A DNA stretch of 64,000 nt, taken from positions 3,826,001-3,890,000 of the forward strand of contig OX639991.1 in the NCBI GenBank assembly GCA_951828585.1, written 5' to 3'. Shown here piece by piece: positions 1 through 64,000 of the stretch. The stretch's first letter is position 1. Each line of letters begins with the position of its first letter. The notes beneath the pieces were generated by a model. That model was not told where the DNA came from. It did no database searches and saw only the letters and a program-made list of their open reading frames with translations. The DNA comes from Longimicrobiales bacterium. Its GTDB lineage: Bacteria > Gemmatimonadota > Gemmatimonadetes > Longimicrobiales > Gaopeijiaceae. The position numbers and the translations under genes are program-made.

Positions 1-773
1 ATCAGTTCCCCCGCCTCTGGGACCTCTACTGCGAGGTGTGCGACACGCTGGACGCACCATCGCGCTACCCGCTCTTCGTGGCTCAGAACCCGATCGTCAA
101 CGCCGGCGCCTACGGGATGAAAGATCCGTTCATCATCATGAACTCCGGGTCGGTGGAACTGCTGTCGGACAAACAGATCTCGTACGTGATGGGCCACGAG
201 CTCGGTCATGTCATGAGCGACCACGTCCTCTACAAGACCATGACGCAGCTCCTGGTCGAACTCGCCAAACTGGGCTTTCCCATCGTGGGACTCGCGGCGC
301 GGGCCATTCTCGTGGGGCTGCTGGAGTGGAATCGCAAGAGCGAGCTGTCGGCGGACCGGGCGGGGCTGCTCGCGATCCAGGACCCGGAGACGGTCATGTC
401 GTCGATGCTCAAGATGGCCGGAGGCGGCAGCGAAGAAGATACCTCGCTCCCCGAGTTCATCCGCCAGGCAGAGGAGTACCAGGTCTCGGGGGACATGGCC
501 GACCAGGTGTTCAAGGTCCTGAACCTGCTCGGCGAGACCCATCCGTTCTGGGTGCTCAGGCTGGCCGAGGTGCGTGCCTGGATCGAGGCGGGCGAGTACG
601 ACCGGGTACTCAGGGGCGACTACCAGCGCCGCGGCGACCCCGACCCGACCTACGCCGAGGATGTGTCCGAGGCGGCAGGCGCCTACAAGGAGGGCGCGAA
701 GGACTTCATGGACCAGATGGCGGATGCGGCCAAGCGGGTGGGCGGCAGCTTCATGGATTCCTTCAAGAAGTGA
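1..773 (+). CDS. M48-family zinc metalloprotease (5' end outside the window)
   Basis: The reading frame is open from base 3 to the stop at 773, so the N-terminus lies upstream of the window; the first in-window start-like codon is GTG at 36. Counting from that GTG, the zinc motif HELGH is at residues 54-58. The third ligand is probably E103 in ELSADRAG, the usual E..AD helix of M48 peptidases. A hydrophobic stretch lies between these motifs (about 76-96). Known family role: membrane-linked or periplasmic peptidase for protein quality control, like HtpX or Oma1. The C-terminal 60 residues are charged and amphipathic. purD starts 10 bases downstream, so the two are probably co-transcribed. Family is certain, substrate unknown. 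Confidence 0.9.
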   Translation, partial: QFPRLWDLYCEVCDTLDAPSRYPLFVAQNPIVNAGAYGMKDPFIIMNSGSVELLSDKQISYVMGHELGHVMSDHVLYKTMTQLLVELAKLGFPIVGLAARAILVGLLEWNRKSELSADRAGLLAIQDPETVMSSMLKMAGGGSEEDTSLPEFIRQAEEYQVSGDMADQVFKVLNLLGETHPFWVLRLAEVRAWIEAGEYDRVLRGDYQRRGDPDPTYAEDVSEAAGAYKEGAKDFMDQMADAAKRVGGSFMDSFKK

Positions 774-783
774 CCGGGGGCCG

Positions 784-2052
784 ATGCGCATTCTGATTGC
801 GGGCAACGGCGGGCGGGAGCACACGCTGCTCTGGAAGCTCCGTCGTGACGCGCCTGGCGCGAGCTTCTACGTGACAAGGCCGAACGGGGGGATGGCGGGC
901 GAGTGCACGGCCGTGGACATCGCGCCGGGGGATGCGGCGGGGCTGTCGGCGTGGGCGGCTGCGGAGCGGATCGATCTCGCGGTCGTTGGGCCCGAGGGGC
1001 CGCTTGCGGCGGGGCTTGGCGACCGGCTGGAAGAGCGTGGGGTTCCTGTGTTCGGGCCCTCGGCGGGGGCCGCGCGGATCGAGTCGAGCAAGGCCTTTGC
1101 GAAGGATCTGATGGCGGGCGCCGGAGTGCCGACGGCGGGGTACGAGGTGCACACGGATGCGGACCGGGCGACCGCCTGCATCGATGCGTGGGGGGCGCCG
1201 GTGGTGGTGAAGGCGTCGGGTCTGGCCGCGGGCAAGGGGGCGGTGGTGTGCGCGACGGTGCCGGAGGCGGTGCGGACTGCGCGCGAGATGCTCGGGGGGG
1301 CTTTCGGGGAGGCGGGGAGCCGCGTGGTGATCGAGGAGTTCATGGAGGGCGAGGAGTTGTCGGTCTTCTGCATCGCGGACGGCGAGGAGTATGTGACGCT
1401 GCTGCCCTCGCAGGACCACAAGCGCATCGGCGAGGGGGACACCGGGCCGAACACCGGGGGGATGGGGGCGTATGCGCCGGTCGGGTTCGTGACCGACGGG
1501 CTCATGACGGAGGTGGGGGATGCGGTCGTGGCGCCGGTCTTGAGTGCGCTCGCGGAGGCGGGGTGTCCGTTCCGGGGCCTGCTCTACGCGGGACTGATGA
1601 TCACGGTCGACGGGCCGAAGGTGGTGGAATTCAACTGCCGCTTCGGCGATCCGGAGACGCAGGCGGTGTTGCCGTTGCTGGAGTCTTCGCTGCTCGAGCC
1701 GATGATGGCGGTGGCGGGGGGTGGGGGGCTGGCCGGGCATGAGCCGGTCTTCGCGGAGGGGGCGACGGTGACGACTGTTCTGGCCGCTGCCGGGTATCCG
1801 GGGTCGTACGGCAGGGGCGCGCCGGTGTCGATCCCGGAGATGGGGGATGGTGTGCAGGTCTTTCATGCCGGGACCGCGCTGGAGGATGGGCATCTGGTCA
1901 CCTCCGGGGGACGGGTGCTGGCGGTGACGGCGGTGGCTCCGGACTTCGGCAGTGCATGCGAGGCCAGCCGCCGTGCCGCGGACGCGATCGCATTCGAGGG
2001 CAAGTGCTTCCGCCGTGACATCGGCTGGCGCGAGGAGGAGCGGCGAAGTTAG
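784..2052 (+). CDS. purD: Phosphoribosylamine-glycine ligase (GAR synthetase)
   Basis: Catalyses the second step of de novo purine synthesis: 5-phosphoribosylamine + glycine + ATP to GAR. The protein is 422 aa, the usual length. It begins MRILIAGNGGREH, the conserved PurD N-terminus, so I chose ATG 784 rather than in-frame starts upstream that overlap the metalloprotease. ATP-grasp signatures are visible: VIEEFMEGEELSVF, DHKRIGEGDTGPNTGGMGAY and VVEFNCRFGDPETQ. A G-rich ribosome site (gggggcc) precedes the ATG. Two later pathway genes, purN and purH, lie about 46 kb away, so purine genes are dispersed here. Confidence 0.97.
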   Translation: MRILIAGNGGREHTLLWKLRRDAPGASFYVTRPNGGMAGECTAVDIAPGDAAGLSAWAAAERIDLAVVGPEGPLAAGLGDRLEERGVPVFGPSAGAARIESSKAFAKDLMAGAGVPTAGYEVHTDADRATACIDAWGAPVVVKASGLAAGKGAVVCATVPEAVRTAREMLGGAFGEAGSRVVIEEFMEGEELSVFCIADGEEYVTLLPSQDHKRIGEGDTGPNTGGMGAYAPVGFVTDGLMTEVGDAVVAPVLSALAEAGCPFRGLLYAGLMITVDGPKVVEFNCRFGDPETQAVLPLLESSLLEPMMAVAGGGGLAGHEPVFAEGATVTTVLAAAGYPGSYGRGAPVSIPEMGDGVQVFHAGTALEDGHLVTSGGRVLAVTAVAPDFGSACEASRRAADAIAFEGKCFRRDIGWREEERRS

Positions 2053-2124
2053 TCAAGTAGTTAGTCAGATTGGAAACCGGATGGTGCGGGAATTCAAAAC
2101 CAGATCAGGAGAAGAGAGGCAATC

Positions 2125-2445
2125 ATGGTCATCACAACAACACCAACACTCGAAGGACGCCGGGTCCGGGAATACCTGGGGATCGTGACGGGAGAAGCGA
2201 TCATCGGCGCGAACGTCTTCAAGGACATCATGGCGGGATTCCGGGACATCGTGGGCGGCCGCTCCAAGGCGTATGAGAACAGCCTGCGCGAGGCGCGCGA
2301 GGAGGCTCTGCGCGAGATGTCGGCCGAGGCGCGCGCGCGTGGCGCCAACGCGGTCATCGGGGTGGACCTGGACTATGAGGTGTTGGGCAAGACGGGCGGG
2401 ATGCTCATGGTCTCCACCAGCGGGACCGCGGTGGCGCTGGAGTAG
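2125..2445 (+). CDS. YbjQ/UPF0145 family protein
   Basis: A 106-aa protein of the YbjQ family, also called heavy-metal-binding domain proteins. Family features seen: the N-terminal [21 protein letters not shown], then [20 protein letters not shown], a helical [11 protein letters not shown] segment and [13 protein letters not shown]. It lacks a signal peptide and is probably cytosolic; members form homopentamers. The in vivo role is not established. It starts ATG after an agaagagagg purine run, 72 bases after purD. It may belong to the purD transcript or have its own promoter. Confidence 0.9.
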
Positions 2446-2523
2446 GCGCGGTGGCGGGGATTCCCGGTTTCGGCGTGGACGAACGGCCCGTGGACGGAAT
2501 TCCCTTCACGGAAGGCTGGCGCG

Positions 2524-3360
2524 TTGCCTGAACTCCCCGAGGCCGAGACCATCGCGCGGGGGCTGGATTCCGTCCTTCCGGGCAGGGTCGTCCGGCGTGT
2601 CGAGGTGGTGCGGGAGGACGTGGTGCGGGGTCCGGTGGAGCCATTTGCAGAAGCGGTGGCCGGGCGGGAGTTCCGGGGGGTGGGGCGGCGGGGGAAGAAC
2701 GTGGTCTTCACCTTCGCGGATTCGCTGCGCCTGGTGGTCAACCTGGGGATGAGCGGCCGCTTCATGACGGGCGTGGACGCCGAAACGGAGTCGGGGTCCA
2801 CCCACCCCGCCGTCGTCTTCCACCTCGAAGACGGCGGGTGGATGATCTACGACGATGTGCGCCGCTTCGGCTGCCTTACGGCGGTCCCGGCCACCGAGTG
2901 GACACGCTGGTCCCGCCGCCTGGGCCCGGAACCGCTGGCGCACGGCTTCACTGCGAAACGATTGCACGGCATTCTGGCCCGCTCGAGGTCCCCCATCCGG
3001 TCGCTCCTCCTGGACCAGCGCCGCCTCGCCGGTGTCGGAAACATCTACGCGGTCGAGGCGCTGTGGTTCGCCCGCATCCACCCCCGAACCCCCGCCAACG
3101 CGATCGGCAAGGCCGCCGCCGCCAGACTGCACCGGGCGCTCCGGCGCGTGCTGCGAAACGCGATACGGGCCGGCGGCACAACCCTCCGCAACTACCGCGA
3201 CGCCAACGGGGAAGAGGGCCGTTTCGGCCGCGCGCTGCACGCCTACGGACGCGAGAGCGAGCCCTGCACCCGGTGCGGCACGCCCATCGAACGCATCGTC
3301 TTCGGCGGCCGCTCGGCCTTCGTGTGTCCGCGCTGCCAGGACGGGAGCGCGCTCCCATGA
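2524..3360 (+). CDS. mutM: Formamidopyrimidine-DNA glycosylase (Fpg/MutM)
   Basis: Base-excision repair enzyme that removes 8-oxoguanine and formamidopyrimidines and nicks by beta/delta elimination. The 278-aa protein starts at TTG with PELPEAE, so the catalytic N-terminal proline and the following glutamate are present. That fixes the unusual start, supported by a ggaagg ribosome site about 9 bases upstream. GRRGKN probably carries the conserved lysine. The C-terminal zinc finger has C248, C251, C268 and C271. The stop overlaps the ATG of the next gene (ATGA), coupling it to the M16 peptidase pair, an unexpected partner for a repair enzyme. Confidence 0.97.
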   Translation: MPELPEAETIARGLDSVLPGRVVRRVEVVREDVVRGPVEPFAEAVAGREFRGVGRRGKNVVFTFADSLRLVVNLGMSGRFMTGVDAETESGSTHPAVVFHLEDGGWMIYDDVRRFGCLTAVPATEWTRWSRRLGPEPLAHGFTAKRLHGILARSRSPIRSLLLDQRRLAGVGNIYAVEALWFARIHPRTPANAIGKAAAARLHRALRRVLRNAIRAGGTTLRNYRDANGEEGRFGRALHAYGRESEPCTRCGTPIERIVFGGRSAFVCPRCQDGSALP

Positions 3361-4865
3361 AACCCACCGCCGCCCCCCTCGTCCTCCTCCCCCTCCTCCC
3401 CGCCCCGCCCCTCGCGGCCCAGATCCCATCCCCCGCCCCCGCCCCCGGCGAACAGCTCCCGGTCGTCCGGCACGTCCTCGACAACGGCATGACCTTCCTC
3501 ATCCTGCCGCGCCGCCAGGCCCCCACCGTCTCCCTGGTCGTCCACTACCCCGTCGGCTCGGTCAACGAGCACCTCGGCAACACCGGGATCGCGCATGTCC
3601 TGGAGCACATGCTCTTCAAGGGCTCCCGCGAGATCGGCACCACCGATCCCACGCTGGAGGCGCCCCTCCTCGCCGCCGCCGACGCGGCCCACGACTCGCT
3701 GCTCGCCGAACTCGCCCGTCCCCGCCCCGACACCGCCCGAGTGCGGCACCTCACCGAAGCCCTGGACTCGTTCGAGGACCAGGCCGAGGTTTACGCCGTC
3801 CCCAACGAATACGCCCGCATTCTGTCGTCCGCCGGGGGCCGGGGGCTCAACGCCACCACCTCGTACGAGGCCACGCGGTACTTTATCGAGCTTCCCGCGA
3901 ACCGGCTCGAACTGTGGTTCGCCCTGGAGTCCGACCGCATGCGGAACCCGGTGCTGCGCGGTTTCCATACCGAGCTGGACGTGGTGTACGAGGAGCGGCG
4001 CACACGTCTGGAAACCAGTCCGGGCGGGATCGTCCAGACTGCCCTGCTGGCCACCGCCTTCCAGGTGCATCCCTACGGTGTGCCCGTGATCGGTCACGCG
4101 GCCGACCTGGAGTACATGTCGCGCGGCCAGGTGACGGAGTACTTCCGCGACTACTACGGCGCCCGCAATGCAGTGGCCGCCGTCGTCGGCGACGTGGACC
4201 CGGACCGGGTCGTGGCGTGGGCGGAGGAGTACTTCGGCGCGGTGCCGTCGGGGCGTCCGGCGCCGCCGGTTCTGGCGCGCGAGCCCGAGCAGGCCGGCGA
4301 GCGCCGCGTCACCGTCGAGTTCGATGCCGAGCCGCGGCTGATGATCGGGTGGCGAGCGGTGTCGGGACTTCACGAGGACGCACCCGCGCTCCAGATGCTG
4401 GCGTCTCTGCTCACCGCGGGCAGGAGCACGCGGCTCTACAGGCGGCTGGTCGCCGGGGATCGGTCGGCCATCCACGTCTCGGCGTACCTGGGTCCTGCTT
4501 TCGCGCACCCGGGGCTGTTCATGGTGAACGCGGTCCCCAGAGATCCTCACACGACGCATGAACTGGAACTCGCTATCTATCAGGAATTGGGTGATATACG
4601 CTCACATCCCCCCGACCCGGCCGCGCTAACACGGATCAAGAACCAGATCAGTGCCGGCGAGTTCCGCCGGCTGTCGTCGAGCCTGCAACTGGGCATGCAG
4701 CTGGCCGAGTCGGAGGCCATGTTCGGGGACTGGCGCGAGACCTTCCGGCTTTCCCGGCGGATCCTGGAGGTCACGCCCGAGGAGGTGCAGAGGGTGGCCG
4801 TGAAGTATCTGAATGCAGGCAGCCGGACGGTGGCCACGATGGTGCGAAAGGGGGGCTCGCCGTGA
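3357..4865 (+). CDS. M16 zinc peptidase, catalytic member
   Basis: 502 aa with an N-terminal signal peptide (cleavage probably after LAAQ, about residue 22). The inverted zinc motif HxxEH is at residues 80-84 (HVLEH), followed by LFKG as in insulinase/PqqF-type peptidases. A distal glutamate probably lies in the helix 70-80 residues later. Two M16 domains are expected. It should act in the periplasm or outer envelope on small peptides or unfolded proteins. ATG 3357 overlaps the mutM stop by 4 bases. The next gene is an M16 homologue lacking the zinc motif, so the two probably form the usual active/inactive heterodimer. Confidence 0.93.
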   Translation: MKPTAAPLVLLPLLPAPPLAAQIPSPAPAPGEQLPVVRHVLDNGMTFLILPRRQAPTVSLVVHYPVGSVNEHLGNTGIAHVLEHMLFKGSREIGTTDPTLEAPLLAAADAAHDSLLAELARPRPDTARVRHLTEALDSFEDQAEVYAVPNEYARILSSAGGRGLNATTSYEATRYFIELPANRLELWFALESDRMRNPVLRGFHTELDVVYEERRTRLETSPGGIVQTALLATAFQVHPYGVPVIGHAADLEYMSRGQVTEYFRDYYGARNAVAAVVGDVDPDRVVAWAEEYFGAVPSGRPAPPVLAREPEQAGERRVTVEFDAEPRLMIGWRAVSGLHEDAPALQMLASLLTAGRSTRLYRRLVAGDRSAIHVSAYLGPAFAHPGLFMVNAVPRDPHTTHELELAIYQELGDIRSHPPDPAALTRIKNQISAGEFRRLSSSLQLGMQLAESEAMFGDWRETFRLSRRILEVTPEEVQRVAVKYLNAGSRTVATMVRKGGSP

Positions 4866-6430
4866 GGCACGCACCCTCCGCCGACGGCGCCCCTTCGCCA
4901 GCTGCGACGTCCGCGCTCACCGTCAACCGAGGGTCCGCCCGCAGGTGGGTCTGGACGACCGCCGCCACTGCCACGCTGCTGGCACTCGCCTCGCCCGGCC
5001 CAGGCGCCGCGCAGCAGTCCGTGCGCGATCGGATCGCGTCCCTCGAGGTCCCCGAGCTTCGCTTCACCCCCATCCGGCCCCGCGAGGAAAACGTCAGGGG
5101 CGTGCCCGTCTACTTCCTCCCGAACGACGAGCTGCCGCTGGTCACCTTCTACGCCGTCTTCAAGGGAGGAGTGGGCAACCTTCCCCGCGACTACCTGGCG
5201 GCTGCCTCGTCCATGCCCAACCTGCTTCGGAGCGGCGGGACGGCATCCCTGCCGCCCGACTCGGTCGACGTGCGCATTGAGTCGCTCGCGCTGGCGATGA
5301 GCTTCGGACAGGGGGGCGGCAGCGCCTCCTCATGGGTCAATTCCCTGACCGGGCACCTGGACGAGGCCGTGCCGCTCTGGGCGGAGATGCTGCGCGAGCC
5401 CCGGTTCGATTCGGCGCAGGTCGAGCTCTGGCGGGGCGCGGAAATGGAGCGCGTACGGCGGCGCGGCGACGATCCCGCGTCTCTGGCGTACAGCCGCTTC
5501 AACCGGCTCATGTACGGCGACCATCCCGTCGGCTGGGAGATGGCCGTGGACGATCTCGAGCCCGGCGACCTGGCGGAGGAGCGGCTGCGCCATGTGCACG
5601 AGGCGGTGACCTGTCCCGGGAACATGGTGCTGGGCGTGGCCGGCGATGTGGAGTGGGACCGTGCCAAGGCGCTGCTCGAAGAGATCCTGTCGGACTGGCC
5701 GCCCTGCTCCGGCAACCTCGACGAGTACCCCACCCCCGATATCCGCCGCGAACCGGGCGTGTTCGTCATGCACAAGGCGATCGAGCAGAGCGTGGTGATC
5801 GCCGCGCACTCCAGTTCGCTGCGCCAGGGCGACACCTCCGCCTACTTCGCCTCGCGCATCGGCAATTCGATCCTGGGGGCTTCGGGGCTTTCCAGCCGCC
5901 TCAACGCCGAGGTGCGGACCCGGGAGGGGCTGGCGTACGGTGCATCGTCGCTATGGACCACCTCCAGGAAGAACGATGGACTGATCGGCGCCGTGACGCG
6001 GACCAGGCCGGAGAGTACGCTGGCCGCGGCCCGGCTCCTGCTCGAAGTGCTCGGGTCAATGAGGGACGCGCCGCCCTCCGGGGAAGAGGTGTCGCGCGTC
6101 GTCGACGAGGCGGTCAACGGCTTCGTCTTCAACTTCGGCACGCCGGGGCAGGTGGTCGCCCGCAGCATGACCTACCGCAACCTCGACCTCCCCGAGGACT
6201 GGCTGCAACGGTACCTGCGGGGCATCCAGCAGGTCACGCCCGGAGCCGTCCACGAGGTGTTCCGCGCCGAGCTCGACCCGGCCCGCATGACGATCTTGCT
6301 CCTGGGCGACACGACCCGCTTCGACGGCTCCCCCGGAGAGCTGGGCAACGTCACGATTCTGGAGGAGGATCCCCCGCCCCCGCCCCGGGAGCCTTCGCCG
6401 CCACGTGAATCGCCGCGATCCCCCCGCTGA
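4862..6430 (+). CDS. M16 peptidase-like protein, non-catalytic partner
   Basis: 522 aa, GTG start overlapping the previous stop (GTGA). A twin-arginine-like or Sec signal with a hydrophobic core around residues 34-47 ends near GAAQQ. It aligns in layout with M16 domains (VTFYAVFKGGVGN, then the second-domain features), but where HxxEH should be it reads AAASSMPNLLRSG. It is therefore not expected to bind zinc. In the known M16B family such subunits supply the substrate chamber for the active partner. The C-terminus is proline-rich. Its 3' end overlaps that of the convergent ubiE/menG gene by about 80 bases. Confidence 0.9.
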   Translation: MRHAPSADGAPSPAATSALTVNRGSARRWVWTTAATATLLALASPGPGAAQQSVRDRIASLEVPELRFTPIRPREENVRGVPVYFLPNDELPLVTFYAVFKGGVGNLPRDYLAAASSMPNLLRSGGTASLPPDSVDVRIESLALAMSFGQGGGSASSWVNSLTGHLDEAVPLWAEMLREPRFDSAQVELWRGAEMERVRRRGDDPASLAYSRFNRLMYGDHPVGWEMAVDDLEPGDLAEERLRHVHEAVTCPGNMVLGVAGDVEWDRAKALLEEILSDWPPCSGNLDEYPTPDIRREPGVFVMHKAIEQSVVIAAHSSSLRQGDTSAYFASRIGNSILGASGLSSRLNAEVRTREGLAYGASSLWTTSRKNDGLIGAVTRTRPESTLAAARLLLEVLGSMRDAPPSGEEVSRVVDEAVNGFVFNFGTPGQVVARSMTYRNLDLPEDWLQRYLRGIQQVTPGAVHEVFRAELDPARMTILLLGDTTRFDGSPGELGNVTILEEDPPPPPREPSPPRESPRSPR

Positions 6431-7118
6431 CCAGACGCCACTCCACCGAATCGAAGCCGGCCTCGCGCAGCAGCTCCGCCAGCGCGTCCGGACCCGGAAA
6501 GTCCCGCACCGACCTGGGCAGATAGCTGTACGCCCACGGATGCCCCGACACCAGCCGCCCCACGCGGGGCAGGATGTGGTTGAAGTACACCATGTAGGCC
6601 GCGCGGAGCAGCCTTCCGGGGGGCACGGTGAACTCCAGGATCACGAGCCGGCCGCCCGGCTCCAGCACGCGGCACAGCTCCCGGAACCCGGCCGCGAGAT
6701 CGGACAGGTTTCGCACCCCGAATCCCACCATCGCGCCCGAAAACGAACCGCCGCGGAACGGCAGGCGCTGCGTGTCGCCGCACACGGGGCCGACCGGGTG
6801 GCCATCGATCTTGGAGCGACCGCGCGCCAGCATCGGCAGGGCGAAGTCCGCACCGATCACGCGACCGTGGAACCCCTTCCGGCCGGCGAGTGTAAGCGCA
6901 AGGTCGAAGGTGCCGGCGCAGGCGTCCAGGTAGGTCCCCCCGGGCGCGCGTTCCCAGTCGAGCGCGGCGACGGCCCGCCGGCGCCACCTCCTGTCGATGT
7001 TCAGGCTCAGGACGTGGTTGAGAAGGTCGTAGCGGTGGGCGATCTCGCTGAAGATCGTGCGCACCTGCGCGGCGCGTTCGCGGCCACTGGCCGGGTCGGC
7101 CCGGGGTGGGACGATCAA
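6351..7118 (-). CDS. ubiE: UbiE/MenG-type quinone methyltransferase
   Basis: SAM-dependent C-methyltransferase of the UbiE/COQ5 family, acting on demethylmenaquinone or 2-octaprenyl-6-methoxybenzoquinol. The signatures are IAHRYDLLNHVLSLNIDRRWRR near the N-terminus, the SAM loop YLDACAGTFDLAL, and GFGVRNL, plus the family motif ILPRVGRLVSGHPWAYSYLP. I chose the TTG at 7118 (about 255 aa). An ATG-like extension to 7265 would run through the divergent promoter and add unconserved sequence. In this kind of organism menaquinone is the likelier substrate. The sigma-factor gene is divergent, about 107 bases away. Confidence 0.9.
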   Translation of the reverse strand: MIVPPRADPASGRERAAQVRTIFSEIAHRYDLLNHVLSLNIDRRWRRRAVAALDWERAPGGTYLDACAGTFDLALTLAGRKGFHGRVIGADFALPMLARGRSKIDGHPVGPVCGDTQRLPFRGGSFSGAMVGFGVRNLSDLAAGFRELCRVLEPGGRLVILEFTVPPGRLLRAAYMVYFNHILPRVGRLVSGHPWAYSYLPRSVRDFPGPDALAELLREAGFDSVEWRLVSGGIAAIHVAAKAPGAGAGDPPPES

Positions 7119-7225
7119 GGTCGGAACCCCCGTTCGAGTATATTGGAATCCACGATACGTTCCAGCGGTCGCACTCCGCGCCTCGTGGCGCCGGGAATCC
7201 GCGCCCGCGAAACGCAGCGAACCTG
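7119..7225. promoter_or_regulatory. Divergent promoter region between ubiE/menG and ECF sigma gene
   Basis: This 107-base gap must hold promoters for both genes. It is less GC-rich than its surroundings. It carries GGAATCC at 7145 with CGGTCG about 17 bases further on, a spacing like the ECF -35 GGAAC / -10 GTC pattern, so the sigma factor may control its own gene. The match is imperfect and the assignment is tentative. Confidence 0.3.
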
Positions 7226-7819
7226 TTGAACAATCCTTCCCCTGACGACAAGGCTCTCGCGGCACAGGCCGCCGCCGGCCGCGAAAGCGCGTTCAGGGAA
7301 CTGCTGCAAAGATACGAACGGCCGGTCTTCTCGGTGGTCTACCGCATGGTGCGGGATCGTGCCCTGGCGGAGGACCTGTCCCAGGAGACGTTCATCCGGG
7401 CCTTCCGGGCAATCGACAAGTACAATCCCAGCTACAAGTTCTCCAGCTGGATCTTCAAGATCGCCCACAACCTCACCATCGACCACCTGCGCCGGAAGCG
7501 CATCGATACGGTTTCGCTGCAGGGATCCCGATATGCGCTGACCGAAGAGGCCCAGGCAAGGACGCAACCCGTCGTCGAGTCGAGGGACGAGCGGCCCGAT
7601 GCGTACGTGGAGAACAAGGAACTCGGCAGCCAGATCGAGGCCGCGATCGGGAGGCTGCGGCCGCACTACCGGGAGGTGACGCTGCTGCGCCACGTGGAAG
7701 GCTATTCCTACAACGAGATCGCGGAGATCATGGACCTGCCGCTGGGGACGGTGAAGACGTACATCCACCGGGCCAGGCTGGAATTGAAGGAGGCGTTGGG
7801 GCACCTGCGGGAGCCTTGA
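7226..7819 (+). CDS. ECF (RpoE-type) RNA polymerase sigma factor
   Basis: A 197-aa group 4 sigma factor. Region 2 is seen in FRELLQRYERPVFSVVYRMV, DRALAEDLSQETFIRAFRA and FSSWIFKIAHNLTIDHLRRK. Region 4 is seen in LRPHYREVTLLRHVEGYSYNEIA and the helix-turn-helix LPLGTVKTYIHRAR. The linker includes an acidic stretch, RDERPDAYVENKE. The start is TTG at 7226 (MNNPSPDDKALA), just before the conserved region; longer starts overlap the divergent promoter. No anti-sigma gene with a zinc motif follows; the next gene is convergent gltX. Its regulon cannot be read from the window. Confidence 0.93.
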   Translation: MNNPSPDDKALAAQAAAGRESAFRELLQRYERPVFSVVYRMVRDRALAEDLSQETFIRAFRAIDKYNPSYKFSSWIFKIAHNLTIDHLRRKRIDTVSLQGSRYALTEEAQARTQPVVESRDERPDAYVENKELGSQIEAAIGRLRPHYREVTLLRHVEGYSYNEIAEIMDLPLGTVKTYIHRARLELKEALGHLREP

Positions 7820-7916
7820 CCGGAAAAGGGGCGTAGATGCACGGCCCGCTGGGCGGCTACATGCGAAGCCGGAGCAGGCGGGGCCGCCCATCCGGTGTAA
7901 TGCCGGATCCCGAGCC

Positions 7917-9359
7917 CTACTGACTGCCCGCGATACTCAGCAGCGCCCGCTGCACCCTCGCCAGCGACCGCTCCCGCCCCAGAATGAGCAGCACATCGAA
8001 GATCCCGGGCGACGCGGCCACCCCCGTAAGCGCCACGCGCAGCGGCTGAAAGACCTGCCCCGCCCCCACCCCCAACTCCCCCGCCAGCGCGCGCAGCTCT
8101 CCTTCGAGCGCGTCCGGTTCCCACGCCATCCCGGCCAGCTTGTCACGCACCGCTGTCAGCACACGCGTCGTCGCGGCCGGGTCGCGGTACCAGTTCTTCT
8201 TCGTCGCTTTCGGGTCGTAGTCGCGGACCGGCCCGACGTACGGCCGCGACATCCGCGCCATCTCGGTGAAGGTGCGGCTCCGGGGCGCCAGCGCGGCGGC
8301 CATGCGCGCGAACGCCTCCTCGTTGAGGGCGATCTCGCCGGGGGCGACCCCATCGCGACCGAGCGCGTCGCGCAGCGCGGCCGCCAGCTCCACCGGCGCC
8401 ATCCGCGCGATGTACTGCCCGTTCATCCAGAAGAGCTTGGCCGGGTCGAAGACGGACTCCTTCTTGAGGACGCGTTCCAGCGCGAACCGCTCGACCAGCT
8501 CGTCCCGCGACAGCAGTTCCTCGTCGGTGCCGGGCGACCAGCCCAAGAGCGCGAGAAAGTTGACCATCGCGTCCGCGACGACCCCTTCCCCTTCGAACGC
8601 CTCCACCGCGCGGGCGCCGTGGCGCTTGGAGAGCCGCTTCCCGTCGGGCCCGAGGATCATGGGGAGGTGGCCGAATGCGGGGACCGGGTGGCCGAGCGCC
8701 TCGTAGAGCAGGATCTGCTTGGGCGTGTTCGAGAGGTGGTCGTCGCCGCGCAGCACGTGGGTGATGGCCGTGTGGGCATCGTCCGAGACGACCGCGAGGT
8801 TGTAGGTGGGGGTGCCGTCGCTCCGCAGGATCACGAAGTCGTCGATTTCGGCGTTGGCAAAGCGCGTGTCGCCGTGCACCAGGTCCCGCCACGAGGTCGT
8901 GCCGTCAGGGACCAGGAAACGGACCGCGAAGGGGTCTCCGGCCACGGCTCGCCTTTCCTGTTCGGCGGGCGGGACGCGCGTGGCCAGGTCCCGCGAGAGG
9001 CGGGTGACCGCCCCGCTCCCCGCCGCCACCGCCGCGTCGCGCGCCCGCTCGAACTCCTCGCGCGGCGTGAAGTCCCGATACGCCCGCCCCTCGGCCAGCA
9101 ACCGCAGCGCATCGGCCCGGTGGCGCTCCACCCCCGCGGCCTGGAAGTACGGTCCCTCGTCCCAGTCAATCCCCAGCCACGTCAGTCCGTTCAGGATCGC
9201 CTCGACGTGCTCGGGACGGCTGCGATCCCGGTCCGTGTCCTCGATGCGCAGCACGAACGTCCCCCCGCCCCGGCGCGCCAGCAGCCAGTTGAAGAGGGCC
9301 GTACGGGCGCCGCCGACGTGGAGGTACCCCGTCGGTGAGGGGGCGAAGCGGAGCCTCAT
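7917..9359 (-). CDS. gltX: Glutamyl-tRNA synthetase
   Basis: Class I aminoacyl-tRNA synthetase charging tRNA-Glu (and, if non-discriminating, tRNA-Gln). About 480 aa from the ATG at 9359. The HIGH-type motif is in RFAPSPTGYLHVGGAR (residues about 3-19), and the KMSKS-type motif is KRLSK at 241-245. The anticodon-binding alpha-helical domain follows. The zinc cysteines of the E. coli enzyme are absent. A GTG at 9392 would add 11 residues, but the ATG begins directly with the conserved core. It lies 39 bases downstream of the second RND permease and is probably read through from that operon. Confidence 0.96.
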   Translation of the reverse strand: MRLRFAPSPTGYLHVGGARTALFNWLLARRGGGTFVLRIEDTDRDRSRPEHVEAILNGLTWLGIDWDEGPYFQAAGVERHRADALRLLAEGRAYRDFTPREEFERARDAAVAAGSGAVTRLSRDLATRVPPAEQERRAVAGDPFAVRFLVPDGTTSWRDLVHGDTRFANAEIDDFVILRSDGTPTYNLAVVSDDAHTAITHVLRGDDHLSNTPKQILLYEALGHPVPAFGHLPMILGPDGKRLSKRHGARAVEAFEGEGVVADAMVNFLALLGWSPGTDEELLSRDELVERFALERVLKKESVFDPAKLFWMNGQYIARMAPVELAAALRDALGRDGVAPGEIALNEEAFARMAAALAPRSRTFTEMARMSRPYVGPVRDYDPKATKKNWYRDPAATTRVLTAVRDKLAGMAWEPDALEGELRALAGELGVGAGQVFQPLRVALTGVAASPGIFDVLLILGRERSLARVQRALLSIAGSQ

Positions 9360-9398
9360 CGCAGGCTTGTCAGCCCCTGGCGATCGGTCCACACGGGG

Positions 9399-12300
9399 CT
9401 ATGCGGCAGCACCTCCACCGCGCTCCGACCCCGCCGTTCCTCCCACCGGCACCCCCTGCACCACATCGGGCATCCCGCGCGTAAACAGCAGGTACAGCGC
9501 CGGCGTGACCGTCAGCACCAGGAAGGTGGACGCCGTCAGTCCCCCGATCAGCGTATACGCGAGCGCGTTCCAGATGTTCGCGTTCGCCGACGGGCTGAAG
9601 AGCACCAGGGGCAGCAGCGCCCCGATGGTCGTGATCGAGGTCATGAGGATCGGGCGTACCCGTTCCATGGTGCCCCTGAGGATCGACGGTTTCAGGCCCA
9701 GTCCGTGTTCCCGCCGCACCCGGTTGATGTGATCGACCAGGAGAATGGCGGCGTTGACAACGATCCCTCCCATCATGATCACGCCGATGTACGCCTCGCG
9801 GGTGAAGTTGGCCCCGGTGTAGAAGAAGATCATGAAGACCCCGATCAGCGCCATCGGCACCGTGAGCAGCACGCAGAGCGGGAGACGCACCGATTCGAAG
9901 AGCGCCGACGTAACCATGAAGACGAGGAAGATCGCCACCCCCAGCACCATCAGGATCTGGTTCTGGTCCTCACGGCCCCAGGAATAGCCTCCCGCCTTCT
10001 CGACCCGGTAGCCCGGCGGCACGTCGGTCGCTTCGACGAAGCTGGTGTGCACCAGGTCCCCCAACTTGTACGGCCCGCGGAACTCGTAACTCACCCGCCG
10101 CCGGTACTGCTGGTCCTCCCGCATGATTCTGGAGAGCAGATTGCGCTCCTCGATGGTGATGAGCTCTCCCAGGCGGATCGGGTCCCCCGTCGGGGTCAGA
10201 ACCAGTGTCTTCTTCAGCTCGTGCAGGTCTGTCTCCCGGTAGCCTTCGATCTTCACCTCGTAGCGGATCTCGTCGCCCCCCATCTTGATCGTGGCCCCGT
10301 CGACCTGCCCTCGCACCGCGTCGTTGATCTGACGGGCCAGATGGGACACCGGAATCCCGTGCTGCGCCGCGACATCGCGGTTGATGACCACCGCGAACTC
10401 GGTGGCACGGTCGCTGCCGTACCTGAAGTCCGAGTTGGTATCCACGTCCCTGATGCGCGCCTGCCGCCGGAGTCGGGCTCCGAGGACCTCGGCGATGTCC
10501 CGCACCTTCTCGTAGTTGTATCCGAAGATATCGATGTGGTAGTTCCCTCCCCCACCCCCCCCGCCGCCGTAGAAGGACGGGCCGTATCCGTAGACCCGCA
10601 CCTCGGCGCGCGCGAATCCGAGCGAGTACGCGAAGAGCTGCTCCTTGATGCGCACCGGCACGTCTGTGTGTTCAAGCTCCCGCGGGAAGCCGACCCGGGT
10701 GCTGCTCCGGGTGGGCTCCACGGTGGTCTCGAAAGACTTTATCTCTGGCATCTGGAGGAGCCGCTCCTCGAAGAACTTGGTGAGATCGTTGGTGCGGTCG
10801 ATGTCGGAGCCCCGGGGAAGCCGGATGATGACGTCGATGTACGTGGACTGGCCTCCGCCCCAACCGCTCCAGATCCGTCCTCGGGCCACGTTCTGGTCGA
10901 AGAGGTACCAGGAACCCGCCAGCAGCAACACCGGAATGGCCACCGTCACCCACGGCCATTTGAGGGTGCGGGTCACAAGCCCCCGGTAGAAGCGCTGGTA
11001 GGCGGCTTCGCGGGGGGGGCTGCCATCCAGCGTTGCCGGATCCCGCCGGGGAAGCAGTTTCCCGACCAGCGCGGGGATGAAGGTAAAGGCCACCAGGACC
11101 GATCCGATGACGCTGAGGACGATCATGACCGCCATCGGCAGGTAGTAAACTCGCTGCTCGCCGGACAGGTAGAGGAACGGCGCGTATACGATCAAGGTGG
11201 TGAGCGTGGCCGCCATGATCGGAAGCACCACATGCCTCGCTCCCTCGATGATGGCGTCCTTGCGCGAGTGCCCCGCCTGCCATCGCCTGTAGATGTTCTC
11301 GAGCACCACGATGGAGTTGTCGACGTAGAGCCCGAACCCCGCCGCCAGCCCCATCAGCGTGAGCTGGTTCAGGGTGTACCCGGCGAAGTAGATGACGTTG
11401 ATGGCGATGAGGACGGAGAAGAAGATCGTCGCGAAGACCACCAGCGAGGCCCGAAACGAGAGGAAGAGGAAGAGCACGGCGAAGACGACGAGCATCGCGA
11501 CGACCGCGCGGCGCTTCTGGTCGTCCATCTGGCGCCGGATCTCCGCGCTCTCGTCCCGGTCGAGGATGAAGCGCGTGTTGGGCGGATTGCGGAGCTCCAC
11601 CTGCTTCATCCGCTCCTTGACCCGGTCGGCCACCTCGACCGAGTTGCTGCCCATCTCCTTCTGGATGTGCAGCCGCACTGCCGGCCGGGCGTCGATCCGA
11701 TAGAAACTCCGCGCGTCCTCCCAGGTGTGACGCACCACCGAGATGTCCGAGATGCGCACGATGCGTCCACCGTCCGATTTGATGATGGCCTCGCGTACGT
11801 CCCGGGCCGAAGCGGGACGGTTCCGGATCGTCACCGTCCACTGCTGTTCGCCCTCGCGGATCGCGCCGGCTTCGCCCACGAGATCCAGGGAACCCAGTTT
11901 GGATCGCACGTCGCCCGATGACACCCCTAGCGCCGCCATCACCTCCTTGTCCAACTCAACCTCGAGGATCCTGAGCCTCCCTCCCTGCGCCTGGACCTTG
12001 CCCACCCCCATCACCTGGTTGAATTCCGGCACCACGACCTCGTCGAGGTGCTCGCGCAGCGATTCGAGGGTACGCGGCCCGGTGAAGGTGTAGGACAGAA
12101 GTGCCGTGTACCGCTCACGGCGGATTTCCTCCGGCTCGTACTGGGATACCGTGACACTGACCCCGTCGGGCAGCACGTTCTCCTCCAGGTTGGCCAGACG
12201 CTCGGCCAGATCCAGGCGGGCAAAGTCCATGTCCGTGTCGCGATTGAACTGAACAGTGATCCCCGCGAATCCCTCCTGGGACTGCGATTCCACCTTCTCC

Positions 12301-12524
12301 ACGCCCGCGACAAGCTGGATCTCCGCCTCCACCGGCGCGGTCAGAAACGCTTCCACCGTCTCGGGAGATGCGCTCGACCAGCTGCCCGAGACCGTCAGGC
12401 GAGGCAGCTGCGCACTGGGCATGAGTTCGATCGGTACGTTCTGCCACGCCCGCAGGCCCAGGAACGCGAGGGCGAAGTACGCCATCGCGACGGCCACCGG
12501 GCGGCCCGCACTCAGCTTGATCAT
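9399..12524 (-). CDS. RND efflux permease B (AcrB/MexB superfamily)
   Basis: 1041-aa inner-membrane proton-driven transporter. It begins MIKLSAGRPVAVAMAYFALAFLG (TM1); I chose ATG 12524 because it overlaps the stop of the preceding permease (ATGA) and starts exactly at TM1. Known family layout: 12 TM helices and two large periplasmic loops. The TM4 motif GFGLYVDNSIVVLENIYRR carries the expected proton-relay aspartate. The second loop contains a run of eight glycines encoded by a G-rich tract around 10545-10570. It differs clearly from the other permease, so the pump is probably a heterotrimer like MdtBC. Substrate unknown. Confidence 0.93.
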   Translation of the reverse strand: MIKLSAGRPVAVAMAYFALAFLGLRAWQNVPIELMPSAQLPRLTVSGSWSSASPETVEAFLTAPVEAEIQLVAGVEKVESQSQEGFAGITVQFNRDTDMDFARLDLAERLANLEENVLPDGVSVTVSQYEPEEIRRERYTALLSYTFTGPRTLESLREHLDEVVVPEFNQVMGVGKVQAQGGRLRILEVELDKEVMAALGVSSGDVRSKLGSLDLVGEAGAIREGEQQWTVTIRNRPASARDVREAIIKSDGGRIVRISDISVVRHTWEDARSFYRIDARPAVRLHIQKEMGSNSVEVADRVKERMKQVELRNPPNTRFILDRDESAEIRRQMDDQKRRAVVAMLVVFAVLFLFLSFRASLVVFATIFFSVLIAINVIYFAGYTLNQLTLMGLAAGFGLYVDNSIVVLENIYRRWQAGHSRKDAIIEGARHVVLPIMAATLTTLIVYAPFLYLSGEQRVYYLPMAVMIVLSVIGSVLVAFTFIPALVGKLLPRRDPATLDGSPPREAAYQRFYRGLVTRTLKWPWVTVAIPVLLLAGSWYLFDQNVARGRIWSGWGGGQSTYIDVIIRLPRGSDIDRTNDLTKFFEERLLQMPEIKSFETTVEPTRSSTRVGFPRELEHTDVPVRIKEQLFAYSLGFARAEVRVYGYGPSFYGGGGGGGGNYHIDIFGYNYEKVRDIAEVLGARLRRQARIRDVDTNSDFRYGSDRATEFAVVINRDVAAQHGIPVSHLARQINDAVRGQVDGATIKMGGDEIRYEVKIEGYRETDLHELKKTLVLTPTGDPIRLGELITIEERNLLSRIMREDQQYRRRVSYEFRGPYKLGDLVHTSFVEATDVPPGYRVEKAGGYSWGREDQNQILMVLGVAIFLVFMVTSALFESVRLPLCVLLTVPMALIGVFMIFFYTGANFTREAYIGVIMMGGIVVNAAILLVDHINRVRREHGLGLKPSILRGTMERVRPILMTSITTIGALLPLVLFSPSANANIWNALAYTLIGGLTASTFLVLTVTPALYLLFTRGMPDVVQGVPVGGTAGSERGGGAAA

Positions 12525-15500
12525 GAGGTCGCTCCTCCCCGGACCGCGACGCCTGCCTCGGGCGTCCGGCCACTGCGTTTTCTCCACCCCGTCCGCACCT
12601 CCTCCACCAACGAATAGACCACCGGCACCACAATCAGCGTAAGGGCCGTGGCCACAATAAGCCCGCCGATCACCGAAATCGCCATCGGCGCCCGCAGGTC
12701 CGCCCCCCGTCCGAGCCCCAACGCCATCGGCAGGAGACCCAGCACCGTGGTGACGGTCGTCATGATGATCGGCCTGAGGCGCACTTCGCCGGCTTCCATG
12801 ATCGCGTCGCGCAGAGCCTTGCCACGCGCACGCGCCTGGTTGATGAAGTCCACCTTGACGATGGAGTCGTTGACCACAATGCCAACCAGAATCACGATCC
12901 CGATCAGGCTCATCGTGTTGAGTCCCTGTCCCGTCAGCGCGAGCGCAAGCACGGCCCCGACCAGCGCCAGAGGCACCGCCATGAGGATCGTGAAGGGATG
13001 CACGAACGACTCGAACTGCGCCGCCAGGATCATGTAGACCAGGAGGAGCGCCAGCCCGAAGGCGAAGGCCAGGTCGCGGAAGGATCTCTGCATCTCTTCG
13101 TTCTCGCCGCCGACGTCCCACCGCACATCCATGGGAACCGGCAACTCCCGCATAACCCCCTGGATGGCCGCGATGGCCCCGTCCAGACCGCCCGACGCGA
13201 CATCCGCGTAGACCGTCACCACGCGGCCCTGGTCCTCGCGCCGGATCTCGGCCGGGCCCAGGGTCTCACGAATCGTGACCAGCTCGCGGAGCGGGATTCC
13301 CTGCACGCTCAGCTCGTCCAGCGTCGCGGCGCTGTAGCGCATGTTGTCCGGCAGCCGGACCATGACCGCGATCTTGCGGTCGAAGTCCACGAATTCGGTC
13401 GCCAGGTCTCCCCTCATGGCCCCCTCGATGGTGTTCGCAACCGTCCGCGGATCAACGTTGTAGTTGGCGGCGGCCTCGCGATCGACCGACACCTGGAACT
13501 GCGGCTGCCCCCGCTCGGTTCCGACGCGCACGTTGCGGATCTCCGGAAGGGTCGAGAGACGGGTTCGCACCTCTTCGGCGAAGGGGAAGGTCCGGTCCAT
13601 GTCCTCGCCGCGCACGCGCACGGCAATGTCCGCCTCGCCGCCGCCCAGAATCTGTCCGAGCGCTGTGGCCTGGCCGGTCTCGAAGGCGATGGCGCCCGCG
13701 GGGAACCTCTCCTCAATGCTCCGCATCCGCCCGACCACATCCTCGGTAACCGCGCCGTCGTTCAGCCGTACCTGCACCGAGGCCGTGTTCAGCCCCCGCG
13801 CCTGGCCCTCGTCTCCCCTGGCCTTCACCTCACGGCCGATGTGGGAAAAGATGGCCAATACATCGGGATCCTCTACGAGGCTCTCTTCCAGGACCGCCAC
13901 CTCGTCGGCGGTGATCTGCAGCTGGGTGCCCTCGGCGAGTTCCAGGCGTACATCGAAGGCGCCCTGGTCCACATCCGGAAGAAGATCGCGGTCCAGGGAG
14001 TAGTAGGCCAGGAGCACGCAGCCCCCGAGCGCCCCACCCGCGACCACCAGTACCGTTCCGCGACGGTTCAGGGAGTGGGCCAGCACTCCGTGATACCAGG
14101 CGGCAAAGACGTTGAAGACCCGGTCGAAGACGTTGAAGAAGGGTCTGAAGACGACCGACAGGATCTTCCCGGCGAGCTCCAGCCCGAAACGGATCCCTTC
14201 GCCGCACAGGGACCAGAGTCCCCCGATGAGCCGGAACGGCAGCAGCAGGATCCACCGAATGCCCCGGCCCACCCGAAACAGGAAGTTCCGCGGCGGCGGG
14301 GGGGGCAGCGCGGGAGCGGCGGGCTCGGGCACCCTGTCTCCGCCACCGCCGAAGTGCGCGGCCATGGAGGGGAGGAGCGTAACCGCCACCATCAGGCTGC
14401 AGAGGAGCGAGAACGCCACCGCCAGCGAGAGCGCGCCGAAGAGTTCGCCCGCAACGCCCTCCACGTAGATGATCGGGCCGAAGACCGAGATCGTCGTCAG
14501 CGTCGAGGCGGTGATCGCTCCCTGCACCTCTTCCGCGCCCTTGGCCGCGGCCTGGAGCATGCCCATGCCCGCCTGCCGGTGCCGGAAGATGTTCTCGAGC
14601 ACAATGATCGAGTTGTCCACGAGCATTCCCACACCCAGCGCCAGTCCCCCCAGGCTCATGATGTTGAGCGAGACCCCGAAGGCGTCCATGAGGGCGAAGG
14701 TGCCGATCACCGAGATGGGGATCGCCAGCGCGATCGCCACCGGATAGCGCGGGTCGCGCAAGAAGAGGAACAGCACCATGAAGGCCAGGATCCCCCCAAA
14801 GACCAGGGCCTGCACCACGTTGCTGATCGACTCGTCGATGAAGGCGGCCTGGTTGTAGGGGATCTCGGCGTTGAACTTGGGCCACTGGTCCTTGAGCAGT
14901 CCGAGCGTTTCCTGCACCTGCTCGGATACCTCCACCGTGTTGGCACCGGACTCCTTGAAAACGAGTAGCCCCACCGATTCCGACCCGTTGTAGCGAGCGA
15001 TCTCCTCCCGCTCCTTGAAGCCGTCCACCACGGTCGCGATGTCCGCGACGCGGATCTGCCGGAACGCCGGCTCGTCATCGCCATCCTGCTGGTTGCGTCC
15101 TCCGCCACCCATATCCTGTCCCGCCACGACCACATCCCTGATCTGGTCGACGGTCTGGAATTCACCCAGCGTGCGCAGGGGATACCGGTATCGTCCCCGC
15201 AGAATCGTGCCGCCCCGGGCGGAGTAGTTGGCCTGGCGGATCGCGCCCGACACCTGGTCCAGGGTGAGTCCGTTGGCCTCGATCCTTTCCTGTTCCACAT
15301 TGACCTGGATCTGGCGGTCGAGCCCTCCGGTTACGGCCGCCTGGGCCACTCCGTCGAGCTGCTCCAGCCGGCGGCGGAAGATGCGCTCGGCGACGTCCTT
15401 GTTGTGGACCAGGCTGCCGCCTCCCGAGATCGACACCGTCAGGATCGGCTCGGACTGGGGGTCGACGCGCAGGATGGTGGGGCGCTCCGCGGTCTCGGGG

Positions 15501-15856
15501 AACCCGGTGCGTATTTCGTCCAGCTTCTCGCGCACGTTGAGCGCGGCGAAGTCCATGTCCGTTCCCCACGCGAAGCGCAGGGTCACCAGGCTCACACCGT
15601 CCTGCGACACCGAGGTGACCTTCTCCACTCCCGGCACCGAGGCCCCCTGCTGCTCGATGCGCTCGGTGATCAGCCGCTCGACTTCGCGGGGAGCCACATT
15701 CTGATACGTGGTGTAGATGACCAGCCGCGGGAAGCTCACATCGGGGAGGAGGTCGATGGGCAGCCGTGTGAAGGAAATCACGCCGAGCAGCACCACCGCC
15801 AGGACCATCATGGCGACGGCGACCGGGCGCCGCGTCGAGGTTCCGGGAATGGACAT
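12521..15856 (-). CDS. RND efflux permease A (AcrB/MexB superfamily)
   Basis: 1111-aa RND transporter starting MSIPGTSTRRPVAVAMMVLAVVLLG. The family signatures are SFPRLVIYTTYQNVAPREVERLITERIEQ, split over the first loop, and the TM4 motif GVGMLVDNSIIVLENIFRHRQ with the conserved aspartate. The C-terminal half has LMAVPLALVGAVLALALTGQ and the matching GIVVNDSIVKVDFINQAR. It carries an extra cytoplasmic segment of about 60 residues with an amphipathic, proline-rich start (around residue 510), which explains the length above the usual 1030-1050. It is the third gene of the HlyD-TolC-RND-RND run. Confidence 0.94.
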   Translation of the reverse strand: MSIPGTSTRRPVAVAMMVLAVVLLGVISFTRLPIDLLPDVSFPRLVIYTTYQNVAPREVERLITERIEQQGASVPGVEKVTSVSQDGVSLVTLRFAWGTDMDFAALNVREKLDEIRTGFPETAERPTILRVDPQSEPILTVSISGGGSLVHNKDVAERIFRRRLEQLDGVAQAAVTGGLDRQIQVNVEQERIEANGLTLDQVSGAIRQANYSARGGTILRGRYRYPLRTLGEFQTVDQIRDVVVAGQDMGGGGRNQQDGDDEPAFRQIRVADIATVVDGFKEREEIARYNGSESVGLLVFKESGANTVEVSEQVQETLGLLKDQWPKFNAEIPYNQAAFIDESISNVVQALVFGGILAFMVLFLFLRDPRYPVAIALAIPISVIGTFALMDAFGVSLNIMSLGGLALGVGMLVDNSIIVLENIFRHRQAGMGMLQAAAKGAEEVQGAITASTLTTISVFGPIIYVEGVAGELFGALSLAVAFSLLCSLMVAVTLLPSMAAHFGGGGDRVPEPAAPALPPPPPRNFLFRVGRGIRWILLLPFRLIGGLWSLCGEGIRFGLELAGKILSVVFRPFFNVFDRVFNVFAAWYHGVLAHSLNRRGTVLVVAGGALGGCVLLAYYSLDRDLLPDVDQGAFDVRLELAEGTQLQITADEVAVLEESLVEDPDVLAIFSHIGREVKARGDEGQARGLNTASVQVRLNDGAVTEDVVGRMRSIEERFPAGAIAFETGQATALGQILGGGEADIAVRVRGEDMDRTFPFAEEVRTRLSTLPEIRNVRVGTERGQPQFQVSVDREAAANYNVDPRTVANTIEGAMRGDLATEFVDFDRKIAVMVRLPDNMRYSAATLDELSVQGIPLRELVTIRETLGPAEIRREDQGRVVTVYADVASGGLDGAIAAIQGVMRELPVPMDVRWDVGGENEEMQRSFRDLAFAFGLALLLVYMILAAQFESFVHPFTILMAVPLALVGAVLALALTGQGLNTMSLIGIVILVGIVVNDSIVKVDFINQARARGKALRDAIMEAGEVRLRPIIMTTVTTVLGLLPMALGLGRGADLRAPMAISVIGGLIVATALTLIVVPVVYSLVEEVRTGWRKRSGRTPEAGVAVRGGATS

Positions 15857-15860
15857 GGGG

Positions 15861-17297
15861 TCAGTTCCCTTCGGTGGGGAGGTCGATTCCGGCTTCCTGG
15901 GCGACGATGCCGAGTTCCTCGTAGAGGGTCAGCAGGGCCGTGGCGAAGGTGAAGCGCTGGCTCACCTCGTCGCGGCGCGCGTTCGCTTCGTCGCGAATCG
16001 CCGTTCTCAGCTCTCCGATGCCCTTGGTTGCGAGCCGGTACTCCTCCCGCACGATGCCCAGAAGCTCGCTGGCCACCTCGCGCGCCCTCTCCCGTTGGCG
16101 CACATTCTGCCAGGCGGTCTCCAGGTCCAGGTACTTCGACCTGATCGACTCCTCGATTCGGAGCGTGGTCTGCTGAAACGTCATTTCGGAATTACGAAAC
16201 GACATGGTCGCCGACGCGACCTGGTAGGACTTCTGGAAGCCATCGAAGATTGGCAGGACGTTTTCGAGTGGAATACTGATACCCAGGCTGACATTCCCGT
16301 TAATCTCGATATTGTCGAATTCCCATCCGAACAATTCAGCGTATTCCTCGCCGAAGGCTCGGCTGCGCAGGTCCGTAGACACCGTCACCCGAGGCAGTTG
16401 CCAGGCCTTCGCGGAATTCAGGGCCGCCCGCTGGACCGCCAGGTCCGAACCGGCTGAGACAACCGCGGGACTTTCCCGGCTGGCGCGGGCGACCAACTCT
16501 GCCAGGTCCAGCACAGACGGGTCAAAGGGTGCGGGTGGCTCCCGATCGATCGCCACGATTCCGAGTTCCGGGTCGCCGATTGCCGTCCGCAGGGCGAGCA
16601 ACGCCTTGTCCAGATTGCCCTGTGCGGTCCTCACGGCAATACGCTGGTTCTCCACCGCGAGTTCGGCACTCAGAAGGTTCGAGCGCGAGACGGCCAGGAG
16701 TTCAAAACGCCTTTCTTCTTCTCCAAGCTCCTGTCGGCGATCGGCAAGCAGGGCCTCTTCGACTTCCAACTGGGCCTGCACATTCTGTGCATCCAGATAG
16801 AGACGCTGAACCGCCGCCAGGGCGGAATTAAGTTGTTGCTCGGCACCGATCCTGCTTTGGCGCGCCGCCGCCTGGGTTTGCCTGAACTGGTAATAGCGCA
16901 GACCCGGGTCAAGAGTAAGGCTCACGTTGGCGCCCTGGCTGTAACTCGAACTCGTGACAGTCCTGACGTCTGCGACCTCGACGGGATTCCCTTCGAAGTC
17001 CGTGTAAAACGGTACGCGTCGGAGGCCCAATCCCGTCCCGTAGGAAAGGCCGATGGTGGGCATGAGGTTGGCCCACCACTGCTGTCGCGGGTGCCCATCG
17101 AGCTCAAGCCGGTTCAGCGCCTGACGATAGTCCGAGTTGAACTGCGACGCCCGCATCAGCGCGTCCTGAAGGGTCAGCTTCGTGACCCCCTCCCCCCCGC
17201 CCCTCTCCTGCGCCCCCAAACCCACCCCACCACCCAACCCCACCAGCACCGCCAGCCCCCCCACACCCCGCCTCAACCACACCTTTCCGCACCTCAT
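15861..17297 (-). CDS. TolC-family outer membrane efflux protein
   Basis: 478 aa with a signal peptide (hydrophobic core about residues 13-28, ending LGAQE). Two OEP repeats with long alpha-helical hairpins are evident: LTLQDALMRASQFNSDYRQALNRLEL opens the first, and LAELVARASRESPAVVSAGSDLA opens the second. The helices end in coiled-coil segments such as EIANARRDEVSQRF-type sequence. It would form the trimeric exit duct for the RND pump. It starts ATG 4 bases inside the HlyD stop (ATGA) and ends 4 bases before permease A, so it is coupled on both sides. Confidence 0.93.
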   Translation of the reverse strand: MRCGKVWLRRGVGGLAVLVGLGGGVGLGAQERGGGEGVTKLTLQDALMRASQFNSDYRQALNRLELDGHPRQQWWANLMPTIGLSYGTGLGLRRVPFYTDFEGNPVEVADVRTVTSSSYSQGANVSLTLDPGLRYYQFRQTQAAARQSRIGAEQQLNSALAAVQRLYLDAQNVQAQLEVEEALLADRRQELGEEERRFELLAVSRSNLLSAELAVENQRIAVRTAQGNLDKALLALRTAIGDPELGIVAIDREPPAPFDPSVLDLAELVARASRESPAVVSAGSDLAVQRAALNSAKAWQLPRVTVSTDLRSRAFGEEYAELFGWEFDNIEINGNVSLGISIPLENVLPIFDGFQKSYQVASATMSFRNSEMTFQQTTLRIEESIRSKYLDLETAWQNVRQRERAREVASELLGIVREEYRLATKGIGELRTAIRDEANARRDEVSQRFTFATALLTLYEELGIVAQEAGIDLPTEGN

Positions 17298-18481
17298 CGT
17301 GTCGGCCTCCCTCCCGCGACCGCGAGATCTTCGACCACATTCACCGAAGCGTCGTGGATCAGAAACTGGTGGCCGTCCGTCAGCACGATCTCGCCGGCCT
17401 GCGGCCTGTCCGGGTATTCCGTGCTCGGCAGGAGTTCCACCAGCAGGTCGTTATTCATCCCGGGAATTACGTAGTGCCACTTGGCCCGGCCGTCCTCGAC
17501 CACGAAGCAGTAGGGACGCCCGTCGGTGGCCTCCAGGATCGCGGTGCGCGGCACCATGATCCGGTCCGGGAACTTCTGCGCCTCCAGATCGGCCTCCGCG
17601 TACATGCCGGGGAAGATCCGGCCGTCGGGGTTGTCGATGTGGACCGTCACGCGGGCCGTGTTGGTGGTCGCGTCCACGATCGGGTTGATCGTTTCGATCC
17701 GTCCCGTGAAGGGCCGGCCCGGGAACGGCGTGAACTCCACCGTGGCGGCGTGTCCTTCGTCGAGGTAGACGACCTCCGTGCCCAACACCGCCACCGTCAC
17801 CTTCATCGGGTCCATGTCGACGATTGTGGCAACCTCCTCGCCCTCGCCGAGATACTGCCCGCGAACCACTTTCAGGTCGGCGACGCGGCCCTCGAAGGGA
17901 GCGCGCACCGTGGTTTCCTCGAGGTCCCGGAGCGCACGCTGATGGGCAACCTCCATCCCGTCGAGATTCGCGCGCGCCCGTGCCAGCCGAGCCCTCTCAT
18001 TTCGCAGGACCGTGTCCGTGAGCTGGTCGTCGCCCAGGACGCTGACCTGATAGTCCGCATGGGCCTTGCGCAGATTCGCGACAGCCGCCGCCAACTCAAG
18101 CGCGTACTCGGCGGTGTCGACCTGCACCAGACGCTGGCCGGCCCGCACGATCTGGTTCTCCTGCACATACACCCTCGCCACGACTCCGGACGCCCTGGCC
18201 TTCAGCTGGGCCTCGCGGATCGGCTCCGCCCGCCCCTTGGCAGTCACCGAAATCCTGAGCGTGTCGTGCAACGTCTCGGCGCCCTCGACCGGGACCGGGA
18301 CTTCCGTGTTGAACTGCTGCTGGACCGATTGGACGACCGAGTCCGCCGCCGCGGAACGCTCCGGCGTCTCCTCCTCCGCTTCCTCTTCGGCGGGGTTCAG
18401 CCTCCACCAGATCCCGTAGCCCGCCCCCCCAATGAGGATCAGTACAACCAGCATTCCGAGTATGGACCGCGATCGCGCCAT
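17294..18481 (-). CDS. HlyD/AcrA-type periplasmic adaptor of the RND pump
   Basis: 395 aa. An N-terminal TM anchor (ILGMLVVLILIGGAGYGIWW, residues 7-26) is followed by an acidic linker. The lipoyl/hairpin part is ARASGVVARVYVQENQIVRAGQRLVQVD with its second half FEGRVADLKVVRGQYLGEGEEVA; beta-barrel and membrane-proximal domains follow (GRPFTGRIETINPIVD, FPGMYAEADLE). It links the inner-membrane permeases to the TolC-like duct. A strong ribosome site (aaggag) lies 8 bases before the ATG, the best in the operon, marking it as first gene. A 142-base gap to ispG probably holds the operon promoter. Confidence 0.94.
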   Translation of the reverse strand: MARSRSILGMLVVLILIGGAGYGIWWRLNPAEEEAEEETPERSAAADSVVQSVQQQFNTEVPVPVEGAETLHDTLRISVTAKGRAEPIREAQLKARASGVVARVYVQENQIVRAGQRLVQVDTAEYALELAAAVANLRKAHADYQVSVLGDDQLTDTVLRNERARLARARANLDGMEVAHQRALRDLEETTVRAPFEGRVADLKVVRGQYLGEGEEVATIVDMDPMKVTVAVLGTEVVYLDEGHAATVEFTPFPGRPFTGRIETINPIVDATTNTARVTVHIDNPDGRIFPGMYAEADLEAQKFPDRIMVPRTAILEATDGRPYCFVVEDGRAKWHYVIPGMNNDLLVELLPSTEYPDRPQAGEIVLTDGHQFLIHDASVNVVEDLAVAGGRPTR

Positions 18482-18599
18482 CTCACATCTCCTTGCCGTT
18501 TAAGTCGAATGGGGGAAGGTTCGGTGGCTTCCCCCAACATGCCATTGGACACTCCAGCCGCTGTTCGGGGTTGCCCCTCGGTTTCGACGACCGGGTTAC

Positions 18600-18619
18600 T
18601 AAGGGCATAGTTTGCCCTG
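18600..18619. terminator. Hairpin between ispG and the efflux operon
   Basis: AGGGCA and TGCCCT are a perfect 6-bp inverted repeat around a 5-base loop, a few bases past the ispG stop on the minus strand. No T-run follows, so it may be a weak terminator or an mRNA 3'-end stabiliser. Confidence 0.35.
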
Positions 18620-18623
18620 TCTT

Positions 18624-19916
18624 TCAAACACCTGGACGGGTTCCATGGTTCCCTGCGCTTACCGCCTCCGTTGGTTCCCGTCGTGGGCTCAGGCGTCCTT
18701 CTCCCCCACCCCCACGGCTCCTCCCGTACCTGCGGGCGACGTAATCCCCCAGTATCTCCTTGAATTCCTCCACAATACGATCGCCCTTGAGCGTCCGCAG
18801 ATGACTCCCGTCCACGTATACCGGCGCCTTCGGCTCCTCGAGGTTGCCCGGCAGCGAGATCCCCAGGTCCGCGTGCTTCGACTCCCCCGGCCCGTTCACC
18901 ACGCACCCCATCACGGCCACCTTCAGGTCCTCCACCCCCGGATAGACCCTGCGCCACTCCGGCATCCTCTCGCGAATATGGCCCTGGATGTCCTCGGTCA
19001 TCTCCTGGAAGAAGGTGCTCGTGGTGCGGCCGCACCCTGGACACGCCGTCACCTGCGGCTCGAAGCTGCGGATCTCGAGCGACTGCAGGATCTGCTGCGC
19101 GACCCGCACCTCCTCGGTCCGGTCGCCACTCGGCCGCGGCGTGAGCGACACGCGAATCGTGTCGCCGATCCCCTCGATCAGGAGCGGCGAGAGCGCGGCC
19201 GCCGTGGCCACGATCCCCTTCGCCCCCATTCCCGCCTCCGTAAGACCCAGGTGCAGCGGGTACTCCGTGAGCGGCGCCAACTGCCTGTACACCAGGATCA
19301 GGTCCCGCACCCCGGACACCTTCGCACTCAGCACGATCCGGTCCCCCCCCAGCCCCGTCTCCTCCGCCAGCTCCGCCGACCGGGTCGCGCTCTCGACAAT
19401 ACAGTCCCGCAGCACGTCCCCCGCGTCCTTCGGGTTCGCCAGACGACCGTTCTCGTCCATCATCCGCGTGAGCAGGCGCTGGTCGAGCGAGCCCCAGTTC
19501 ACCCCGATCCGCACCGCCTTCCCGTTCTCCATCGCGATCCGGATGATCGCCTGGAAGTTCTCGTCGCGACGGCTGGTCCCCACGTTGCCCGGGTTGATCC
19601 GGTACTTGTGGAGCAGCGCCGCCGCTCGGGGGAAGTCGCGCAGGAGGATGTGGCCGTTGTAGTGAAAATCGCCGACGATCGGGACGCTGCAGCCCAGGTT
19701 TGCCAAGCGCTCGAAGAGTTCGGGGACGGCGGCGGCCGCGTACTTATTGTTAACAGTGACGCGCACGATTTCGCTGCCGGCGTCGGCCAGCGCCTTGACC
19801 TGGGCGGCGGTGGCGGCCGGGTCGGCGGTGTCGGTGTTGGTCATGGATTGCACCACGACGGGATTGCCCCCGCCCACCTTCACCCCACCGATATCGACCT
19901 CGACGGTCTTTCTCAA
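18624..19916 (-). CDS. ispG: 4-hydroxy-3-methylbut-2-enyl diphosphate synthase (IspG/GcpE)
   Basis: [4Fe-4S] enzyme of the MEP isoprenoid pathway, converting MEcPP to HMBPP. About 430 aa. The N-terminus has [21 protein letters not shown], then INPGNVG and GSLDQRLL. The cluster ligands are in CPGCGR and GCVVNGPGE plus its glutamate. There are two candidate TTG starts; the inner one (19916) has a gagga ribosome site 7 bases upstream, whereas 19922 has almost no spacing. The C-terminal 30 residues are Gly/Arg-rich and unconserved. The S9 peptidase gene is divergent. Confidence 0.96.
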
Positions 19917-20017
19917 TAGCAAATCCTCGCTTACGTTGGGAGCCCGGCAACCGTCGGCACGGCCCTGCGCCGCGGAAAGCTACCCGAAATCCCGCACGGC
20001 CAAAAGCCGCCGCCGAT

Positions 20018-20061
20018 GATACCGGTATGATATCGAAATGATATCGGTACGATATCGCACG
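20018..20061. promoter_or_regulatory. Four direct repeats GATAYCGGTAY-like at 11-bp steps (operator array)
   Basis: GATACC at 20018 and GATATC at 20029, 20040 and 20051 stand exactly 11 bases apart, each followed by a related GGTAT/GAAAT/GGTAC/GCACG end. GATATC is itself palindromic and ATACCGGTAT spans the first join. The array lies 38 bases before the S9 peptidase ATG and about 100 bases from ispG on the other strand. Phasing of about one helical turn suggests cooperative binding of a regulator on one DNA face. The regulator is unknown. Confidence 0.55.
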
Positions 20062-20098
20062 ACAGTTCCCCACGCTCCACGAACCAGAAGGTGGAATC

Positions 20099-23023
20099 AT
20101 GAAGCCCCAACGGTCGCCCCTCCGCACCGCATTCGCCCCCCTGTCCCTCTTCGGCGCGCTGGCGCTGCTCGGCTCGCTCGCCGCACCGCTCACCGTGCAG
20201 GCCCAGGAGAAGCCCACCCTCACCGTTGACGATTACGGCCAGTTCGAGCGCCTCGGCCCCGCGACCCTCTCGCCCGACGGCAGCTGGATGGCCGTGTCGA
20301 TCGGCCGGATCAACGACGAAGGCGAACTCCGCATCCACGCCACCGACTCCGACTCGGTGGTGGTGGTCGCCTATGCGTCGCGGCCCGTCTTCAGCTCGGA
20401 CAACCGCTGGCTGGCCTACTCGATCGGGGTGTCGCCGGACGAGCGCGAGCGCATGCAGGAGTCCAGGCAGCCCGTCAAGAACAAGCTCGGCCTGCTGAAC
20501 CTCCGGACGGGCGAGCAGGAGACCCTCGACGATATCCAGTCGTTCACATTCTCCGACAACGGGCTCTTTCTGGCGCTCCGGCTCTACAAGCCCGAGGGGA
20601 AGGAGAGCGACGGCGTGGACGTGCTGGTGCGGGACATGGCGACGGGTTCCTCGATCAGCCACGGCAACGTCAACCAGATGGCGTGGCAGGACGAGGGACA
20701 CCTGCTGGCCATGACGATCGACGCGGACAACAAGATCAACAACGGCGTGAAGCTCTACGATCCCGTCACGGGCCGCGTGCGCCAGCTGGACTCCGACGAG
20801 ACGACCTACCGGCACCTGCGCTGGCGCGAGGAGTCGGGCGACCTGGCGGTCCTCAAGACCTACAGCGACGAGGAACACGAGGACACCGCGCACGTCGTTC
20901 TGGCGTGGCGCAATCTGGACGACGACGACTCCCAGGCCTTCGTCCTGGACCCGCGGGAGGGAGCCGGGGTGCCGGCCGAATCGCGGGTGACCGAGTACCG
21001 TCCGCCGAGCTGGTCGGAGGACGGGCGGACGATCTTCCTGGGGCTGCAGGAGCGCCAGCCGGTCGAGAATGCGGAGGATGAAGAGGAGGACGGTGAGGAG
21101 GGAGAGGAAGGTGAGGAGGGAGAGGGTGAAGGCGAGGGTGACGAGGAGGGTGAGGAGGGCGAGGGCGAGGAAGAAGGCGAGGGTGACGGCGAGGAAGGGG
21201 ACGGACCTCCCGGCAGGCGCGGCGCCGAAGAGGAGGAAGATCCCCCGGGCGTCGAGATCTGGCATTCGAAGGATGTCGACCCCGTGCCCGCGCAGCGTGT
21301 GCGCGACCGGTTCCTGCGGCAGGCCAACCACGTCGCCCGCTGGACCCTGGACGACGGTAGCTTCCTGCAGCTGGGCGGAGACCACGCGGACGCGGCATCG
21401 ATCGTGGCGGACGGCCGCTACATGGTCGCCCGGGACGAGACCCCGTACGACGTGGAGGCCATGTTCCGGCAGCAGTTCAACGACATCTACGCCGTCGACG
21501 CCGCCACGGGACAGCGCGAGCTGGTGCGGTCCAGGATTTACGGGGGCGCGTCGGCGAGCCCGGGGGGACGCTATCTCATGTGGTTCGAGGGCGAGGACTA
21601 CTGGACCTACGACCTCGAGAGCGGAGAGACGCACAACATCACCGGGAATGTGGACGGCGTCTTCGTCAACCTCGACGTGACCCCAACGCGTGAGCAGATG
21701 CCCTCTTTCGGGACCTCGGGCTGGCTCGAGGACGACGAGGCGGTCCTCATCAACGACAAGTGGGACGTGTGGGAGGTTCAGCCCGACGGCTCGGGTGGCC
21801 GGCGCCTGACCCCTGGCGCGGAGAACGAGGTGCTGTACCGGCCGCTACGCCTCGACCGCGAGGCCGACGCCTTTGACCCGGACGAGCCGATCTACTACTC
21901 GATCTACGGCGAGTGGACCAAGAAGGCGGGATTTGCGCGCGCGCGCCCCGGCAGCGACCCCGAGCAGCTGGTCTGGGAGGACGCGAGTATCGGGGGCTTC
22001 TTCGGCGGCTTGCAGAAGGCCGAGGACGCGGACGTTTTCGTCTACCGCAAGGAGCGCTTCGACGATTCGCCCGACTACTTCGTCACCCGCAACGACGACC
22101 TGAGCGACCCGCGGCAGGTCACGAACACCAACCCGTTCCAGGACGACTACGCCTGGGGCCATACCGAGCTGATCGACTACGAGAATGAATGGGGACGGCG
22201 GCTCCAGGGGATCCTGATGTACCCCGCCAACTACGAGCCGGGCAAAGAGTACCCCATGATCCTGTATCACTACGAACTGCTTTCGCGGGGTCTCCACCGC
22301 TACCACATCCCGGACGAGACCAGCTACTACAATCTCCAGGCGTGGAGCCAGGACGGCTACTTCGTGCTGCAGCCGGACATCGTCTTCCGGAACCGGGATC
22401 CCGGGCGCTCCAGCGTGCAGACACTGCGTCCGGCGGTGGCCGCCGCCGTGGCCACCGGGATGATCGATCCCGAACGGGTCGGGCTGATCGGGCACTCGTG
22501 GGGCGGCTACCAGACGACCTTCTTCGTGACGCAGGACGACATCTTCGCGAGCGCCGTGGCGGGCGCGCCGCTCACGAACCTCATGAGCATGTACCTGTCG
22601 TTCTACTGGAACTCGGGCGGCACCGACGCGCGCATCTTCGAGATCAGCCAAGGCCGCATGATGGGACCGTGGTGGGACGACTACGAGTCCTACGAGGCCA
22701 ACTCCCCGGTCCACAACATCCAGAACATGAACACGCCGCTGCTCATGATGTTCGGCAGCGAGGACGGCGCGGTCGAATTCAACCAGGGGGTCGAGTTCTA
22801 CAACGCGGCCCGGCGCCTGGCCAAGGAGATGGTGCTCCTGGTCTACGACGGCGAGAACCACGGCCTGGCGAGGGAGCCGAACCAGAAGGACTACCGCAAC
22901 CGGATCATGGAGTGGTTTGCCCACTACCTGAAGGGCGAACCGGCGCCGGACTGGATCACGAAGGGGCTGTCGTATATCGAGCAGCAGGACGGGTTGAAGA
23001 AGAAGAAGCGGCCGATTAGTTGA
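20099..23023 (+). CDS. S9-family (prolyl oligopeptidase type) serine peptidase, secreted
   Basis: 974 aa. The signal peptide has its hydrophobic core at about 15-31 and ends VQAQEK. The N-terminal beta-propeller (LSPDGSWMAVSIG, FSSDNRWLAYSIG) is interrupted around residues 322-384 by a stretch made almost only of Glu and Gly. The C-terminal alpha/beta hydrolase domain has the nucleophile in GLIGHSWGGYQ (Ser about 800), the Asp in FGSEDGAVEF (about 888) and the His in DGENHGL (about 920). It should cleave peptides in the periplasm. The ribosome site is aaggtgg. A hairpin follows the stop. The acidic insert is unusual for the family. Confidence 0.94.
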   Translation: MKPQRSPLRTAFAPLSLFGALALLGSLAAPLTVQAQEKPTLTVDDYGQFERLGPATLSPDGSWMAVSIGRINDEGELRIHATDSDSVVVVAYASRPVFSSDNRWLAYSIGVSPDERERMQESRQPVKNKLGLLNLRTGEQETLDDIQSFTFSDNGLFLALRLYKPEGKESDGVDVLVRDMATGSSISHGNVNQMAWQDEGHLLAMTIDADNKINNGVKLYDPVTGRVRQLDSDETTYRHLRWREESGDLAVLKTYSDEEHEDTAHVVLAWRNLDDDDSQAFVLDPREGAGVPAESRVTEYRPPSWSEDGRTIFLGLQERQPVENAEDEEEDGEEGEEGEEGEGEGEGDEEGEEGEGEEEGEGDGEEGDGPPGRRGAEEEEDPPGVEIWHSKDVDPVPAQRVRDRFLRQANHVARWTLDDGSFLQLGGDHADAASIVADGRYMVARDETPYDVEAMFRQQFNDIYAVDAATGQRELVRSRIYGGASASPGGRYLMWFEGEDYWTYDLESGETHNITGNVDGVFVNLDVTPTREQMPSFGTSGWLEDDEAVLINDKWDVWEVQPDGSGGRRLTPGAENEVLYRPLRLDREADAFDPDEPIYYSIYGEWTKKAGFARARPGSDPEQLVWEDASIGGFFGGLQKAEDADVFVYRKERFDDSPDYFVTRNDDLSDPRQVTNTNPFQDDYAWGHTELIDYENEWGRRLQGILMYPANYEPGKEYPMILYHYELLSRGLHRYHIPDETSYYNLQAWSQDGYFVLQPDIVFRNRDPGRSSVQTLRPAVAAAVATGMIDPERVGLIGHSWGGYQTTFFVTQDDIFASAVAGAPLTNLMSMYLSFYWNSGGTDARIFEISQGRMMGPWWDDYESYEANSPVHNIQNMNTPLLMMFGSEDGAVEFNQGVEFYNAARRLAKEMVLLVYDGENHGLAREPNQKDYRNRIMEWFAHYLKGEPAPDWITKGLSYIEQQDGLKKKKRPIS

Positions 23024-23029
23024 GGGGGT

Positions 23030-23064
23030 GGGGCCGGGCGGTCTTAGCTTAGCCGTCCGGTCCC
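23030..23064. terminator. Strong hairpin after the S9 peptidase gene
   Basis: GGGGCCGGGCGG (23030-23041) pairs with CCGTCCGGTCCC (23053-23064) over 12 bp with two G-T wobbles and an 11-base loop. It sits between two convergent genes, so it could stop transcription from both sides. No T-run follows. Confidence 0.55.
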
Positions 23065-23082
23065 GCCCGCTACGGGAGCGGA

Positions 23083-23634
23083 TCAAGCCTCCCGCGCGCG
23101 CGCCAGCAGCTCCTCGCCGGTCTCGCATTCGATGATCCGGTCGCCGATTCGGGAAATCCGTTCCGGGTCGGAGACCTCCTCCAGCAACCGGGAGAGCCGC
23201 TCGGCAGTCCCGGCTCCGAATTTCAGCCTTGCCAGACGGCACACCAGCGCGGTACGCCCCTCCCGGCGCGCCCGCTCCTTCAGTTCCTCCACGCCCGCGT
23301 AGATCATTTCCGCCTCCTTGAGTGACCTGACTCGCTCCAATACCTCTTCCTCGATGCCCCACGTTTCCGCCGCGCCAAGAATCCACTCCCGGAACGCCTC
23401 GCGAAGCCTCGCGTGTTCCGGCCCCGGGTACTCCGCGAGCACCTCCCGGACCACCCGCGTGATGTTCGCCGCGGACGAGTCCAGCTCCATGCTCGCCAAC
23501 CACGACACGACGCTTCCCTCTGTTGGACCTTGGGCAGCCAGCGCCCGCAGGTCAAGGATCTCGTGGCGCAGGCTCGGCTGCCGGCTGGCCAGCCAGCCTT
23601 GCGTCGCCGGATTCGGGGCGCCGACATGGTGCAA
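23083..23634 (-). pseudogene. C-terminal remnant of an Rpn-type (PD-(D/E)XK transposase/nuclease family) protein
   Basis: A 183-codon frame that starts only at a TTG and begins inside what looks like the middle of an Rpn/YhgA-like protein (ASRQPSLRHEILDLRAL). The all-helical tail follows: EWILGAAETWGIEEEVLERV and KEAEMIYAGVEELKERARREGR. It ends with a DUF4351-like unit, LKFGAGTAERLSRLLEEV...IIECETGEELL. The N-terminal nuclease core of the family is missing: the upstream sequence is already the 3' end of the ankyrin gene, 34 bases away. I read it as a truncated copy left by rearrangement. It could still be expressed as a small protein; the family call is from memory of the tail sequence. Confidence 0.5.
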
Positions 23635-23667
23635 TGGGACTGTCGCGCAGGAATGAGAGGCGACCCG

Positions 23668-26600
23668 TCATCGCCATACGATATCCAACCCCTGCAGCGC
23701 CCTGTTGGTGCGCGCATAGTCCAGGGGGGTCCCGCCCGCATCGTCGCGCGCCGTCAGGTCGCCGCCGAGCCGCAGCAGCGGCGGAAACACGCCCGGGTTC
23801 CCCAGCGCCGCCAGATGCAGGGGTGTTCGGCCGAGTTCACCGCGCTGGTTCACGTCCGCCCCGGCCGCCACCAGGGCCTCGAGGACCGCGGGATTGGGGT
23901 TGCCGGACGCAGCTTCGAGGAGCGGGGTTGATCCTGTAGCTGTGCGCGTGCGCAGGTCCGCGCCCGCTTCCAGGAGGGCGACAACCATTGCGGGGTTGGT
24001 ATTCCCTGCCGCCGCCACGTGCAACGGCGTTCTTCCACCCGCAGCGCGGGCGTTCACATCCGCGCCCGCTTCCACCAGGGCCTCGATGATGGCGGGGTTG
24101 TTGTTCGTCGCGGCGGCTTCGTGCAGTGGCGTTTGTCCATTGTTCGTGCGCGCGTTCACATCAGCACCCGCCCGTACGAGCAGAGAGATCGTAACAGGAT
24201 CGTCAGCTCGGGCGGCAGCAGCGTGGATGGCGTGGATGGGTGACATTCTACCTGGGTTTTGCGGGCGGTATCCTACTGCGTGGACGTCCGCACCCTCCTG
24301 CAAGAGCGTTGCGGTCACATCGGGATTCTTGTGGGCCACCGCCTCGTGCAGCGGGGTGTAATCCCAGCCGGCGTCGATGAAAAACCCTGTCGCCCACGCG
24401 TTCACCTCCGCCCCGGCCTCCAGCAGCGCCACGGCGACCGCCGGATCGGGGTTGTGGCGGACAGCAAGGTGCAGGGGGACATTGTTGCGGTCGTCGCGGG
24501 CGTTCACATCGGCCCCGGACCGAACCAGCACCGGGATCACGGCAGGGTCCCGCGTCCACTGTGCCGCCACGTGAAGCGGCGCTGGGCCACCAGCGGGACT
24601 GACCCAGGTTCTCCCTTCCAACCGCACGTTGACATCGGCCCCCTGACGAATGCACGCGGCAACGACACCGGCGGTCGCGACACGGAAAAAGGCGCGGGTG
24701 TTCCATCTGCCGCAGTGCGTGGCACCGGCAACATGATCGATCTCGACTCGCGACGCCCAGTCGCCACCATCTTCAACCAACAGTTCGACGACCGCACCCA
24801 GGCCCCTGTCGAGGGCCATGTGCAGCGGAGTGCGGCCCTCGTCGTCAACTGCGTCCACCGCCGCGCCCGCATCCACAAGCATGGAGACCATCGGGGCCAC
24901 GTCCGGTTCGATCCGGGCCCCTACCGCACGATGCAGGGCGGTCCGGCCGGATTCATCGCGCGCGTCCGGGTCCGCACCCGCCGCCAGGAGCGCCGCCGCC
25001 AAATCGTGTTGTGCGTTCGCTGCAGCACGATGAAGGGGGGTGCCACCCCGGGCGTCGCGCGCGTTCACATCCGCGCTGGCCTCCGCGAGCATCCCTATGC
25101 GGGCGCTCGCGAAGTAGTTCGGCCGAGTGGCCCCCGCCACAAGATGCAAAGTCGTGTTGCCGTTTTCGTTCTGGGCATTCACATCGACCCCGAACGCCAT
25201 GCAACCCTGCACGCTCTCCGGTGGAGCGTGGTTGATGAAGTGCGCGTCGGGCCATTCGCAGACCGGGGCACCCGCGATCCTCCCAAGGTGATCCCGCGCT
25301 TCCGCATTGGCGCCCAGTTCCAGCAGCCGGGCCCAGACCGACGGGTTGTACACCTTGCCGGCCACGTGCAGGGGAGTCTCGCCCATTGCGTTGCGCGCGT
25401 TCAGATCCGCCCCCGCATCGAAGAGAGCCGTGACGATCTCCGCACCCGAGGGCACTTCCTCTGCCGTCGCCCGGCGGGATGCCGCCAGGTGCAGGGGAGA
25501 ATCACCGCTCTCGTTCAGAGCGTTCGCGTCCGCCCCCGCGTTCAGGAGAGCCGCAACGTGCAACGGGTTCCCCTGTGAGACCGCGTGATGAAGCGGTGTG
25601 TTGGCAGCTCGATTCCGCGCGTTCACGTCGGCTCCGGCCCGCAGCAGAGCGAGGACCGCCGGGTTCGCCAGTGGTCCCCCGGTCTCACCGGGCCACCGGA
25701 AGTGCCATAGGAAAATCCCGTCCGCCCACCGAACGCTCGCGCCAACCGCCAGGTGGAGGGGTGTCTCGCCGTTGGAATCGCGCGCGTCCACCTCCGCGCC
25801 CGCCTGCAGCAGGGCTTCAACGGCCGTGGCGTCCCTCGCGGACTCGGCTGCAACGTGCAGGGGAGTCCTTTCGTCTTCGTCGCGCGCCACTACGTCGGGG
25901 AACGCTCCCAGCAGAGTCGTGATCAGCGCTTCGCTCTTCAGCCGGGCCGCGTAGTGCAAGGGCGTATGGCCGGCATCGGCGCGCACGTCGGGATCGGCTC
26001 CCGCTTGCAGCAGTCTGGCCACGAGTCGAACCGCAGCTTCGGCGTCATGGCCGCCCATGATGACGGCCGAGTGCAGCGCGGATCTGCCCCAGTAGCCGGC
26101 CACGATACTTGCGTCGCCCCCTGCGTCGAGCAATGCCTCGGCAAGGGCCGGATTCCGGAACCTCCCGCCACCGCCCCAGGAGCCCGCAAGGAGCAAGGGA
26201 GTGACACCGTCGACATCACGCACATTCACTGCCGCTCCGGCAGCGAGCAGCAAGTTGCCTACAGGGGCGTTGTTGCTTTCGGCCGCGAAATGGAGCGGCG
26301 TCCTGCCGTCGCCGTCGCGCGGGTCCACCACCGCGCCCGCATCCAGCAGCATGGCGGCAACCGTGGTATTGGTGTTGGACGCAGCATAGTGCAGCGGGGT
26401 TCTGTTGTGGTTGGGAGCAACACCAGTGCGGCCGTACCGTTCCTCGATGAATTCCTCTCGCGCGTTGACATCCGCGCCGGCCTCGAGCAGCAGTGCGGCC
26501 ACGGAGGGATTCTCGTTGGAAGCCGCAAGGTGCAGCGGGGTCTGTCCGCCACCATTGCGCACGTCCACCTCCACGCCCGCATCCAGGATCAGAGCCACGT

Positions 26601-27318
26601 TGGCGACATCGCTGTGCTGCGCCGCGTGATGAATGGGGGTGTTGCCGCCTTTCTCACCCACGGGTGACGGGCCGACCTCCTTCCGCGCCAACAGGTCGGC
26701 CCCGGACTCCATACAGCCCTTGACCGCTACGGTGTCGGCGACGCGGGCGAAGTTCGGCGTGTTCCAGTACTCGCAGTGCGTCGGATCGGCGATCGTGCCG
26801 CGATCGTCCCGCGCCAGCCGGTCGGCGCCCAGTTCCAGCAGGGTGTGGACGATGGCGGAGTTCGGGTTGCCCCACGCCGCATGCAGGGGTGTGCGGTCCC
26901 GGGCATCGCGTGTGTTTACGTCCGCGCCGGCTTCGACGAGTGCGGTGATGATGTCGGGGTTGGGGTTCTGCGCCGCCTCGTGGAGGGGGGTGACAAGTCC
27001 CCAGTCGCGTGCGTGAATGTCCGCGCCGGCGGCCAGGAGCAACGTCAGGAGATTGGGGCTCTCCGCGTGCAGCGACGCCCAGTGCAGAGGCGTCCGGTTC
27101 CAGTCATCCCGCGCCCCGATGTCCGCGCCGGCTTCGAGGCAGAAGGTGATGTCTTCGGCAGTGGCGGACTCGAAGAAGCCGCGGAGGTTGCCCGCATTCC
27201 AGTGATCGCAGTCGGGCGGGTTGGACTCGGGGGAAGCGCGGTTCTGGGCAGCCACGGGAAGCGCGGACAGAAGAAATAGGGCCGTGGTCGCTGCCAACGT
27301 TGTGATTCTCGCCATCAT
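23668..27318 (-). CDS. Giant secreted ankyrin-repeat protein 1
   Basis: About 1216 aa, start ATG 27318 or 27315; the second has better spacing to ggagg. The signal peptide (TTLAATTALFLLSALPVAAQ) predicts export. The rest is about 27 ankyrin units of the TPLHxAA...ALLEAGADVNARD type. They are punctuated by four variant units each holding a cysteine pair: CDHWN...C just after the signal, CEYWNT...C, CEWPDAHF...C and CGRWNTRAFF...C. All eight cysteines I find are in these units. No catalytic domain is visible. Ankyrin arrays bind proteins; the partner is unknown. The last unit is capped by TPLDYARTNRALQGLD. Its promoter is visible upstream. It is longer than its two paralogues. Confidence 0.92.
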   Translation of the reverse strand: MMARITTLAATTALFLLSALPVAAQNRASPESNPPDCDHWNAGNLRGFFESATAEDITFCLEAGADIGARDDWNRTPLHWASLHAESPNLLTLLLAAGADIHARDWGLVTPLHEAAQNPNPDIITALVEAGADVNTRDARDRTPLHAAWGNPNSAIVHTLLELGADRLARDDRGTIADPTHCEYWNTPNFARVADTVAVKGCMESGADLLARKEVGPSPVGEKGGNTPIHHAAQHSDVANVALILDAGVEVDVRNGGGQTPLHLAASNENPSVAALLLEAGADVNAREEFIEERYGRTGVAPNHNRTPLHYAASNTNTTVAAMLLDAGAVVDPRDGDGRTPLHFAAESNNAPVGNLLLAAGAAVNVRDVDGVTPLLLAGSWGGGGRFRNPALAEALLDAGGDASIVAGYWGRSALHSAVIMGGHDAEAAVRLVARLLQAGADPDVRADAGHTPLHYAARLKSEALITTLLGAFPDVVARDEDERTPLHVAAESARDATAVEALLQAGAEVDARDSNGETPLHLAVGASVRWADGIFLWHFRWPGETGGPLANPAVLALLRAGADVNARNRAANTPLHHAVSQGNPLHVAALLNAGADANALNESGDSPLHLAASRRATAEEVPSGAEIVTALFDAGADLNARNAMGETPLHVAGKVYNPSVWARLLELGANAEARDHLGRIAGAPVCEWPDAHFINHAPPESVQGCMAFGVDVNAQNENGNTTLHLVAGATRPNYFASARIGMLAEASADVNARDARGGTPLHRAAANAQHDLAAALLAAGADPDARDESGRTALHRAVGARIEPDVAPMVSMLVDAGAAVDAVDDEGRTPLHMALDRGLGAVVELLVEDGGDWASRVEIDHVAGATHCGRWNTRAFFRVATAGVVAACIRQGADVNVRLEGRTWVSPAGGPAPLHVAAQWTRDPAVIPVLVRSGADVNARDDRNNVPLHLAVRHNPDPAVAVALLEAGAEVNAWATGFFIDAGWDYTPLHEAVAHKNPDVTATLLQEGADVHAVGYRPQNPGRMSPIHAIHAAAARADDPVTISLLVRAGADVNARTNNGQTPLHEAAATNNNPAIIEALVEAGADVNARAAGGRTPLHVAAAGNTNPAMVVALLEAGADLRTRTATGSTPLLEAASGNPNPAVLEALVAAGADVNQRGELGRTPLHLAALGNPGVFPPLLRLGGDLTARDDAGGTPLDYARTNRALQGLDIVWR

Positions 27319-27391
27319 TGCCTCCGAATCACGAATGGATTGCTCCCTTGGGGGAGCTCGTCCCCGGGGCGGCCATCCCGAGACCCTCCCA

Positions 27392-27420
27392 TATGTAAAC
27401 CGCAGTTGGCGAAATGACAA
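27392..27420 (-). promoter_or_regulatory. Sigma70-like promoter of ankyrin gene 1
   Basis: On the minus strand TTGTCA (27420-27415) and TACATA (27397-27392) are separated by exactly 17 bases, 74 bases before the start codon. The whole block of about 50 bases recurs before ankyrin gene 2 with about 40 identical positions, including a palindrome just upstream of the -35 box. Confidence 0.6.
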
Positions 27421-27432
27421 CTGGAGTTGACA

Positions 27433-28698
27433 CTACCGACTTCCCCGCCTCAACGGCCAGACCTCGACGTACTCCACCTGGAGATCCCCCACCCTACTGC
27501 CCAGCACGTAGTCGGCACCGATCTCGTAGATCACCAGACCGCGGGGCGCCTCGACGAAACCCAGCACACGCCCCTCGGGGTCGAAGACCAGCCATCGGGT
27601 ATGGGGGATATCCCGAGGCCACCGGAGGTCCCTTCCGGGCAACGGGTACTCGCGGACCCACAAGTGGTCGAGCGCATCGGCCATGATGGTGCCGAAGGCG
27701 GGCAGGGTCTCGGGCAGGGGTGACGCATCGTAGAAGCCACCCACTCGCTCGCGTTCCATCTTGAGACTCTCTTCGCTCAGCCACGTTGCCTGGTGTCGCA
27801 TCATGTCCTCGAAATCCAGCATCGCCAGAGAGCGTGTCGCCGGAGTAAGGGGGCGGTCGAGGCGAACGATCCGGCGGAGTGCGCCATCGGTCGTATGTGC
27901 GCGGATCTCGTATTTGCGGTTTGAGCTGACGACGGCGAGGTCCCCCCAGGCGGCCGCGACCACAGACCGCGAGAACACGACGTCGCCCCGCAGCGCGGGT
28001 CGATCGTATTCGTATCTGAAATGCTCCGATGCAGGGTGGGTTCCCAGTGAAGCGGCGATTCCACCGTCGCCGTCCATGATGTCGTAGCGACTGTGGGCGT
28101 AGAGTATCCCGGGTCCGGGAGCAGCGGGTCGGATCCAGAAGTCTCGGAGGACCGCCCCAATTCGAAGCACCGCGATGCGTGTATGGTTGGGCTCCGATCC
28201 GAGGGAAAGCTTCCGGCTCAGGTTGCCCTCGCTGTCGAAGATGGAAAGGCCGCGAGTGGTGTAGAAGTTCCATGCGGCAACCGAGTCGCCCCGCCAGCGG
28301 GCCACGCCGCTCAGGGCATCGAACTCGCCCGGCCCCTCCCCTTCCCCGCCCCAGCTCACCAGGTGGACGCCGTCAGGGTCGAAGACGCGCACCTCGTCCG
28401 AGGCGCCGTCGGCGACGATGCGCCCGTCGGACAGCGTCGCGGCCCTCCGGACACTGTGGAGGAGATAGGGGGCCTCACCTTCGGCCGCACCGATCGTGAC
28501 GGTGGGTTCCGGACCGATCTCCCAGCCCGGACTCGATCCTTCGGGGGGAGGCGGATTCTCGGTGATCAGGATGCCGGCGCTGTCTCGGAGCTGGGCGGCG
28601 GGCGAAGGGGTCTCGGGTGGGTCGGGGGCTTCGTGGCATGCCGGGATCAACACCAGCGAAGCGACGACATTGGGGACTGTGAGAAAACGGCGGTTCAT
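27433..28698 (-). CDS. Six-bladed beta-propeller lipoprotein 1
   Basis: 421 aa from ATG 28698. A signal with lipobox LIPAC (Cys21) predicts a lipoprotein. The mature part opens with LRDSAGILITENPPPPEGS and GWEIGPEPTVTIG, then propeller-type blades: LSDGRIVADGASDEVRVFDPDG, WGGEGEGPGEFDAL, GDSVAAWNF, GLSIFDSEGNL. The last blade is WLVFDPEGRVLGFVEAPRGL. This family is common and expanded in Gemmatimonadota; no function is established. Propellers of this sort bind ligands or proteins. It lies between ankyrin genes 1 and 2, and two close homologues head the cluster. I see no enzyme motif. Confidence 0.88.
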   Translation of the reverse strand: MNRRFLTVPNVVASLVLIPACHEAPDPPETPSPAAQLRDSAGILITENPPPPEGSSPGWEIGPEPTVTIGAAEGEAPYLLHSVRRAATLSDGRIVADGASDEVRVFDPDGVHLVSWGGEGEGPGEFDALSGVARWRGDSVAAWNFYTTRGLSIFDSEGNLSRKLSLGSEPNHTRIAVLRIGAVLRDFWIRPAAPGPGILYAHSRYDIMDGDGGIAASLGTHPASEHFRYEYDRPALRGDVVFSRSVVAAAWGDLAVVSSNRKYEIRAHTTDGALRRIVRLDRPLTPATRSLAMLDFEDMMRHQATWLSEESLKMERERVGGFYDASPLPETLPAFGTIMADALDHLWVREYPLPGRDLRWPRDIPHTRWLVFDPEGRVLGFVEAPRGLVIYEIGADYVLGSRVGDLQVEYVEVWPLRRGSR

Positions 28699-28716
28699 GG
28701 TGTGAAGTGCGGTTTC

Positions 28717-28740
28717 CATTTTGACCACTGCGGTTTACAC
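28717..28740 (+). promoter_or_regulatory. Inverted copy of the ankyrin promoter core
   Basis: CATTTTGACCACTGCGGTTT plus ACAC on the plus strand matches, with few changes, the minus-strand promoter core of ankyrin gene 1 (CATTTCGCCAACTGCGGTTT...). It lies 18-41 bases upstream of propeller lipoprotein 1 but points away from it. It may be a regulator site rather than a promoter. Confidence 0.35.
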
Positions 28741-28834
28741 GAGTCTGTCATCTTCCACCACCCGACCCTCTATACCGCCTTCAGTGGGCAAGGTTCCCAC
28801 CGTGCAGGACGAGTGGGGTGTCCTCCACCCCCCC

Positions 28835-31800
28835 TCACCGCCCGGACCGTTTCACCACCTCCAGCTCCTGCAGCGCCTTCTGCTCCCTGGCGTGGTCCAG
28901 CGGGGTCTTGCCCTCGATGTCGAGCGCCGACGGATCGGCCCCCGCGTCCAGCAGGGCCATGAACACGGCAGCGTTCCCGCGCTTGGCCGCCACATGCAGG
29001 GGCGTCATGTTGCGGCCGTTCGGCTGGCGCCAGCCCAGGTAGGTCGCGCGCGCTTCGATGTCCGCCCCCGCCTCCAGCAGCAGGCCGACGACATCGGCAG
29101 TCGCGGCGTCGTGCAACGGCGTCGGGCCATCTTCCTGTCGTGCATGGACATCCGCTCCCACTTCGAGCAGCGCCGCCGTGACGGCCGGGTTCCGGTTCCT
29201 GTCCACGGCCAAGTGGAGCGGCGTCCAACCGTTGGGGCTGTGGATTCCCGGCCTCCAAACATCCAGTTCGGCGCCGGCCTCGACCAGCGCAACGATCATG
29301 GCGGGATTATCGGTACTCCCGGCGGCCGCGTGCAACGGCGACCCGCCGGAGTTATTCAGGGCATTCACCTCCGCCCCGGCCTGCACCAGTAGAGACACGA
29401 TCGCGGGATCGCGGGCCCATACCGACGCGAAGTGGAGGGGCGAGGAGCCAGGCAGCTGACTCCCGTCCCGCCTGTAGACGGACTCGGCGTTGACATCCGC
29501 CCCGCCCTCGATGCAGCGCGCAACCGTCTCGGGTGGAGCGAGGTGGAAGAAGGTGGCCGTGTTGAACCTGGTGCAGTCCACGGGATTGGCCACGTGGCCC
29601 GAGTCATCCCGCGCGGCGACATCGGCCCCGTGTTCAATCAGCCTGGCCGCGATGGCCGGGTTGTCGCTCCGTACAGCGTGGTGTAGAGCGGTTCGGCCCC
29701 CATCGTCGGTGGCATGGATGTCGGCCCCGGCCTCGACCAGCAGCGAGACGAGGAAATCAGTCTGGGGACCTATCGCACCCGCGGCCCGATGCAAAGGGGT
29801 TCCGCCACGGCTGTCACGGGTGTTAACCTCGGCGCCCACGTCCAGAAGCGCTCGTGCGGAGAGGGCGGTCCGATTGTAAATCCTTCCCACCGCATGGTGC
29901 AGTGGAGTACTGCCCCCGCGGTCCACTGCGTTCACGTCCGCGCCGGCCTCGACAAGAGCGGCAATGACCCGGGCGATGGGGTATTCGTCCGATTCCGCAT
30001 AGTTGGGGAAGAGAAGCTGGGAAGGCACTTGAGCCTCGGACACAAGTTGGTGCAGTGGCGTTGCACCCGACTCGCCATGGGCGTGCACGTCGGCTCCGGC
30101 CTGTACACAACCGAGGACGCTTTGCCACGAGGCGAACTGGAAGAACTGGCCTCTCGTCCAGTTGCAAACCGCGGGTCGCGGGGCTCTATCGAGATCGTCC
30201 ACCGCAACCGGGTCGGCCCCCAGCGCCAGCAGCTGGTCCACCACCGGCTGGTGACGGTTTCTCGTGGCCACGTGCAGCGGTGTCTCGCCAAGGTCGTTGC
30301 GAGCGTTGACGTCGGCGCCGGCTGCGACCAGCGCGATGACCATGAGCGTATCGGCGGGGTTGGGTGGATCGTCTCTTCGGCCAGACAACCTGCGAGGCCA
30401 CACCGCCGCCAGGTGCATAGGGGTGTTCCCGTCGTGGACCAGGGCATGCACATCCGCGCCCGCCTCGATCAACGCGGCTACGTTGGCGGGCCTCTTCCAC
30501 TCGATCGCCCGGTGCAGCGGTGTTTGGCCGGCCACGTCCTGCGCATCCACCTCGGCCCCAGCCGCTACCAGAGCAGCGATCACCGCGGGCCCACCGCCAC
30601 GGGCTGCCGCGTGCAGAGGTGATCGGGTAGAGGGAGCCGGGGCGTTCGCGTCGGCGCCCGCAGCCAGCAGAATCCCGATGAGTTCGGGGTTGTCGCCCCG
30701 ACCTGTAGCCTCCCTCAATAGGCCCGGCTCGTTGGCGTCCGCACCGAGATCCAGGAGCTTCCGGACGACACCGGCAACCCGGTCGGCCGGCGACCTCAGA
30801 GCACGTTTCAGAACGGTTTCCCCATGCTCGTTCCGATCGTTGACGTCCGCGCCGGCCTCAACCAGGGCCTCGAGGGTCTCCGGGTTGCGAAAGCCACCGT
30901 AATCGGCCGCGCTGAGCAACGGAGTGTTGCCGTTCCCGTCACGGGCGTGGACGTCCGCCCCCGCCTCGAGCAGCATGGTCACGGTCTCGAGGCCCTCCAC
31001 GAAGGCAGCCCTGTGCAGGGGGGTCGTACCCGAGGGAGCGTTCACCTCCGCCCCCGCGGCCAGCAGCGCGGCCACGATGTCAGGGATTTCGACGAGATCG
31101 AGCATCCCGCCTCTCACTGTTGCAACGGCCTTGCCCCCGGCGGCGTTGCCCAGCGCGGTCCTGCCCTCGTCGTTGCGCGCGTTCACATCCGCGCCGGCTT
31201 CCAGCAACACAGTTACGACCACGGGATCCTCGCTCGCGGGGGATCCGTCCATGATGGTGCCCCACCCCCAGTGCCCGGTGGCGAGCAGAAGCAGGGTGTT
31301 TCCGTTCTCGTCCCTCGCGTTTACGTCCGCGCCCGCCTCGAGGCAGGCAGTGGTGGCGGCGGCCGTGGCGACGCGGGCGAACTCCTGCGTGTTCCAGTAG
31401 CTGCAGTCCATGGGACTGGCGACCTGGCCCGAGTCGTTGACCAGGGTGGGGTCGGCTCCGAGCTCCAGCAGGAGTAGGGCCACGATGGGGTTCCGGTTGC
31501 GCCGGGAAGCATGCAGAGGCGTATTCCCCTCGTTGTCGCGGGCGTTCAGACTCGCTCCGGCCTCCACCAGCCCTGCGACAACGGCGGCCGGGTCCCAATC
31601 CCTCCCGGCAGCGCTGTGCAGGGGTGTCCTGCCCCGCAGGTCCCGTGCGTTGACCTCCGCGCCGGCCTCAAGGAGCACCGCGACCATGCGGTCCCCGGAG
31701 TGGATGGATGCCAAATGCAGAGGGGTGTAGCCGCCATCCACACCGGAAGAGAAGTAATAGGGGCTAAAGGGGATACTGTCGGTTCTCGCGTTGACGTCCG

Positions 31801-31951
31801 CGCCGGCCTCCAGGCACGCCGCCACGGTCTCGACGGTGGCGTTGGCAACGAAGCCTCGCGTGTTCCAGTCGTCGCAGTCTTCCTGCGCGGACGCGGGGAG
31901 GGCGAAGAGGGGAAGTGCCAGGATTCCTGCCAACCGAGCGATCATCTTCAT
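28835..31951 (-). CDS. Giant secreted ankyrin-repeat protein 2
   Basis: About 1038 aa from ATG 31951, chosen because a signal peptide (MIARLAGILALPLFALPASAQ) follows at once. The upstream extension is unrelated to the leader of the paralogue. Roughly 22 ankyrin units are seen. The four cysteine-pair units are EDCDDWNTRGF...AAC after the signal, MDCSYWNTQEF...TAC, VCNWTRGQFFQF...LGC and VDCTRFNTATFF...ARC, with C-x(18-19)-C spacing. The C-terminal cap is EGKTPLDHAREQKALQELEVV. It is a tandem duplicate of ankyrin 3 next door; most units align one to one. The 217-base gap upstream contains its own promoter. Partner and function unknown. Confidence 0.92.
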   Translation of the reverse strand: MKMIARLAGILALPLFALPASAQEDCDDWNTRGFVANATVETVAACLEAGADVNARTDSIPFSPYYFSSGVDGGYTPLHLASIHSGDRMVAVLLEAGAEVNARDLRGRTPLHSAAGRDWDPAAVVAGLVEAGASLNARDNEGNTPLHASRRNRNPIVALLLLELGADPTLVNDSGQVASPMDCSYWNTQEFARVATAAATTACLEAGADVNARDENGNTLLLLATGHWGWGTIMDGSPASEDPVVVTVLLEAGADVNARNDEGRTALGNAAGGKAVATVRGGMLDLVEIPDIVAALLAAGAEVNAPSGTTPLHRAAFVEGLETVTMLLEAGADVHARDGNGNTPLLSAADYGGFRNPETLEALVEAGADVNDRNEHGETVLKRALRSPADRVAGVVRKLLDLGADANEPGLLREATGRGDNPELIGILLAAGADANAPAPSTRSPLHAAARGGGPAVIAALVAAGAEVDAQDVAGQTPLHRAIEWKRPANVAALIEAGADVHALVHDGNTPMHLAAVWPRRLSGRRDDPPNPADTLMVIALVAAGADVNARNDLGETPLHVATRNRHQPVVDQLLALGADPVAVDDLDRAPRPAVCNWTRGQFFQFASWQSVLGCVQAGADVHAHGESGATPLHQLVSEAQVPSQLLFPNYAESDEYPIARVIAALVEAGADVNAVDRGGSTPLHHAVGRIYNRTALSARALLDVGAEVNTRDSRGGTPLHRAAGAIGPQTDFLVSLLVEAGADIHATDDGGRTALHHAVRSDNPAIAARLIEHGADVAARDDSGHVANPVDCTRFNTATFFHLAPPETVARCIEGGADVNAESVYRRDGSQLPGSSPLHFASVWARDPAIVSLLVQAGAEVNALNNSGGSPLHAAAGSTDNPAMIVALVEAGAELDVWRPGIHSPNGWTPLHLAVDRNRNPAVTAALLEVGADVHARQEDGPTPLHDAATADVVGLLLEAGADIEARATYLGWRQPNGRNMTPLHVAAKRGNAAVFMALLDAGADPSALDIEGKTPLDHAREQKALQELEVVKRSGR

Positions 31952-32098
31952 TGCGTCCAACCGATTCCTGAGGGACCTTCCGCGGCGCGCGCCGGTTCCT
32001 GGTGAGCCATGTCGGCGGCGGCCCACGAAGAAACTACCCATCGTCTCATGGCGGCGCACACACGCGCCTCCGCTAGACCGGATCGTCCCGCCCTCTCA

Positions 32099-32127
32099 CA
32101 TGTAAACCACAGTTGACAAAATGACAA
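32099..32127 (-). promoter_or_regulatory. Sigma70-like promoter of ankyrin gene 2
   Basis: On the minus strand TTGTCA (32127-32122) and TACATG (32104-32099) have a 17-base spacer, about 148 bases before the start codon. The sequence around it matches the promoter block of ankyrin gene 1. The imperfect palindrome TGACAACTGGAATTGACA lies across and upstream of the -35 box. Confidence 0.58.
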
Positions 32128-32169
32128 CTGGAATTGACATTCGTGACTCCTCACGCGCGGCGCCCCCCT

Positions 32170-35100
32170 TCAACGCCCCGACCGCTTCACCACCTCTAGC
32201 TCCTGCAGCGCCTTCTGCTCCCTGGCATGGTCCAGCGGGGTCTTGCCCTCCACGTCGAGGGCCGACGGATCGGCCCGCGCTGCCAGAAGGGCCATGAATA
32301 CCGCAACGTTCCCACGCTTGGCCGCCACATGGAGGGGCGTCATGTCGCGGCCATTCGGCTGGCGCCAGCCCCGGTAGGTCGCGCGCGCTTCGATGTCCGC
32401 CCCCGCCTCCAGCAACAGACTGACGACTTCCGCAGTCGCGGCGTCGTGCAGGGGGGTCGGGCCATCATCCTGTCGCGCATGGACATCCGCTCCCGCTTCG
32501 AGCAGCGCCGCCGCTATGGCCGGGTTCCGGTTCTCGTACGCGGCCAAGTGGAGCGGCGACCATCCATAGGGGCTGTGGACGCCCGGTGTCCACGCATCCA
32601 GTTCGGCACCGGCTTCGGCCAGCGCCACGATCATGGCGGGATTGTCGGTGCTCCGGGCGGCTGAGTGCAACGGCGATCCGCTGGAGCCAGCCTGGGCATT
32701 CACCTCGGCCCCGGCCTGCACCAGGAGAGCGACGACTCCCGGATCGGAAGCCCACTCAACCGCGAAGCGCAGTGGCGTGGCACCTGCCCTGGACCGCGCG
32801 TTTACATCCGCCCCGGCCTCGATGCAGCCGGCAACCGTCTCGGTTGGAGCGAAGTGGAAGAAGGTGGCGGTGTTGAACCTCGCGCAGTCCACCGGGTTCG
32901 CCACATGGCCCGAGTCATCCCGCGCGGCGACATCGGCCCCGAGTTCAATCAGCCTGGCGGCGATGGCCGGGTTGTCGCTCCGCACAGCGTGGTGCAAAGC
33001 AGTTCGGCCCCCATCGTCCGTGGCATGGATGTCGGCCCCGGCCTCGACGAGCATGGAGACCAGGGAGTCAGACAGGGGAGCCACCGGACCCGCGGCCCGA
33101 TGCAAAGGGGTTCCCCCACGGCTGTCGCGGGCGTTCACGTCGGCGCCGGCGTCCAGAAGCGTCCGCGCGGTGAGAGCGGTCCGACTGTAAATCCTTCCCG
33201 CCGCATAGTGCAGCGGAGTACTGCCCCCGCGGTCAACGGCGTTCACGTCCGCGCCGGCCTCGACAAAAGCGGCGATGGCCCGGGCGATGGGGTAGATGTC
33301 CGGTTCCGCATGGCGGGGGACCGGAAGCTGGGTAGGACCCTGAGCTTCGGACACCAGCCGGTGCAGTGGCGTTTCGCCCTGCTCGCCGCGGGCGTGCACG
33401 TCGGCACCGGCCTGTAGACAACCGAGGACGCTTTGCCACGAGGCGAACTGGAAGAACTGGCTCTTCGTCCAGTTGCAAACCGTGGGCTGCGGGGTTCTAC
33501 CCAGATCGTCCACCGCAACCGGATCGGCCGCGAGCGCGAGGAGCTTGTCCGCAACCGGCTGGTGACGGTTTCTGGTGGCGACGTGCAGCGGTGTCTCGCC
33601 ACGGTCGTTGCGGGCGTTGACATCGGCGCCGGCGGCAACGAGGGCGACGACCATGAGCGTATCGGCGGGGTCGGGTGGATCGTCTCTTCGGCTAGACAAC
33701 CCGCGAGGCCACCTTGCCGCCAGGTGCAGTGGCGTGTCCCCGTCCTGCATTCGGACATGGACATCCGCGCCCGCCTCCAGCAGGGCGGTCACGCCGGTGG
33801 GCGCCTTCGCCTCGACCGCCTCGTGGAGTGGCGTCATGCCGCGGTTGTCCTGTGCGTCCAACTCGGCCCCGCCCTCGACAAGAGCAGCAATCGCCCCGGG
33901 CCCACCTCCGCGGGCGGCCCCGTGAAGAGGCGATTGGCCAGAGCCGAAGACATCGTTCACGTCGGCACCGGCTGCCAGCAAAACCGTGATGAGTTCGGGG
34001 TTGTCGCGAACGGCGGCACGCCACAAGAGACCCGGCTCAGTGGCATCCGCCCCGAGATCCAGGAGACGGCGGACGATCTCGGTGACCCGGTCGGCCGGAG
34101 ATCCGAGCGCACTCCGCAGGACGGTTTCCCCCTGCTCGTTTTGGTCGTTGACGTCCGCGCCGGCCTCGACCAGGGTCTCGACAATCTCTGGCTTCCGGAA
34201 GCCCCATTTGGCCGCCAGGAGCAATGGAGAATCGCCATTTGAGTCACGGGCGTGGATGTCCGCCCCTGCCTCAAGCAACACTGCCACGGTCTCGAGGCCC
34301 TCCACCGAGGCCGCCAGGTGCAGGGGGGTCGTGCCCGTGCGCGAGGACGCGTTTACATCCGCCCCCGCAGCCAGCAGCTCGGCCACGGCGGCAGGGGTTT
34401 CGACGTGATAATACAAATCTCTCGCCTCTTCCACGTACTTGCCCCCGGCGGCGTGGTGCAGGGCCGTGTTTCGGGAGTTGTCGCGAGTGTTCACATCCGC
34501 GCCGGCTTCGAGCAGCACGGTCACGATCGCCGGGTCGTCGCGCGTGGGGAAAGCTTCGGTGCCACCCGGCACCTGCGAGGTAGCGAGCAGGAGTGGCGTG
34601 CGGCCGACTTCGTCGCGCACGCTCACATCCGCCCCGGCCTCCAGGCAGCCGACGGTGGCGTCGGCGGTCGCGACGCGGGCAAACACCTCCGTGTTCCAGT
34701 GGCCACAGTCCATGGGATTGGCGACCTGACCCGAGTCGTTGACCAGGGTGGGGTCGGCCCCGAGCTCCAGCAGCAGTCGGGTGACATCGGGGTTGTGCCA
34801 GGAAGCATGCAGGGGCGTGTTCCCGTCGCTGTCCCGCGCATTCAGATCCGCTCCGGCCTCCGCCAATTCACCGACGACGTCCGGGTTCGGGTTTGACCTG
34901 GCGGCATTGTGCAGGGGCGTCCGGCTCCGGAGGTCCCGTGCATTGACCTCCGCTCCGGCCGCCAGGAGCACCCTGATGACCATGCCGTCCCAGGAGTACA
35001 TGGATGCAAGATGCAGGGGGGTGTAGCGACCATCCACACCGGTAAAGAAGAGGGGGTCAAAGGGGACGCTATCGGTTCTCGCGTTGACATCCGCGCCGGC

Positions 35101-35250
35101 CTCCAGGCACGCCGCCACGCTCTCGGCAGTGGCGTTGCGGAAGAAGCGGTTTGTATTCCAATCGTCGCAGTCTTCCTGCGCGGACATGGGTACGGCAAGG
35201 AGCGCGAGTGCCACAACTCCTGCCAACCGAGCGATCATCTTCATTTTCAT
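32170..35250 (-). CDS. Giant secreted ankyrin-repeat protein 3
   Basis: About 1026 aa from ATG 35250 (MKMKMIARLAG...; a second ATG at 35244). The signal peptide ends PMSAQED. About 22 ankyrin units match those of ankyrin 2 in order. It has the same four cysteine-pair units (EDCDDWNTNRFF...C, MDCGHWNTEVF...C, VCNWTKSQFFQF...C, VDCARFNTATFF...C) and the same C-terminal cap. The leader bases TCGGTTGGACGCAATGA are shared with ankyrin 2, so the duplication included the start region. It begins 62 bases after the stop of propeller 2 and carries no copy of the promoter block, so it is probably read from the propeller 3-propeller 2 transcript. Confidence 0.92.
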   Translation of the reverse strand: MKMKMIARLAGVVALALLAVPMSAQEDCDDWNTNRFFRNATAESVAACLEAGADVNARTDSVPFDPLFFTGVDGRYTPLHLASMYSWDGMVIRVLLAAGAEVNARDLRSRTPLHNAARSNPNPDVVGELAEAGADLNARDSDGNTPLHASWHNPDVTRLLLELGADPTLVNDSGQVANPMDCGHWNTEVFARVATADATVGCLEAGADVSVRDEVGRTPLLLATSQVPGGTEAFPTRDDPAIVTVLLEAGADVNTRDNSRNTALHHAAGGKYVEEARDLYYHVETPAAVAELLAAGADVNASSRTGTTPLHLAASVEGLETVAVLLEAGADIHARDSNGDSPLLLAAKWGFRKPEIVETLVEAGADVNDQNEQGETVLRSALGSPADRVTEIVRRLLDLGADATEPGLLWRAAVRDNPELITVLLAAGADVNDVFGSGQSPLHGAARGGGPGAIAALVEGGAELDAQDNRGMTPLHEAVEAKAPTGVTALLEAGADVHVRMQDGDTPLHLAARWPRGLSSRRDDPPDPADTLMVVALVAAGADVNARNDRGETPLHVATRNRHQPVADKLLALAADPVAVDDLGRTPQPTVCNWTKSQFFQFASWQSVLGCLQAGADVHARGEQGETPLHRLVSEAQGPTQLPVPRHAEPDIYPIARAIAAFVEAGADVNAVDRGGSTPLHYAAGRIYSRTALTARTLLDAGADVNARDSRGGTPLHRAAGPVAPLSDSLVSMLVEAGADIHATDDGGRTALHHAVRSDNPAIAARLIELGADVAARDDSGHVANPVDCARFNTATFFHFAPTETVAGCIEAGADVNARSRAGATPLRFAVEWASDPGVVALLVQAGAEVNAQAGSSGSPLHSAARSTDNPAMIVALAEAGAELDAWTPGVHSPYGWSPLHLAAYENRNPAIAAALLEAGADVHARQDDGPTPLHDAATAEVVSLLLEAGADIEARATYRGWRQPNGRDMTPLHVAAKRGNVAVFMALLAARADPSALDVEGKTPLDHAREQKALQELEVVKRSGR

Positions 35251-35312
35251 TGCGTCCAACCGATTTCCGAATAGACCCGCCCGGCGGCGTGCGCTATCCC
35301 GCCACAATCAAA

Positions 35313-36500
35313 CTAAGCATCCCCCCGCCGAAGCGGCCACACCGCCACCTGCACCACCCCCACCTCCCCCACCCTTCTCCCCAGCACGTAGTCGGCCCCG
35401 ATCTCGTCAATGACCATCCCCTGGGGCATCTCGACGTAGCCCAGCATTCTCCCCTCTGGATCGAAGACCGTCCACAGACGGCGCGAGATCTCATCCCCCG
35501 GCACGTCGTATTCCCTCACCCAAAGATGATCCACCGCATCCGACATGACCGTCGTGAAGGCGGGGAGGGTCTCGGGGTGGGGCATCTCGTCGAAGCGGTC
35601 ACCCCTTTCTCCCCACTCCTCGCGCTCGACCGCGATGAGCGACTCGGTGACGGGGACCGGCGCGTGGTCGACCCGGACGATGTGGCGCAACGCACCATCG
35701 GCCGTGTACGCGCGGAGTTCGTACCTGTCATTGCGGCTGACCACGGCCAGATCGCGCCAGGCGGCAGCGTAGACCTTGCGCGAGAAGGCGATGTCCATCC
35801 ACACCGGCATCCCCCGGTTCTGGAACTCGAAGAACTCGCGGCCGACAAGCGGGGCCAGGGACGCGATCCTCACGCCATCGGCATCGCGGACCTCGAAGAC
35901 TTGCTCCTGCACAAGCAGTCCGGACCCGCTTTCCTGGCGCAGCCAGTGGTCGGCAAGGAACGCACCGCCGCGAAGGATGGTGATGCTCCGGTCGGGCTGA
36001 CCCATCCCCAGCGCGACCACGCGGCCCAGGTTGCCCTCGGCGTCGAAGATGGACACGCCGCGATGAGGATAGTGGTCCCACGCGGCGACCGAATCGCCAC
36101 GCCACCGCGCGACCGCGTGCAGCTCGTCGAACTCGCCCGGACCTTCGCCGAACCCGCCCCAGCTTCTCAGGTGCACGCCGTCCGCGTCGAAGACCCGCAC
36201 CTCGTTGGAGCCGCCGTCGGGGACGACGATGCTGCCGTCGGAGAGGGTGGCGGCCGTTCCGACGCGGTGGAGAAGGTAGGGGTCCTCGCCTTCGGCCTTG
36301 CCGATCGTGACGGTGGGTTCGGGGCCGATCCGCCAGCCGAGACGGGAGCCGTCGGGGGGACGGGGATTCTCGGCGATGCGGATGTCGGCGCTGTCGCGCA
36401 GGAGGGGGGTGGAGAGAGGGGGATCGGTGTCGGGAGCGCAGGCCAGGCTCAGGAGGAGGAGAAGGCCGAAGGAGGGGGCGACGATGGACCCAGTTGACAT
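35313..36500 (-). CDS. Six-bladed beta-propeller lipoprotein 2
   Basis: 395 aa from ATG 36500 (MSTGSIVAPSFGLLLLLSLAC, lipobox Cys21). The mature part has the family hallmark LLRDSADIRIAENPRPPDGS, GWRIGPEPTVTIGKAEGEDP, then LSDGSIVVPDGGSNEVRVFD, WGGFGEGPGEFDEL, ARWRGDSVAAWDHY and GVSIFDAEGNLGRV. The C-terminal blade reads WTVFDPEGRMLGYVEMPQG. It is much closer to propeller 3 (31 bases upstream) and propeller 1 than to propeller 4. It is probably in one transcript with propeller 3 and ankyrin 3. Cell-envelope location is inferred from the lipobox; function unknown. Confidence 0.87.
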   Translation of the reverse strand: MSTGSIVAPSFGLLLLLSLACAPDTDPPLSTPLLRDSADIRIAENPRPPDGSRLGWRIGPEPTVTIGKAEGEDPYLLHRVGTAATLSDGSIVVPDGGSNEVRVFDADGVHLRSWGGFGEGPGEFDELHAVARWRGDSVAAWDHYPHRGVSIFDAEGNLGRVVALGMGQPDRSITILRGGAFLADHWLRQESGSGLLVQEQVFEVRDADGVRIASLAPLVGREFFEFQNRGMPVWMDIAFSRKVYAAAWRDLAVVSRNDRYELRAYTADGALRHIVRVDHAPVPVTESLIAVEREEWGERGDRFDEMPHPETLPAFTTVMSDAVDHLWVREYDVPGDEISRRLWTVFDPEGRMLGYVEMPQGMVIDEIGADYVLGRRVGEVGVVQVAVWPLRRGDA

Positions 36501-36531
36501 TTCAGTTCCGTTCCGCGTAACGGACGAGGAA

Positions 36532-37719
36532 TCAGCCTGTTCCCCGCCGAAGTGGCCACACCTGCACCTGTTGCACCTCCAGGTCCAGGATCGCCAGACC
36601 AAGGACGTATTTCTCTCCGATCTCGAAGATACCCAGTCCACGTGGAGTTTCAATGTGGCCCAATACACGGCCTTCAGCGTCGAACACCGTCCACAGGGGG
36701 TGCGGTGTGTCCTGGCCCGGGATCCGGTACTCCCGGACCCACAGATGGTCGAGGGCGTCGGCGATGACCCGGTCGAACGCCGGGAGGGTCTCCGGCAGCG
36801 GGACCTCGTCGTCACCAGGGTCGTGGCCCGGTTCCTCCTGCTCCAGAGCCAGCAGCGATCGAGTCGCGGGAATCAGCGTGTGGTCCATCCTCACCATGCG
36901 GCGCAGCGCGCCATCGGTACCGTACGCGCGTATCTCGTAGATGTCGTTCCGGGTGACCACGGCCAGGTCGTGCCACGCGGCGGTGAGGACCGACCGGTTG
37001 AAGGGAACCTCCATCCACACGGTCGTGCCCGCCCGCTGTCTCTCGAACATCTCGGAGGCCGGGTAGGGCCCCAGAGAGGCGGTGACGGTCCCGTCGGCGT
37101 CACGGAATTCGTAGAGACGGTGCAGGGTCCGGATTCCGCGCCCCCGCTCGGAACGGACCTGATGGTCGGTGAGGATCGCCGCCGTCCGAAGCACCGTGAT
37201 GTCCGTCCGGGGGGTGGTCGTAGGGAAGCGGAGGATCCGACCCAGGTTCCCGTCGGAATCGAAGACCGAGACACCGCGGTTGCTGTGAAACTCCCACGCC
37301 GCGACCGAGTCGCCCGGCCACCGCGCAACCGCCCACAGCGACTGGAATTCACCCGGGCCTTCGCCCCGCCCGCCCCAGGTCGCAAGGTGGACGCCCATCG
37401 AGTCGAACACTCGCAGCTCCTCCGAGCCGGCATCCGCCACCGCGATGCGCCCGTCCCCCAGCGCGGTCATGTCCCAGACGCGGTGGAAGAGGTAGGGGTC
37501 CCCGCCGTCGGCCGACCCGATGCGCACCGTGGGTTCCGGGCCCACCTCCCAGCCGAGTCTGGAACCTTTGGGCGGGCGCGGGTTTTCGGCGATGCGGACC
37601 CCAGCGCTGTCGCGGAGTGCGAGGGCGAAGGTGAGCGAACCGGGATTCGGGCCGTCTCCGCAGGCGGCGATACCCGCGAGAAGGGCTGCGGCGGCGACGG
37701 CAGGGGACCGGTGGCTCAT
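36532..37719 (-). CDS. Six-bladed beta-propeller lipoprotein 3
   Basis: 395 aa starting MSHRSPAVAAAALLAGIAAC, with lipobox IAAC at Cys20. The family hallmark ALRDSAGVRIAENPRPPKGS is followed by GWEVGPEPTVRIGSADGGDP, LGDGRIAVADAGSEELRVFD, WGGRGEGPGEFQSL, GDSVAAWEFHSNRGVSVFD and the final blade WTVFDAEGRVLGHIETPRGL. It is the first gene of the leftward ankyrin/propeller cluster; the 220 bases upstream separate it from the toxin-antitoxin pair and should contain the promoter, though I see no clear boxes. It is the same length as propeller 2, from which it probably diverged by duplication. Confidence 0.87.
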   Translation of the reverse strand: MSHRSPAVAAAALLAGIAACGDGPNPGSLTFALALRDSAGVRIAENPRPPKGSRLGWEVGPEPTVRIGSADGGDPYLFHRVWDMTALGDGRIAVADAGSEELRVFDSMGVHLATWGGRGEGPGEFQSLWAVARWPGDSVAAWEFHSNRGVSVFDSDGNLGRILRFPTTTPRTDITVLRTAAILTDHQVRSERGRGIRTLHRLYEFRDADGTVTASLGPYPASEMFERQRAGTTVWMEVPFNRSVLTAAWHDLAVVTRNDIYEIRAYGTDGALRRMVRMDHTLIPATRSLLALEQEEPGHDPGDDEVPLPETLPAFDRVIADALDHLWVREYRIPGQDTPHPLWTVFDAEGRVLGHIETPRGLGIFEIGEKYVLGLAILDLEVQQVQVWPLRRGTG

Positions 37720-37940
37720 TGAAATGGCGGGTCTCTCTCGTGTTTGCTTGATTGCACAGCAGACCTGACTGAGGGGTGTTGAGTAGGTCCTCTCTCAAGT
37801 CAGACCGTGGCACCGAGGTGCGGGGTTGCCGGTCGTGCACCCGGATTGCCGAGACAATCGGCTAAGCAATGCGCCCCCAGGTGCACCCATCCACCTTGGC
37901 TCGTTCGCTCTCGATCACCCCGTTCATTCGCGCCCGACCG

Positions 37941-38330
37941 TCAGTACAGATCCCGCAGCGGAATATCGAGCGCCCGCGCGGCTCCTACCATTCGACGATC
38001 GTAGCTGGCGAGTTCAACGCGCTGGCCCCGGTCCCGGAGAAACTGGCACGATGCGAGGTGCAGCGCATCGAGTGTGCGGACGGATACCGGGAACGGATCG
38101 AGGGCGCGGGCCAATACGTCGGGAGCCAACTCGAGCAACGAGATGCGAGCGATCACCTCCTGCGCGGCTTCCGCGCGCGATGCCGTTGCTTGTCGGGCGT
38201 GCAGGCGTGTCCAGATCTCGTACTCGAGCAGACGGCTCGACACGAGGGTCTCGGTCCAGAACGAGGCCGGGGGCAGCCGGTCTTCCGCGAACAAGTGGGC
38301 CAGGGCAACCGAGGTGTCGACGTAGATCAC
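37941..38330 (-). CDS. vapC: VapC-type PIN-domain ribonuclease toxin
   Basis: 129 aa. PIN-domain acidic residues are in place: D5 in MIYVDTSVAL, E36/E38 in RLLEYEIW, D88 in RTLDALHLA and D111 in ASYDRRM. Known VapC toxins cut tRNA or rRNA and are held inactive by the antitoxin encoded just upstream. ATG overlaps the antitoxin stop (ATGA), the usual coupled order antitoxin-toxin. Target RNA unknown. It lies at the edge between the ankyrin cluster and the mobile region. Confidence 0.9.
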   Translation of the reverse strand: MIYVDTSVALAHLFAEDRLPPASFWTETLVSSRLLEYEIWTRLHARQATASRAEAAQEVIARISLLELAPDVLARALDPFPVSVRTLDALHLASCQFLRDRGQRVELASYDRRMVGAARALDIPLRDLY

Positions 38331-38620
38331 CGGTCGCTGCGGTCGCTTTCCAGTTCACCGAGCAACACGGACAGCGCGGCCTCCGGCGGCCCGCCACGAA
38401 GGGGTTCGGATCCCGGAGAGAGTGCAGGCGTCAACCAACCCTTCCGCACCGCATCGGCAAGCATGGCATCCGCCAGGATGGGACTCCTAGTCTCTCGCGG
38501 AGGGCCGATCTCGGCTACGACGCGGCCTCGATCCGTGACGAGAACGGTCTCGCCACCAGCCGCCAGCCGCACGTATTCGCTGAGCCTGCTGTTCAACGCC
38601 CTGATTCCGATGGATCGCAT
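38327..38620 (-). CDS. Phd/YefM-type antitoxin
   Basis: About 97 aa from ATG 38620. The N-terminal fold is the DNA-binding Phd/YefM type: MRSIGIRALNSRLSEYVRLA and GETVLVTDRGRVVAEIGPP. The C-terminal half, rich in Pro, Leu and Glu, would wrap the PIN toxin. A longer frame to 38656 adds residues without similarity. Autoregulation is expected from the family; the AT-richer bases just upstream (gtagctacttgtagctcc, an imperfect repeat of GTAGCTAC) may be the operator. Confidence 0.88.
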   Translation of the reverse strand: MRSIGIRALNSRLSEYVRLAAGGETVLVTDRGRVVAEIGPPRETRSPILADAMLADAVRKGWLTPALSPGSEPLRGGPPEAALSVLLGELESDRSDR

Positions 38621-38621
38621 G

Positions 38622-38645
38622 AAGGTAACGTAGCTACTTGTAGCT
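38622..38645. promoter_or_regulatory. Candidate operator of the toxin-antitoxin pair
   Basis: GTAGCTAC followed by TTGTAGCTCC directly before the antitoxin start gives a short palindrome with a repeated TAGCT core, the usual place for an antitoxin autoregulation site. Position and symmetry are the only evidence. Confidence 0.35.
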
Positions 38646-38806
38646 CCCGCCGTCAACGTTATGGGACGGCTGACTCGTTCCGGCCTTTCCTACCCCGGCT
38701 CGTTCCCCCGTTCATCCCTCAATCGCCTCACCTCCTCCCAACCCTGCAGCCACAGGTTGTCGACCGCGTAGGCCCATGGTGTCCGGACCGCTGAAGCAGT
38801 CCCGGA

Positions 38807-40102
38807 TCAGTCGTCGGCAGGCGCCAAGTCCGGGTTGACAGCCACGTCCGGATCGACCGTACCTCCAATCACCGCCCACGGGTCCAGTGGCTCCTCATGC
38901 TCAACCAGCCGCGGATGCTCACTCCCCTTAATCACCCCCACCACCCCCTCCGCGTTCCTCCAGAAGCAGATCAGGTCCTCCGGCCTGGCGCGTTCGACCA
39001 GCGCCGGGGAACAGGTGGCCGCCAGCAACTGCGAACCATCGACCGAACCAAGCGATTCACCGAGAGCGCTCAGCGCCGCCGGGTGCACGCCGGTCTCCGG
39101 CTCGTCAAGCAAGTAGACTCGCCCCTTCTCCGGGAGGTGCGCGAGCAAGCCCAGGGCCAATAGCCGCAGTACGCCCTCGGACTCAAGGCCGGAGGGAACT
39201 GTGAGGCCGTCGGCATACCGAAGCACCAGGTGCGCGTGCCGGTCCTCCTCCCGCTCCGCCACTTCCACGTCCTTCAGGCCCGGTACGGCGGCACCGGCCC
39301 ACCCCATCCACCCGTCGAAGCCGGCGGCATCCTCGTCCCGCAGGCGTTTGACCACCCACGGCAGATTGCCACCGTCCGCAGTCAGTCCCGTACGGGCCAG
39401 GCGCGGCGGGCTTGCGGCGCCCAGGGCGCTACCCCCCAGCCGAAGCAACCGGACCCCACCCTCCAGCACGCTCTTCAGCGCGGTAGCCACCGGCATCGTG
39501 TCCGGCGACTCGGGCAAACTGCCGAGCGCTGACCGGTGAGGCCCCAGGCTGATCCGGATGTCCCATCCCCTGTCGGCATTGGTCTCGCGGAGGAAGCGGT
39601 CGTTTCCGGCGGGCGTCTTGGAGAGCACCGTGCTCCACCCCGGCCTTCCGCCTGCCAGGATCGTCCGGGGCGGCGCCGGCATCTCCGGAAAGAGACTCGC
39701 CTGGGCCGGAGCCGGCTTCGGCGCGGGCAGCAGAATCCCCCGCTCATGGTGAATCCGCGCGCCCTGCTCGCCACCCCGGACCACTACCTCGTACCGGTAT
39801 ATCCGGAAGCCCCGCTCCTCCGGCAGAAGTTCCCTGCAGGACTCGGGAATCTCGAACTCGATGGCCAATTCGAAGGCCGGGTCGTCGTGCGGCCTGCCCC
39901 ATACGAGGTCGCGGAAGTCGTCGGTGCGGGCGGCGACCGCAGTCGCGGGGCCCTCGCGGACCAGATCGCCAAGGAACATCAGCAGATCGAAGAACGTGCT
40001 CTTGCCCGCGCCATGTGGGCCGACGAGGAGGTGGAAGCGATCCAGAGAGACATCCAGGTGCCGCAGACAGCGGTAGTTGAGGGCCTGGATGCGGCGGATC
40101 AT
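38807..40102 (-). CDS. Stand-alone AAA (SMC/OLD-like) ATPase
   Basis: 431 aa from ATG 40102 (MIRRIQALNYRCLRHLDVSL). Walker A is GPHGAGKST at 28-36; Walker B is YLLDEPETGVHP at about 330. The middle is a long insert with no recognised domain, and GLESEGVLRLLALGLL precedes Walker B in the place of the signature helix. Such ATPases of the AAA_21/RecF-like class often work with a second protein (a nuclease or DUF4276 protein) in phage defence, but none follows here; the next gene downstream is the toxin-antitoxin pair. Upstream lie a cut antitoxin tail and the IS21 element, so promoter and possible partner may have been lost. Confidence 0.82.
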   Translation of the reverse strand: MIRRIQALNYRCLRHLDVSLDRFHLLVGPHGAGKSTFFDLLMFLGDLVREGPATAVAARTDDFRDLVWGRPHDDPAFELAIEFEIPESCRELLPEERGFRIYRYEVVVRGGEQGARIHHERGILLPAPKPAPAQASLFPEMPAPPRTILAGGRPGWSTVLSKTPAGNDRFLRETNADRGWDIRISLGPHRSALGSLPESPDTMPVATALKSVLEGGVRLLRLGGSALGAASPPRLARTGLTADGGNLPWVVKRLRDEDAAGFDGWMGWAGAAVPGLKDVEVAEREEDRHAHLVLRYADGLTVPSGLESEGVLRLLALGLLAHLPEKGRVYLLDEPETGVHPAALSALGESLGSVDGSQLLAATCSPALVERARPEDLICFWRNAEGVVGVIKGSEHPRLVEHEEPLDPWAVIGGTVDPDVAVNPDLAPADD

Positions 40103-40196
40103 CGGGGATCTTCTTTGCGCGGTGGCTTCGTTGGAGGATGCGTGGCCTCCAGGGATTCTCGGTCCGGCCGCCGCCAGCGTCAAACGTATGGCGGCT

Positions 40197-40301
40197 CTAC
40201 CATTCCTCGCGCCCCGCCCGCGGGCCCAAGTCCACCTCGGAGTGCAGATTCTCCGGCGTGATCTCCGCGAGCAACTCGGTGAGGGTGTACTTCTTCTTCG
40301 G
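40197..40301 (-). pseudogene. C-terminal tail of a MazE-type antitoxin, cut by the IS
   Basis: Reading the minus strand up to the TAG at 40199-40197 gives APKKKYTLTELLAEITPENL followed by HSEVDLGPRAGREEW. This is the characteristic toxin-binding tail of MazE/PemI antitoxins (YTLEELL..ITPEN.H.EVD.GP..G.E.W). The AbrB-like N-terminal half is missing: the frame runs into the left end of the IS21 element at about 40302. No mazF toxin gene follows before the AAA ATPase start. It is therefore a broken antitoxin gene. Confidence 0.7.
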
Positions 40302-40410
40302 TGCTGATTCCGGCCCATGCCGATCAGTGATTCCATTTCATGCCGATCACCGATTCCAGAGTATGCCGATCAGTGATTCCAGAGCATGCCGATCACCTTG
40401 GAGTGAGCGA
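40302..40410. repeat. IS21 left end, four 23-bp iterated units
   Basis: Units alternate ATGCCGATCAGTGATTCC and ATGCCGATCACCGATTCC with 5-base spacers; the last ends CACCTTGGAG. These are likely IstA transposase binding sites. Confidence 0.8.
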
Positions 40411-40489
40411 GTAGGAGCGCTGGAGAACCTGCTGTAGCGACACCCTCTTCCATCCTCGCCAGAGGTTCCTTGAGACGAGGAGAAAGAGG

Positions 40490-42049
40490 GTGTCACAGAA
40501 GAGGTTGTCCATGCGGAAGATTCGAGAAGTGCTGCGTCTGAAGTACGAGGCCGGGCGCAGCCACCGGGAGATCGCCAGATCGCTCGGCATCGCCAACAGC
40601 ACGGTGAGCGATTACGTGCGGCGGGCAAGCGCCGGGGGCTTCTCCTGGCCGTTGCCGGAGGGGCTGGACGACGCCGCGCTTGAGGCGGCGCTGTTCCCGC
40701 CCCTGCCACCGTCGCGGGTTCCCCGGCCGGAGCCGAACTGGGAGCAGGTTCACCGGGAGCTTCAACGCCACAAGGGCGTGACGCTGCAGCTGTTGTGGCT
40801 GGAGTACCGGGCGGCGCATCCGAACGGCTACGGGTACAGCTGGTTCTGCGAGCGCTACAGGGCGTGGCGGGGACGGATCGACGTGGTCATGCGGCAGGTG
40901 TACCGGGCGGGCGAAAAGGCGTTCGTGGACTACGCGGGCCCGAAGTTCGAAGTCGTGGACCGGAAGACCGGCGAGGCGCGGGACGTCATGGTCTTCGTCG
41001 GTGTCCTCGGCGCGTCGAACTACACCTTCGTGGACGTGACCCGGAGCCGGTCCCTGCCGGACTGGACGATGTCGCATGTCCGGATGTTCGAATTTTGGGG
41101 CGGGGTGCCCGAACTCGTGATCCCGGACAACGAGAAGGCCGCGGTCCACAAGGCCAGCCGCTACGAGCCGGACTTGAACCCGACGTACCAGGAACTGGCC
41201 ACCCACTACGGAACCGCAGTGCTGCCGGCGCGGCCCCGGGCACCTCGGGACAAAGCCAAGGCGGAAACCGCAGTCCAACACGTCGAGCGCTGGGTCATGG
41301 CGCCGCTGCGCAACCATACGTTCTTCTCGCTCGGCGAACTCCGCGACGCCATCGCGCCGCTGCTGGCCGCGCTGAACGAGCGGCCGTTCGACAAGACCGA
41401 TGGGAGCCGCCGCAGCTGGTTCGAGGATCTCGACCGGCCGGCGCTCAAGCCGCTTCCGGCCGAGCGCTACGAATACGCGGAGTGGCGCAAGGCGCGGGTC
41501 AACATCGACTACCACATCCAGGTCGAGCACGCGCTCTACAGCGTCCCCCACCCGCTGGGCCGCTGCGAGGTCGACGTTCGGCTCACGGCCCAGACCGTCG
41601 AGATCTTCCACAAGTACCGCCGGGTGGCCGCGCACCTACGGGTCCACAGGAAGGGCGGATACGCGACCGAACCGTCGCACATGCCCGCCTCGCACCGCGC
41701 CCATGCGGGTTGGACGCCGTCCCGACTGATCGCCTGGGGACAGAGGACCGGATCGCACACGGCCGCGTTCGTCGAACAACTCCTCGACAGCCGGCCCCAC
41801 CCCGAACAGGGCTACCGCAGCTGCCTCGGGCTCAAGGCACTGCTGCGGGCCTACGGCGCCGAGCGCCTGGAGGCCGCCTGCCGCCACGCGCTGGACATCG
41901 GCACGCTGAGCTACAAGTCCGTCAAGTCCATCCTCGCGACCGGCCTCGACCAGGCCGACGACCAGCAGTACACGCTCTCCCTCCCCGGCCACCACGCCAA
42001 CATCCGCGGGCCCGGGTACTACACTCCCCAGAATGGAAAGGAGTCCTGA
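40490..42049 (+). CDS. istA: IS21 transposase IstA
   Basis: 519 aa, GTG start with gaggagaaagagg before it. The N-terminal helix-turn-helix is at about residues 25-45 (HREIARSLGIANSTVSDYV). The retroviral-type integrase core has its DDE triad at D147 (AFVDYAG), D213 (LVIPDNEKA) and E259 (KAKAETAV). The C-terminal Mu-transposase-like beta domain contains IDYHIQVEHALYSVPHPL. The full length and intact triad suggest a functional enzyme. It works with the ATPase IstB for target capture. IstB starts 6 bases after the stop. Confidence 0.96.
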   Translation: MSQKRLSMRKIREVLRLKYEAGRSHREIARSLGIANSTVSDYVRRASAGGFSWPLPEGLDDAALEAALFPPLPPSRVPRPEPNWEQVHRELQRHKGVTLQLLWLEYRAAHPNGYGYSWFCERYRAWRGRIDVVMRQVYRAGEKAFVDYAGPKFEVVDRKTGEARDVMVFVGVLGASNYTFVDVTRSRSLPDWTMSHVRMFEFWGGVPELVIPDNEKAAVHKASRYEPDLNPTYQELATHYGTAVLPARPRAPRDKAKAETAVQHVERWVMAPLRNHTFFSLGELRDAIAPLLAALNERPFDKTDGSRRSWFEDLDRPALKPLPAERYEYAEWRKARVNIDYHIQVEHALYSVPHPLGRCEVDVRLTAQTVEIFHKYRRVAAHLRVHRKGGYATEPSHMPASHRAHAGWTPSRLIAWGQRTGSHTAAFVEQLLDSRPHPEQGYRSCLGLKALLRAYGAERLEAACRHALDIGTLSYKSVKSILATGLDQADDQQYTLSLPGHHANIRGPGYYTPQNGKES

Positions 42050-42054
42050 CCATC

Positions 42055-42819
42055 ATGCTTCGCCAACCCACCCTCGACCTGCTTCACGAACTCCGGCTCT
42101 CCGGCATGGCCGAGGCCTTCCAGGAACAGGCCGCCATGCCCGACATCGCCGAACTGTCCTTCGAGGACCGCCTCTCCCTGCTCCTCGAACGCGAGAAGAC
42201 CGAACGGAAGCAGCGCCGCTACCAGCGACTGAAAGGCCACGCCAAGCTCCACCTCGACGCGACCATCGAAGACATCAACTTCAAGGCCCCTCGCGGACTG
42301 GACAAATCCCTCGTGCTCCGCCTCGCCTCCGGGCAGTGGATCCGGGACGGCCAAACCGTGCTCGTCAGCGGTGCCACGGGCTCGGGAAAATCCTACTTGG
42401 CGTGCGCGCTGGGCCACCAGGCCTGCCGCGCCGGAATCTCGACGCGCTACTACCGCGTCTCCCGCCTGCTTGACGAACTCACCCTCGCCCGCGGCGACGG
42501 GTCGTATCCCAAGGTCATCCAGAGGCTCGCCCGGACGTGGCTCCTCGTCCTCGACGACTGGGGGCTCGCTTCGCTCTCGGGACAGGGACGGCACGACCTC
42601 CTCGAGGTCCTCGACGACCGCTACGCCCGCCGCGGCACGCTGCTGGCCAGCCAGGTCCCCGTCGAGCACTGGCACGAGGTCGTCGGCGATCCCACCTTCG
42701 GCGACGCCATCCTCGACAGACTGCTCAACAACGCGCACCGCATCGCCCTCAAGGGCGGATCGATGAGAAGGCTCTACGACTCGACGAAGGAAGCCGACGC
42801 CGTCCCCGGCGACGCCTGA
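42055..42819 (+). CDS. istB: IS21 helper ATPase IstB
   Basis: 254-aa AAA+ ATPase related to DnaC/DnaA-type loaders. Walker A is GATGSGKS at 106-113, Walker B is LLVLDDWG at about 162-169, and RLKGHAKL lies in the N-terminal helical part. It forms a decamer on target DNA and stimulates IstA. Ribosome site aaaggag lies 11 bases before ATG 42055; the istA stop is TGA 6 bases upstream. The family's usual length is about 250, so the gene looks intact. Confidence 0.95.
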   Translation: MLRQPTLDLLHELRLSGMAEAFQEQAAMPDIAELSFEDRLSLLLEREKTERKQRRYQRLKGHAKLHLDATIEDINFKAPRGLDKSLVLRLASGQWIRDGQTVLVSGATGSGKSYLACALGHQACRAGISTRYYRVSRLLDELTLARGDGSYPKVIQRLARTWLLVLDDWGLASLSGQGRHDLLEVLDDRYARRGTLLASQVPVEHWHEVVGDPTFGDAILDRLLNNAHRIALKGGSMRRLYDSTKEADAVPGDA

Positions 42820-43199
42820 TCCGCCGAGAGACCGGGCTCAAGCATGCCTCTGGAAGCGCGTCTCTCCCTGCGATCGGGGGTGAAAAGACGGAAAGACAGC
42901 TCTGAGCGGGCCGTGCGGCCGTCCGGGCGTTCCGTTGCGGCCGGCCCGGATCCGTCCGCACCCCCCAATCCGGGACAAATGGCCCGGTTCCCTCGCAAAA
43001 CCGCTCTCCAGAGCGCCGTAGAGGCCGTCCGAAGACCTTCGCCCTACCTACACCCCTCCGGAAAAACCGGCCCGCCGGCCGTCCCAGCAACACACTGCCA
43101 ACGGTCCCTTCACACTCGACGACTACCCCCTCCAACCCCTAAACTTCAAACCCGTAACCCGACCCCAGCGCCCCTATGGACCTCCGCTCTCCTCCAAGG
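42820..43199. other. Non-coding tail of the IS21 element
   Basis: 380 bases between istB and the right terminal repeats. No frame with a start, ribosome site and recognisable protein was found on either strand; the short frames are broken. It is C-rich on the plus strand towards the right. It may have carried a passenger gene that has decayed. Confidence 0.6.
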
Positions 43200-43277
43200 T
43201 GATCGGCATGCCCCGGAATCGGTGATCGGCATGGCGGAATCGGTGATCGGCATCGGCGGAATACGGATTCGGCGGCA
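43192..43277. repeat. IS21 right end, three iterated units (inverted to the left end)
   Basis: CTCCAAGGTGATCGGCAT opens the block; TGATCGGCAT recurs at 43200, 43223 and 43244. The last part (GGAATACGG) matches ATTCCG of the left tip. Confidence 0.75.
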
Positions 43278-43310
43278 CGTTCTTTTTCCGCATTACGATC
43301 CGTTTCTTTT

Positions 43311-43327
43311 CGTGAGACATTCTCACG
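43311..43327. terminator. Perfect 7-bp hairpin just after propeller lipoprotein 4
   Basis: CGTGAGA-CAT-TCTCACG is a perfect inverted repeat with a three-base loop, 8 bases past the stop of the minus-strand lipoprotein gene and between it and the IS21 right end. A tract rich in T lies on the IS side when read on the plus strand. It is a possible terminator. Confidence 0.5.
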
Positions 43328-43334
43328 GATAATC

Positions 43335-44819
43335 CTACCGCCCGCGCACGTCCCCCGTCACCTCGGTGACCACCCGGAACCCGCCGAACTCCCCCGGAAT
43401 CTCCCCCTCCACCGCCTCGGAAGCAGCGGACAGGTAGACCTTGATACAGCCTTGGCCCTCGCAGTCCCCCACCGCCGTCCCAACCACGCCCTCCAGCGCC
43501 ATCACCACACCAGTGAGCGCCTCCTGCGCCGCGACGATATCCCCCTCGACCAGAATCCGGTACCGCACCACCCGCTCGACCCCCAGTTCGTCCCGCTCCA
43601 CCGCCCAGACGTGGTCGCCGTCGAAGACCGGAACCGGTATCGCGGAAAAGCCTTCCGGCACCTGAACGGTCCCCAGGAAGGTACCGTCTTCCTCGAAGAC
43701 GTCGTAGCTCGTCCAGCCCGGGATCATCATCGGCCTGGCCGGCGCACCGGAGGGGTCCTGTTCGTCACCCCCCAGGTCGAGGGATTGCAACTGCGGCCAT
43801 GCCAGCGCCCATATCCGGCCGTCGCGACCGGGATGGAGTTGCAGGAAGGGCGGCTTGGAGTCCGGGATGGGCGGTCCGTTCCAGCTCCAGTCGGGCTGTG
43901 TGTTCCGCATTTCCTGCGTGATCATCTCCCGGACAAAGCGTCGCTCGTCGTCCCGCACCCGCACCGGATCGTAGTCGCGCTCGATCCGGAGAACGCCATC
44001 GTCGCGCCCGAGTTCGATCCGGTACTCGGTGGCCAGACCGGTCAGGAAGTGGCCACCGGGGTGGAGGGCCCAGGCGAATGTGGGCGAGAAGGGAACGGGC
44101 GAGCTCACCGAGTTGCTAGAGTTGTCGGTGGAGGATTCCGCCGTGAGGGTGGGCTGGTCGTAGTCGCTCGAGGGCTGCGGCACGGTATCCAGGGGTGTGC
44201 CGTCGGGACCCAGGAAGACGAGTTGCCAGACGAAGTCCTCCCGGGATTGGTCCCGGGTGACCAGGAGCGTGCGGCCGCGGGCATCCGTGTATATGGGCTC
44301 ATCGGTATAGGCGGTGGTCGCTCTGTACCCCCACTCGGCCGTCTCGCCCGGCCCGGGGCCGTACACCTGGACCCGCGAGTTGCCGGGATCCCGGACGACG
44401 AGTCGGCCATCCGGGAGCAGGGCGATGGCTTCGGCCCGGCTGAGTTCGCCGGGGCCCTCGCCGCGTCTGCCCACCGTCTCGATGTATGTGCCGGTGGAGT
44501 CGAAGACACGGATTTCCTGCGCCTGCGTGTCCAGGATGTAGACGGTGTGGTCGTCGTTGACGGCGATCGAGCCGACCGTGCCGAAGAGGTATTCGTCGGG
44601 GCCTTCGAGTTCGCCGATCGAGACTTCGGGGACGAGGGTGGCGGGGGCGCCCCAAGTGCCCGGGCCATGGCTTCGGACGATGGTGGTGTCGCCGATGACT
44701 TCGGTGGCTTGGGGGGGTGGCGGGGCGGGGTCGGCGGTGCAGGCGGCGAGGGCGATGGTGGCGAGCGTGAGGGTGGCGAGGGTGAGGGTGGGGGATCTGG
44801 GTAACGTGCGGCGTCTCAT
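43335..44819 (-). CDS. Six-bladed beta-propeller lipoprotein 4
   Basis: 494 aa. A long basic signal with lipobox ALAAC (Cys27) is followed by a Pro-rich linker. The blades are seen in YLFGTVGSIAVNDDHTVYILD, then EIRVFDSTGTYIETVGRRGE, LLPDGRLVVRDPGNSRVQVY, and FEEDGTFLGTVQVPEGFSA near the end. It lacks the DSAG..I.ENP..PGS start of propellers 1-3, so it belongs to another branch. The C-terminal 90 residues (EGDIVAAQEALTGVVMALEG ... CEGQGCIKVY) contain two cysteines and may be a separate small domain. A 13-G tract lies 24 bases upstream of the ATG. Function unknown. Confidence 0.85.
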   Translation of the reverse strand: MRRRTLPRSPTLTLATLTLATIALAACTADPAPPPPQATEVIGDTTIVRSHGPGTWGAPATLVPEVSIGELEGPDEYLFGTVGSIAVNDDHTVYILDTQAQEIRVFDSTGTYIETVGRRGEGPGELSRAEAIALLPDGRLVVRDPGNSRVQVYGPGPGETAEWGYRATTAYTDEPIYTDARGRTLLVTRDQSREDFVWQLVFLGPDGTPLDTVPQPSSDYDQPTLTAESSTDNSSNSVSSPVPFSPTFAWALHPGGHFLTGLATEYRIELGRDDGVLRIERDYDPVRVRDDERRFVREMITQEMRNTQPDWSWNGPPIPDSKPPFLQLHPGRDGRIWALAWPQLQSLDLGGDEQDPSGAPARPMMIPGWTSYDVFEEDGTFLGTVQVPEGFSAIPVPVFDGDHVWAVERDELGVERVVRYRILVEGDIVAAQEALTGVVMALEGVVGTAVGDCEGQGCIKVYLSAASEAVEGEIPGEFGGFRVVTEVTGDVRGR

Positions 44820-44842
44820 AGGGTTCCGGGTGTGGGGTCGGC

Positions 44843-44855
44843 GGGGGGGGGGGGG
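44843..44855. repeat. Homopolymer of 13 G before propeller lipoprotein 4
   Basis: An uninterrupted run of 13 G (C on the coding strand of the lipoprotein gene), beginning 24 bases upstream of its start codon. Such tracts in the leader or promoter of surface-protein genes are known to change length by slipped-strand pairing. Confidence 0.8.
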
Positions 44856-44892
44856 TGGTTGCCTCTGGATGAGTGTACGTGCCGGAACCCTC

Positions 44893-45072
44893 TCAGGGTT
44901 TCCCGGACCGCTGCTTGCGGCGAAGAGGGCGCCGCATGGGTAATCCGCGCTCCGCGAAGCGGTCCCACAGGTGGAAAAAGAGGCGCAGCAAGGACATTCC
45001 CGCTACGAGGACGCCGAGGCCGAGGGCCAGTACGGTGACCATCATGGTCACGGATCTCAGCATGTAGTCCAT
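44893..45072 (-). CDS. Small single-pass membrane protein (hypothetical)
   Basis: About 59 codons from ATG 45072 (a second ATG at 45063). One TM helix, VTMMVTVLALGLGVLVAGMSL, is followed by LLRLFFHLWDRF and a strongly basic tail (RRPLRRKQRSGK), so the C-terminus should be cytosolic. No family is recognised and the ribosome site is weak. It is supported only by its hydrophobic-then-basic pattern and by filling an otherwise empty 474-base gap (44820-45293). Confidence 0.45.
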   Translation of the reverse strand: MDYMLRSVTMMVTVLALGLGVLVAGMSLLRLFFHLWDRFAERGLPMRRPLRRKQRSGKP

Positions 45073-45293
45073 ATGGAGATTGGACGATTGCCGGGGGGGC
45101 CGGGTTGGCTTGGGGCCGAAGCCCCACGAGATAGTCCAGACGATTCTCGCCCCGTCTGGGCGGTTGGCTTGAGCCAACCCGAGAGAGATTGCCTGGCGTC
45201 CCAAAGATGGTGTACAGTTTGTAGGAGGAAACGACACGGTGCGAAGTCGGGTAGTGAGTTGGGAGGGAGCCCAAGCAGACGGAGGAAGGACCC

Positions 45294-45821
45294 ATGGACG
45301 ACGAACTGCGGACGGATGTCTGGAACGACATGATCCACACCGACGGCTTGGTGCGGTACTACGGGGAACTGGCGGGCAAGCTGGCTTGGCGCGAAAAGGC
45401 GATGACCGTCGCAACATCGCTATTCGCCACGGTTGGCCTGGTCATCTCGCTCATTGGCATAGGAGCGTCATGGACCTCAGTGGCGATCGGGATAGCTGTG
45501 GCGACTAGCGTCTTGCCGTTGGTCTATCGTGTCAGTGGTGTTGTGACCTCCGCGACGTACTGCGAAAAACGCCTTGGGGATCTCATGGTCGAATGGCGGC
45601 AACTGTGGCAGCAGGTCGACCACCTGCCGCCCGATGAGGTTCGGGAACAATGGAAGAGGCTATCCACGAGAATGAACGAGATTACCTCTCTGATGTCTTC
45701 TGGGAGGATGAACGAGAAACTGCGAGATTCAACGGAGAAGCAAGCGGATGAGTACTGGGAGGCCCAGAAGCAGAATCAAATCGCGAGGCAGAACGATCCC
45801 CGATACGCCCTCCCGGCCTGA
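45294..45821 (+). CDS. Two-TM membrane protein with helical C-terminus (SLATT-like layout)
   Basis: 175 aa; ATG 45294 follows a good ggagga site. A cytosolic N-terminus (WNDMIHTDGLVRYYGELAGK) is followed by two adjacent TM helices at about 39-58 and 60-80 (VATSLFATVGLVISLIGIG; VAIGIAVATSVLPLVYRVSG). A long charged helical tail comes after them (EWRQLWQQVDHLPPDEVREQ...). Two N-terminal TMs plus a helical tail is the layout of SLATT effector proteins linked to nucleotide-signal defence systems, but no nucleotidyltransferase or SLOG partner is near and I cannot prove the family. It uses fewer GC-ending codons than its neighbours, a sign of transfer. A candidate TTGCCT-N18-TACAGT promoter lies at about 45190-45220. 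Confidence 0.72.
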   Translation: MDDELRTDVWNDMIHTDGLVRYYGELAGKLAWREKAMTVATSLFATVGLVISLIGIGASWTSVAIGIAVATSVLPLVYRVSGVVTSATYCEKRLGDLMVEWRQLWQQVDHLPPDEVREQWKRLSTRMNEITSLMSSGRMNEKLRDSTEKQADEYWEAQKQNQIARQNDPRYALPA

Positions 45822-46183
45822 ACCAGGAGTGCCGGAACGACGCGGTGGCGGATGGCCTCCGCGGAAAAACCCTCCGCCTTCACCTCCGCCACCACCACGC
45901 CCCCCATCACCCCCATCCAAGGAATAGCCAGCGCGGGAACCGCCCGTTGCTGATTGAGTCCAAGGTCTCTGTTGAGGGACATGACGGGGGATGTCATGGC
46001 AGAACGTTTCCGTAACTGATTGACAATCAATCAGCTATAGCGATTACTCAACGGAGGGGGTGGGATGGGCCTCCGGGCGGCTGGCGCCGCTCCTCAGCCG
46101 TCTCCGGCATTCACGCCTGCCGACGCGCCCGCCTCCGGCTCGACGCCGTCCGAATCCCCTCCCCTCCGATCGCTGACGCTCAA
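45822..46183. other. Gene-poor stretch beside tRNA-Ser with several short inverted repeats
   Basis: 362 bases with no convincing gene. It contains CATGAC...GTCATG (45980-45998), the AT-rich palindrome TGATTGACAATCAATCA (46018-46034) and a 20-base copy of the tRNA 3' end (46047-46066). An inverted near-copy of the tRNA 3' end lies at 46148-46168. The mix of AT-rich palindromes and tRNA fragments suggests a scar of integration. Confidence 0.55.
46047..46066. repeat. 20-bp direct repeat of the tRNA-Ser 3' end (possible att site)
   Basis: CTCAACGGAGGGGGTGGGAT occurs here and at 46179-46198, 132 bases apart. The second copy spans the last 15 bases of tRNA-Ser and 5 bases beyond. A duplicated tRNA 3' end is what tyrosine-recombinase integration leaves behind. 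No integrase is in the window. Confidence 0.55.
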
Positions 46184-46267
<84 letters not shown>

Positions 46268-46392
46268 AGTTCCCGGTAAGATCGCCCTGCCGCCAATCCC
46301 CTTCAAGGCGGATCGTCCATCACCTCACGCTCTGTCGAGGTGATCGCTCCACGGTCCCCAAGGCGAAAAAAAGTAAACTGCAGGTCACATTT

Positions 46393-46410
46393 TGTAATGT
46401 AAACATTACA
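46393..46410. promoter_or_regulatory. Perfect palindrome TGTAATGT-AA-ACATTACA
   Basis: 8-base arms around AA in an AT-rich patch between purH and tRNA-Ser, about 126 bases upstream of the tRNA. It is preceded by GTAAACTGCAG, similar to the motif in the ankyrin promoters. It looks like an operator for a dimeric regulator; the regulator and target are unknown. Confidence 0.5.
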
Positions 46411-46479
46411 TTTCAATCTGCTGACCATCCCGATTCGACATGGATGCGTCGCCGCCCGTATGCAGCCGTTCCACCCCCC

Positions 46480-48186
46480 TCAATGCCGAAACAACCTCCG
46501 CCCCGTAAACACCATCGCCACCCCATGCTCATCGGCCGCTCCAATAACCTCTTCATCGCGAATCGACCCCCCCGGCTGGACGATCACCCGCGCACCCGCC
46601 TCCGCCGCCGCGTCCACCCCGTCCCGGAACGGGAAGAACGCATCCGAAGCCAGCGTGCACCCCTCCAGTTCATCCCCCAACCCCGCCTCCCCCGCCTTCC
46701 GCACCGCCAGCTTCGACGAATCCACGCGGCTCATCTGCCCCGCTCCTATCCCGACCGTGGCCCGGTCCTTCGCCAGCAGAATGGCGTTCGACTTTACCCC
46801 CGCCACGGCCGCCCAGGCGAACGACAAGTCCCCCCACTCCGCCTCGGTAGGCCGGCGCGCCGTCACCACCCTCCACGCCGAGTCGTCCACCGCAAAAAAC
46901 GGCGGATCCGGCAGCGACTGGAACAGCACCCCCCCATACACCGACCGAAACCACCGGGCCGCGGCGTGCCCTCCCGCCCGCGCCAGGAACCTCGCTCCGT
47001 TCCGCAGCACTTCGTCCGCCGACACCCACCATTCCGCCTGGGCCGGTTCGGCCGGATGACCGTCGGCAGCACTCGCCGTCCCCGCCCCCGGCAACGCCAG
47101 CAACCGCAACCCCTTCTTCGCCGTCAGCACTTCCAGCGCGCCCTCCGAAAACCCGGGCGCCACAACACACTCCACAAACATCGACGCGATCCCGCCTGCC
47201 GTCTCCCGGTCCACCACCCGATTCGCCGCGATCACCCCCCCGAACGCCGACACCGGGTCCGTCACACGCGCGCGCTCGAAAGCCGCCGCCAGCGAATCCC
47301 GCACCGCCAGCCCACAAGGCGTCGTGTGCTTGACAATGCAGATCGCCGGATCGGGCGCAAACGCGAACGGCGCCAGGCTCAACAGCGCCCCGTCCACATC
47401 AAGAATATTATTGTACGACAATGCCTTACCATGTAATTGTTCAAGTGCCGCAACACCCTCGCCACACCCCTCCTCGACGTAGAACCCCGCGCTCTGCCCC
47501 GGATTCTCCCCGTAGCGCAGCCGCCCCCCACGCCTTCCGAGCCGCAACGTGACGGCCTCGCCCAACAGATCCCCTTCCCCGTCCCCGTCCAGGTATTCCG
47601 CGACGGCCGCGTCGTACGCGGAGATCTCCCGAAACACCTTGGCCGCAAGCTTTTTTCGCAGGGGGATAGAGTCCGCCTTCTGCCCCGCCAGCCCCCCCTG
47701 CCCCTCCCCTGTCACAGTCTCCAACACCGCGCCGTAGTCACCGGGATCGACAACCACCCACACATCCACATGGTTCTTCGCAGCGGCGCGGATCATCGTC
47801 GGGCCACCGATGTCGACGTTCTCCATGGCCACGCCGAGGGTCACATCCGGCGAAGCCACCGTCTCCCGGAACGGGTACAGGTTGACCGCGACCAGGTCGA
47901 TCGGAGCGTAACCCTGCGCAGCCAGCGCAGCCATGTCGTCCGCGCGGTCCCGGCGCGCCAGCAGCCCGGCGTGCACGGCTGGGTGGAGCGTCTTCACGCG
48001 GCCGTCCATCATCTCGGGGTGGCCGGTCACCATGGACACATCCGTCACCGGGACGCCAGCTGCCCGGAGCGACCGCGCGGTCCCACCGGTGGACAGCACC
48101 TCCCATCCCCCGTCCACCAGCGCCCGGCCGAACTCCACGATCCCCGTCTTGTCCCACACGCTCAGAAGCGCTCTGCGGCTATTCAA
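46480..48186 (-). CDS. purH: Bifunctional AICAR transformylase/IMP cyclohydrolase
   Basis: Last two steps of de novo purine synthesis (AICAR to FAICAR to IMP). The N-terminal IMP cyclohydrolase (MGS-like) domain has RALLSVWDKTGIVEFGRALV, ELLSTGGTA-type sequence and DGRVKTLHPAVHAGLL. The transformylase domain has AICIVKHTTPCGLAV with its K-H pair and GIGAGQMSRVDS. I chose TTG 48186 (about 568 aa): ggagggg lies 5 bases upstream, and the TTG overlaps the purN stop by 8 bases. TTG 48198 would lie on that ribosome site. Coupled to purN. Confidence 0.95.
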   Translation of the reverse strand: MNSRRALLSVWDKTGIVEFGRALVDGGWEVLSTGGTARSLRAAGVPVTDVSMVTGHPEMMDGRVKTLHPAVHAGLLARRDRADDMAALAAQGYAPIDLVAVNLYPFRETVASPDVTLGVAMENVDIGGPTMIRAAAKNHVDVWVVVDPGDYGAVLETVTGEGQGGLAGQKADSIPLRKKLAAKVFREISAYDAAVAEYLDGDGEGDLLGEAVTLRLGRRGGRLRYGENPGQSAGFYVEEGCGEGVAALEQLHGKALSYNNILDVDGALLSLAPFAFAPDPAICIVKHTTPCGLAVRDSLAAAFERARVTDPVSAFGGVIAANRVVDRETAGGIASMFVECVVAPGFSEGALEVLTAKKGLRLLALPGAGTASAADGHPAEPAQAEWWVSADEVLRNGARFLARAGGHAAARWFRSVYGGVLFQSLPDPPFFAVDDSAWRVVTARRPTEAEWGDLSFAWAAVAGVKSNAILLAKDRATVGIGAGQMSRVDSSKLAVRKAGEAGLGDELEGCTLASDAFFPFRDGVDAAAEAGARVIVQPGGSIRDEEVIGAADEHGVAMVFTGRRLFRH

Positions 48187-48853
48187 CGGCCCCTCCAAAG
48201 GCTGACTCGATCGATTCCTTCAGGTCCTGGCCCGCCGGAATGCCCGTGCCGGGCCAGCGAAAAGTGGGCGCCGGTTCCTCCCGGCCCAGCGCGCGTGCAA
48301 GCGCGTCGGCGGCCGCGGGATAGAGCAGGTGCTCCACCTCCAGCACCCGCTCTGCGAGGCTGTGGGCCGTGTCGTCCGGCTCCACCGGCACCGGCCACTG
48401 CGCCAGGATCCGCCCCTCGTCGTAGCGCTCGTTCACGAAGTGGATCGTGGGACCCGACATCGTCGCGCCGGAGCGCAGGACGGCCTCGTGGACATGGTGG
48501 CCGTACATACCCTTCCCCCCGAAGGCGGGCAGCAGGGCCGGATGGATGTTGAGGATCGCGCCCCCGTAAGCGCGGCAGACTTCGGGCGGCAGGAGCTTGA
48601 GGAAACCGGCCAGCAGGACGCCCCGGACCCCATGACGATCGAGCAGCCCGACAACCTCGTCCCCGACGGACTGGCATCCGAAGTCCACCCGGTACACCGC
48701 CCTCCCCTTCACCCGCGCCCTTTCCTCGGCCGCGCACGGCCGGTCCACAATCAGCAACTCGATGCGGTAGGCCGCCCCGTGGTCCTCGTGGTCGAGAAGG
48801 GCCTGCATGTTGGTCCCCGACCCCGACGCGAGCACGGCGAACGGGACTTTCAC
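48179..48853 (-). CDS. purN: Phosphoribosylglycinamide formyltransferase
   Basis: 224 aa, 10-formyl-THF-dependent GAR transformylase, the step after PurD. It begins FAVLASGSGTNMQALLDH. The active-site set is N in LNIHPALLPAFGGKGMYG, H in the same loop, and the aspartate in NERYDEGRILAQ. PurN usually ends near residue 210; the extra C-terminus is Pro/Glu-rich. The stop lies inside the start of purH, so the two are translated together. It is 8 bases from the MBL hydrolase gene. Confidence 0.95.
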   Translation of the reverse strand: MKVPFAVLASGSGTNMQALLDHEDHGAAYRIELLIVDRPCAAEERARVKGRAVYRVDFGCQSVGDEVVGLLDRHGVRGVLLAGFLKLLPPEVCRAYGGAILNIHPALLPAFGGKGMYGHHVHEAVLRSGATMSGPTIHFVNERYDEGRILAQWPVPVEPDDTAHSLAERVLEVEHLLYPAAADALARALGREEPAPTFRWPGTGIPAGQDLKESIESAFGGAVE

Positions 48854-48860
48854 GGCTCGC

Positions 48861-49511
48861 TCACACCAACTCGCCGCCGTACACGGGGATCAGGAACGGG
48901 TTCGTGATGCGCTCGTGCCCGACCGTGGTCTCGGGTCCGTGGCCGGGGTAGAGCACCGTTTCGTCCGGCAGGGTGAGCACCTCGTTGCGGATCGACTCCA
49001 TCAGGACGCGGTAGTCGCCGAAGGGAAGGTCCGTCCTCCCGATCGATCCGGCGAAGACCACGTCGCCCGCGATCGCAACCGGGTCGGAGGTCGACAGGAA
49101 GATGACGTGGCCGGGCGCATGGCCGGGAGTGAAGATGACTTCGAACTCCGATCCGCCAAAGGTGAGGTTCTTGCCGGGAACCAGGTCGACTTCGGGGGGC
49201 GGCTGCTCTTCCCACGGCACTCCGAAGGCGACCGCCTGGGCGGCTGCGCTGTCGTAGAGGGGCTGGTCGAGCGGGTGCAGACAAATCGGGGCGCCGGTCT
49301 CGCGTTTGGCCCGCGCCACGCCCTCGATGTGGTCCAGGTGGGCGTGGGTGAGCAGGATCGCGGCGACTTCGAGCTTGCGGGCGCGGACCTCGGCCAGCGC
49401 ATCGGGCGTGGCGGCGCCGGGGTCGATCAGGAGCGCGGTGTGTCCATCGGCACAGACGACCAGGAAGGTGTTCTGGACGAACGGGCCGCCGGTGAAGGTC
49501 AGGATTTCCAT
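48861..49511 (-). CDS. Metallo-beta-lactamase-fold hydrolase (glyoxalase II-like)
   Basis: 216 aa from ATG 49511 (MEILTFTGGPFVQNTFLVVC). The metal site THAHLDH is at about 55-61, followed by FTPGHAPGHV, IAGDVVFAGSIGR with the bridging aspartate and YPGHGPETTVGHE. This matches YcbL/glyoxalase II-like hydrolases acting on thioesters such as S-lactoylglutathione or related thiols. It has no long C-terminal substrate domain, so the exact substrate is open. A 32-base gap separates it from the Fe-S protein gene upstream. Confidence 0.9.
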   Translation of the reverse strand: MEILTFTGGPFVQNTFLVVCADGHTALLIDPGAATPDALAEVRARKLEVAAILLTHAHLDHIEGVARAKRETGAPICLHPLDQPLYDSAAAQAVAFGVPWEEQPPPEVDLVPGKNLTFGGSEFEVIFTPGHAPGHVIFLSTSDPVAIAGDVVFAGSIGRTDLPFGDYRVLMESIRNEVLTLPDETVLYPGHGPETTVGHERITNPFLIPVYGGELV

Positions 49512-49543
49512 GTGCGTGCGGCGTAGGGTCTCACCCGGGACGG

Positions 49544-49873
49544 CTAGACCGTGAACGAACTGCCGCAGCCACAGCCACCCGAGGCCTGCGGATTCCTGAA
49601 GGAGAAGCCGGAGCCCATCAGCGACGTCTTGTAGTCGATCTCGATCCCTTCCAGGTACTGTGCGCTGAACGGGTCGACAAAGATCCGGATTCCGTAGCGT
49701 TCCAGGATCTCGTCGTCCCCGTCGGGGCCCTTGTCGATGTCCACGTCGTACTGGAATCCCGAGCATCCGCCGGGAAGCACCGCGACCCTGAGTCCGGCAT
49801 CGGGGGTCTCTCCGTGCTCCTGCAGGAATCCCTGCACCGTCTTGACCGCGTTGGGCGTAAGGGTCAGGTCCAT
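49544..49873 (-). CDS. erpA: IscA/ErpA-type iron-sulfur cluster assembly protein
   Basis: 109 aa from ATG 49873. HesB/IscA fold with the three cluster cysteines C37 (LPGGCSGFQYD), C101 and C103 (GGCGCGSSF). DPFSAQYLEGIEIDYKTSLMG is the usual middle. It carries or transfers Fe-S clusters; an obvious client here would be IspG. ErpA versus IscA cannot be separated by sequence alone. The upstream frame to 49987 has no family match. Confidence 0.92.
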   Translation of the reverse strand: MDLTLTPNAVKTVQGFLQEHGETPDAGLRVAVLPGGCSGFQYDVDIDKGPDGDDEILERYGIRIFVDPFSAQYLEGIEIDYKTSLMGSGFSFRNPQASGGCGCGSSFTV

Positions 49874-50031
49874 GTTTCTTCTATCTCGCACTTCTTCGTC
49901 GTCGGATTTGGTTGGGCCGGTCCGGGGCGCCGCGTGTGGCCTCCCGCCCGCCTCCAGAAAGCTATTCATGGCCCGAGAGGGGGTCAACGAACGGGATGGC
50001 GGAGGGGAGCGGACGGGATCGCAGGCGACGG

Positions 50032-50625
50032 TCAGCCTCCGTCCGAAGGGGGCACGCGGTCGGCGCCACCCTCCAGCCCCTCGATCAGCGTCGCGGCCGC
50101 GGCCAGGTCGTCCACGACTTGGAAGCTCTCGGCAACCAGACCCTCCTCACCGGCTCCGTGGCCGGTGCGGACCAGGATGCCCGTGCCGCCGAGGGTGCGG
50201 GCGGGCAGCACGTCGCTGTGCTTGTCGCCGACGTAATACGAGCCCGCCGTATCGAGCCCCAGGTCTGTGGCGGCCCGCCGGTACATGACCGGGCTCGGCT
50301 TGCGGCAGGTCGTATCCGGGTCGCCGCCGGGTTCGTCGGGGCAGAAGTACGTCCCGTCCATGACCACGCCGGCGCCGGCGAGCTGTCGTTCCACCTCGGC
50401 GGCCACGCGATGATACTCGGCCAAGGTGTAGAGCCCGCGCCCGATCCCCGACTGGTTGGTGACGATGACGAGCGCGAAGCCCATCTCGCGCAGGCGCAGC
50501 AGGGCGTCGGTCGCGCCGGGAATCAGGGTGACCCGGGCCGGATCGGCGATGTAGCGATGGTCCTCGATGATGGTGCCGTCCCGGTCGGCGAAGACGGCCC
50601 GGCGCGGGGACGGCGACGCCTTCAC
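50032..50625 (-). CDS. gmhB: HAD phosphatase, GmhB-like (heptose bisphosphate phosphatase type)
   Basis: 197 aa, GTG start overlapping the selA stop (GTGA). HAD motif I is FADRDGTI (D14, D16), motif II is VTNQSGIGRG and motif IV is YYVGDKHSDV. Between them the GmhB-type loop is FCPDEPGGDPDTTCRKPSP. Classical GmhB holds zinc with C-x-H and C-x-C; here only C95 and C107 remain, with D97 and T in the other places. It may work on heptose or sugar bisphosphates for LPS; the half-site makes substrate assignment less sure. Confidence 0.85.
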   Translation of the reverse strand: MKASPSPRRAVFADRDGTIIEDHRYIADPARVTLIPGATDALLRLREMGFALVIVTNQSGIGRGLYTLAEYHRVAAEVERQLAGAGVVMDGTYFCPDEPGGDPDTTCRKPSPVMYRRAATDLGLDTAGSYYVGDKHSDVLPARTLGGTGILVRTGHGAGEEGLVAESFQVVDDLAAAATLIEGLEGGADRVPPSDGG

Positions 50626-52166
50626 CCCGCCTCCCCACCCGCCCCCTCACGGGAGGCCGGCTCCAAAGCCACGGCCCCCTCCGGCAAGGCGTGCTCCGAA
50701 GCCACGGCCTCTTCCGGCAAGGCGCGCTCCGAAGCCACGGCCCCCTCCGGCAACCCGTGCTCCGACGCCACGACCACGTCCAGCGAGGCCAGCGCCGACA
50801 CCACAACCGCCTCCTCACCCGGCGCGATGGTGCGGAGGTCGAGAAGAATGCGGCCCTGTCGGCTGCGCGCGATGACCGGGGGATCGTGGGCGCGCAACGC
50901 CGCCATCCATCGCTCGGCCGCGTCCCCGGCGTGGATTTCCAGCACGACCGTGTCCAGTCGCGCGTCGGGAAAGGTCCCCCCGCCCACCACCGACCGCCCC
51001 CGCGACAACGCGGCGGCCAGCGGAGCCGCGCCGCGCTCCGCCCTCCGCGCAGCAACCTCCTCCAGCAACGCCCTCGCCCTCCCCTCCAGTCCCTCCACCT
51101 CAGCCCCGATCATGCGCAGCACCGGAATCCGCCCCATCGCGCGATCCGGATCCCGGTACAGAGCCAGCGTCGCCTCGAGCCCGGCCAGCGTGACCTTGTC
51201 GCAGCGGAGCGCCCGGCACAGCGGGTGCTCCTTCGCCCGCGCCACCCCGGCCCGCGTCCCGGCGAGGATCCCCGCCTGCGGCCCACCGAGCAGCTTGTCC
51301 CCCGAGAACGCCACCAGATCCACCCCGGCGGCCACGCTCGCGGCCGGCGTGGGCTCGTCCGGCAACCCCAGCTCGGCGGCGGCGACCAGCAGCCCCGACC
51401 CCAAATCGTGAATGACGGGCACGCCGGTCTCGGCCCCGAGCGCGACCAGCTCGTCCAGCCCGGTCTCCTCGGTGAACCCCGTCATCGAGAAGTTCGACCG
51501 GTGCACCTTCAGGATGGCCCCCACCTCACCACCCGAGACCGCCCGTGCGTAGTCGCCCCGGCGGGTGCGGTTGGTCGTCCCGACGGTGACCAGACGCGCC
51601 CCCGCAGCCTCCACGACCTCGGGAATCCGGAAGCCGCCGCCGATCTCGACGAGTTCGCCGTGCGACACCGCCACCCCCTTCCCCGACGCGAAGGCCGTCA
51701 GCGCCAGGGCCACCGCCCCCGCGCAGTTGTTGACCACCAGGGCGCTCTCGGCATCGGTCAGCTCGCACACCAGGTCCGCGCAGTGCACGTAGCGCGAACC
51801 ACGCTCGCCGGTGCCCAGGTCGAACTCGAGGTTGCCGTACGCCGCCGCCCGGGCCATCGCCCGGCGCGCTTCGGCGGCCAGGGGGGCGCGGCCCAGGTTG
51901 GTGTGCAGGATCACCCCGGTGGCGTTGACCGCAGGCACGAGCGAGGGGGTTTCGGCGGCCGCGATCTCGCGTTGCAGCAGTTCCTCATAGCCGTCTTCCG
52001 AAGTGGGGAGCGGGAGACGGCCCGCGCGGACCTCGTCCAGTACGGCACGGAGCCGGGCCGTGACCCACTCGCGGCCACGCGAATCGGCGAGTAGACGGCA
52101 CCAGGGGCGGGCGAGCAGGCGATCGACACCCGGGATCGCGCGGCGGTGATCACGGTGTGCGGGCAT
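50622..52166 (-). CDS. selA: L-seryl-tRNA(Sec) selenium transferase
   Basis: 514-aa PLP enzyme that converts Ser-tRNA(Sec) to Sec-tRNA(Sec), so the organism probably makes selenoproteins. Signatures: NATGVILHTNLGRAPL, NNCAGAVALALTAFA, GGGFRIPEV, VHRSNFSMTGF, HDLGSGLL and the PLP lysine in FSGDKLLGGPQAG. The last 50 residues are an 11-residue tandem repeat (VASEHALPEGA-like) absent from the family. selB and selC are not in the window. It starts 6 bases after the Ig-like lipoprotein stop and overlaps gmhB, so it sits in the valS-lipoprotein-selA-gmhB run. Confidence 0.95.
   Translation of the reverse strand: MPAHRDHRRAIPGVDRLLARPWCRLLADSRGREWVTARLRAVLDEVRAGRLPLPTSEDGYEELLQREIAAAETPSLVPAVNATGVILHTNLGRAPLAAEARRAMARAAAYGNLEFDLGTGERGSRYVHCADLVCELTDAESALVVNNCAGAVALALTAFASGKGVAVSHGELVEIGGGFRIPEVVEAAGARLVTVGTTNRTRRGDYARAVSGGEVGAILKVHRSNFSMTGFTEETGLDELVALGAETGVPVIHDLGSGLLVAAAELGLPDEPTPAASVAAGVDLVAFSGDKLLGGPQAGILAGTRAGVARAKEHPLCRALRCDKVTLAGLEATLALYRDPDRAMGRIPVLRMIGAEVEGLEGRARALLEEVAARRAERGAAPLAAALSRGRSVVGGGTFPDARLDTVVLEIHAGDAAERWMAALRAHDPPVIARSRQGRILLDLRTIAPGEEAVVVSALASLDVVVASEHGLPEGAVASERALPEEAVASEHALPEGAVALEPASREGAGGEAG
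50661..50778. repeat. 33-bp tandem repeat in the 3' end of selA
   Basis: Three full 33-base units (starting 50661, 50694, 50727; CTCCGAAGCCACGGCC...) plus a partial fourth, with few differences. They stay in frame and encode VASEHALPEGA-type units. Unit number could vary between strains. Confidence 0.9.
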
Positions 52167-52172
52167 GGGGCG

Positions 52173-53927
52173 TCAGCGTGGGGGTGTGGGGTGGAGGAAG
52201 GGTCGGAGGGCCGATCGGCGGCGGCGGAAGGGGGCGGTGGGGCGTGCGGGGCCGGGTGGGCGCCGGGTGGGTGCCGGGACCGAGGCCGTGGGCGGGGGCG
52301 GGGGTGTGATGCGGTTGCCGGTGGCGGGGGGCGCGACACGGTTGGTGTCGGGAGGGGTGGTGGTGTCGGGGGGTACCGTCGTGGTGTCGTCCACCAGGGT
52401 CATGTCGTCCACCTGCACGCTGTCACCCGCTTCCGTCTCCTCCTCCTCATCCGGCGGCGGCGGCTCCCGGGTCAGCGTATCCAATCCCCCGCCCCCGGCC
52501 GCCCCCGCAATGTTCGTCACTCCTTCAACCACCAGCTCATACGGAATGTTCGCCACCAGTCCCTCGTCGAAAACTCCCACAAGCGTGCGCGACGGGAGCC
52601 TGAGCCCCGAGAGCGTCGTGGGAATCGCCGGGCCGTCGGCGCTGTCGGGATCCAGGCCGGGATCCTCCCCGGTTACAGGTGCCGGGTCGGGCGGCTGGGC
52701 TTCCTGCCCGGCGGGCTCGGGCGCTTCGCCGACCACATCACCGGGTGCGACCGAGTCACCAGCCTCCGCCTCCATCTCCCCCTGCGCCCGCGCGATCGAG
52801 TCCTCGCGCGCAATGGAGTCCTCCCGGGCGGCCAGCCAAACCTGGTACTCGTGCTCCTGGAAGATCCGAATCCGGACCGTCGTGCCCGGCTCCGGCGGCG
52901 GCACCGGCTCCTGTTCGGCAGCCGCGGCCTCCTGTTCGGCGTCCGGGTCGTCCGCCGCCGCGACCTCGCCCGGATCCTCTACCACCTCCCCCGCGCCCAC
53001 CGTGTCCTCCACTACCTCGGCCACCTCCTCCTCCCCTTCCTCCACGCTGTCCTCCACGGCCAACACCGAGTCATCGTATTCGGCCACCGTGACCGTTCCC
53101 CGGATCGTCCCCGGAGGGATGGTCGGCTCGATGTAGTCGTCGAACTCGATCCTCAGCGTGACCGAGTCCTCGATGTTGACCCGGGTCAGACGGGGCGGGG
53201 TCGTGTCGGGCTGGATCAGGGTGAGGATCTCGAGGGTCGTGTCCGGCGGCTCGGCCAGGTCGCCCGGGACGAACGATGTCTGGGGCTCGCTTTCGTCCAC
53301 CTCCCCGTTTCGGTTCTGGTCCTGCCAGGCCCTCAACTCGAAGGGACCCGTGGGGACATAGCGGAGCGAGAATACGCCGCCGGCGTCGGAGAAGTTCCAG
53401 TGGGTCAGGGTGTCGTCCCCGTGCGGAAAACGCGCTTCGACGCGCACCGCGGGGGTCGCGTTGCCCGTCACCCGGTCCTCCACCATTCCCGCCACGACGT
53501 TCGGCACGATCTCCGGCCCGGTGGTCACGACCAGCTCGAAGGCGTCCCGCAGGTTGTTGGTGAACATGTCCCGGATGACCGGACGCACCGTGATCCGGTA
53601 CACCAGGTCAGGGGCCAGGCCCTCCTCCATCTCGACGGTGATGCACTCACGGCTGTGCTTAACCCGGATCTCGCCCGTGGAGGGCGAGACGATGACGGCA
53701 TCATCCAGCCGCCCGTCGGCAGAGCGTTCGCTGATCCGCTCGCTGAAGCAGAAGACCATCTCCCTCAGTCCGGGCTCGACGAGCGCGAAGGTATCGGGCA
53801 CCGTCTCGATCACGTAGGGCGGGAAGTTGTCCGGCGGGCCGCCGGTGGGGGCCTCGGACCGCGCGCAGGCCTCTGCCGCGACAAGCACGACGAATCCGCC
53901 GCAAATGGCCCCTACGAGTCGCCTCAC
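52173..53927 (-). CDS. Ig-like-domain lipoprotein
   Basis: 584 aa, GTG start overlapping the valS stop (GTGA). Signal with lipobox AEAC, followed by ARSEAPTGGPPDNFPPYV, the typical start of FCB-group Ig-like lipoproteins. A Big_5/SbsA-type Ig domain follows (PDTFALVEPGLREMVFCFSE ... ITVEMEEGL), then a carboxypeptidase-regulatory-like fold (GGVFSLRYVPTGPFELRAWQ with DQNRNGEVDESEP). Residues about 280-450 are low-complexity Glu/Asp/Pro/Ala. The C-terminus is Pro-rich then basic. Probably a surface or periplasmic structural protein; exact role unknown. A palindrome lies 42-59 bases upstream, inside valS. Confidence 0.85.
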   Translation of the reverse strand: MRRLVGAICGGFVVLVAAEACARSEAPTGGPPDNFPPYVIETVPDTFALVEPGLREMVFCFSERISERSADGRLDDAVIVSPSTGEIRVKHSRECITVEMEEGLAPDLVYRITVRPVIRDMFTNNLRDAFELVVTTGPEIVPNVVAGMVEDRVTGNATPAVRVEARFPHGDDTLTHWNFSDAGGVFSLRYVPTGPFELRAWQDQNRNGEVDESEPQTSFVPGDLAEPPDTTLEILTLIQPDTTPPRLTRVNIEDSVTLRIEFDDYIEPTIPPGTIRGTVTVAEYDDSVLAVEDSVEEGEEEVAEVVEDTVGAGEVVEDPGEVAAADDPDAEQEAAAAEQEPVPPPEPGTTVRIRIFQEHEYQVWLAAREDSIAREDSIARAQGEMEAEAGDSVAPGDVVGEAPEPAGQEAQPPDPAPVTGEDPGLDPDSADGPAIPTTLSGLRLPSRTLVGVFDEGLVANIPYELVVEGVTNIAGAAGGGGLDTLTREPPPPDEEEETEAGDSVQVDDMTLVDDTTTVPPDTTTPPDTNRVAPPATGNRITPPPPPTASVPAPTRRPPGPARPTAPFRRRRSALRPFLHPTPPR

Positions 53928-56686
53928 CGTTCCCCACCTCCCAAGGATGTCAACCTCTCATTCCATTTTGTCAACTGGAGTTGACATGATGCCAACTTTT
54001 CTCGCTCGCGTTCCACCACGGCCTCGGGCGCGCGGGTCACGAAGTTGTGGTTGGCCAGCTTGGCTTCCATCCCCTTCGAAAGGCCGGTTAGGCGGCCGAT
54101 CTCGCGCACGGTCCGTGCCCGTTCGCGCTCCAGGTCGATGATCCCTTCCAGGGGGAGGAACAACTCGCTTCCGTCGCGCAGGACACCGCTGGCGCCGGCC
54201 GTCCCCGAGACCGGAGAATCCGTCACGACCGAACCGATGCGCGCGAGCCGGCGGAGCATCTCCCGGCGCCCTTCCAGCCGGCCGTCGTGGCGGCCCCCGG
54301 TCAGGTGCAGCGAAATCTCGCGCCCCTCGCCGACGCCGTACTCCTTTCGCATGCCGCGCACCCGCACGATCAGCTCGCGCAGCCATTCGAAGGCGTCCTC
54401 GGCGCCGGGGTCTTCGAGCTCGGGGTCCGCGGCGGGCCAGCGGGCCACGATCAGGGGGCCGCTCCGGTCTTCGGCGCCCGGCAGCAGGCCCCACAGCTCC
54501 TCGGTCACGAACGGGACCATGGGGTGCAGCAGGCGGCAGATCCGGTCCAGAACGTGGGCCAGGACCGAGCGCGCGGCCTCGCGTCCGGGACCGCCGGGCC
54601 GCAGCCGGTGCTTGACCGACTCGAGGTACCAGTCGGTGAACTCGCCCCGGAAGAAGTCGCGCAGCACCTCGGCGACGCCCTGCATGCGGAAGGCCTCGAG
54701 CTCCTCGTCCACGCGCCGGATGGCGTGCTGCTGGCGGGACAGGATCCAGCGGTCCTCGAGCCGCAGGTCGTCCTTCACCTCCGAGAGCGGGCGGATGGGA
54801 TCGTCGCCCAGGCTCATGAGGGCGAAGCGACCGGCGTTCCACAGCTTGTTGACGAAGTTGCGGCCCGGCGCGAAGGACGATTCGAGGTCCTCGTGGTCGA
54901 GGCGGATATCGGCGCCCACGCCGGCGCTGCCCAACACGGTGAAGCGGAGCGCGTCGGCCCCGTACAGCTGCACCACCTCGAGCGGATCGACCCCGTTGCC
55001 GAGCGACTTCGACATCTTGCGGCCCTGGGCATCGCGCACGGTGCCGTGCAGGTAGACGCGCGAGAAAGGCGTGTCGCCCATGGCCTGGTACCCGGCCATG
55101 ATCATGCGCGCCACCCAGAAGAAGAGGATCTCGGGCGCGGTGGAGAGGGTGTGGCCCGGATAGAAGACCTTCAGATCGTCGGTCTCCTCCGGCCAGCCGA
55201 AGACCGAGAACGGCCACAGCCACGACGAGAACCAGGTGTCGAGCACGTCAGGGTCCTGCTCGAGGGACCCGCTGCCGCACTCGTCGCACGCCGAAGGGTC
55301 CTCGCGTGCGCAAATCTCCGCCCCGCAGTCGCCGCAGTACCACACGGGAATCCGGTGACCCCACCACAGCTGCCGCGAGATGCACCAGTCGCGGATGTTC
55401 TCCATCCACAGTTCGTAGACGCGCGTCCAGCGCCCGGGGGCGAAGGTGACCGTGCCGTCGCGCGAGGCCGCCAGCGCCGGTTCGGCCAGCGGCTTCATGC
55501 GCACGAACCACTGTTCGCTCAGCCTCGGTTCGACCACCGTGTCGCAGCGGTAGCAGCGGGGGACGGCGTGGGCGTGATCGTCGCGGCCCGCGAGGAGTCC
55601 CTCCCCTTCGAGGGCCTTCACCACCGCGCGGCGCGCGTCGAAGCGGTCGAGGTCGCGGAACGCCTCGGGCGCGTTCTCGTTCATCGCCGCGCGCTCGGTC
55701 ATGACGTTGAGGACCTCGAGGCCGGTGCGCCCCGCGATCTCGAAGTCGTTGGGGTCGTGGGCGGGCGTGACCTTGACCATCCCCGTGCCGAACTCGGCGC
55801 TCACGTGCGGGTCAGCGACGATGGGGATGGTGCGTCCCGTGAGGGGGAGATGGGCGGCCGCGCCGACGAGGGGGCCGTAACGGGGGTCGCCGGGGTTCAC
55901 GGCCACCCCGGTGTCGCCCAGCATGGTCTCGGGCCGGGTGGTGGACACGGTCAGGTACCAGCGGCCGTCGGGGAGACGGTCCACCGCGGTGGCGCCGGCT
56001 TCGCGGGCCGCCGCGGCAGCCTCCTCGTGACCGGAGACCAGCGGATAGCGGATGTGCCAGAGCGATCCGTCCGCCTCGGAACCCTCGGCCTCCTCGTTCG
56101 AGAGCGCGGTCAGGCAGCGCGGACACCAGTTGATGATGTACTCGCCCCGGTAGATGAGATCCCTTTCGTAGAGCCTGACGAAGATCTCGCGCACAGCCCG
56201 GGACAGGCCCTCGTCGAGGGTGAACCGGGCGCGCGACCAGTCGCAGCTGCAGCCGATCGCCTTCAGCTGGCCCAAAATGCGGTCCCCGGTGAGCTCCACG
56301 TGCTCCCAGACGCGCTCGACGAAGGCTTCGCGGCCCAGGTCGTGGCGGGTCTTTCCTTCGGAGGCGAGGCGCCGCTCCACGACGTTCTGCGTCGCGATGC
56401 CGGCGTGGTCGGTGCCGGGCACCCAGAGCGTGACGCGCCCCTGCATACGCCGCCAGCGAATCAGCACGTCCTGGATGGTGTTGTTGAGGCCGTGCCCCAT
56501 GTGCAGCACGGCGGTGACGTTGGGCGGGGGAATCACGATCACATATGGATCGCCTCCCGCCTCGACATCGCCCGCGGACGCACCGAACCAGCCGCCCTCC
56601 TCCCACATGCGCAGGATGCGGGCTTCGACCGCGGCCGGGTCGAAGGTCTTGGGCAACACGGCGGCTGCCGGGAAGATCTTTTCCAC
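53924..56686 (-). CDS. valS: Valyl-tRNA synthetase
   Basis: 920-aa class Ia synthetase charging tRNA-Val. The HIGH motif is HMGHG in NVTAVLHMGHGLNNTIQD and the KMSKS motif is in GRKMSKSLGN at about residue 557. The editing domain is seen in TTRPETMLGDTGVAVNP and GTGMVKVTPAHDPND. A zinc-ribbon pair is CGDCGAEIC...CDECG. The C-terminal coiled-coil arm ends QLTKWNERLTSL. ATG 56686 begins MEKIFPAAAVLPKTFDP. The gene ends in a GTGA overlap with the Ig-like lipoprotein. Confidence 0.97.
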   Translation of the reverse strand: MEKIFPAAAVLPKTFDPAAVEARILRMWEEGGWFGASAGDVEAGGDPYVIVIPPPNVTAVLHMGHGLNNTIQDVLIRWRRMQGRVTLWVPGTDHAGIATQNVVERRLASEGKTRHDLGREAFVERVWEHVELTGDRILGQLKAIGCSCDWSRARFTLDEGLSRAVREIFVRLYERDLIYRGEYIINWCPRCLTALSNEEAEGSEADGSLWHIRYPLVSGHEEAAAAAREAGATAVDRLPDGRWYLTVSTTRPETMLGDTGVAVNPGDPRYGPLVGAAAHLPLTGRTIPIVADPHVSAEFGTGMVKVTPAHDPNDFEIAGRTGLEVLNVMTERAAMNENAPEAFRDLDRFDARRAVVKALEGEGLLAGRDDHAHAVPRCYRCDTVVEPRLSEQWFVRMKPLAEPALAASRDGTVTFAPGRWTRVYELWMENIRDWCISRQLWWGHRIPVWYCGDCGAEICAREDPSACDECGSGSLEQDPDVLDTWFSSWLWPFSVFGWPEETDDLKVFYPGHTLSTAPEILFFWVARMIMAGYQAMGDTPFSRVYLHGTVRDAQGRKMSKSLGNGVDPLEVVQLYGADALRFTVLGSAGVGADIRLDHEDLESSFAPGRNFVNKLWNAGRFALMSLGDDPIRPLSEVKDDLRLEDRWILSRQQHAIRRVDEELEAFRMQGVAEVLRDFFRGEFTDWYLESVKHRLRPGGPGREAARSVLAHVLDRICRLLHPMVPFVTEELWGLLPGAEDRSGPLIVARWPAADPELEDPGAEDAFEWLRELIVRVRGMRKEYGVGEGREISLHLTGGRHDGRLEGRREMLRRLARIGSVVTDSPVSGTAGASGVLRDGSELFLPLEGIIDLERERARTVREIGRLTGLSKGMEAKLANHNFVTRAPEAVVEREREKLASCQLQLTKWNERLTSLGGGER
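53969..53986. promoter_or_regulatory. Palindrome TGTCAACT-GG-AGTTGACA
   Basis: A perfect 8-base inverted repeat around GG, inside the last codons of valS and 42-59 bases before the lipoprotein start. Near-copies (TGACAACTGGAGTTGACA and TGACAACTGGAATTGACA) flank the -35 boxes of ankyrin genes 1 and 2. A shared regulator is possible. Confidence 0.45.
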
Positions 56687-56696
56687 GGGCCGCTTG

Positions 56697-57560
56697 CTAT
56701 CGCCGTCCCGGCCGGCTCGAGGTCGTGTCCGGCTTGACCACCGGCGGCTTCGCGTCCTTCTCCTTCCCCTTGTCCTTCTGTCTCAGGGCCCGGAGTTCCT
56801 CCCGCCGCTTCTTCATGGCCTCCCGGCGCTCCTTCCATGAGCGCTGCACCGCGCCCCTGCTGGCCGCGCGCTCGATGTCCAGGAGCCGGAACGCCATCTC
56901 CGCCCGGTCGCCGCTGTAGTCGGGCGGAGGGCCAAAGCCGAAGGGAAGCGGGATGGTGATGTCGCCCAGATGGATCTTGCCGGGAGACACGCCCCACTTC
57001 TTCCCCTCGCCGTCGGTGTGGGTCCAGTCGGTGGCCGCGCGCGCGGCCTCGATCGCGGCCGCGACTGAATCGTTGCTCTCCCTGATCGCGATAGCCAGCA
57101 GCGTTTCCAGCACATGCTCCGGCGAGGGTGCGGCCAGTTCAGGATCGATGGGACGCCACAGGCGCGGGTCACCCGGGCCCAGGCGCAGCCTCTCCGCCGC
57201 GCTCAGGTACTGATGGAACTCGACGGGCAGTTCCTCCTCGAAATCGGCGACCTCCACGGCCACCTCGGGCTCCTCGGGCGCCTCGATCTCGATCGGGTCG
57301 GGGGGGGCTTCCGTCTCCGGAGTGATGATTTCGACGATCTGCAGGACCTCTATCCCCGCTGGCTCGGGGGCCGCTGGCGGCGGGAAGGAATTGGGCAGTC
57401 CCCGTGGATACGGAACGGCGAAGAACGGGTAGAGGACGATCAGAAGGAGGTGGGCGAGCGCGGAGACGACCAGGCCGGTGACGACCCCGCGCCGCTCAGC
57501 GCGCAGGCGTGCACGCGCCCCCCGCGGTTCGCTTCGCTGGTCATCGGCCCGGTTTGTCAT
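56697..57560 (-). CDS. Single-TM TonB-like periplasmic protein (hypothetical)
   Basis: 287 aa from ATG 57560, with AGGAG 5 bases upstream. A basic cytosolic N-terminus (RARLRAERR) is followed by one TM helix at about 27-47 (VVTGLVVSALAHLLLIVLYPFF). A proline/glutamate-rich periplasmic stretch comes next (PETEAPPDPIEIEAPEEPEV), a TonB-like pattern. There is then a globular part with no known family (PPPDYSGDRAEMAFRLLDIE) and a very basic C-terminus. The classical TonB C-terminal domain is not visible. It sits 10 bases before valS. I cannot assign a function. Confidence 0.75.
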   Translation of the reverse strand: MTNRADDQRSEPRGARARLRAERRGVVTGLVVSALAHLLLIVLYPFFAVPYPRGLPNSFPPPAAPEPAGIEVLQIVEIITPETEAPPDPIEIEAPEEPEVAVEVADFEEELPVEFHQYLSAAERLRLGPGDPRLWRPIDPELAAPSPEHVLETLLAIAIRESNDSVAAAIEAARAATDWTHTDGEGKKWGVSPGKIHLGDITIPLPFGFGPPPDYSGDRAEMAFRLLDIERAASRGAVQRSWKERREAMKKRREELRALRQKDKGKEKDAKPPVVKPDTTSSRPGRR

Positions 57561-57567
57561 CTGGCTC

Positions 57568-58221
57568 CTATCCCGTTCGTACAGGAGTGGATACACCGAT
57601 CGCCGCGCCTGGTTCGATGCGGCTCAGCACCGATGATCCACACGAGAGCGACACCTCGACCGTTTCACCCGGAGTAACGGGCCCGACCCCGTCCGGCGTG
57701 CCGGTCGCGATCAGATCCCCCTCCTCGAGGGTCATGACGTGCGAGATGAAGCTCACAAGCCTTGGGATCGAAAACACCATCTCCGCGGTTGTCCCATACT
57801 GCCGGACCTCGCTGTTGACCCGAGTGGTTACGGAAAGGTCGGACGGGTCGATCGAGGCGGCCTCGACCACATTGCCCACGGGGCAGAATGTATCCAGTCC
57901 CTTGGCGCGGGTCCACTGGCTGTCGCGGCGCTGCAAGTCCCGCGCGGTCATGTCGTTGACGGCCACGACCCCGCTCAGGTGGTCCCAGGCGCCGCTCTCG
58001 GGGACGCGGCGGCAGCGCCGTCCCACCACCAGGCCGATCTCGCCCTCGTAGTCGACCCGTCCCACGTCCACGGGCATGCGGACCGACTCTCCCGCCGCGA
58101 TGACCGACGACGGCGGCTTCAGGAAGATCAGCGGTTCGCTGGGGACATCGTGCCCCAACTCGGCCGCGTGGCGGGCGTAGTTGCGCCCCACGCACACGAT
58201 CTTGCCGGGGCGGGAGGTCAC
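57568..58221 (-). CDS. Fumarylacetoacetate hydrolase (FAH) family enzyme
   Basis: 217 aa from GTG 58221 (MTSRPGKIVCVGRNYARHA). Family signatures: FLKPPSSVIAAGE, DYEGEIGLVVGR with metal-binding glutamates, VNDMTARDLQ, and the C-terminal GDLIATGTPDGVGPVTPGE. The short single-domain form matches YcgM/FAHD1-type acylpyruvases and oxaloacetate tautomerases/decarboxylases. The upstream extension to 58494 is Arg/His-rich non-family sequence. The small membrane protein gene ends 5 bases upstream, so the two are probably co-transcribed. Confidence 0.92.
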   Translation of the reverse strand: MTSRPGKIVCVGRNYARHAAELGHDVPSEPLIFLKPPSSVIAAGESVRMPVDVGRVDYEGEIGLVVGRRCRRVPESGAWDHLSGVVAVNDMTARDLQRRDSQWTRAKGLDTFCPVGNVVEAASIDPSDLSVTTRVNSEVRQYGTTAEMVFSIPRLVSFISHVMTLEEGDLIATGTPDGVGPVTPGETVEVSLSCGSSVLSRIEPGAAIGVSTPVRTG

Positions 58222-58226
58222 GGCGG

Positions 58227-58424
58227 CTACCCCGACTTGCGGGTGTGGATGGCCGTGCCGACGACCGCGCCGAGCCCCGCGATCGTGAGGAAGCCGGCGA
58301 TGACCGTCCACCAGAAGCCGACATCGGTGTGGTCGCCTCCCCAGCCAAGCATGGCGGTGCGGGCCGCGCCGGCGGCCAGTGCGAGGAGCACGAATCCGGC
58401 GAAGAAACCGAGGGCCTTTTTCAT
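58227..58424 (-). CDS. Small two-TM membrane protein (hypothetical)
   Basis: 65 aa from ATG 58424: MKKALGFFAGFVLLALAAGA forms TM1, and FWWTVIAGFLTIAGLGAVVG forms TM2, with a short basic end (HTRKSG). It is too short for a family assignment. It lies 5 bases before the FAH gene with no other explanation for the gap. It may be an integral-membrane accessory protein. Confidence 0.6.
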   Translation of the reverse strand: MKKALGFFAGFVLLALAAGAARTAMLGWGGDHTDVGFWWTVIAGFLTIAGLGAVVGTAIHTRKSG

Positions 58425-58533
58425 TGGGTGGAATCGGGGTCGGAGGTGAGGGTGGGCGAAGCGGGTACGGGTCGGCGACAGGCACGCCTTCCAAGCCACT
58501 AACGAATCTAGCGCGGTGGCGATCAGGAATGAA

Positions 58534-59544
58534 TCACCGGCTGAAGCGGACCACGCGAAACCCGAGGCCGTTGTCGCGGTGGTCGAGTTCGAATTGGAAG
58601 CGGTGCGCCGACCGGAGGTATTCCGACGGGTATCCCCATGTGCCCCCGCGCAGGATACGCCGGGAGCAATCCCCGGAATACCGTGTCCCGGCATGCCCCG
58701 GCCGGCCGGAATGGTCCGGGTTCCAGCAGTCGTCGGTCCACTCCGTCAGGTTTCCGATCATGTCATACAATCCGAAGGCATTCGGCTCATACGATCCCAC
58801 CGGCGCGGTTCCATCCCCCTGGCCGTCGGAGCAGGACGGGTACGTCGTGCCGTGCTCCTCGAAAATCGCCAACCCTCTCTCATTCGTCCGGGCGAGGTCC
58901 CGGTCGAAGCCGTTCGCGTACCGGCACTGCTCCAAGGCGCTCTCTCCCCAGTACCGGGCGGTCCGCGTTCCCGCCCTGGCCGCGTACTCCCACCGGGCTT
59001 CGCTGGGCAGGCCGTAGGAGTGCCCGGTTTCTTCGGACAGCCACTCCACGTACTCCCGCGCATCCTGCCAGCTCACCTCCGTCACGGGACGACGCCCACG
59101 CCCCCATCCCCAGTCCGGCGGACGGTAGCCGTCGCAGCCCCCATCGTCCATGCATGCATCCCATTCCTCGAAGGTGACCTCGTAGATGCCGATGGCGAAG
59201 GGAGCCGCGACGGTGATCTCGTGCAGGGGCCCCTCATCCGCGCCCCGTCCCTCCTCGGTCTCCGGCGATCCCATGAGAAAGCTCCCCGCGGGAACCATGA
59301 CCATCTCGGGACAGTGCGGGCAGTCGCGGAACGGAGGCATGGAGGGTTCGCGGTCCTCAGCGGGGGGAGCCGCCCGATCTTGACTCTCGCGGTCTCCGGC
59401 GAGGGAGGGCGACCGATCTTGATTTGCGCGGCTGCCGGCGCATCCGGAGATGACCAGGGCGAAGGCGGTCGCGACCAGGGCGAGCGAAATGCGCCCCGAC
59501 CTGCGGCCAACAACGGATGAGACGATGGCGACCATGCTCTTCAT
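58534..59544 (-). CDS. FGE-sulfatase (SUMF1)-domain lipoprotein
   Basis: 336 aa from ATG 59544 with AGGAG 8 bases before it. The signal ends in lipobox VISGC. A linker of repeated DRES/DREP type follows. The SUMF1/FGE-like domain is clear: VMVPAGSFLMGSPETEEG, GIYEVTFEEWDACM, PVTEVSWQDAREYVEWLS, LPSEARWEYAARAGT, GLYDMIGNLTEWTDDCW, RILRGGTWGYPSEYLRSAHR and GLGFRVVR. Such domains oxidise a cysteine or bind ligands; the active-site cysteine pair of true FGE is not evident, so a non-catalytic or different role is likely. It lies just downstream of the JAMM-DinG gene. Confidence 0.9.
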   Translation of the reverse strand: MKSMVAIVSSVVGRRSGRISLALVATAFALVISGCAGSRANQDRSPSLAGDRESQDRAAPPAEDREPSMPPFRDCPHCPEMVMVPAGSFLMGSPETEEGRGADEGPLHEITVAAPFAIGIYEVTFEEWDACMDDGGCDGYRPPDWGWGRGRRPVTEVSWQDAREYVEWLSEETGHSYGLPSEARWEYAARAGTRTARYWGESALEQCRYANGFDRDLARTNERGLAIFEEHGTTYPSCSDGQGDGTAPVGSYEPNAFGLYDMIGNLTEWTDDCWNPDHSGRPGHAGTRYSGDCSRRILRGGTWGYPSEYLRSAHRFQFELDHRDNGLGFRVVRFSR

Positions 59545-59549
59545 CGCTG

Positions 59550-62168
59550 CTACTCCTGGTTGTAGAAATCCTTCACCTGCTCCTTCAGCTGCCCCCAGCG
59601 CCCCCTGGCGAGCGGCATCGGCGGCAGCGCATCGAGAAGGTCGCGCCCGTACCGCTTCGTGAGCAAGCGGTCGTCGAGGACGAGAACGGCGCCGCGGTCG
59701 GTGCGGGTCCGGATCAGCCGCCCCACCCCCTGTTTGAGGCGCATCGCCGCGTCCGGAACCATGTAGCCTTGGAACGAGTTCTCGCCGCGCTCCTCCATGG
59801 CTTCGATCCGGGCCTCGGTCATGGGTTCGCTGGGGACCCGGAAGGGCAGCTTCTGGATGACCAGGGCGCGGAGCGGGCGGCCGGGCACGTCGACGCCCTC
59901 CCAGAAGGAGGCGGTGCCGAGCAGGACGGCTTCGCCCGAGCGCGTGAAGTCGCGCAGCAGCGCGGACCGGTCGCCCTCGCCCTGCACGAAGAGGGGCCAC
60001 CGCCCTTCCGCGCCGCGATCACGCAGGTCGGCGGCCACGGCGCGGAGCGCGGCGTGGGAGGTGAAGAGGGCGAAGAGGCCGCCGCCGGTGATCTCGGCAA
60101 CGTCGTGGATGATCTGTGCAATGGCCTGGTGGTGGGCGTCGGCTGCCTGGCGGTTCCGGGCGCTCGGGAGGTCGGTGGGGATTGCCAGCAGGCTCTGGGT
60201 GGCGTGGTCGAAGGGGGAATCGACGACGGTCTCGGCGACGCGGAGGTCGGCGGGGTGGGCGTCGGCGAGGGTTTCGGCGGAGGGCGAGTAGCCGGGAGGA
60301 CCGGGTGAGCCGGCCGGAGACCGTGATGGCCCGGCCACGGCGCCACCCAGACCCAACCGCCGCCGCAGGTAGGTGAAGTCGTTGTTGGCGGCGAGTGTGG
60401 CCGAGGTGAGGACCGCGGTCTCGGTGTTGCCGAAGAGGTGGGTGGCCAGGGTCGGGCCCAGCTCGACGGGGGCGGCCGCGAAGACGAGGTTGGTGAAGCG
60501 CCGTACCCCGGAGCGGCGGACTTCGACCCAGCGCACCAGCGGAGGGCCGTCGGGAGCGCCGGGCAGGAGGCAGAAACGGAGCGCGCGGTCGATGGTCTCC
60601 AACCGGGTCCGGGATCCCCGCAGGTCGAGGAGGCGTCCCTCCACGGTCTCGAGCACGTCCTCCTGTTCTCCCAGCTGCTCGGCAAGGGCGTTCAGTTCGC
60701 GCGCCAAGTCGCCCAGGGTGATGAGAACCCGCTCCAGCGACTCGGCGATGGCGGGTTCGTCCGTGGGTTCGGGTCCCCCGGGGTTCCCGGATTTCGCCGG
60801 CCGTCCCAGCCGCAGGGCGCCCTTCCCCACCCTCCCCTCCACCCACGGCTCGATCACGTCGAAGAAACCGTTCAGCGCCTCCCGGGCCCTGCCAACCAGC
60901 TGGCGCCCGCGACCGCCGATGCGCTCGCGCAGACGCTGGGCCGTGACCGACGCCGGCACCCCGGCCAACCGTGCGTCGATCGAGGCCAGGATCCCCTTCC
61001 CGCCACGGTCGATGCGGCTGAGCGTTCGGAACATCCCCGCCCGGGTGGTCTCGGCGCCGAGACGCGTAGTCGCGGCGTCCTCAATGTGATGGGCCTCGTC
61101 GAAGATCACCCGCCTGTACGCCGGCAGCACGGCCGAGTCGCGGAAGTTCTCCGTGACGATCCGCACCGCCAGGTCGGAGAAGAAGAGCGCGTGGTTCACG
61201 ACGATCAGATCCGCGCCGGCCGCGGTCCGGCGCGCCCGCTGGAAATGGCACTGCTGGAAGTGCGGGCACTTGGCGCGCAGGCAGGCGTCCGTGTCGCTTC
61301 TGACCTCCTCCCACACGTCGTGGCTGGCGGCGAAGGGAAGATCGCTCCGCGAGCCGTCCTCGGTGCGGTCGACCCAGCCGAGCAGCGCCTCGAGTTCCGC
61401 GGAGCGGTCGCCGGGGAAGAGATCAGGGGCCGACGCCGCCGCGAGACGCGCCCGGCGGATCGAAATGTAGTTCCCCCGGCCCTTCATGAGCGCCCACTTG
61501 AAGTCCTCGCCGATCACCTCGCGCGCGATGTCCAGGTCCTTGCCCACCAGCTGCTCTTGCAGGTTGATGGTGTTGGTGGACACCACCGCGCGCTCGCCGT
61601 TGCGGATCGCCCAGCGCGCCGCCGGGACCAGGTATGCGAGCGACTTGCCCGTCCCCGTGCCCGCCTCCACCAGCCCCACCCCGCCCTCGTTGAAGCGCGA
61701 CGCCACGAAGCGCAGCATGTCCCGCTGTCCCGGACGGTCCTCGTAGCCGGGCAGCGACGCCAGCGGCCCTTTGGGAGCGAGCAGTCCCGACAGTTCGTCG
61801 ACCCGCAGCGGCTCGACATCGCGCGGCTCGGGGGGCTCGACGACCACGTAGATCCGGTTCGCGGCGTTGTTGACGATCGCGGTCCCGAGTCCGCGCTCGT
61901 AGATGCGGGCGGCGACTGCGAGATCCGCCTCCGAGGGGTCCAGTTCACCGCTCGGGTGGTTGTGGATCATGACCCCGCCGTCGGGGGCGTCGCGGGCCAC
62001 GGCCAGGACGGCCGAGCGGTTGCCGCGGGCGACGGCGCGCGGATTCGAAATCACCCGTTCGCGGGTCACTTCGGCAAGGAAGGAGACCTCGCGGCCCCCG
62101 GCCCGGGCGACCTCGTCGCGGATGGCGCGGGCGGCCTCCGGGGCGAGCCGGAGGGGGAGGTCCATCAC
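59550..62168 (-). CDS. dinG: JAMM (RadC-like) domain fused to a DinG/XPD-type helicase
   Basis: 872 aa. Residues about 1-110 form a JAB/MPN domain with a complete zinc set: E33, HNHPSG (H69, H71), S79 and D82. From about 140 a superfamily 2 DinG/XPD helicase follows: Walker A GTGTGKS at 170-176, DEAH at 357-360, and C-terminal motifs TASFWEGVDVPGRPL and KQGVGRLIRTRTDRGA. Three cysteines of the Fe-S region are present (C296, C301, C307), but the first, normally in KGRxNYLC, is Ser236 (KGRGNYIS). It probably acts in DNA repair or R-loop removal. Helicase certain; role of the N-terminal domain unknown. Confidence 0.93.
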   Translation of the reverse strand: MMDLPLRLAPEAARAIRDEVARAGGREVSFLAEVTRERVISNPRAVARGNRSAVLAVARDAPDGGVMIHNHPSGELDPSEADLAVAARIYERGLGTAIVNNAANRIYVVVEPPEPRDVEPLRVDELSGLLAPKGPLASLPGYEDRPGQRDMLRFVASRFNEGGVGLVEAGTGTGKSLAYLVPAARWAIRNGERAVVSTNTINLQEQLVGKDLDIAREVIGEDFKWALMKGRGNYISIRRARLAAASAPDLFPGDRSAELEALLGWVDRTEDGSRSDLPFAASHDVWEEVRSDTDACLRAKCPHFQQCHFQRARRTAAGADLIVVNHALFFSDLAVRIVTENFRDSAVLPAYRRVIFDEAHHIEDAATTRLGAETTRAGMFRTLSRIDRGGKGILASIDARLAGVPASVTAQRLRERIGGRGRQLVGRAREALNGFFDVIEPWVEGRVGKGALRLGRPAKSGNPGGPEPTDEPAIAESLERVLITLGDLARELNALAEQLGEQEDVLETVEGRLLDLRGSRTRLETIDRALRFCLLPGAPDGPPLVRWVEVRRSGVRRFTNLVFAAAPVELGPTLATHLFGNTETAVLTSATLAANNDFTYLRRRLGLGGAVAGPSRSPAGSPGPPGYSPSAETLADAHPADLRVAETVVDSPFDHATQSLLAIPTDLPSARNRQAADAHHQAIAQIIHDVAEITGGGLFALFTSHAALRAVAADLRDRGAEGRWPLFVQGEGDRSALLRDFTRSGEAVLLGTASFWEGVDVPGRPLRALVIQKLPFRVPSEPMTEARIEAMEERGENSFQGYMVPDAAMRLKQGVGRLIRTRTDRGAVLVLDDRLLTKRYGRDLLDALPPMPLARGRWGQLKEQVKDFYNQE

Positions 62169-62214
62169 GGGTTAGCTGACTTAGCTAACTTTCTAGCCAA
62201 GTTGGGTCGCCCCA

Positions 62215-63483
62215 TCACGTCTTCAGCTTCTTCTTCTTCGCGGCCGGAAAGAGCACGTTGTTGAGGATGAGTCGGTAGCCGGGCGAGTTGGGGTGCAGCG
62301 CCAGGTCGGTGGGCGGATCGCCGATCTGGTGCTCGGGGTCCTCGGGGTCGTGGCCGCCGTAATAGGTCCATGTCCCTTCGCCCAGGCTACCGTGGATGTA
62401 CTTGGCCCAGGTCCCCTCGATGCCGAGCTTCACCACCCCGGGCTTGAGGCGGTCGATGGCGAACGAGGTGGTCAGCCCGTAGAAGTCCGCCAGCACCGAT
62501 TCGTGGCTCTGCGTGAGCATGGCCGGGACGGGGTCGAACTTGGCGGAGAAGTCGAAGAGGCTGAAGGCGCCGAGCTGCTTCTTCCACGGCGTGTTGACCT
62601 GGTGCCCGTCGATGTCGGAGAAGGAGTTGACGGAGGGAGAGAACTGGATCCGGGCGTCGTGGAAGGCCATCGCGAGCCCCCAGTCGACCTTGGCGTCGGC
62701 GTCGGCGTCGGGCGGCGTCCCGTCGGAGTAGGCCGCGGCGATGTCGACCGAGGCGGCCGCGAGCGCCAGCTCCAGGGTCTCGGTCGCGGAACACATGGCG
62801 AAGAGGAAGCCTCCCTGGTCCACGTAGTCGCGGATCGCGCGGCTGACCGCCTTTTTGAGCGCGGGCACGTCCGGGTAGCCCAGATCGCGCGCGGCCTCCT
62901 CGTTGCGCGCCACCTCCTCCTCCAGCCACGGCGCCCCGGCATATGTGATGTAGAACTTGGAGTACTGGCCCGTGAAGTCCTCGTGGTGCAGGTGCAGCCA
63001 CTCGAAGTCGTCGAGGCCGCCCTGCAGGACCTCGATGTCCCAGATCTTCTCGTAGGGGATCTCGGCGTAGTCGAGGGCCATGGTGACGGCGTCGTCCCAG
63101 GGGGCGCTGTTGGGCGGCGTGTAGATCGCGACGCGGGTGGCCTTTTCGAGAACCACCGACTCCATGTTCGACTGGGCGATGATCCCCCGGATGCGCGCCT
63201 CGTCGGCCACCCCGACAGGTTGGATGGTGACGCCCATGAGCGCCGCCTGCCGCCGCGTCCCCTCGGTGTCGGGGAGGAAGAAGGCGCCGCCCTGGAAGTT
63301 GAGCAGCCACTCGGCGCGGCCGTCCTGTTCCAGCACCCGGTAGGCGAGGCCGTACGCCTTGAGGTGGTCGGTCTGGCCGCGGTCCATGGGGACGAGGAGG
63401 AGCTGCGCGGCGGCGTTGTCCGCGCCGCCGGCCACCGTGATCACGAAGGTGGCAGCCGTCAGGATACGGGCTCGGCGCGTCAT
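62215..63483 (-). CDS. Secreted 'asparagine synthetase B-like' protein of the FCB group
   Basis: About 422 aa from ATG 63483; GTG 63549 would also give the coupled GTGA overlap with the gene upstream. The signal peptide ends ADNAAAQ. Conserved blocks: LLVPMDRGQTDHLKAYGLAY, APWDDAVTMALDYAEIPYEK, WLHLHHEDFTGQYSKFY, GGFLFAMCSATETLELALA, YYGGHDPEDPEHQIGDPPTD and the end SPGYRLILNNVLFPAAKKKK. It matches a family often labelled asparagine synthetase B in Bacteroidota genomes, yet it has no N-terminal Cys amidotransferase or synthetase core that I can see. The export signal argues against that name. Confidence 0.9.
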   Translation of the reverse strand: MTRRARILTAATFVITVAGGADNAAAQLLLVPMDRGQTDHLKAYGLAYRVLEQDGRAEWLLNFQGGAFFLPDTEGTRRQAALMGVTIQPVGVADEARIRGIIAQSNMESVVLEKATRVAIYTPPNSAPWDDAVTMALDYAEIPYEKIWDIEVLQGGLDDFEWLHLHHEDFTGQYSKFYITYAGAPWLEEEVARNEEAARDLGYPDVPALKKAVSRAIRDYVDQGGFLFAMCSATETLELALAAASVDIAAAYSDGTPPDADADAKVDWGLAMAFHDARIQFSPSVNSFSDIDGHQVNTPWKKQLGAFSLFDFSAKFDPVPAMLTQSHESVLADFYGLTTSFAIDRLKPGVVKLGIEGTWAKYIHGSLGEGTWTYYGGHDPEDPEHQIGDPPTDLALHPNSPGYRLILNNVLFPAAKKKKLKT

Positions 63484-63545
63484 CGCGCAAACCCGGCCGC
63501 CGCGACCACCACGGCCGCCGCCAGCTGCCAACCTCGCGCGAAGCG

Positions 63546-64000
63546 TCACCCCGCGCCCCCGGCCCGGATCCGGTCCAGCTCCCGGCGCGCGCCCGGCACG
63601 ACGGGACTGTCCGGGTGCCCCACGATGAGGGCTTCCAGAATGCCTAGCGCCTCGTCGCGGCCCCCGGGCTCCAACGCCACCGCACGGGCAAGCATCAGCG
63701 CGGCTTCGGGGTATTCGCGCGCGTCCCGGTGTTCAGCCACGATGCGGCGCCGAAACGCCGTGGCCTCGGCGCCAAGGCCCGCCTGGTCGGCGGCACGGGC
63801 GCCCAGCGCCAGAATGGCGGGCCGGTCCGGCGCGGGGACCCGGTCGATCCCCTCCCGCACGATCCTCACCGCCTCGTCGGGACGGCCGCGGTGCCGTGCG
63901 ATGGCGGCCTTCGCGGCCAGCGCGGCGCCCACCGTCGTGACCTCGCTCAGGGCGAGCGCCAGGTCGAGCATCTCGGTGGCGAAGGACGGGGCGAGGTCGG
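63546..64000 (-). CDS. TPR-like repeat protein (N-terminus outside the window)
   Basis: The frame is open to the window edge; the first in-window ATG is 63971, but upstream codons (DLAPSFATE) continue the helical pattern, so the gene is cut. The visible part is alternating Ala/Leu/Arg-rich helices resembling TPR units (GRPDEAVRIVREGIDRVP, YPEAALMLARAVALEPGGRD, EALGILEALIVGHPDSPVV). It probably belongs to a scaffold or outer-membrane assembly-type protein. The stop overlaps the next gene's possible GTG start. Function unknown. Confidence 0.7.
   Translation of the reverse strand, partial: DLAPSFATEMLDLALALSEVTTVGAALAAKAAIARHRGRPDEAVRIVREGIDRVPAPDRPAILALGARAADQAGLGAEATAFRRRIVAEHRDAREYPEAALMLARAVALEPGGRDEALGILEALIVGHPDSPVVPGARRELDRIRAGGAG

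Follow-up and report, generated by a model that had tools for sequence, protein, structure and literature searches.

DinG helicases with an N-terminal RadC-like domain form a named subgroup, 'RadC-like DinG', in a recent review (Cheng 2025, PMC11981726), whose account of the subgroup reports no prior work on it; fusions of RadC to DinG/RAD3-like helicases had been noted earlier (PMC5512222). As set out in that review, the subgroup combines a RadC-like domain bearing an E, H, H, D site with the DinG motor domains MD1 and MD2, an FeS region that may hold four or three cysteines, and a YoaA-like C-terminal helix, alpha7. The same review mentions single-cysteine variants in DinG-like proteins (CCHC and CCCS; H, S or D), and the pattern 'SCCC' is absent from its main text. 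A literature search across titles and abstract openings found no paper with a serine-type DinG as its subject. Of the two closest Escherichia coli proteins, DinG reportedly has its activity switched when its cluster is oxidised (Ren 2009, as cited in PMC4131540), and YoaA has four cysteines (C108, C168, C173 and C179; PMC9826845) and no JAMM domain.

Here we describe a member of this subgroup encoded in a 64,000-nucleotide stretch of a Longimicrobiales genome (phylum Gemmatimonadota), hereafter the window. Its product shares with the published subgroup the RadC-like domain and its site residues, both helicase motors and the FeS region, in which its three cysteines fit the published definition. 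It differs, together with its relatives across the order, in carrying serine in place of the first Fe-S cysteine.

Domain layout and occurrence of the fusion

The gene is real and encodes a RadC-like DinG, an intact JAMM domain fused to a DinG/XPD-type helicase. Its start codon is GTG or the ATG that follows it. The features below are given in window positions, all on the reverse strand.

59550–62168 (−): RadC-like DinG gene, 872 aa (open reading frame and translation; whole-length matches in relatives)
61833–62168 (−): N-terminal JAMM/RadC-like domain, residues 1–112 (Pfam, AF2 model, fold matches)
62088–62090 (−): E27, JAMM glutamate (E in 74 of 78 aligned rows; invariant in a 56-row alignment)
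61923–61964 (−): HNHPSGELDPSEAD, JAMM zinc motif with H69, H71, S79 and D82 (conserved columns)
61641–61664 (−): Walker A, AGTGTGKS, residues 169–176 (translation; conserved columns)
61461–61463 (−): Ser236 of NYIS, in place of the first Fe-S cysteine (S in 76 of 76 rows of the order)
61296–61298 (−): Ser291, candidate substitute ligand or stabilising residue (Ser in 162 of the 164 rows with three cysteines)
61248–61283 (−): C296, C301 and C307, the remaining Fe-S cysteines, C-x4-C-x5-C (Cys in 78 of 78 rows)
61089–61100 (−): DEAH box, motif II, residues 357–360 (D357 and E358 invariant in the alignment)
60570–60572 (−): Cys533, the sole other cysteine of the protein (Cys in 23 of the 106 distinct rows of the Ser variant)
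59709–59732 (−): helicase motif VI, QGVGRLIR, residues 813–820 (translation and alignment)

The MD1 and MD2 motors of DinG, with their conserved motifs, were recognised by Pfam, NCBIfam, alignment and predicted fold. Pfam matched the 872-aa protein to Helicase_C_2 (E 9.8e-46), DEAD and RadC (23.6 bits, cut-off 22.1), and in motif VI residues Q813, G814, G816, R817, L818 and R820 were invariant among the aligned relatives. The best NCBIfam models were those of YoaA and DinG, all under their cut-offs, with YoaA scoring highest (NF053712, 517.9 bits against a cut-off of 680). By sequence, the closest solved structure was E. coli DinG (6FWR, E 2.3e-49), and the AF2 model (mean pLDDT 91.4, pTM 0.89, 60-sequence alignment) found its best fold match in DinG 6FWS (chain 6FWS_B, Z 37.1, 637 aligned residues, rmsd 6.4). 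E. coli DinG thus has the helicase fold and the C-x4-C-x5-C spacing in common with the window protein, but has four cysteines and lacks the JAMM domain. The last element of the model is a helix at residues 858–870, which may or may not correspond to alpha7.

The preliminary description of this gene had proposed that the JAMM site is complete, naming E33, H69, H71, S79 and D82. The site is indeed intact and conserved, and the two histidines, the serine and the aspartate stand; the glutamate does not, the actual residue being E27 (column 27 is E in 74 of 78 rows, against just 30 of 78 for column 33). In the same alignment, which comprises the window protein and relatives of its phylum with no two rows being copies of one gene, H69 and S79 are each kept in 75 rows and H71 and D82 in 74; an intact motif is missing from four rows (L039, L044, L051 and L053). 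All five residues are invariant in a 56-row alignment of the N-terminal domain. Residues 1–135 alone scored 27.6 bits against Pfam RadC (cut-off 22.1) and gave a confident AF2 model (pLDDT 93.1), with fold matches to BubCD (9EA4, Z 11.4), the Rpn8/Rpn11 entry 5U4P (Z 10.8) and PfJAMM1 (5LD9, Z 10.5). The fold is shared with BubCD, Rpn11 and PfJAMM1 over 102–112 residues (Z 10.5–11.4), as are the zinc residues; unlike these, the window's domain is fused to a helicase. Both the site (E, HxH, S, D) and the predicted fold are those of a JAMM/MPN+ metallopeptidase, and zinc-dependent (iso)peptidase activity is predicted on this basis.

The domain also shares with RadC (PF04002; 2QLC) its fold and the HNHPSG...PS..D motif (Foldseek E 1.7e-4, profile E 5e-8 against 2QLC). 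The protein is not RadC proper: the models NF000642 and TIGR00608 matched over 26–28 positions only and far under cut-off, with NF000642 reaching 22.8 of 180 bits at residues 66–91. The genome has a separate RadC (C1:3086520), and a second Helicase_C_2 protein was not found in it.

The pairing of a JAMM domain with DinG had been called unusual, a view that did not hold, since the fusion is published as a named subgroup and occurs in many phyla. Protein searches matched the window protein in 88 of 98 relatives and in 249 of 298 genomes of the phylum. We additionally scanned the DNA of 84,980 species genomes for a pattern of HNHP codons with R..Q and Walker A at the appropriate spacing behind them; because the pattern demands CACAA in the HNHP codons, it is biased towards G+C-rich genomes. 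At least 119 matches were obtained, at least 114 of them with a DinG-like frame; such a frame was lacking at five of the 119 listed (L100, L103, L160, L171 and L172). Among the matches listed, the fusion was found in Gemmatimonadota, Geobacter and other Desulfuromonadales, Treponema and other Spirochaetes, Fusobacterium, Planctomycetes including Brocadia, Sumerlaeota, KSB1, Calditrichota, Hydrogenedentes, Riflebacteria and others.

Cysteine replacement at the iron–sulphur site

Ser236 of NYIS aligns with the cysteine of 'RYVC' in E. coli DinG (6FWR), which we take to be Cys120. The alignments with 6FWR and with relatives thus bear out the earlier claim that serine stands in place of the first Fe-S cysteine, and that the site differs from the normal four-cysteine one: the window protein reads SCCC and lacks the full ligand set of the XPD/DinG type. 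Of the 78 aligned rows, 76 have Ser at position 236. These comprise every fetched row of the window's order, from three families, so Ser236 is fixed among them and is not a private mutation; the two rows with Cys (L069 and L070) belong to other families of the class, and sister families of the phylum carry Cys. Normal NYLC, which the preliminary description had regarded as evidence against its reading if found in relatives, does occur in fused proteins (117 of 241 distinct rows are CCCC). The fourth cysteine that it had considered as completing the cluster was not found: among 106 distinct Ser-variant rows there is no conserved cysteine elsewhere. Only columns 29 (47/106) and 533 (23/106) reach a fifth of these rows; the window protein has Ser at residue 29, and Cys533, being Cys in so few rows, is no conserved stand-in for the lost ligand.

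We then considered the site across the DinG family, using the rows of the phylum, the loci of the pattern scan, samples of three further phyla and 60 control regions, the last picked from two phyla's matches without coverage of the JAMM domain (unfused DinG). Of 336 rows, 327 were distinct (nine pairs represent one gene fetched twice), and all four positions were readable in 324: CCCC 160, SCCC 106, CTCC 27, CRCC 18, CSCC 11, CCSC 1 and GCCC 1. Since the phylum samples came from similarity searches and hold the best-matching loci, these proportions are not frequencies in nature. A single cysteine was replaced in 164 of the 324, and two were replaced in none. Among the 241 rows with at least four of the five JAMM residues, the types were CCCC 117, SCCC 87, CTCC 27 and CSCC 10 (a tally with second copies kept gave CCCC 115, SCCC 92, CTCC 29, CSCC 10 and incomplete 4, of 250). 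Every replacement in the fused proteins was therefore to Ser or Thr (124/124), and only as Ser at position 1 (87) or as Thr or Ser at position 2 (27 and 10). The other 83 rows comprised CCCC 43, SCCC 19, CRCC 18, CSCC 1, CCSC 1 and GCCC 1, and the 60 unfused controls CCCC 34, CRCC 13, SCCC 12 and GCCC 1. The hydroxyl rule thus holds for every fused row and not for unfused ones, in which Arg and Gly also occur.

A link between the serine variant and the JAMM fusion was considered and rejected: 12 of the 60 unfused controls have the serine-type site, which is thus not tied to the JAMM domain, and the four order rows without an intact motif (L039, L044, L051 and L053) contradict the link as well. 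We likewise set aside an association between replacement at the site and aerobic respiration: COX1 counts differed post hoc (28 of 31 versus 21 of 36 genomes, Fisher p 0.005, with three genomes with weak matches, E 1e-13 to 6e-13, scored as lacking COX1), and on independent pairs, with kinship considered, the association was unsupported (median p 0.5).

Two side observations concern individual groups. The unfused DinG proteins with Arg for the second Fe-S cysteine (L253–L256, L258, L259 and 13 of L290–L349) mostly have KGL, not KGR, ahead of NY. A DinG of Fusobacterium vincentii (L079, on a 2.1-Mb record filed as a plasmid) has an N-terminus of RadC-like length from which the HNHP motif is absent, and retains all four Fe-S cysteines.

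According to topology tests and trees, the serine variant has more than one origin. Uniting all Ser rows in a clade was rejected (AU p 9e-29), as was a clade joining the window's order with the Ser rows of Sumerlaeota (p 8e-6). One common origin of the replacements at position 2 was not rejected (p 0.062). A 67-row tree (IQ-TREE quick, LG+G4, motif and neighbouring columns removed) implied five changes at position 1 and four at position 2, and a 265-row FastTree (280 rows minus 15 too short or incomplete; second copies L200, L230 and L260 dropped) seven and five, or five and four for fused rows only, where changes may be gains or reversals and all trees were built with simple, non-mixture models. 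Codon usage is what would be expected from separate mutations: in the window's order, TCN encodes Ser236 in 83 of 86 rows (five of the 86 being second copies), and in the Sumerlaeota phylum AGY encodes the Ser in 8 of 9 rows. A descent within Gemmatimonadota, as drawn in the first FastTree versions that set four-cysteine rows among Ser rows, was not retained; in the tree without motif columns the four-cysteine rows of the phylum adjoin a Ser clade (SH-aLRT 97).

A second serine, Ser291, lies five residues ahead of C296, the second cysteine. It is present in 162 of 164 three-cysteine versus 63 of 160 four-cysteine distinct rows, the rest of the latter being mostly Ala (39) or Cys (35). By type, it occurs in all SCCC (106/106), CTCC/CSCC (38/38) and GCCC (1/1) rows and in 17 of 18 CRCC rows, the remaining one having Thr; the single CCSC row has Ala. 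In six pairs of Ser and Cys groups, column 291 stood out in five and column 292 in four, and in the Sumerlaeota contrast column 291 was nearly equal in Ser and Cys rows. Across nine independent pairs, Ser291 went with cysteine loss in a mean of 5.1 and opposite to it in 0.1, which placed it first of 40 columns tested for tracking cysteine loss; a sign test on supported branches fell short of significance (median p 0.0625). These pairs were drawn on a FastTree of 317 rows, built from the helicase part with the motif region cut out (19 of the 336 rows absent; second copies L310, L318, L321 and L332 dropped beforehand), and on the rows in this tree, copies included, Ser291 was found in 164 of 166 three-cysteine versus 60 of 151 four-cysteine proteins. 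As it accompanies nearly all replacements, even those to Arg and Gly, Ser291 is as good a candidate for a fourth ligand as Ser236, or it may just stabilise the site. The AF2 model assigns residues 234–235 and 290 to strand or bridge, with which a side-by-side placement of the two serines would fit.

Readings of the altered site

The cluster is probably altered rather than lost, as suggested by the repeated exchange of one cysteine with the other three, and nearly always the nearby serine, being kept. The explanation that we hold with moderate confidence, drawing on sequence, model and analogy, is that C296, C301 and C307 would still bind a cluster, with an oxygen of Ser236 and/or Ser291 as the remaining ligand. 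A mixed Cys/Ser site of this kind would hold its fourth iron more weakly and have a shifted redox potential. As E. coli DinG is reported to be switched by cluster oxidation, a changed ligand could move the set point, and the helicase would respond to oxidation differently from its four-cysteine counterparts in DinG. A peptide or isopeptide bond would be the target of the JAMM domain, in a protein that is bound to the moving helicase or encountered by it; that it acts on DNA-bound proteins is a guess from the fusion alone. Oxygen ligation, which we infer from the conservation pattern, has a counterpart in LipA, where a serine is a native ligand of a [4Fe-4S] cluster (PMC5352715).

Against this explanation, loss of one ligand can be harmful, as E. 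coli YoaA requires its second Fe-S cysteine, C168, in vivo (PMC8378479), and Ser291 also occurs in many four-cysteine rows (63/160). In unfused DinG a hydroxyl is not needed, since the controls include proteins with Arg at position 2 (13/60) or Gly at position 1 (1/60). These proteins, in which the other three cysteines are kept, would suit a site where three cysteines hold the cluster and the fourth position is open or water-bound, as [3Fe-4S] or as [4Fe-4S] with a labile iron, the serines shaping the pocket and binding no iron. Enzymes with three-cysteine [4Fe-4S] clusters have been described (PMC5352715), and we regard such an arrangement as possible, if rather doubtful; it would not need the Ser or Thr invariably found in the fused proteins (124/124). 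That the three cysteines and one more residue might instead hold zinc or another metal in a structural knuckle, an idea raised in the review for certain DinG-like FeS domains (PMC11981726), seems unlikely to us: the DinG site with four cysteines persists in sister families of this phylum, and the predicted fold is that of DinG. Complete loss of the cluster, leaving a purely structural domain, has parallels in CasDinG and in ExoDinG of Bacillales, and some cluster-less DinG relatives have helicase activity (PMC11981726). A dead site, however, should free the remaining cysteines and shed them, and none of the 324 distinct rows lacks two, which argues against this reading and makes it very improbable here.

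Returning to a cluster completed by serine oxygen, a broader and more tentative proposal, which we would sooner doubt than assert, is that DinG repeatedly passed from an all-cysteine to a mixed Cys/Ser [4Fe-4S] site. Ser291 would serve as a spare ligand, its availability as a fourth ligand letting either of the first two cysteines go; the outcome would be a natural series of redox-tuned DNA helicases with oxygen ligation, including one joined to a JAMM peptidase, which would clear proteins from the DNA track. The role of the Fe-S cluster in XPD/DinG helicases has been called largely elusive (PMC4131540). A family that has repeatedly swapped one ligand, kept the others and shows a neighbouring serine that follows the swap amounts to a natural mutant series, and four-cysteine and serine-type proteins from sister families offer a direct comparison of cluster type, redox potential and helicase activity. 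If serine is a ligand, the helicase would join a small number of proteins whose native cluster is bound by serine; the one in LipA was called unprecedented in a 2017 review (PMC5352715).

Genomic neighbourhood

The genes flanking the fusion in the window lie on the same strand.

62215–63549 (−): upstream gene, 444 aa, without a Pfam match (threshold E 0.001)
58534–59463 (−): FGE-sulfatase-type gene (PF03781), between the radC-dinG gene and the FAA hydrolase gene
57568–58494 (−): FAA hydrolase gene, with a relative downstream in 60 of 70 loci
53924–56686 (−): frame read by eye as valyl-tRNA synthetase (valS-like)

In 52 of the 70 loci examined in the phylum, a same-strand relative of the preceding gene was found upstream. 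A relative of the FGE-sulfatase-type gene lay downstream in 5 of 70 loci, 37 of the 70 being short, and one of the valS-like frame in 18 of 33 loci of at least 9 kb. In E. coli, valS presumably adjoins holC, whose product we take to be the partner of YoaA; the likeness to the valS-like neighbour here is perhaps a coincidence. No mobile-element or defence context was seen among the neighbouring genes, and the fusion gene seems to be chromosomal and inherited vertically.

In 13 of 20 loci, counted by eye, the stop of the preceding gene overlaps the radC-dinG start (GTGA), which suggests coupled translation. In the window the two genes are separated by 46 bases with a palindrome, GTTAGCT-5-AGCTAAC at 62171–62189, directly upstream of the start codon; among the 20 loci checked, it occurs only here, and it could be an operator or a hairpin over the ribosome-binding region.
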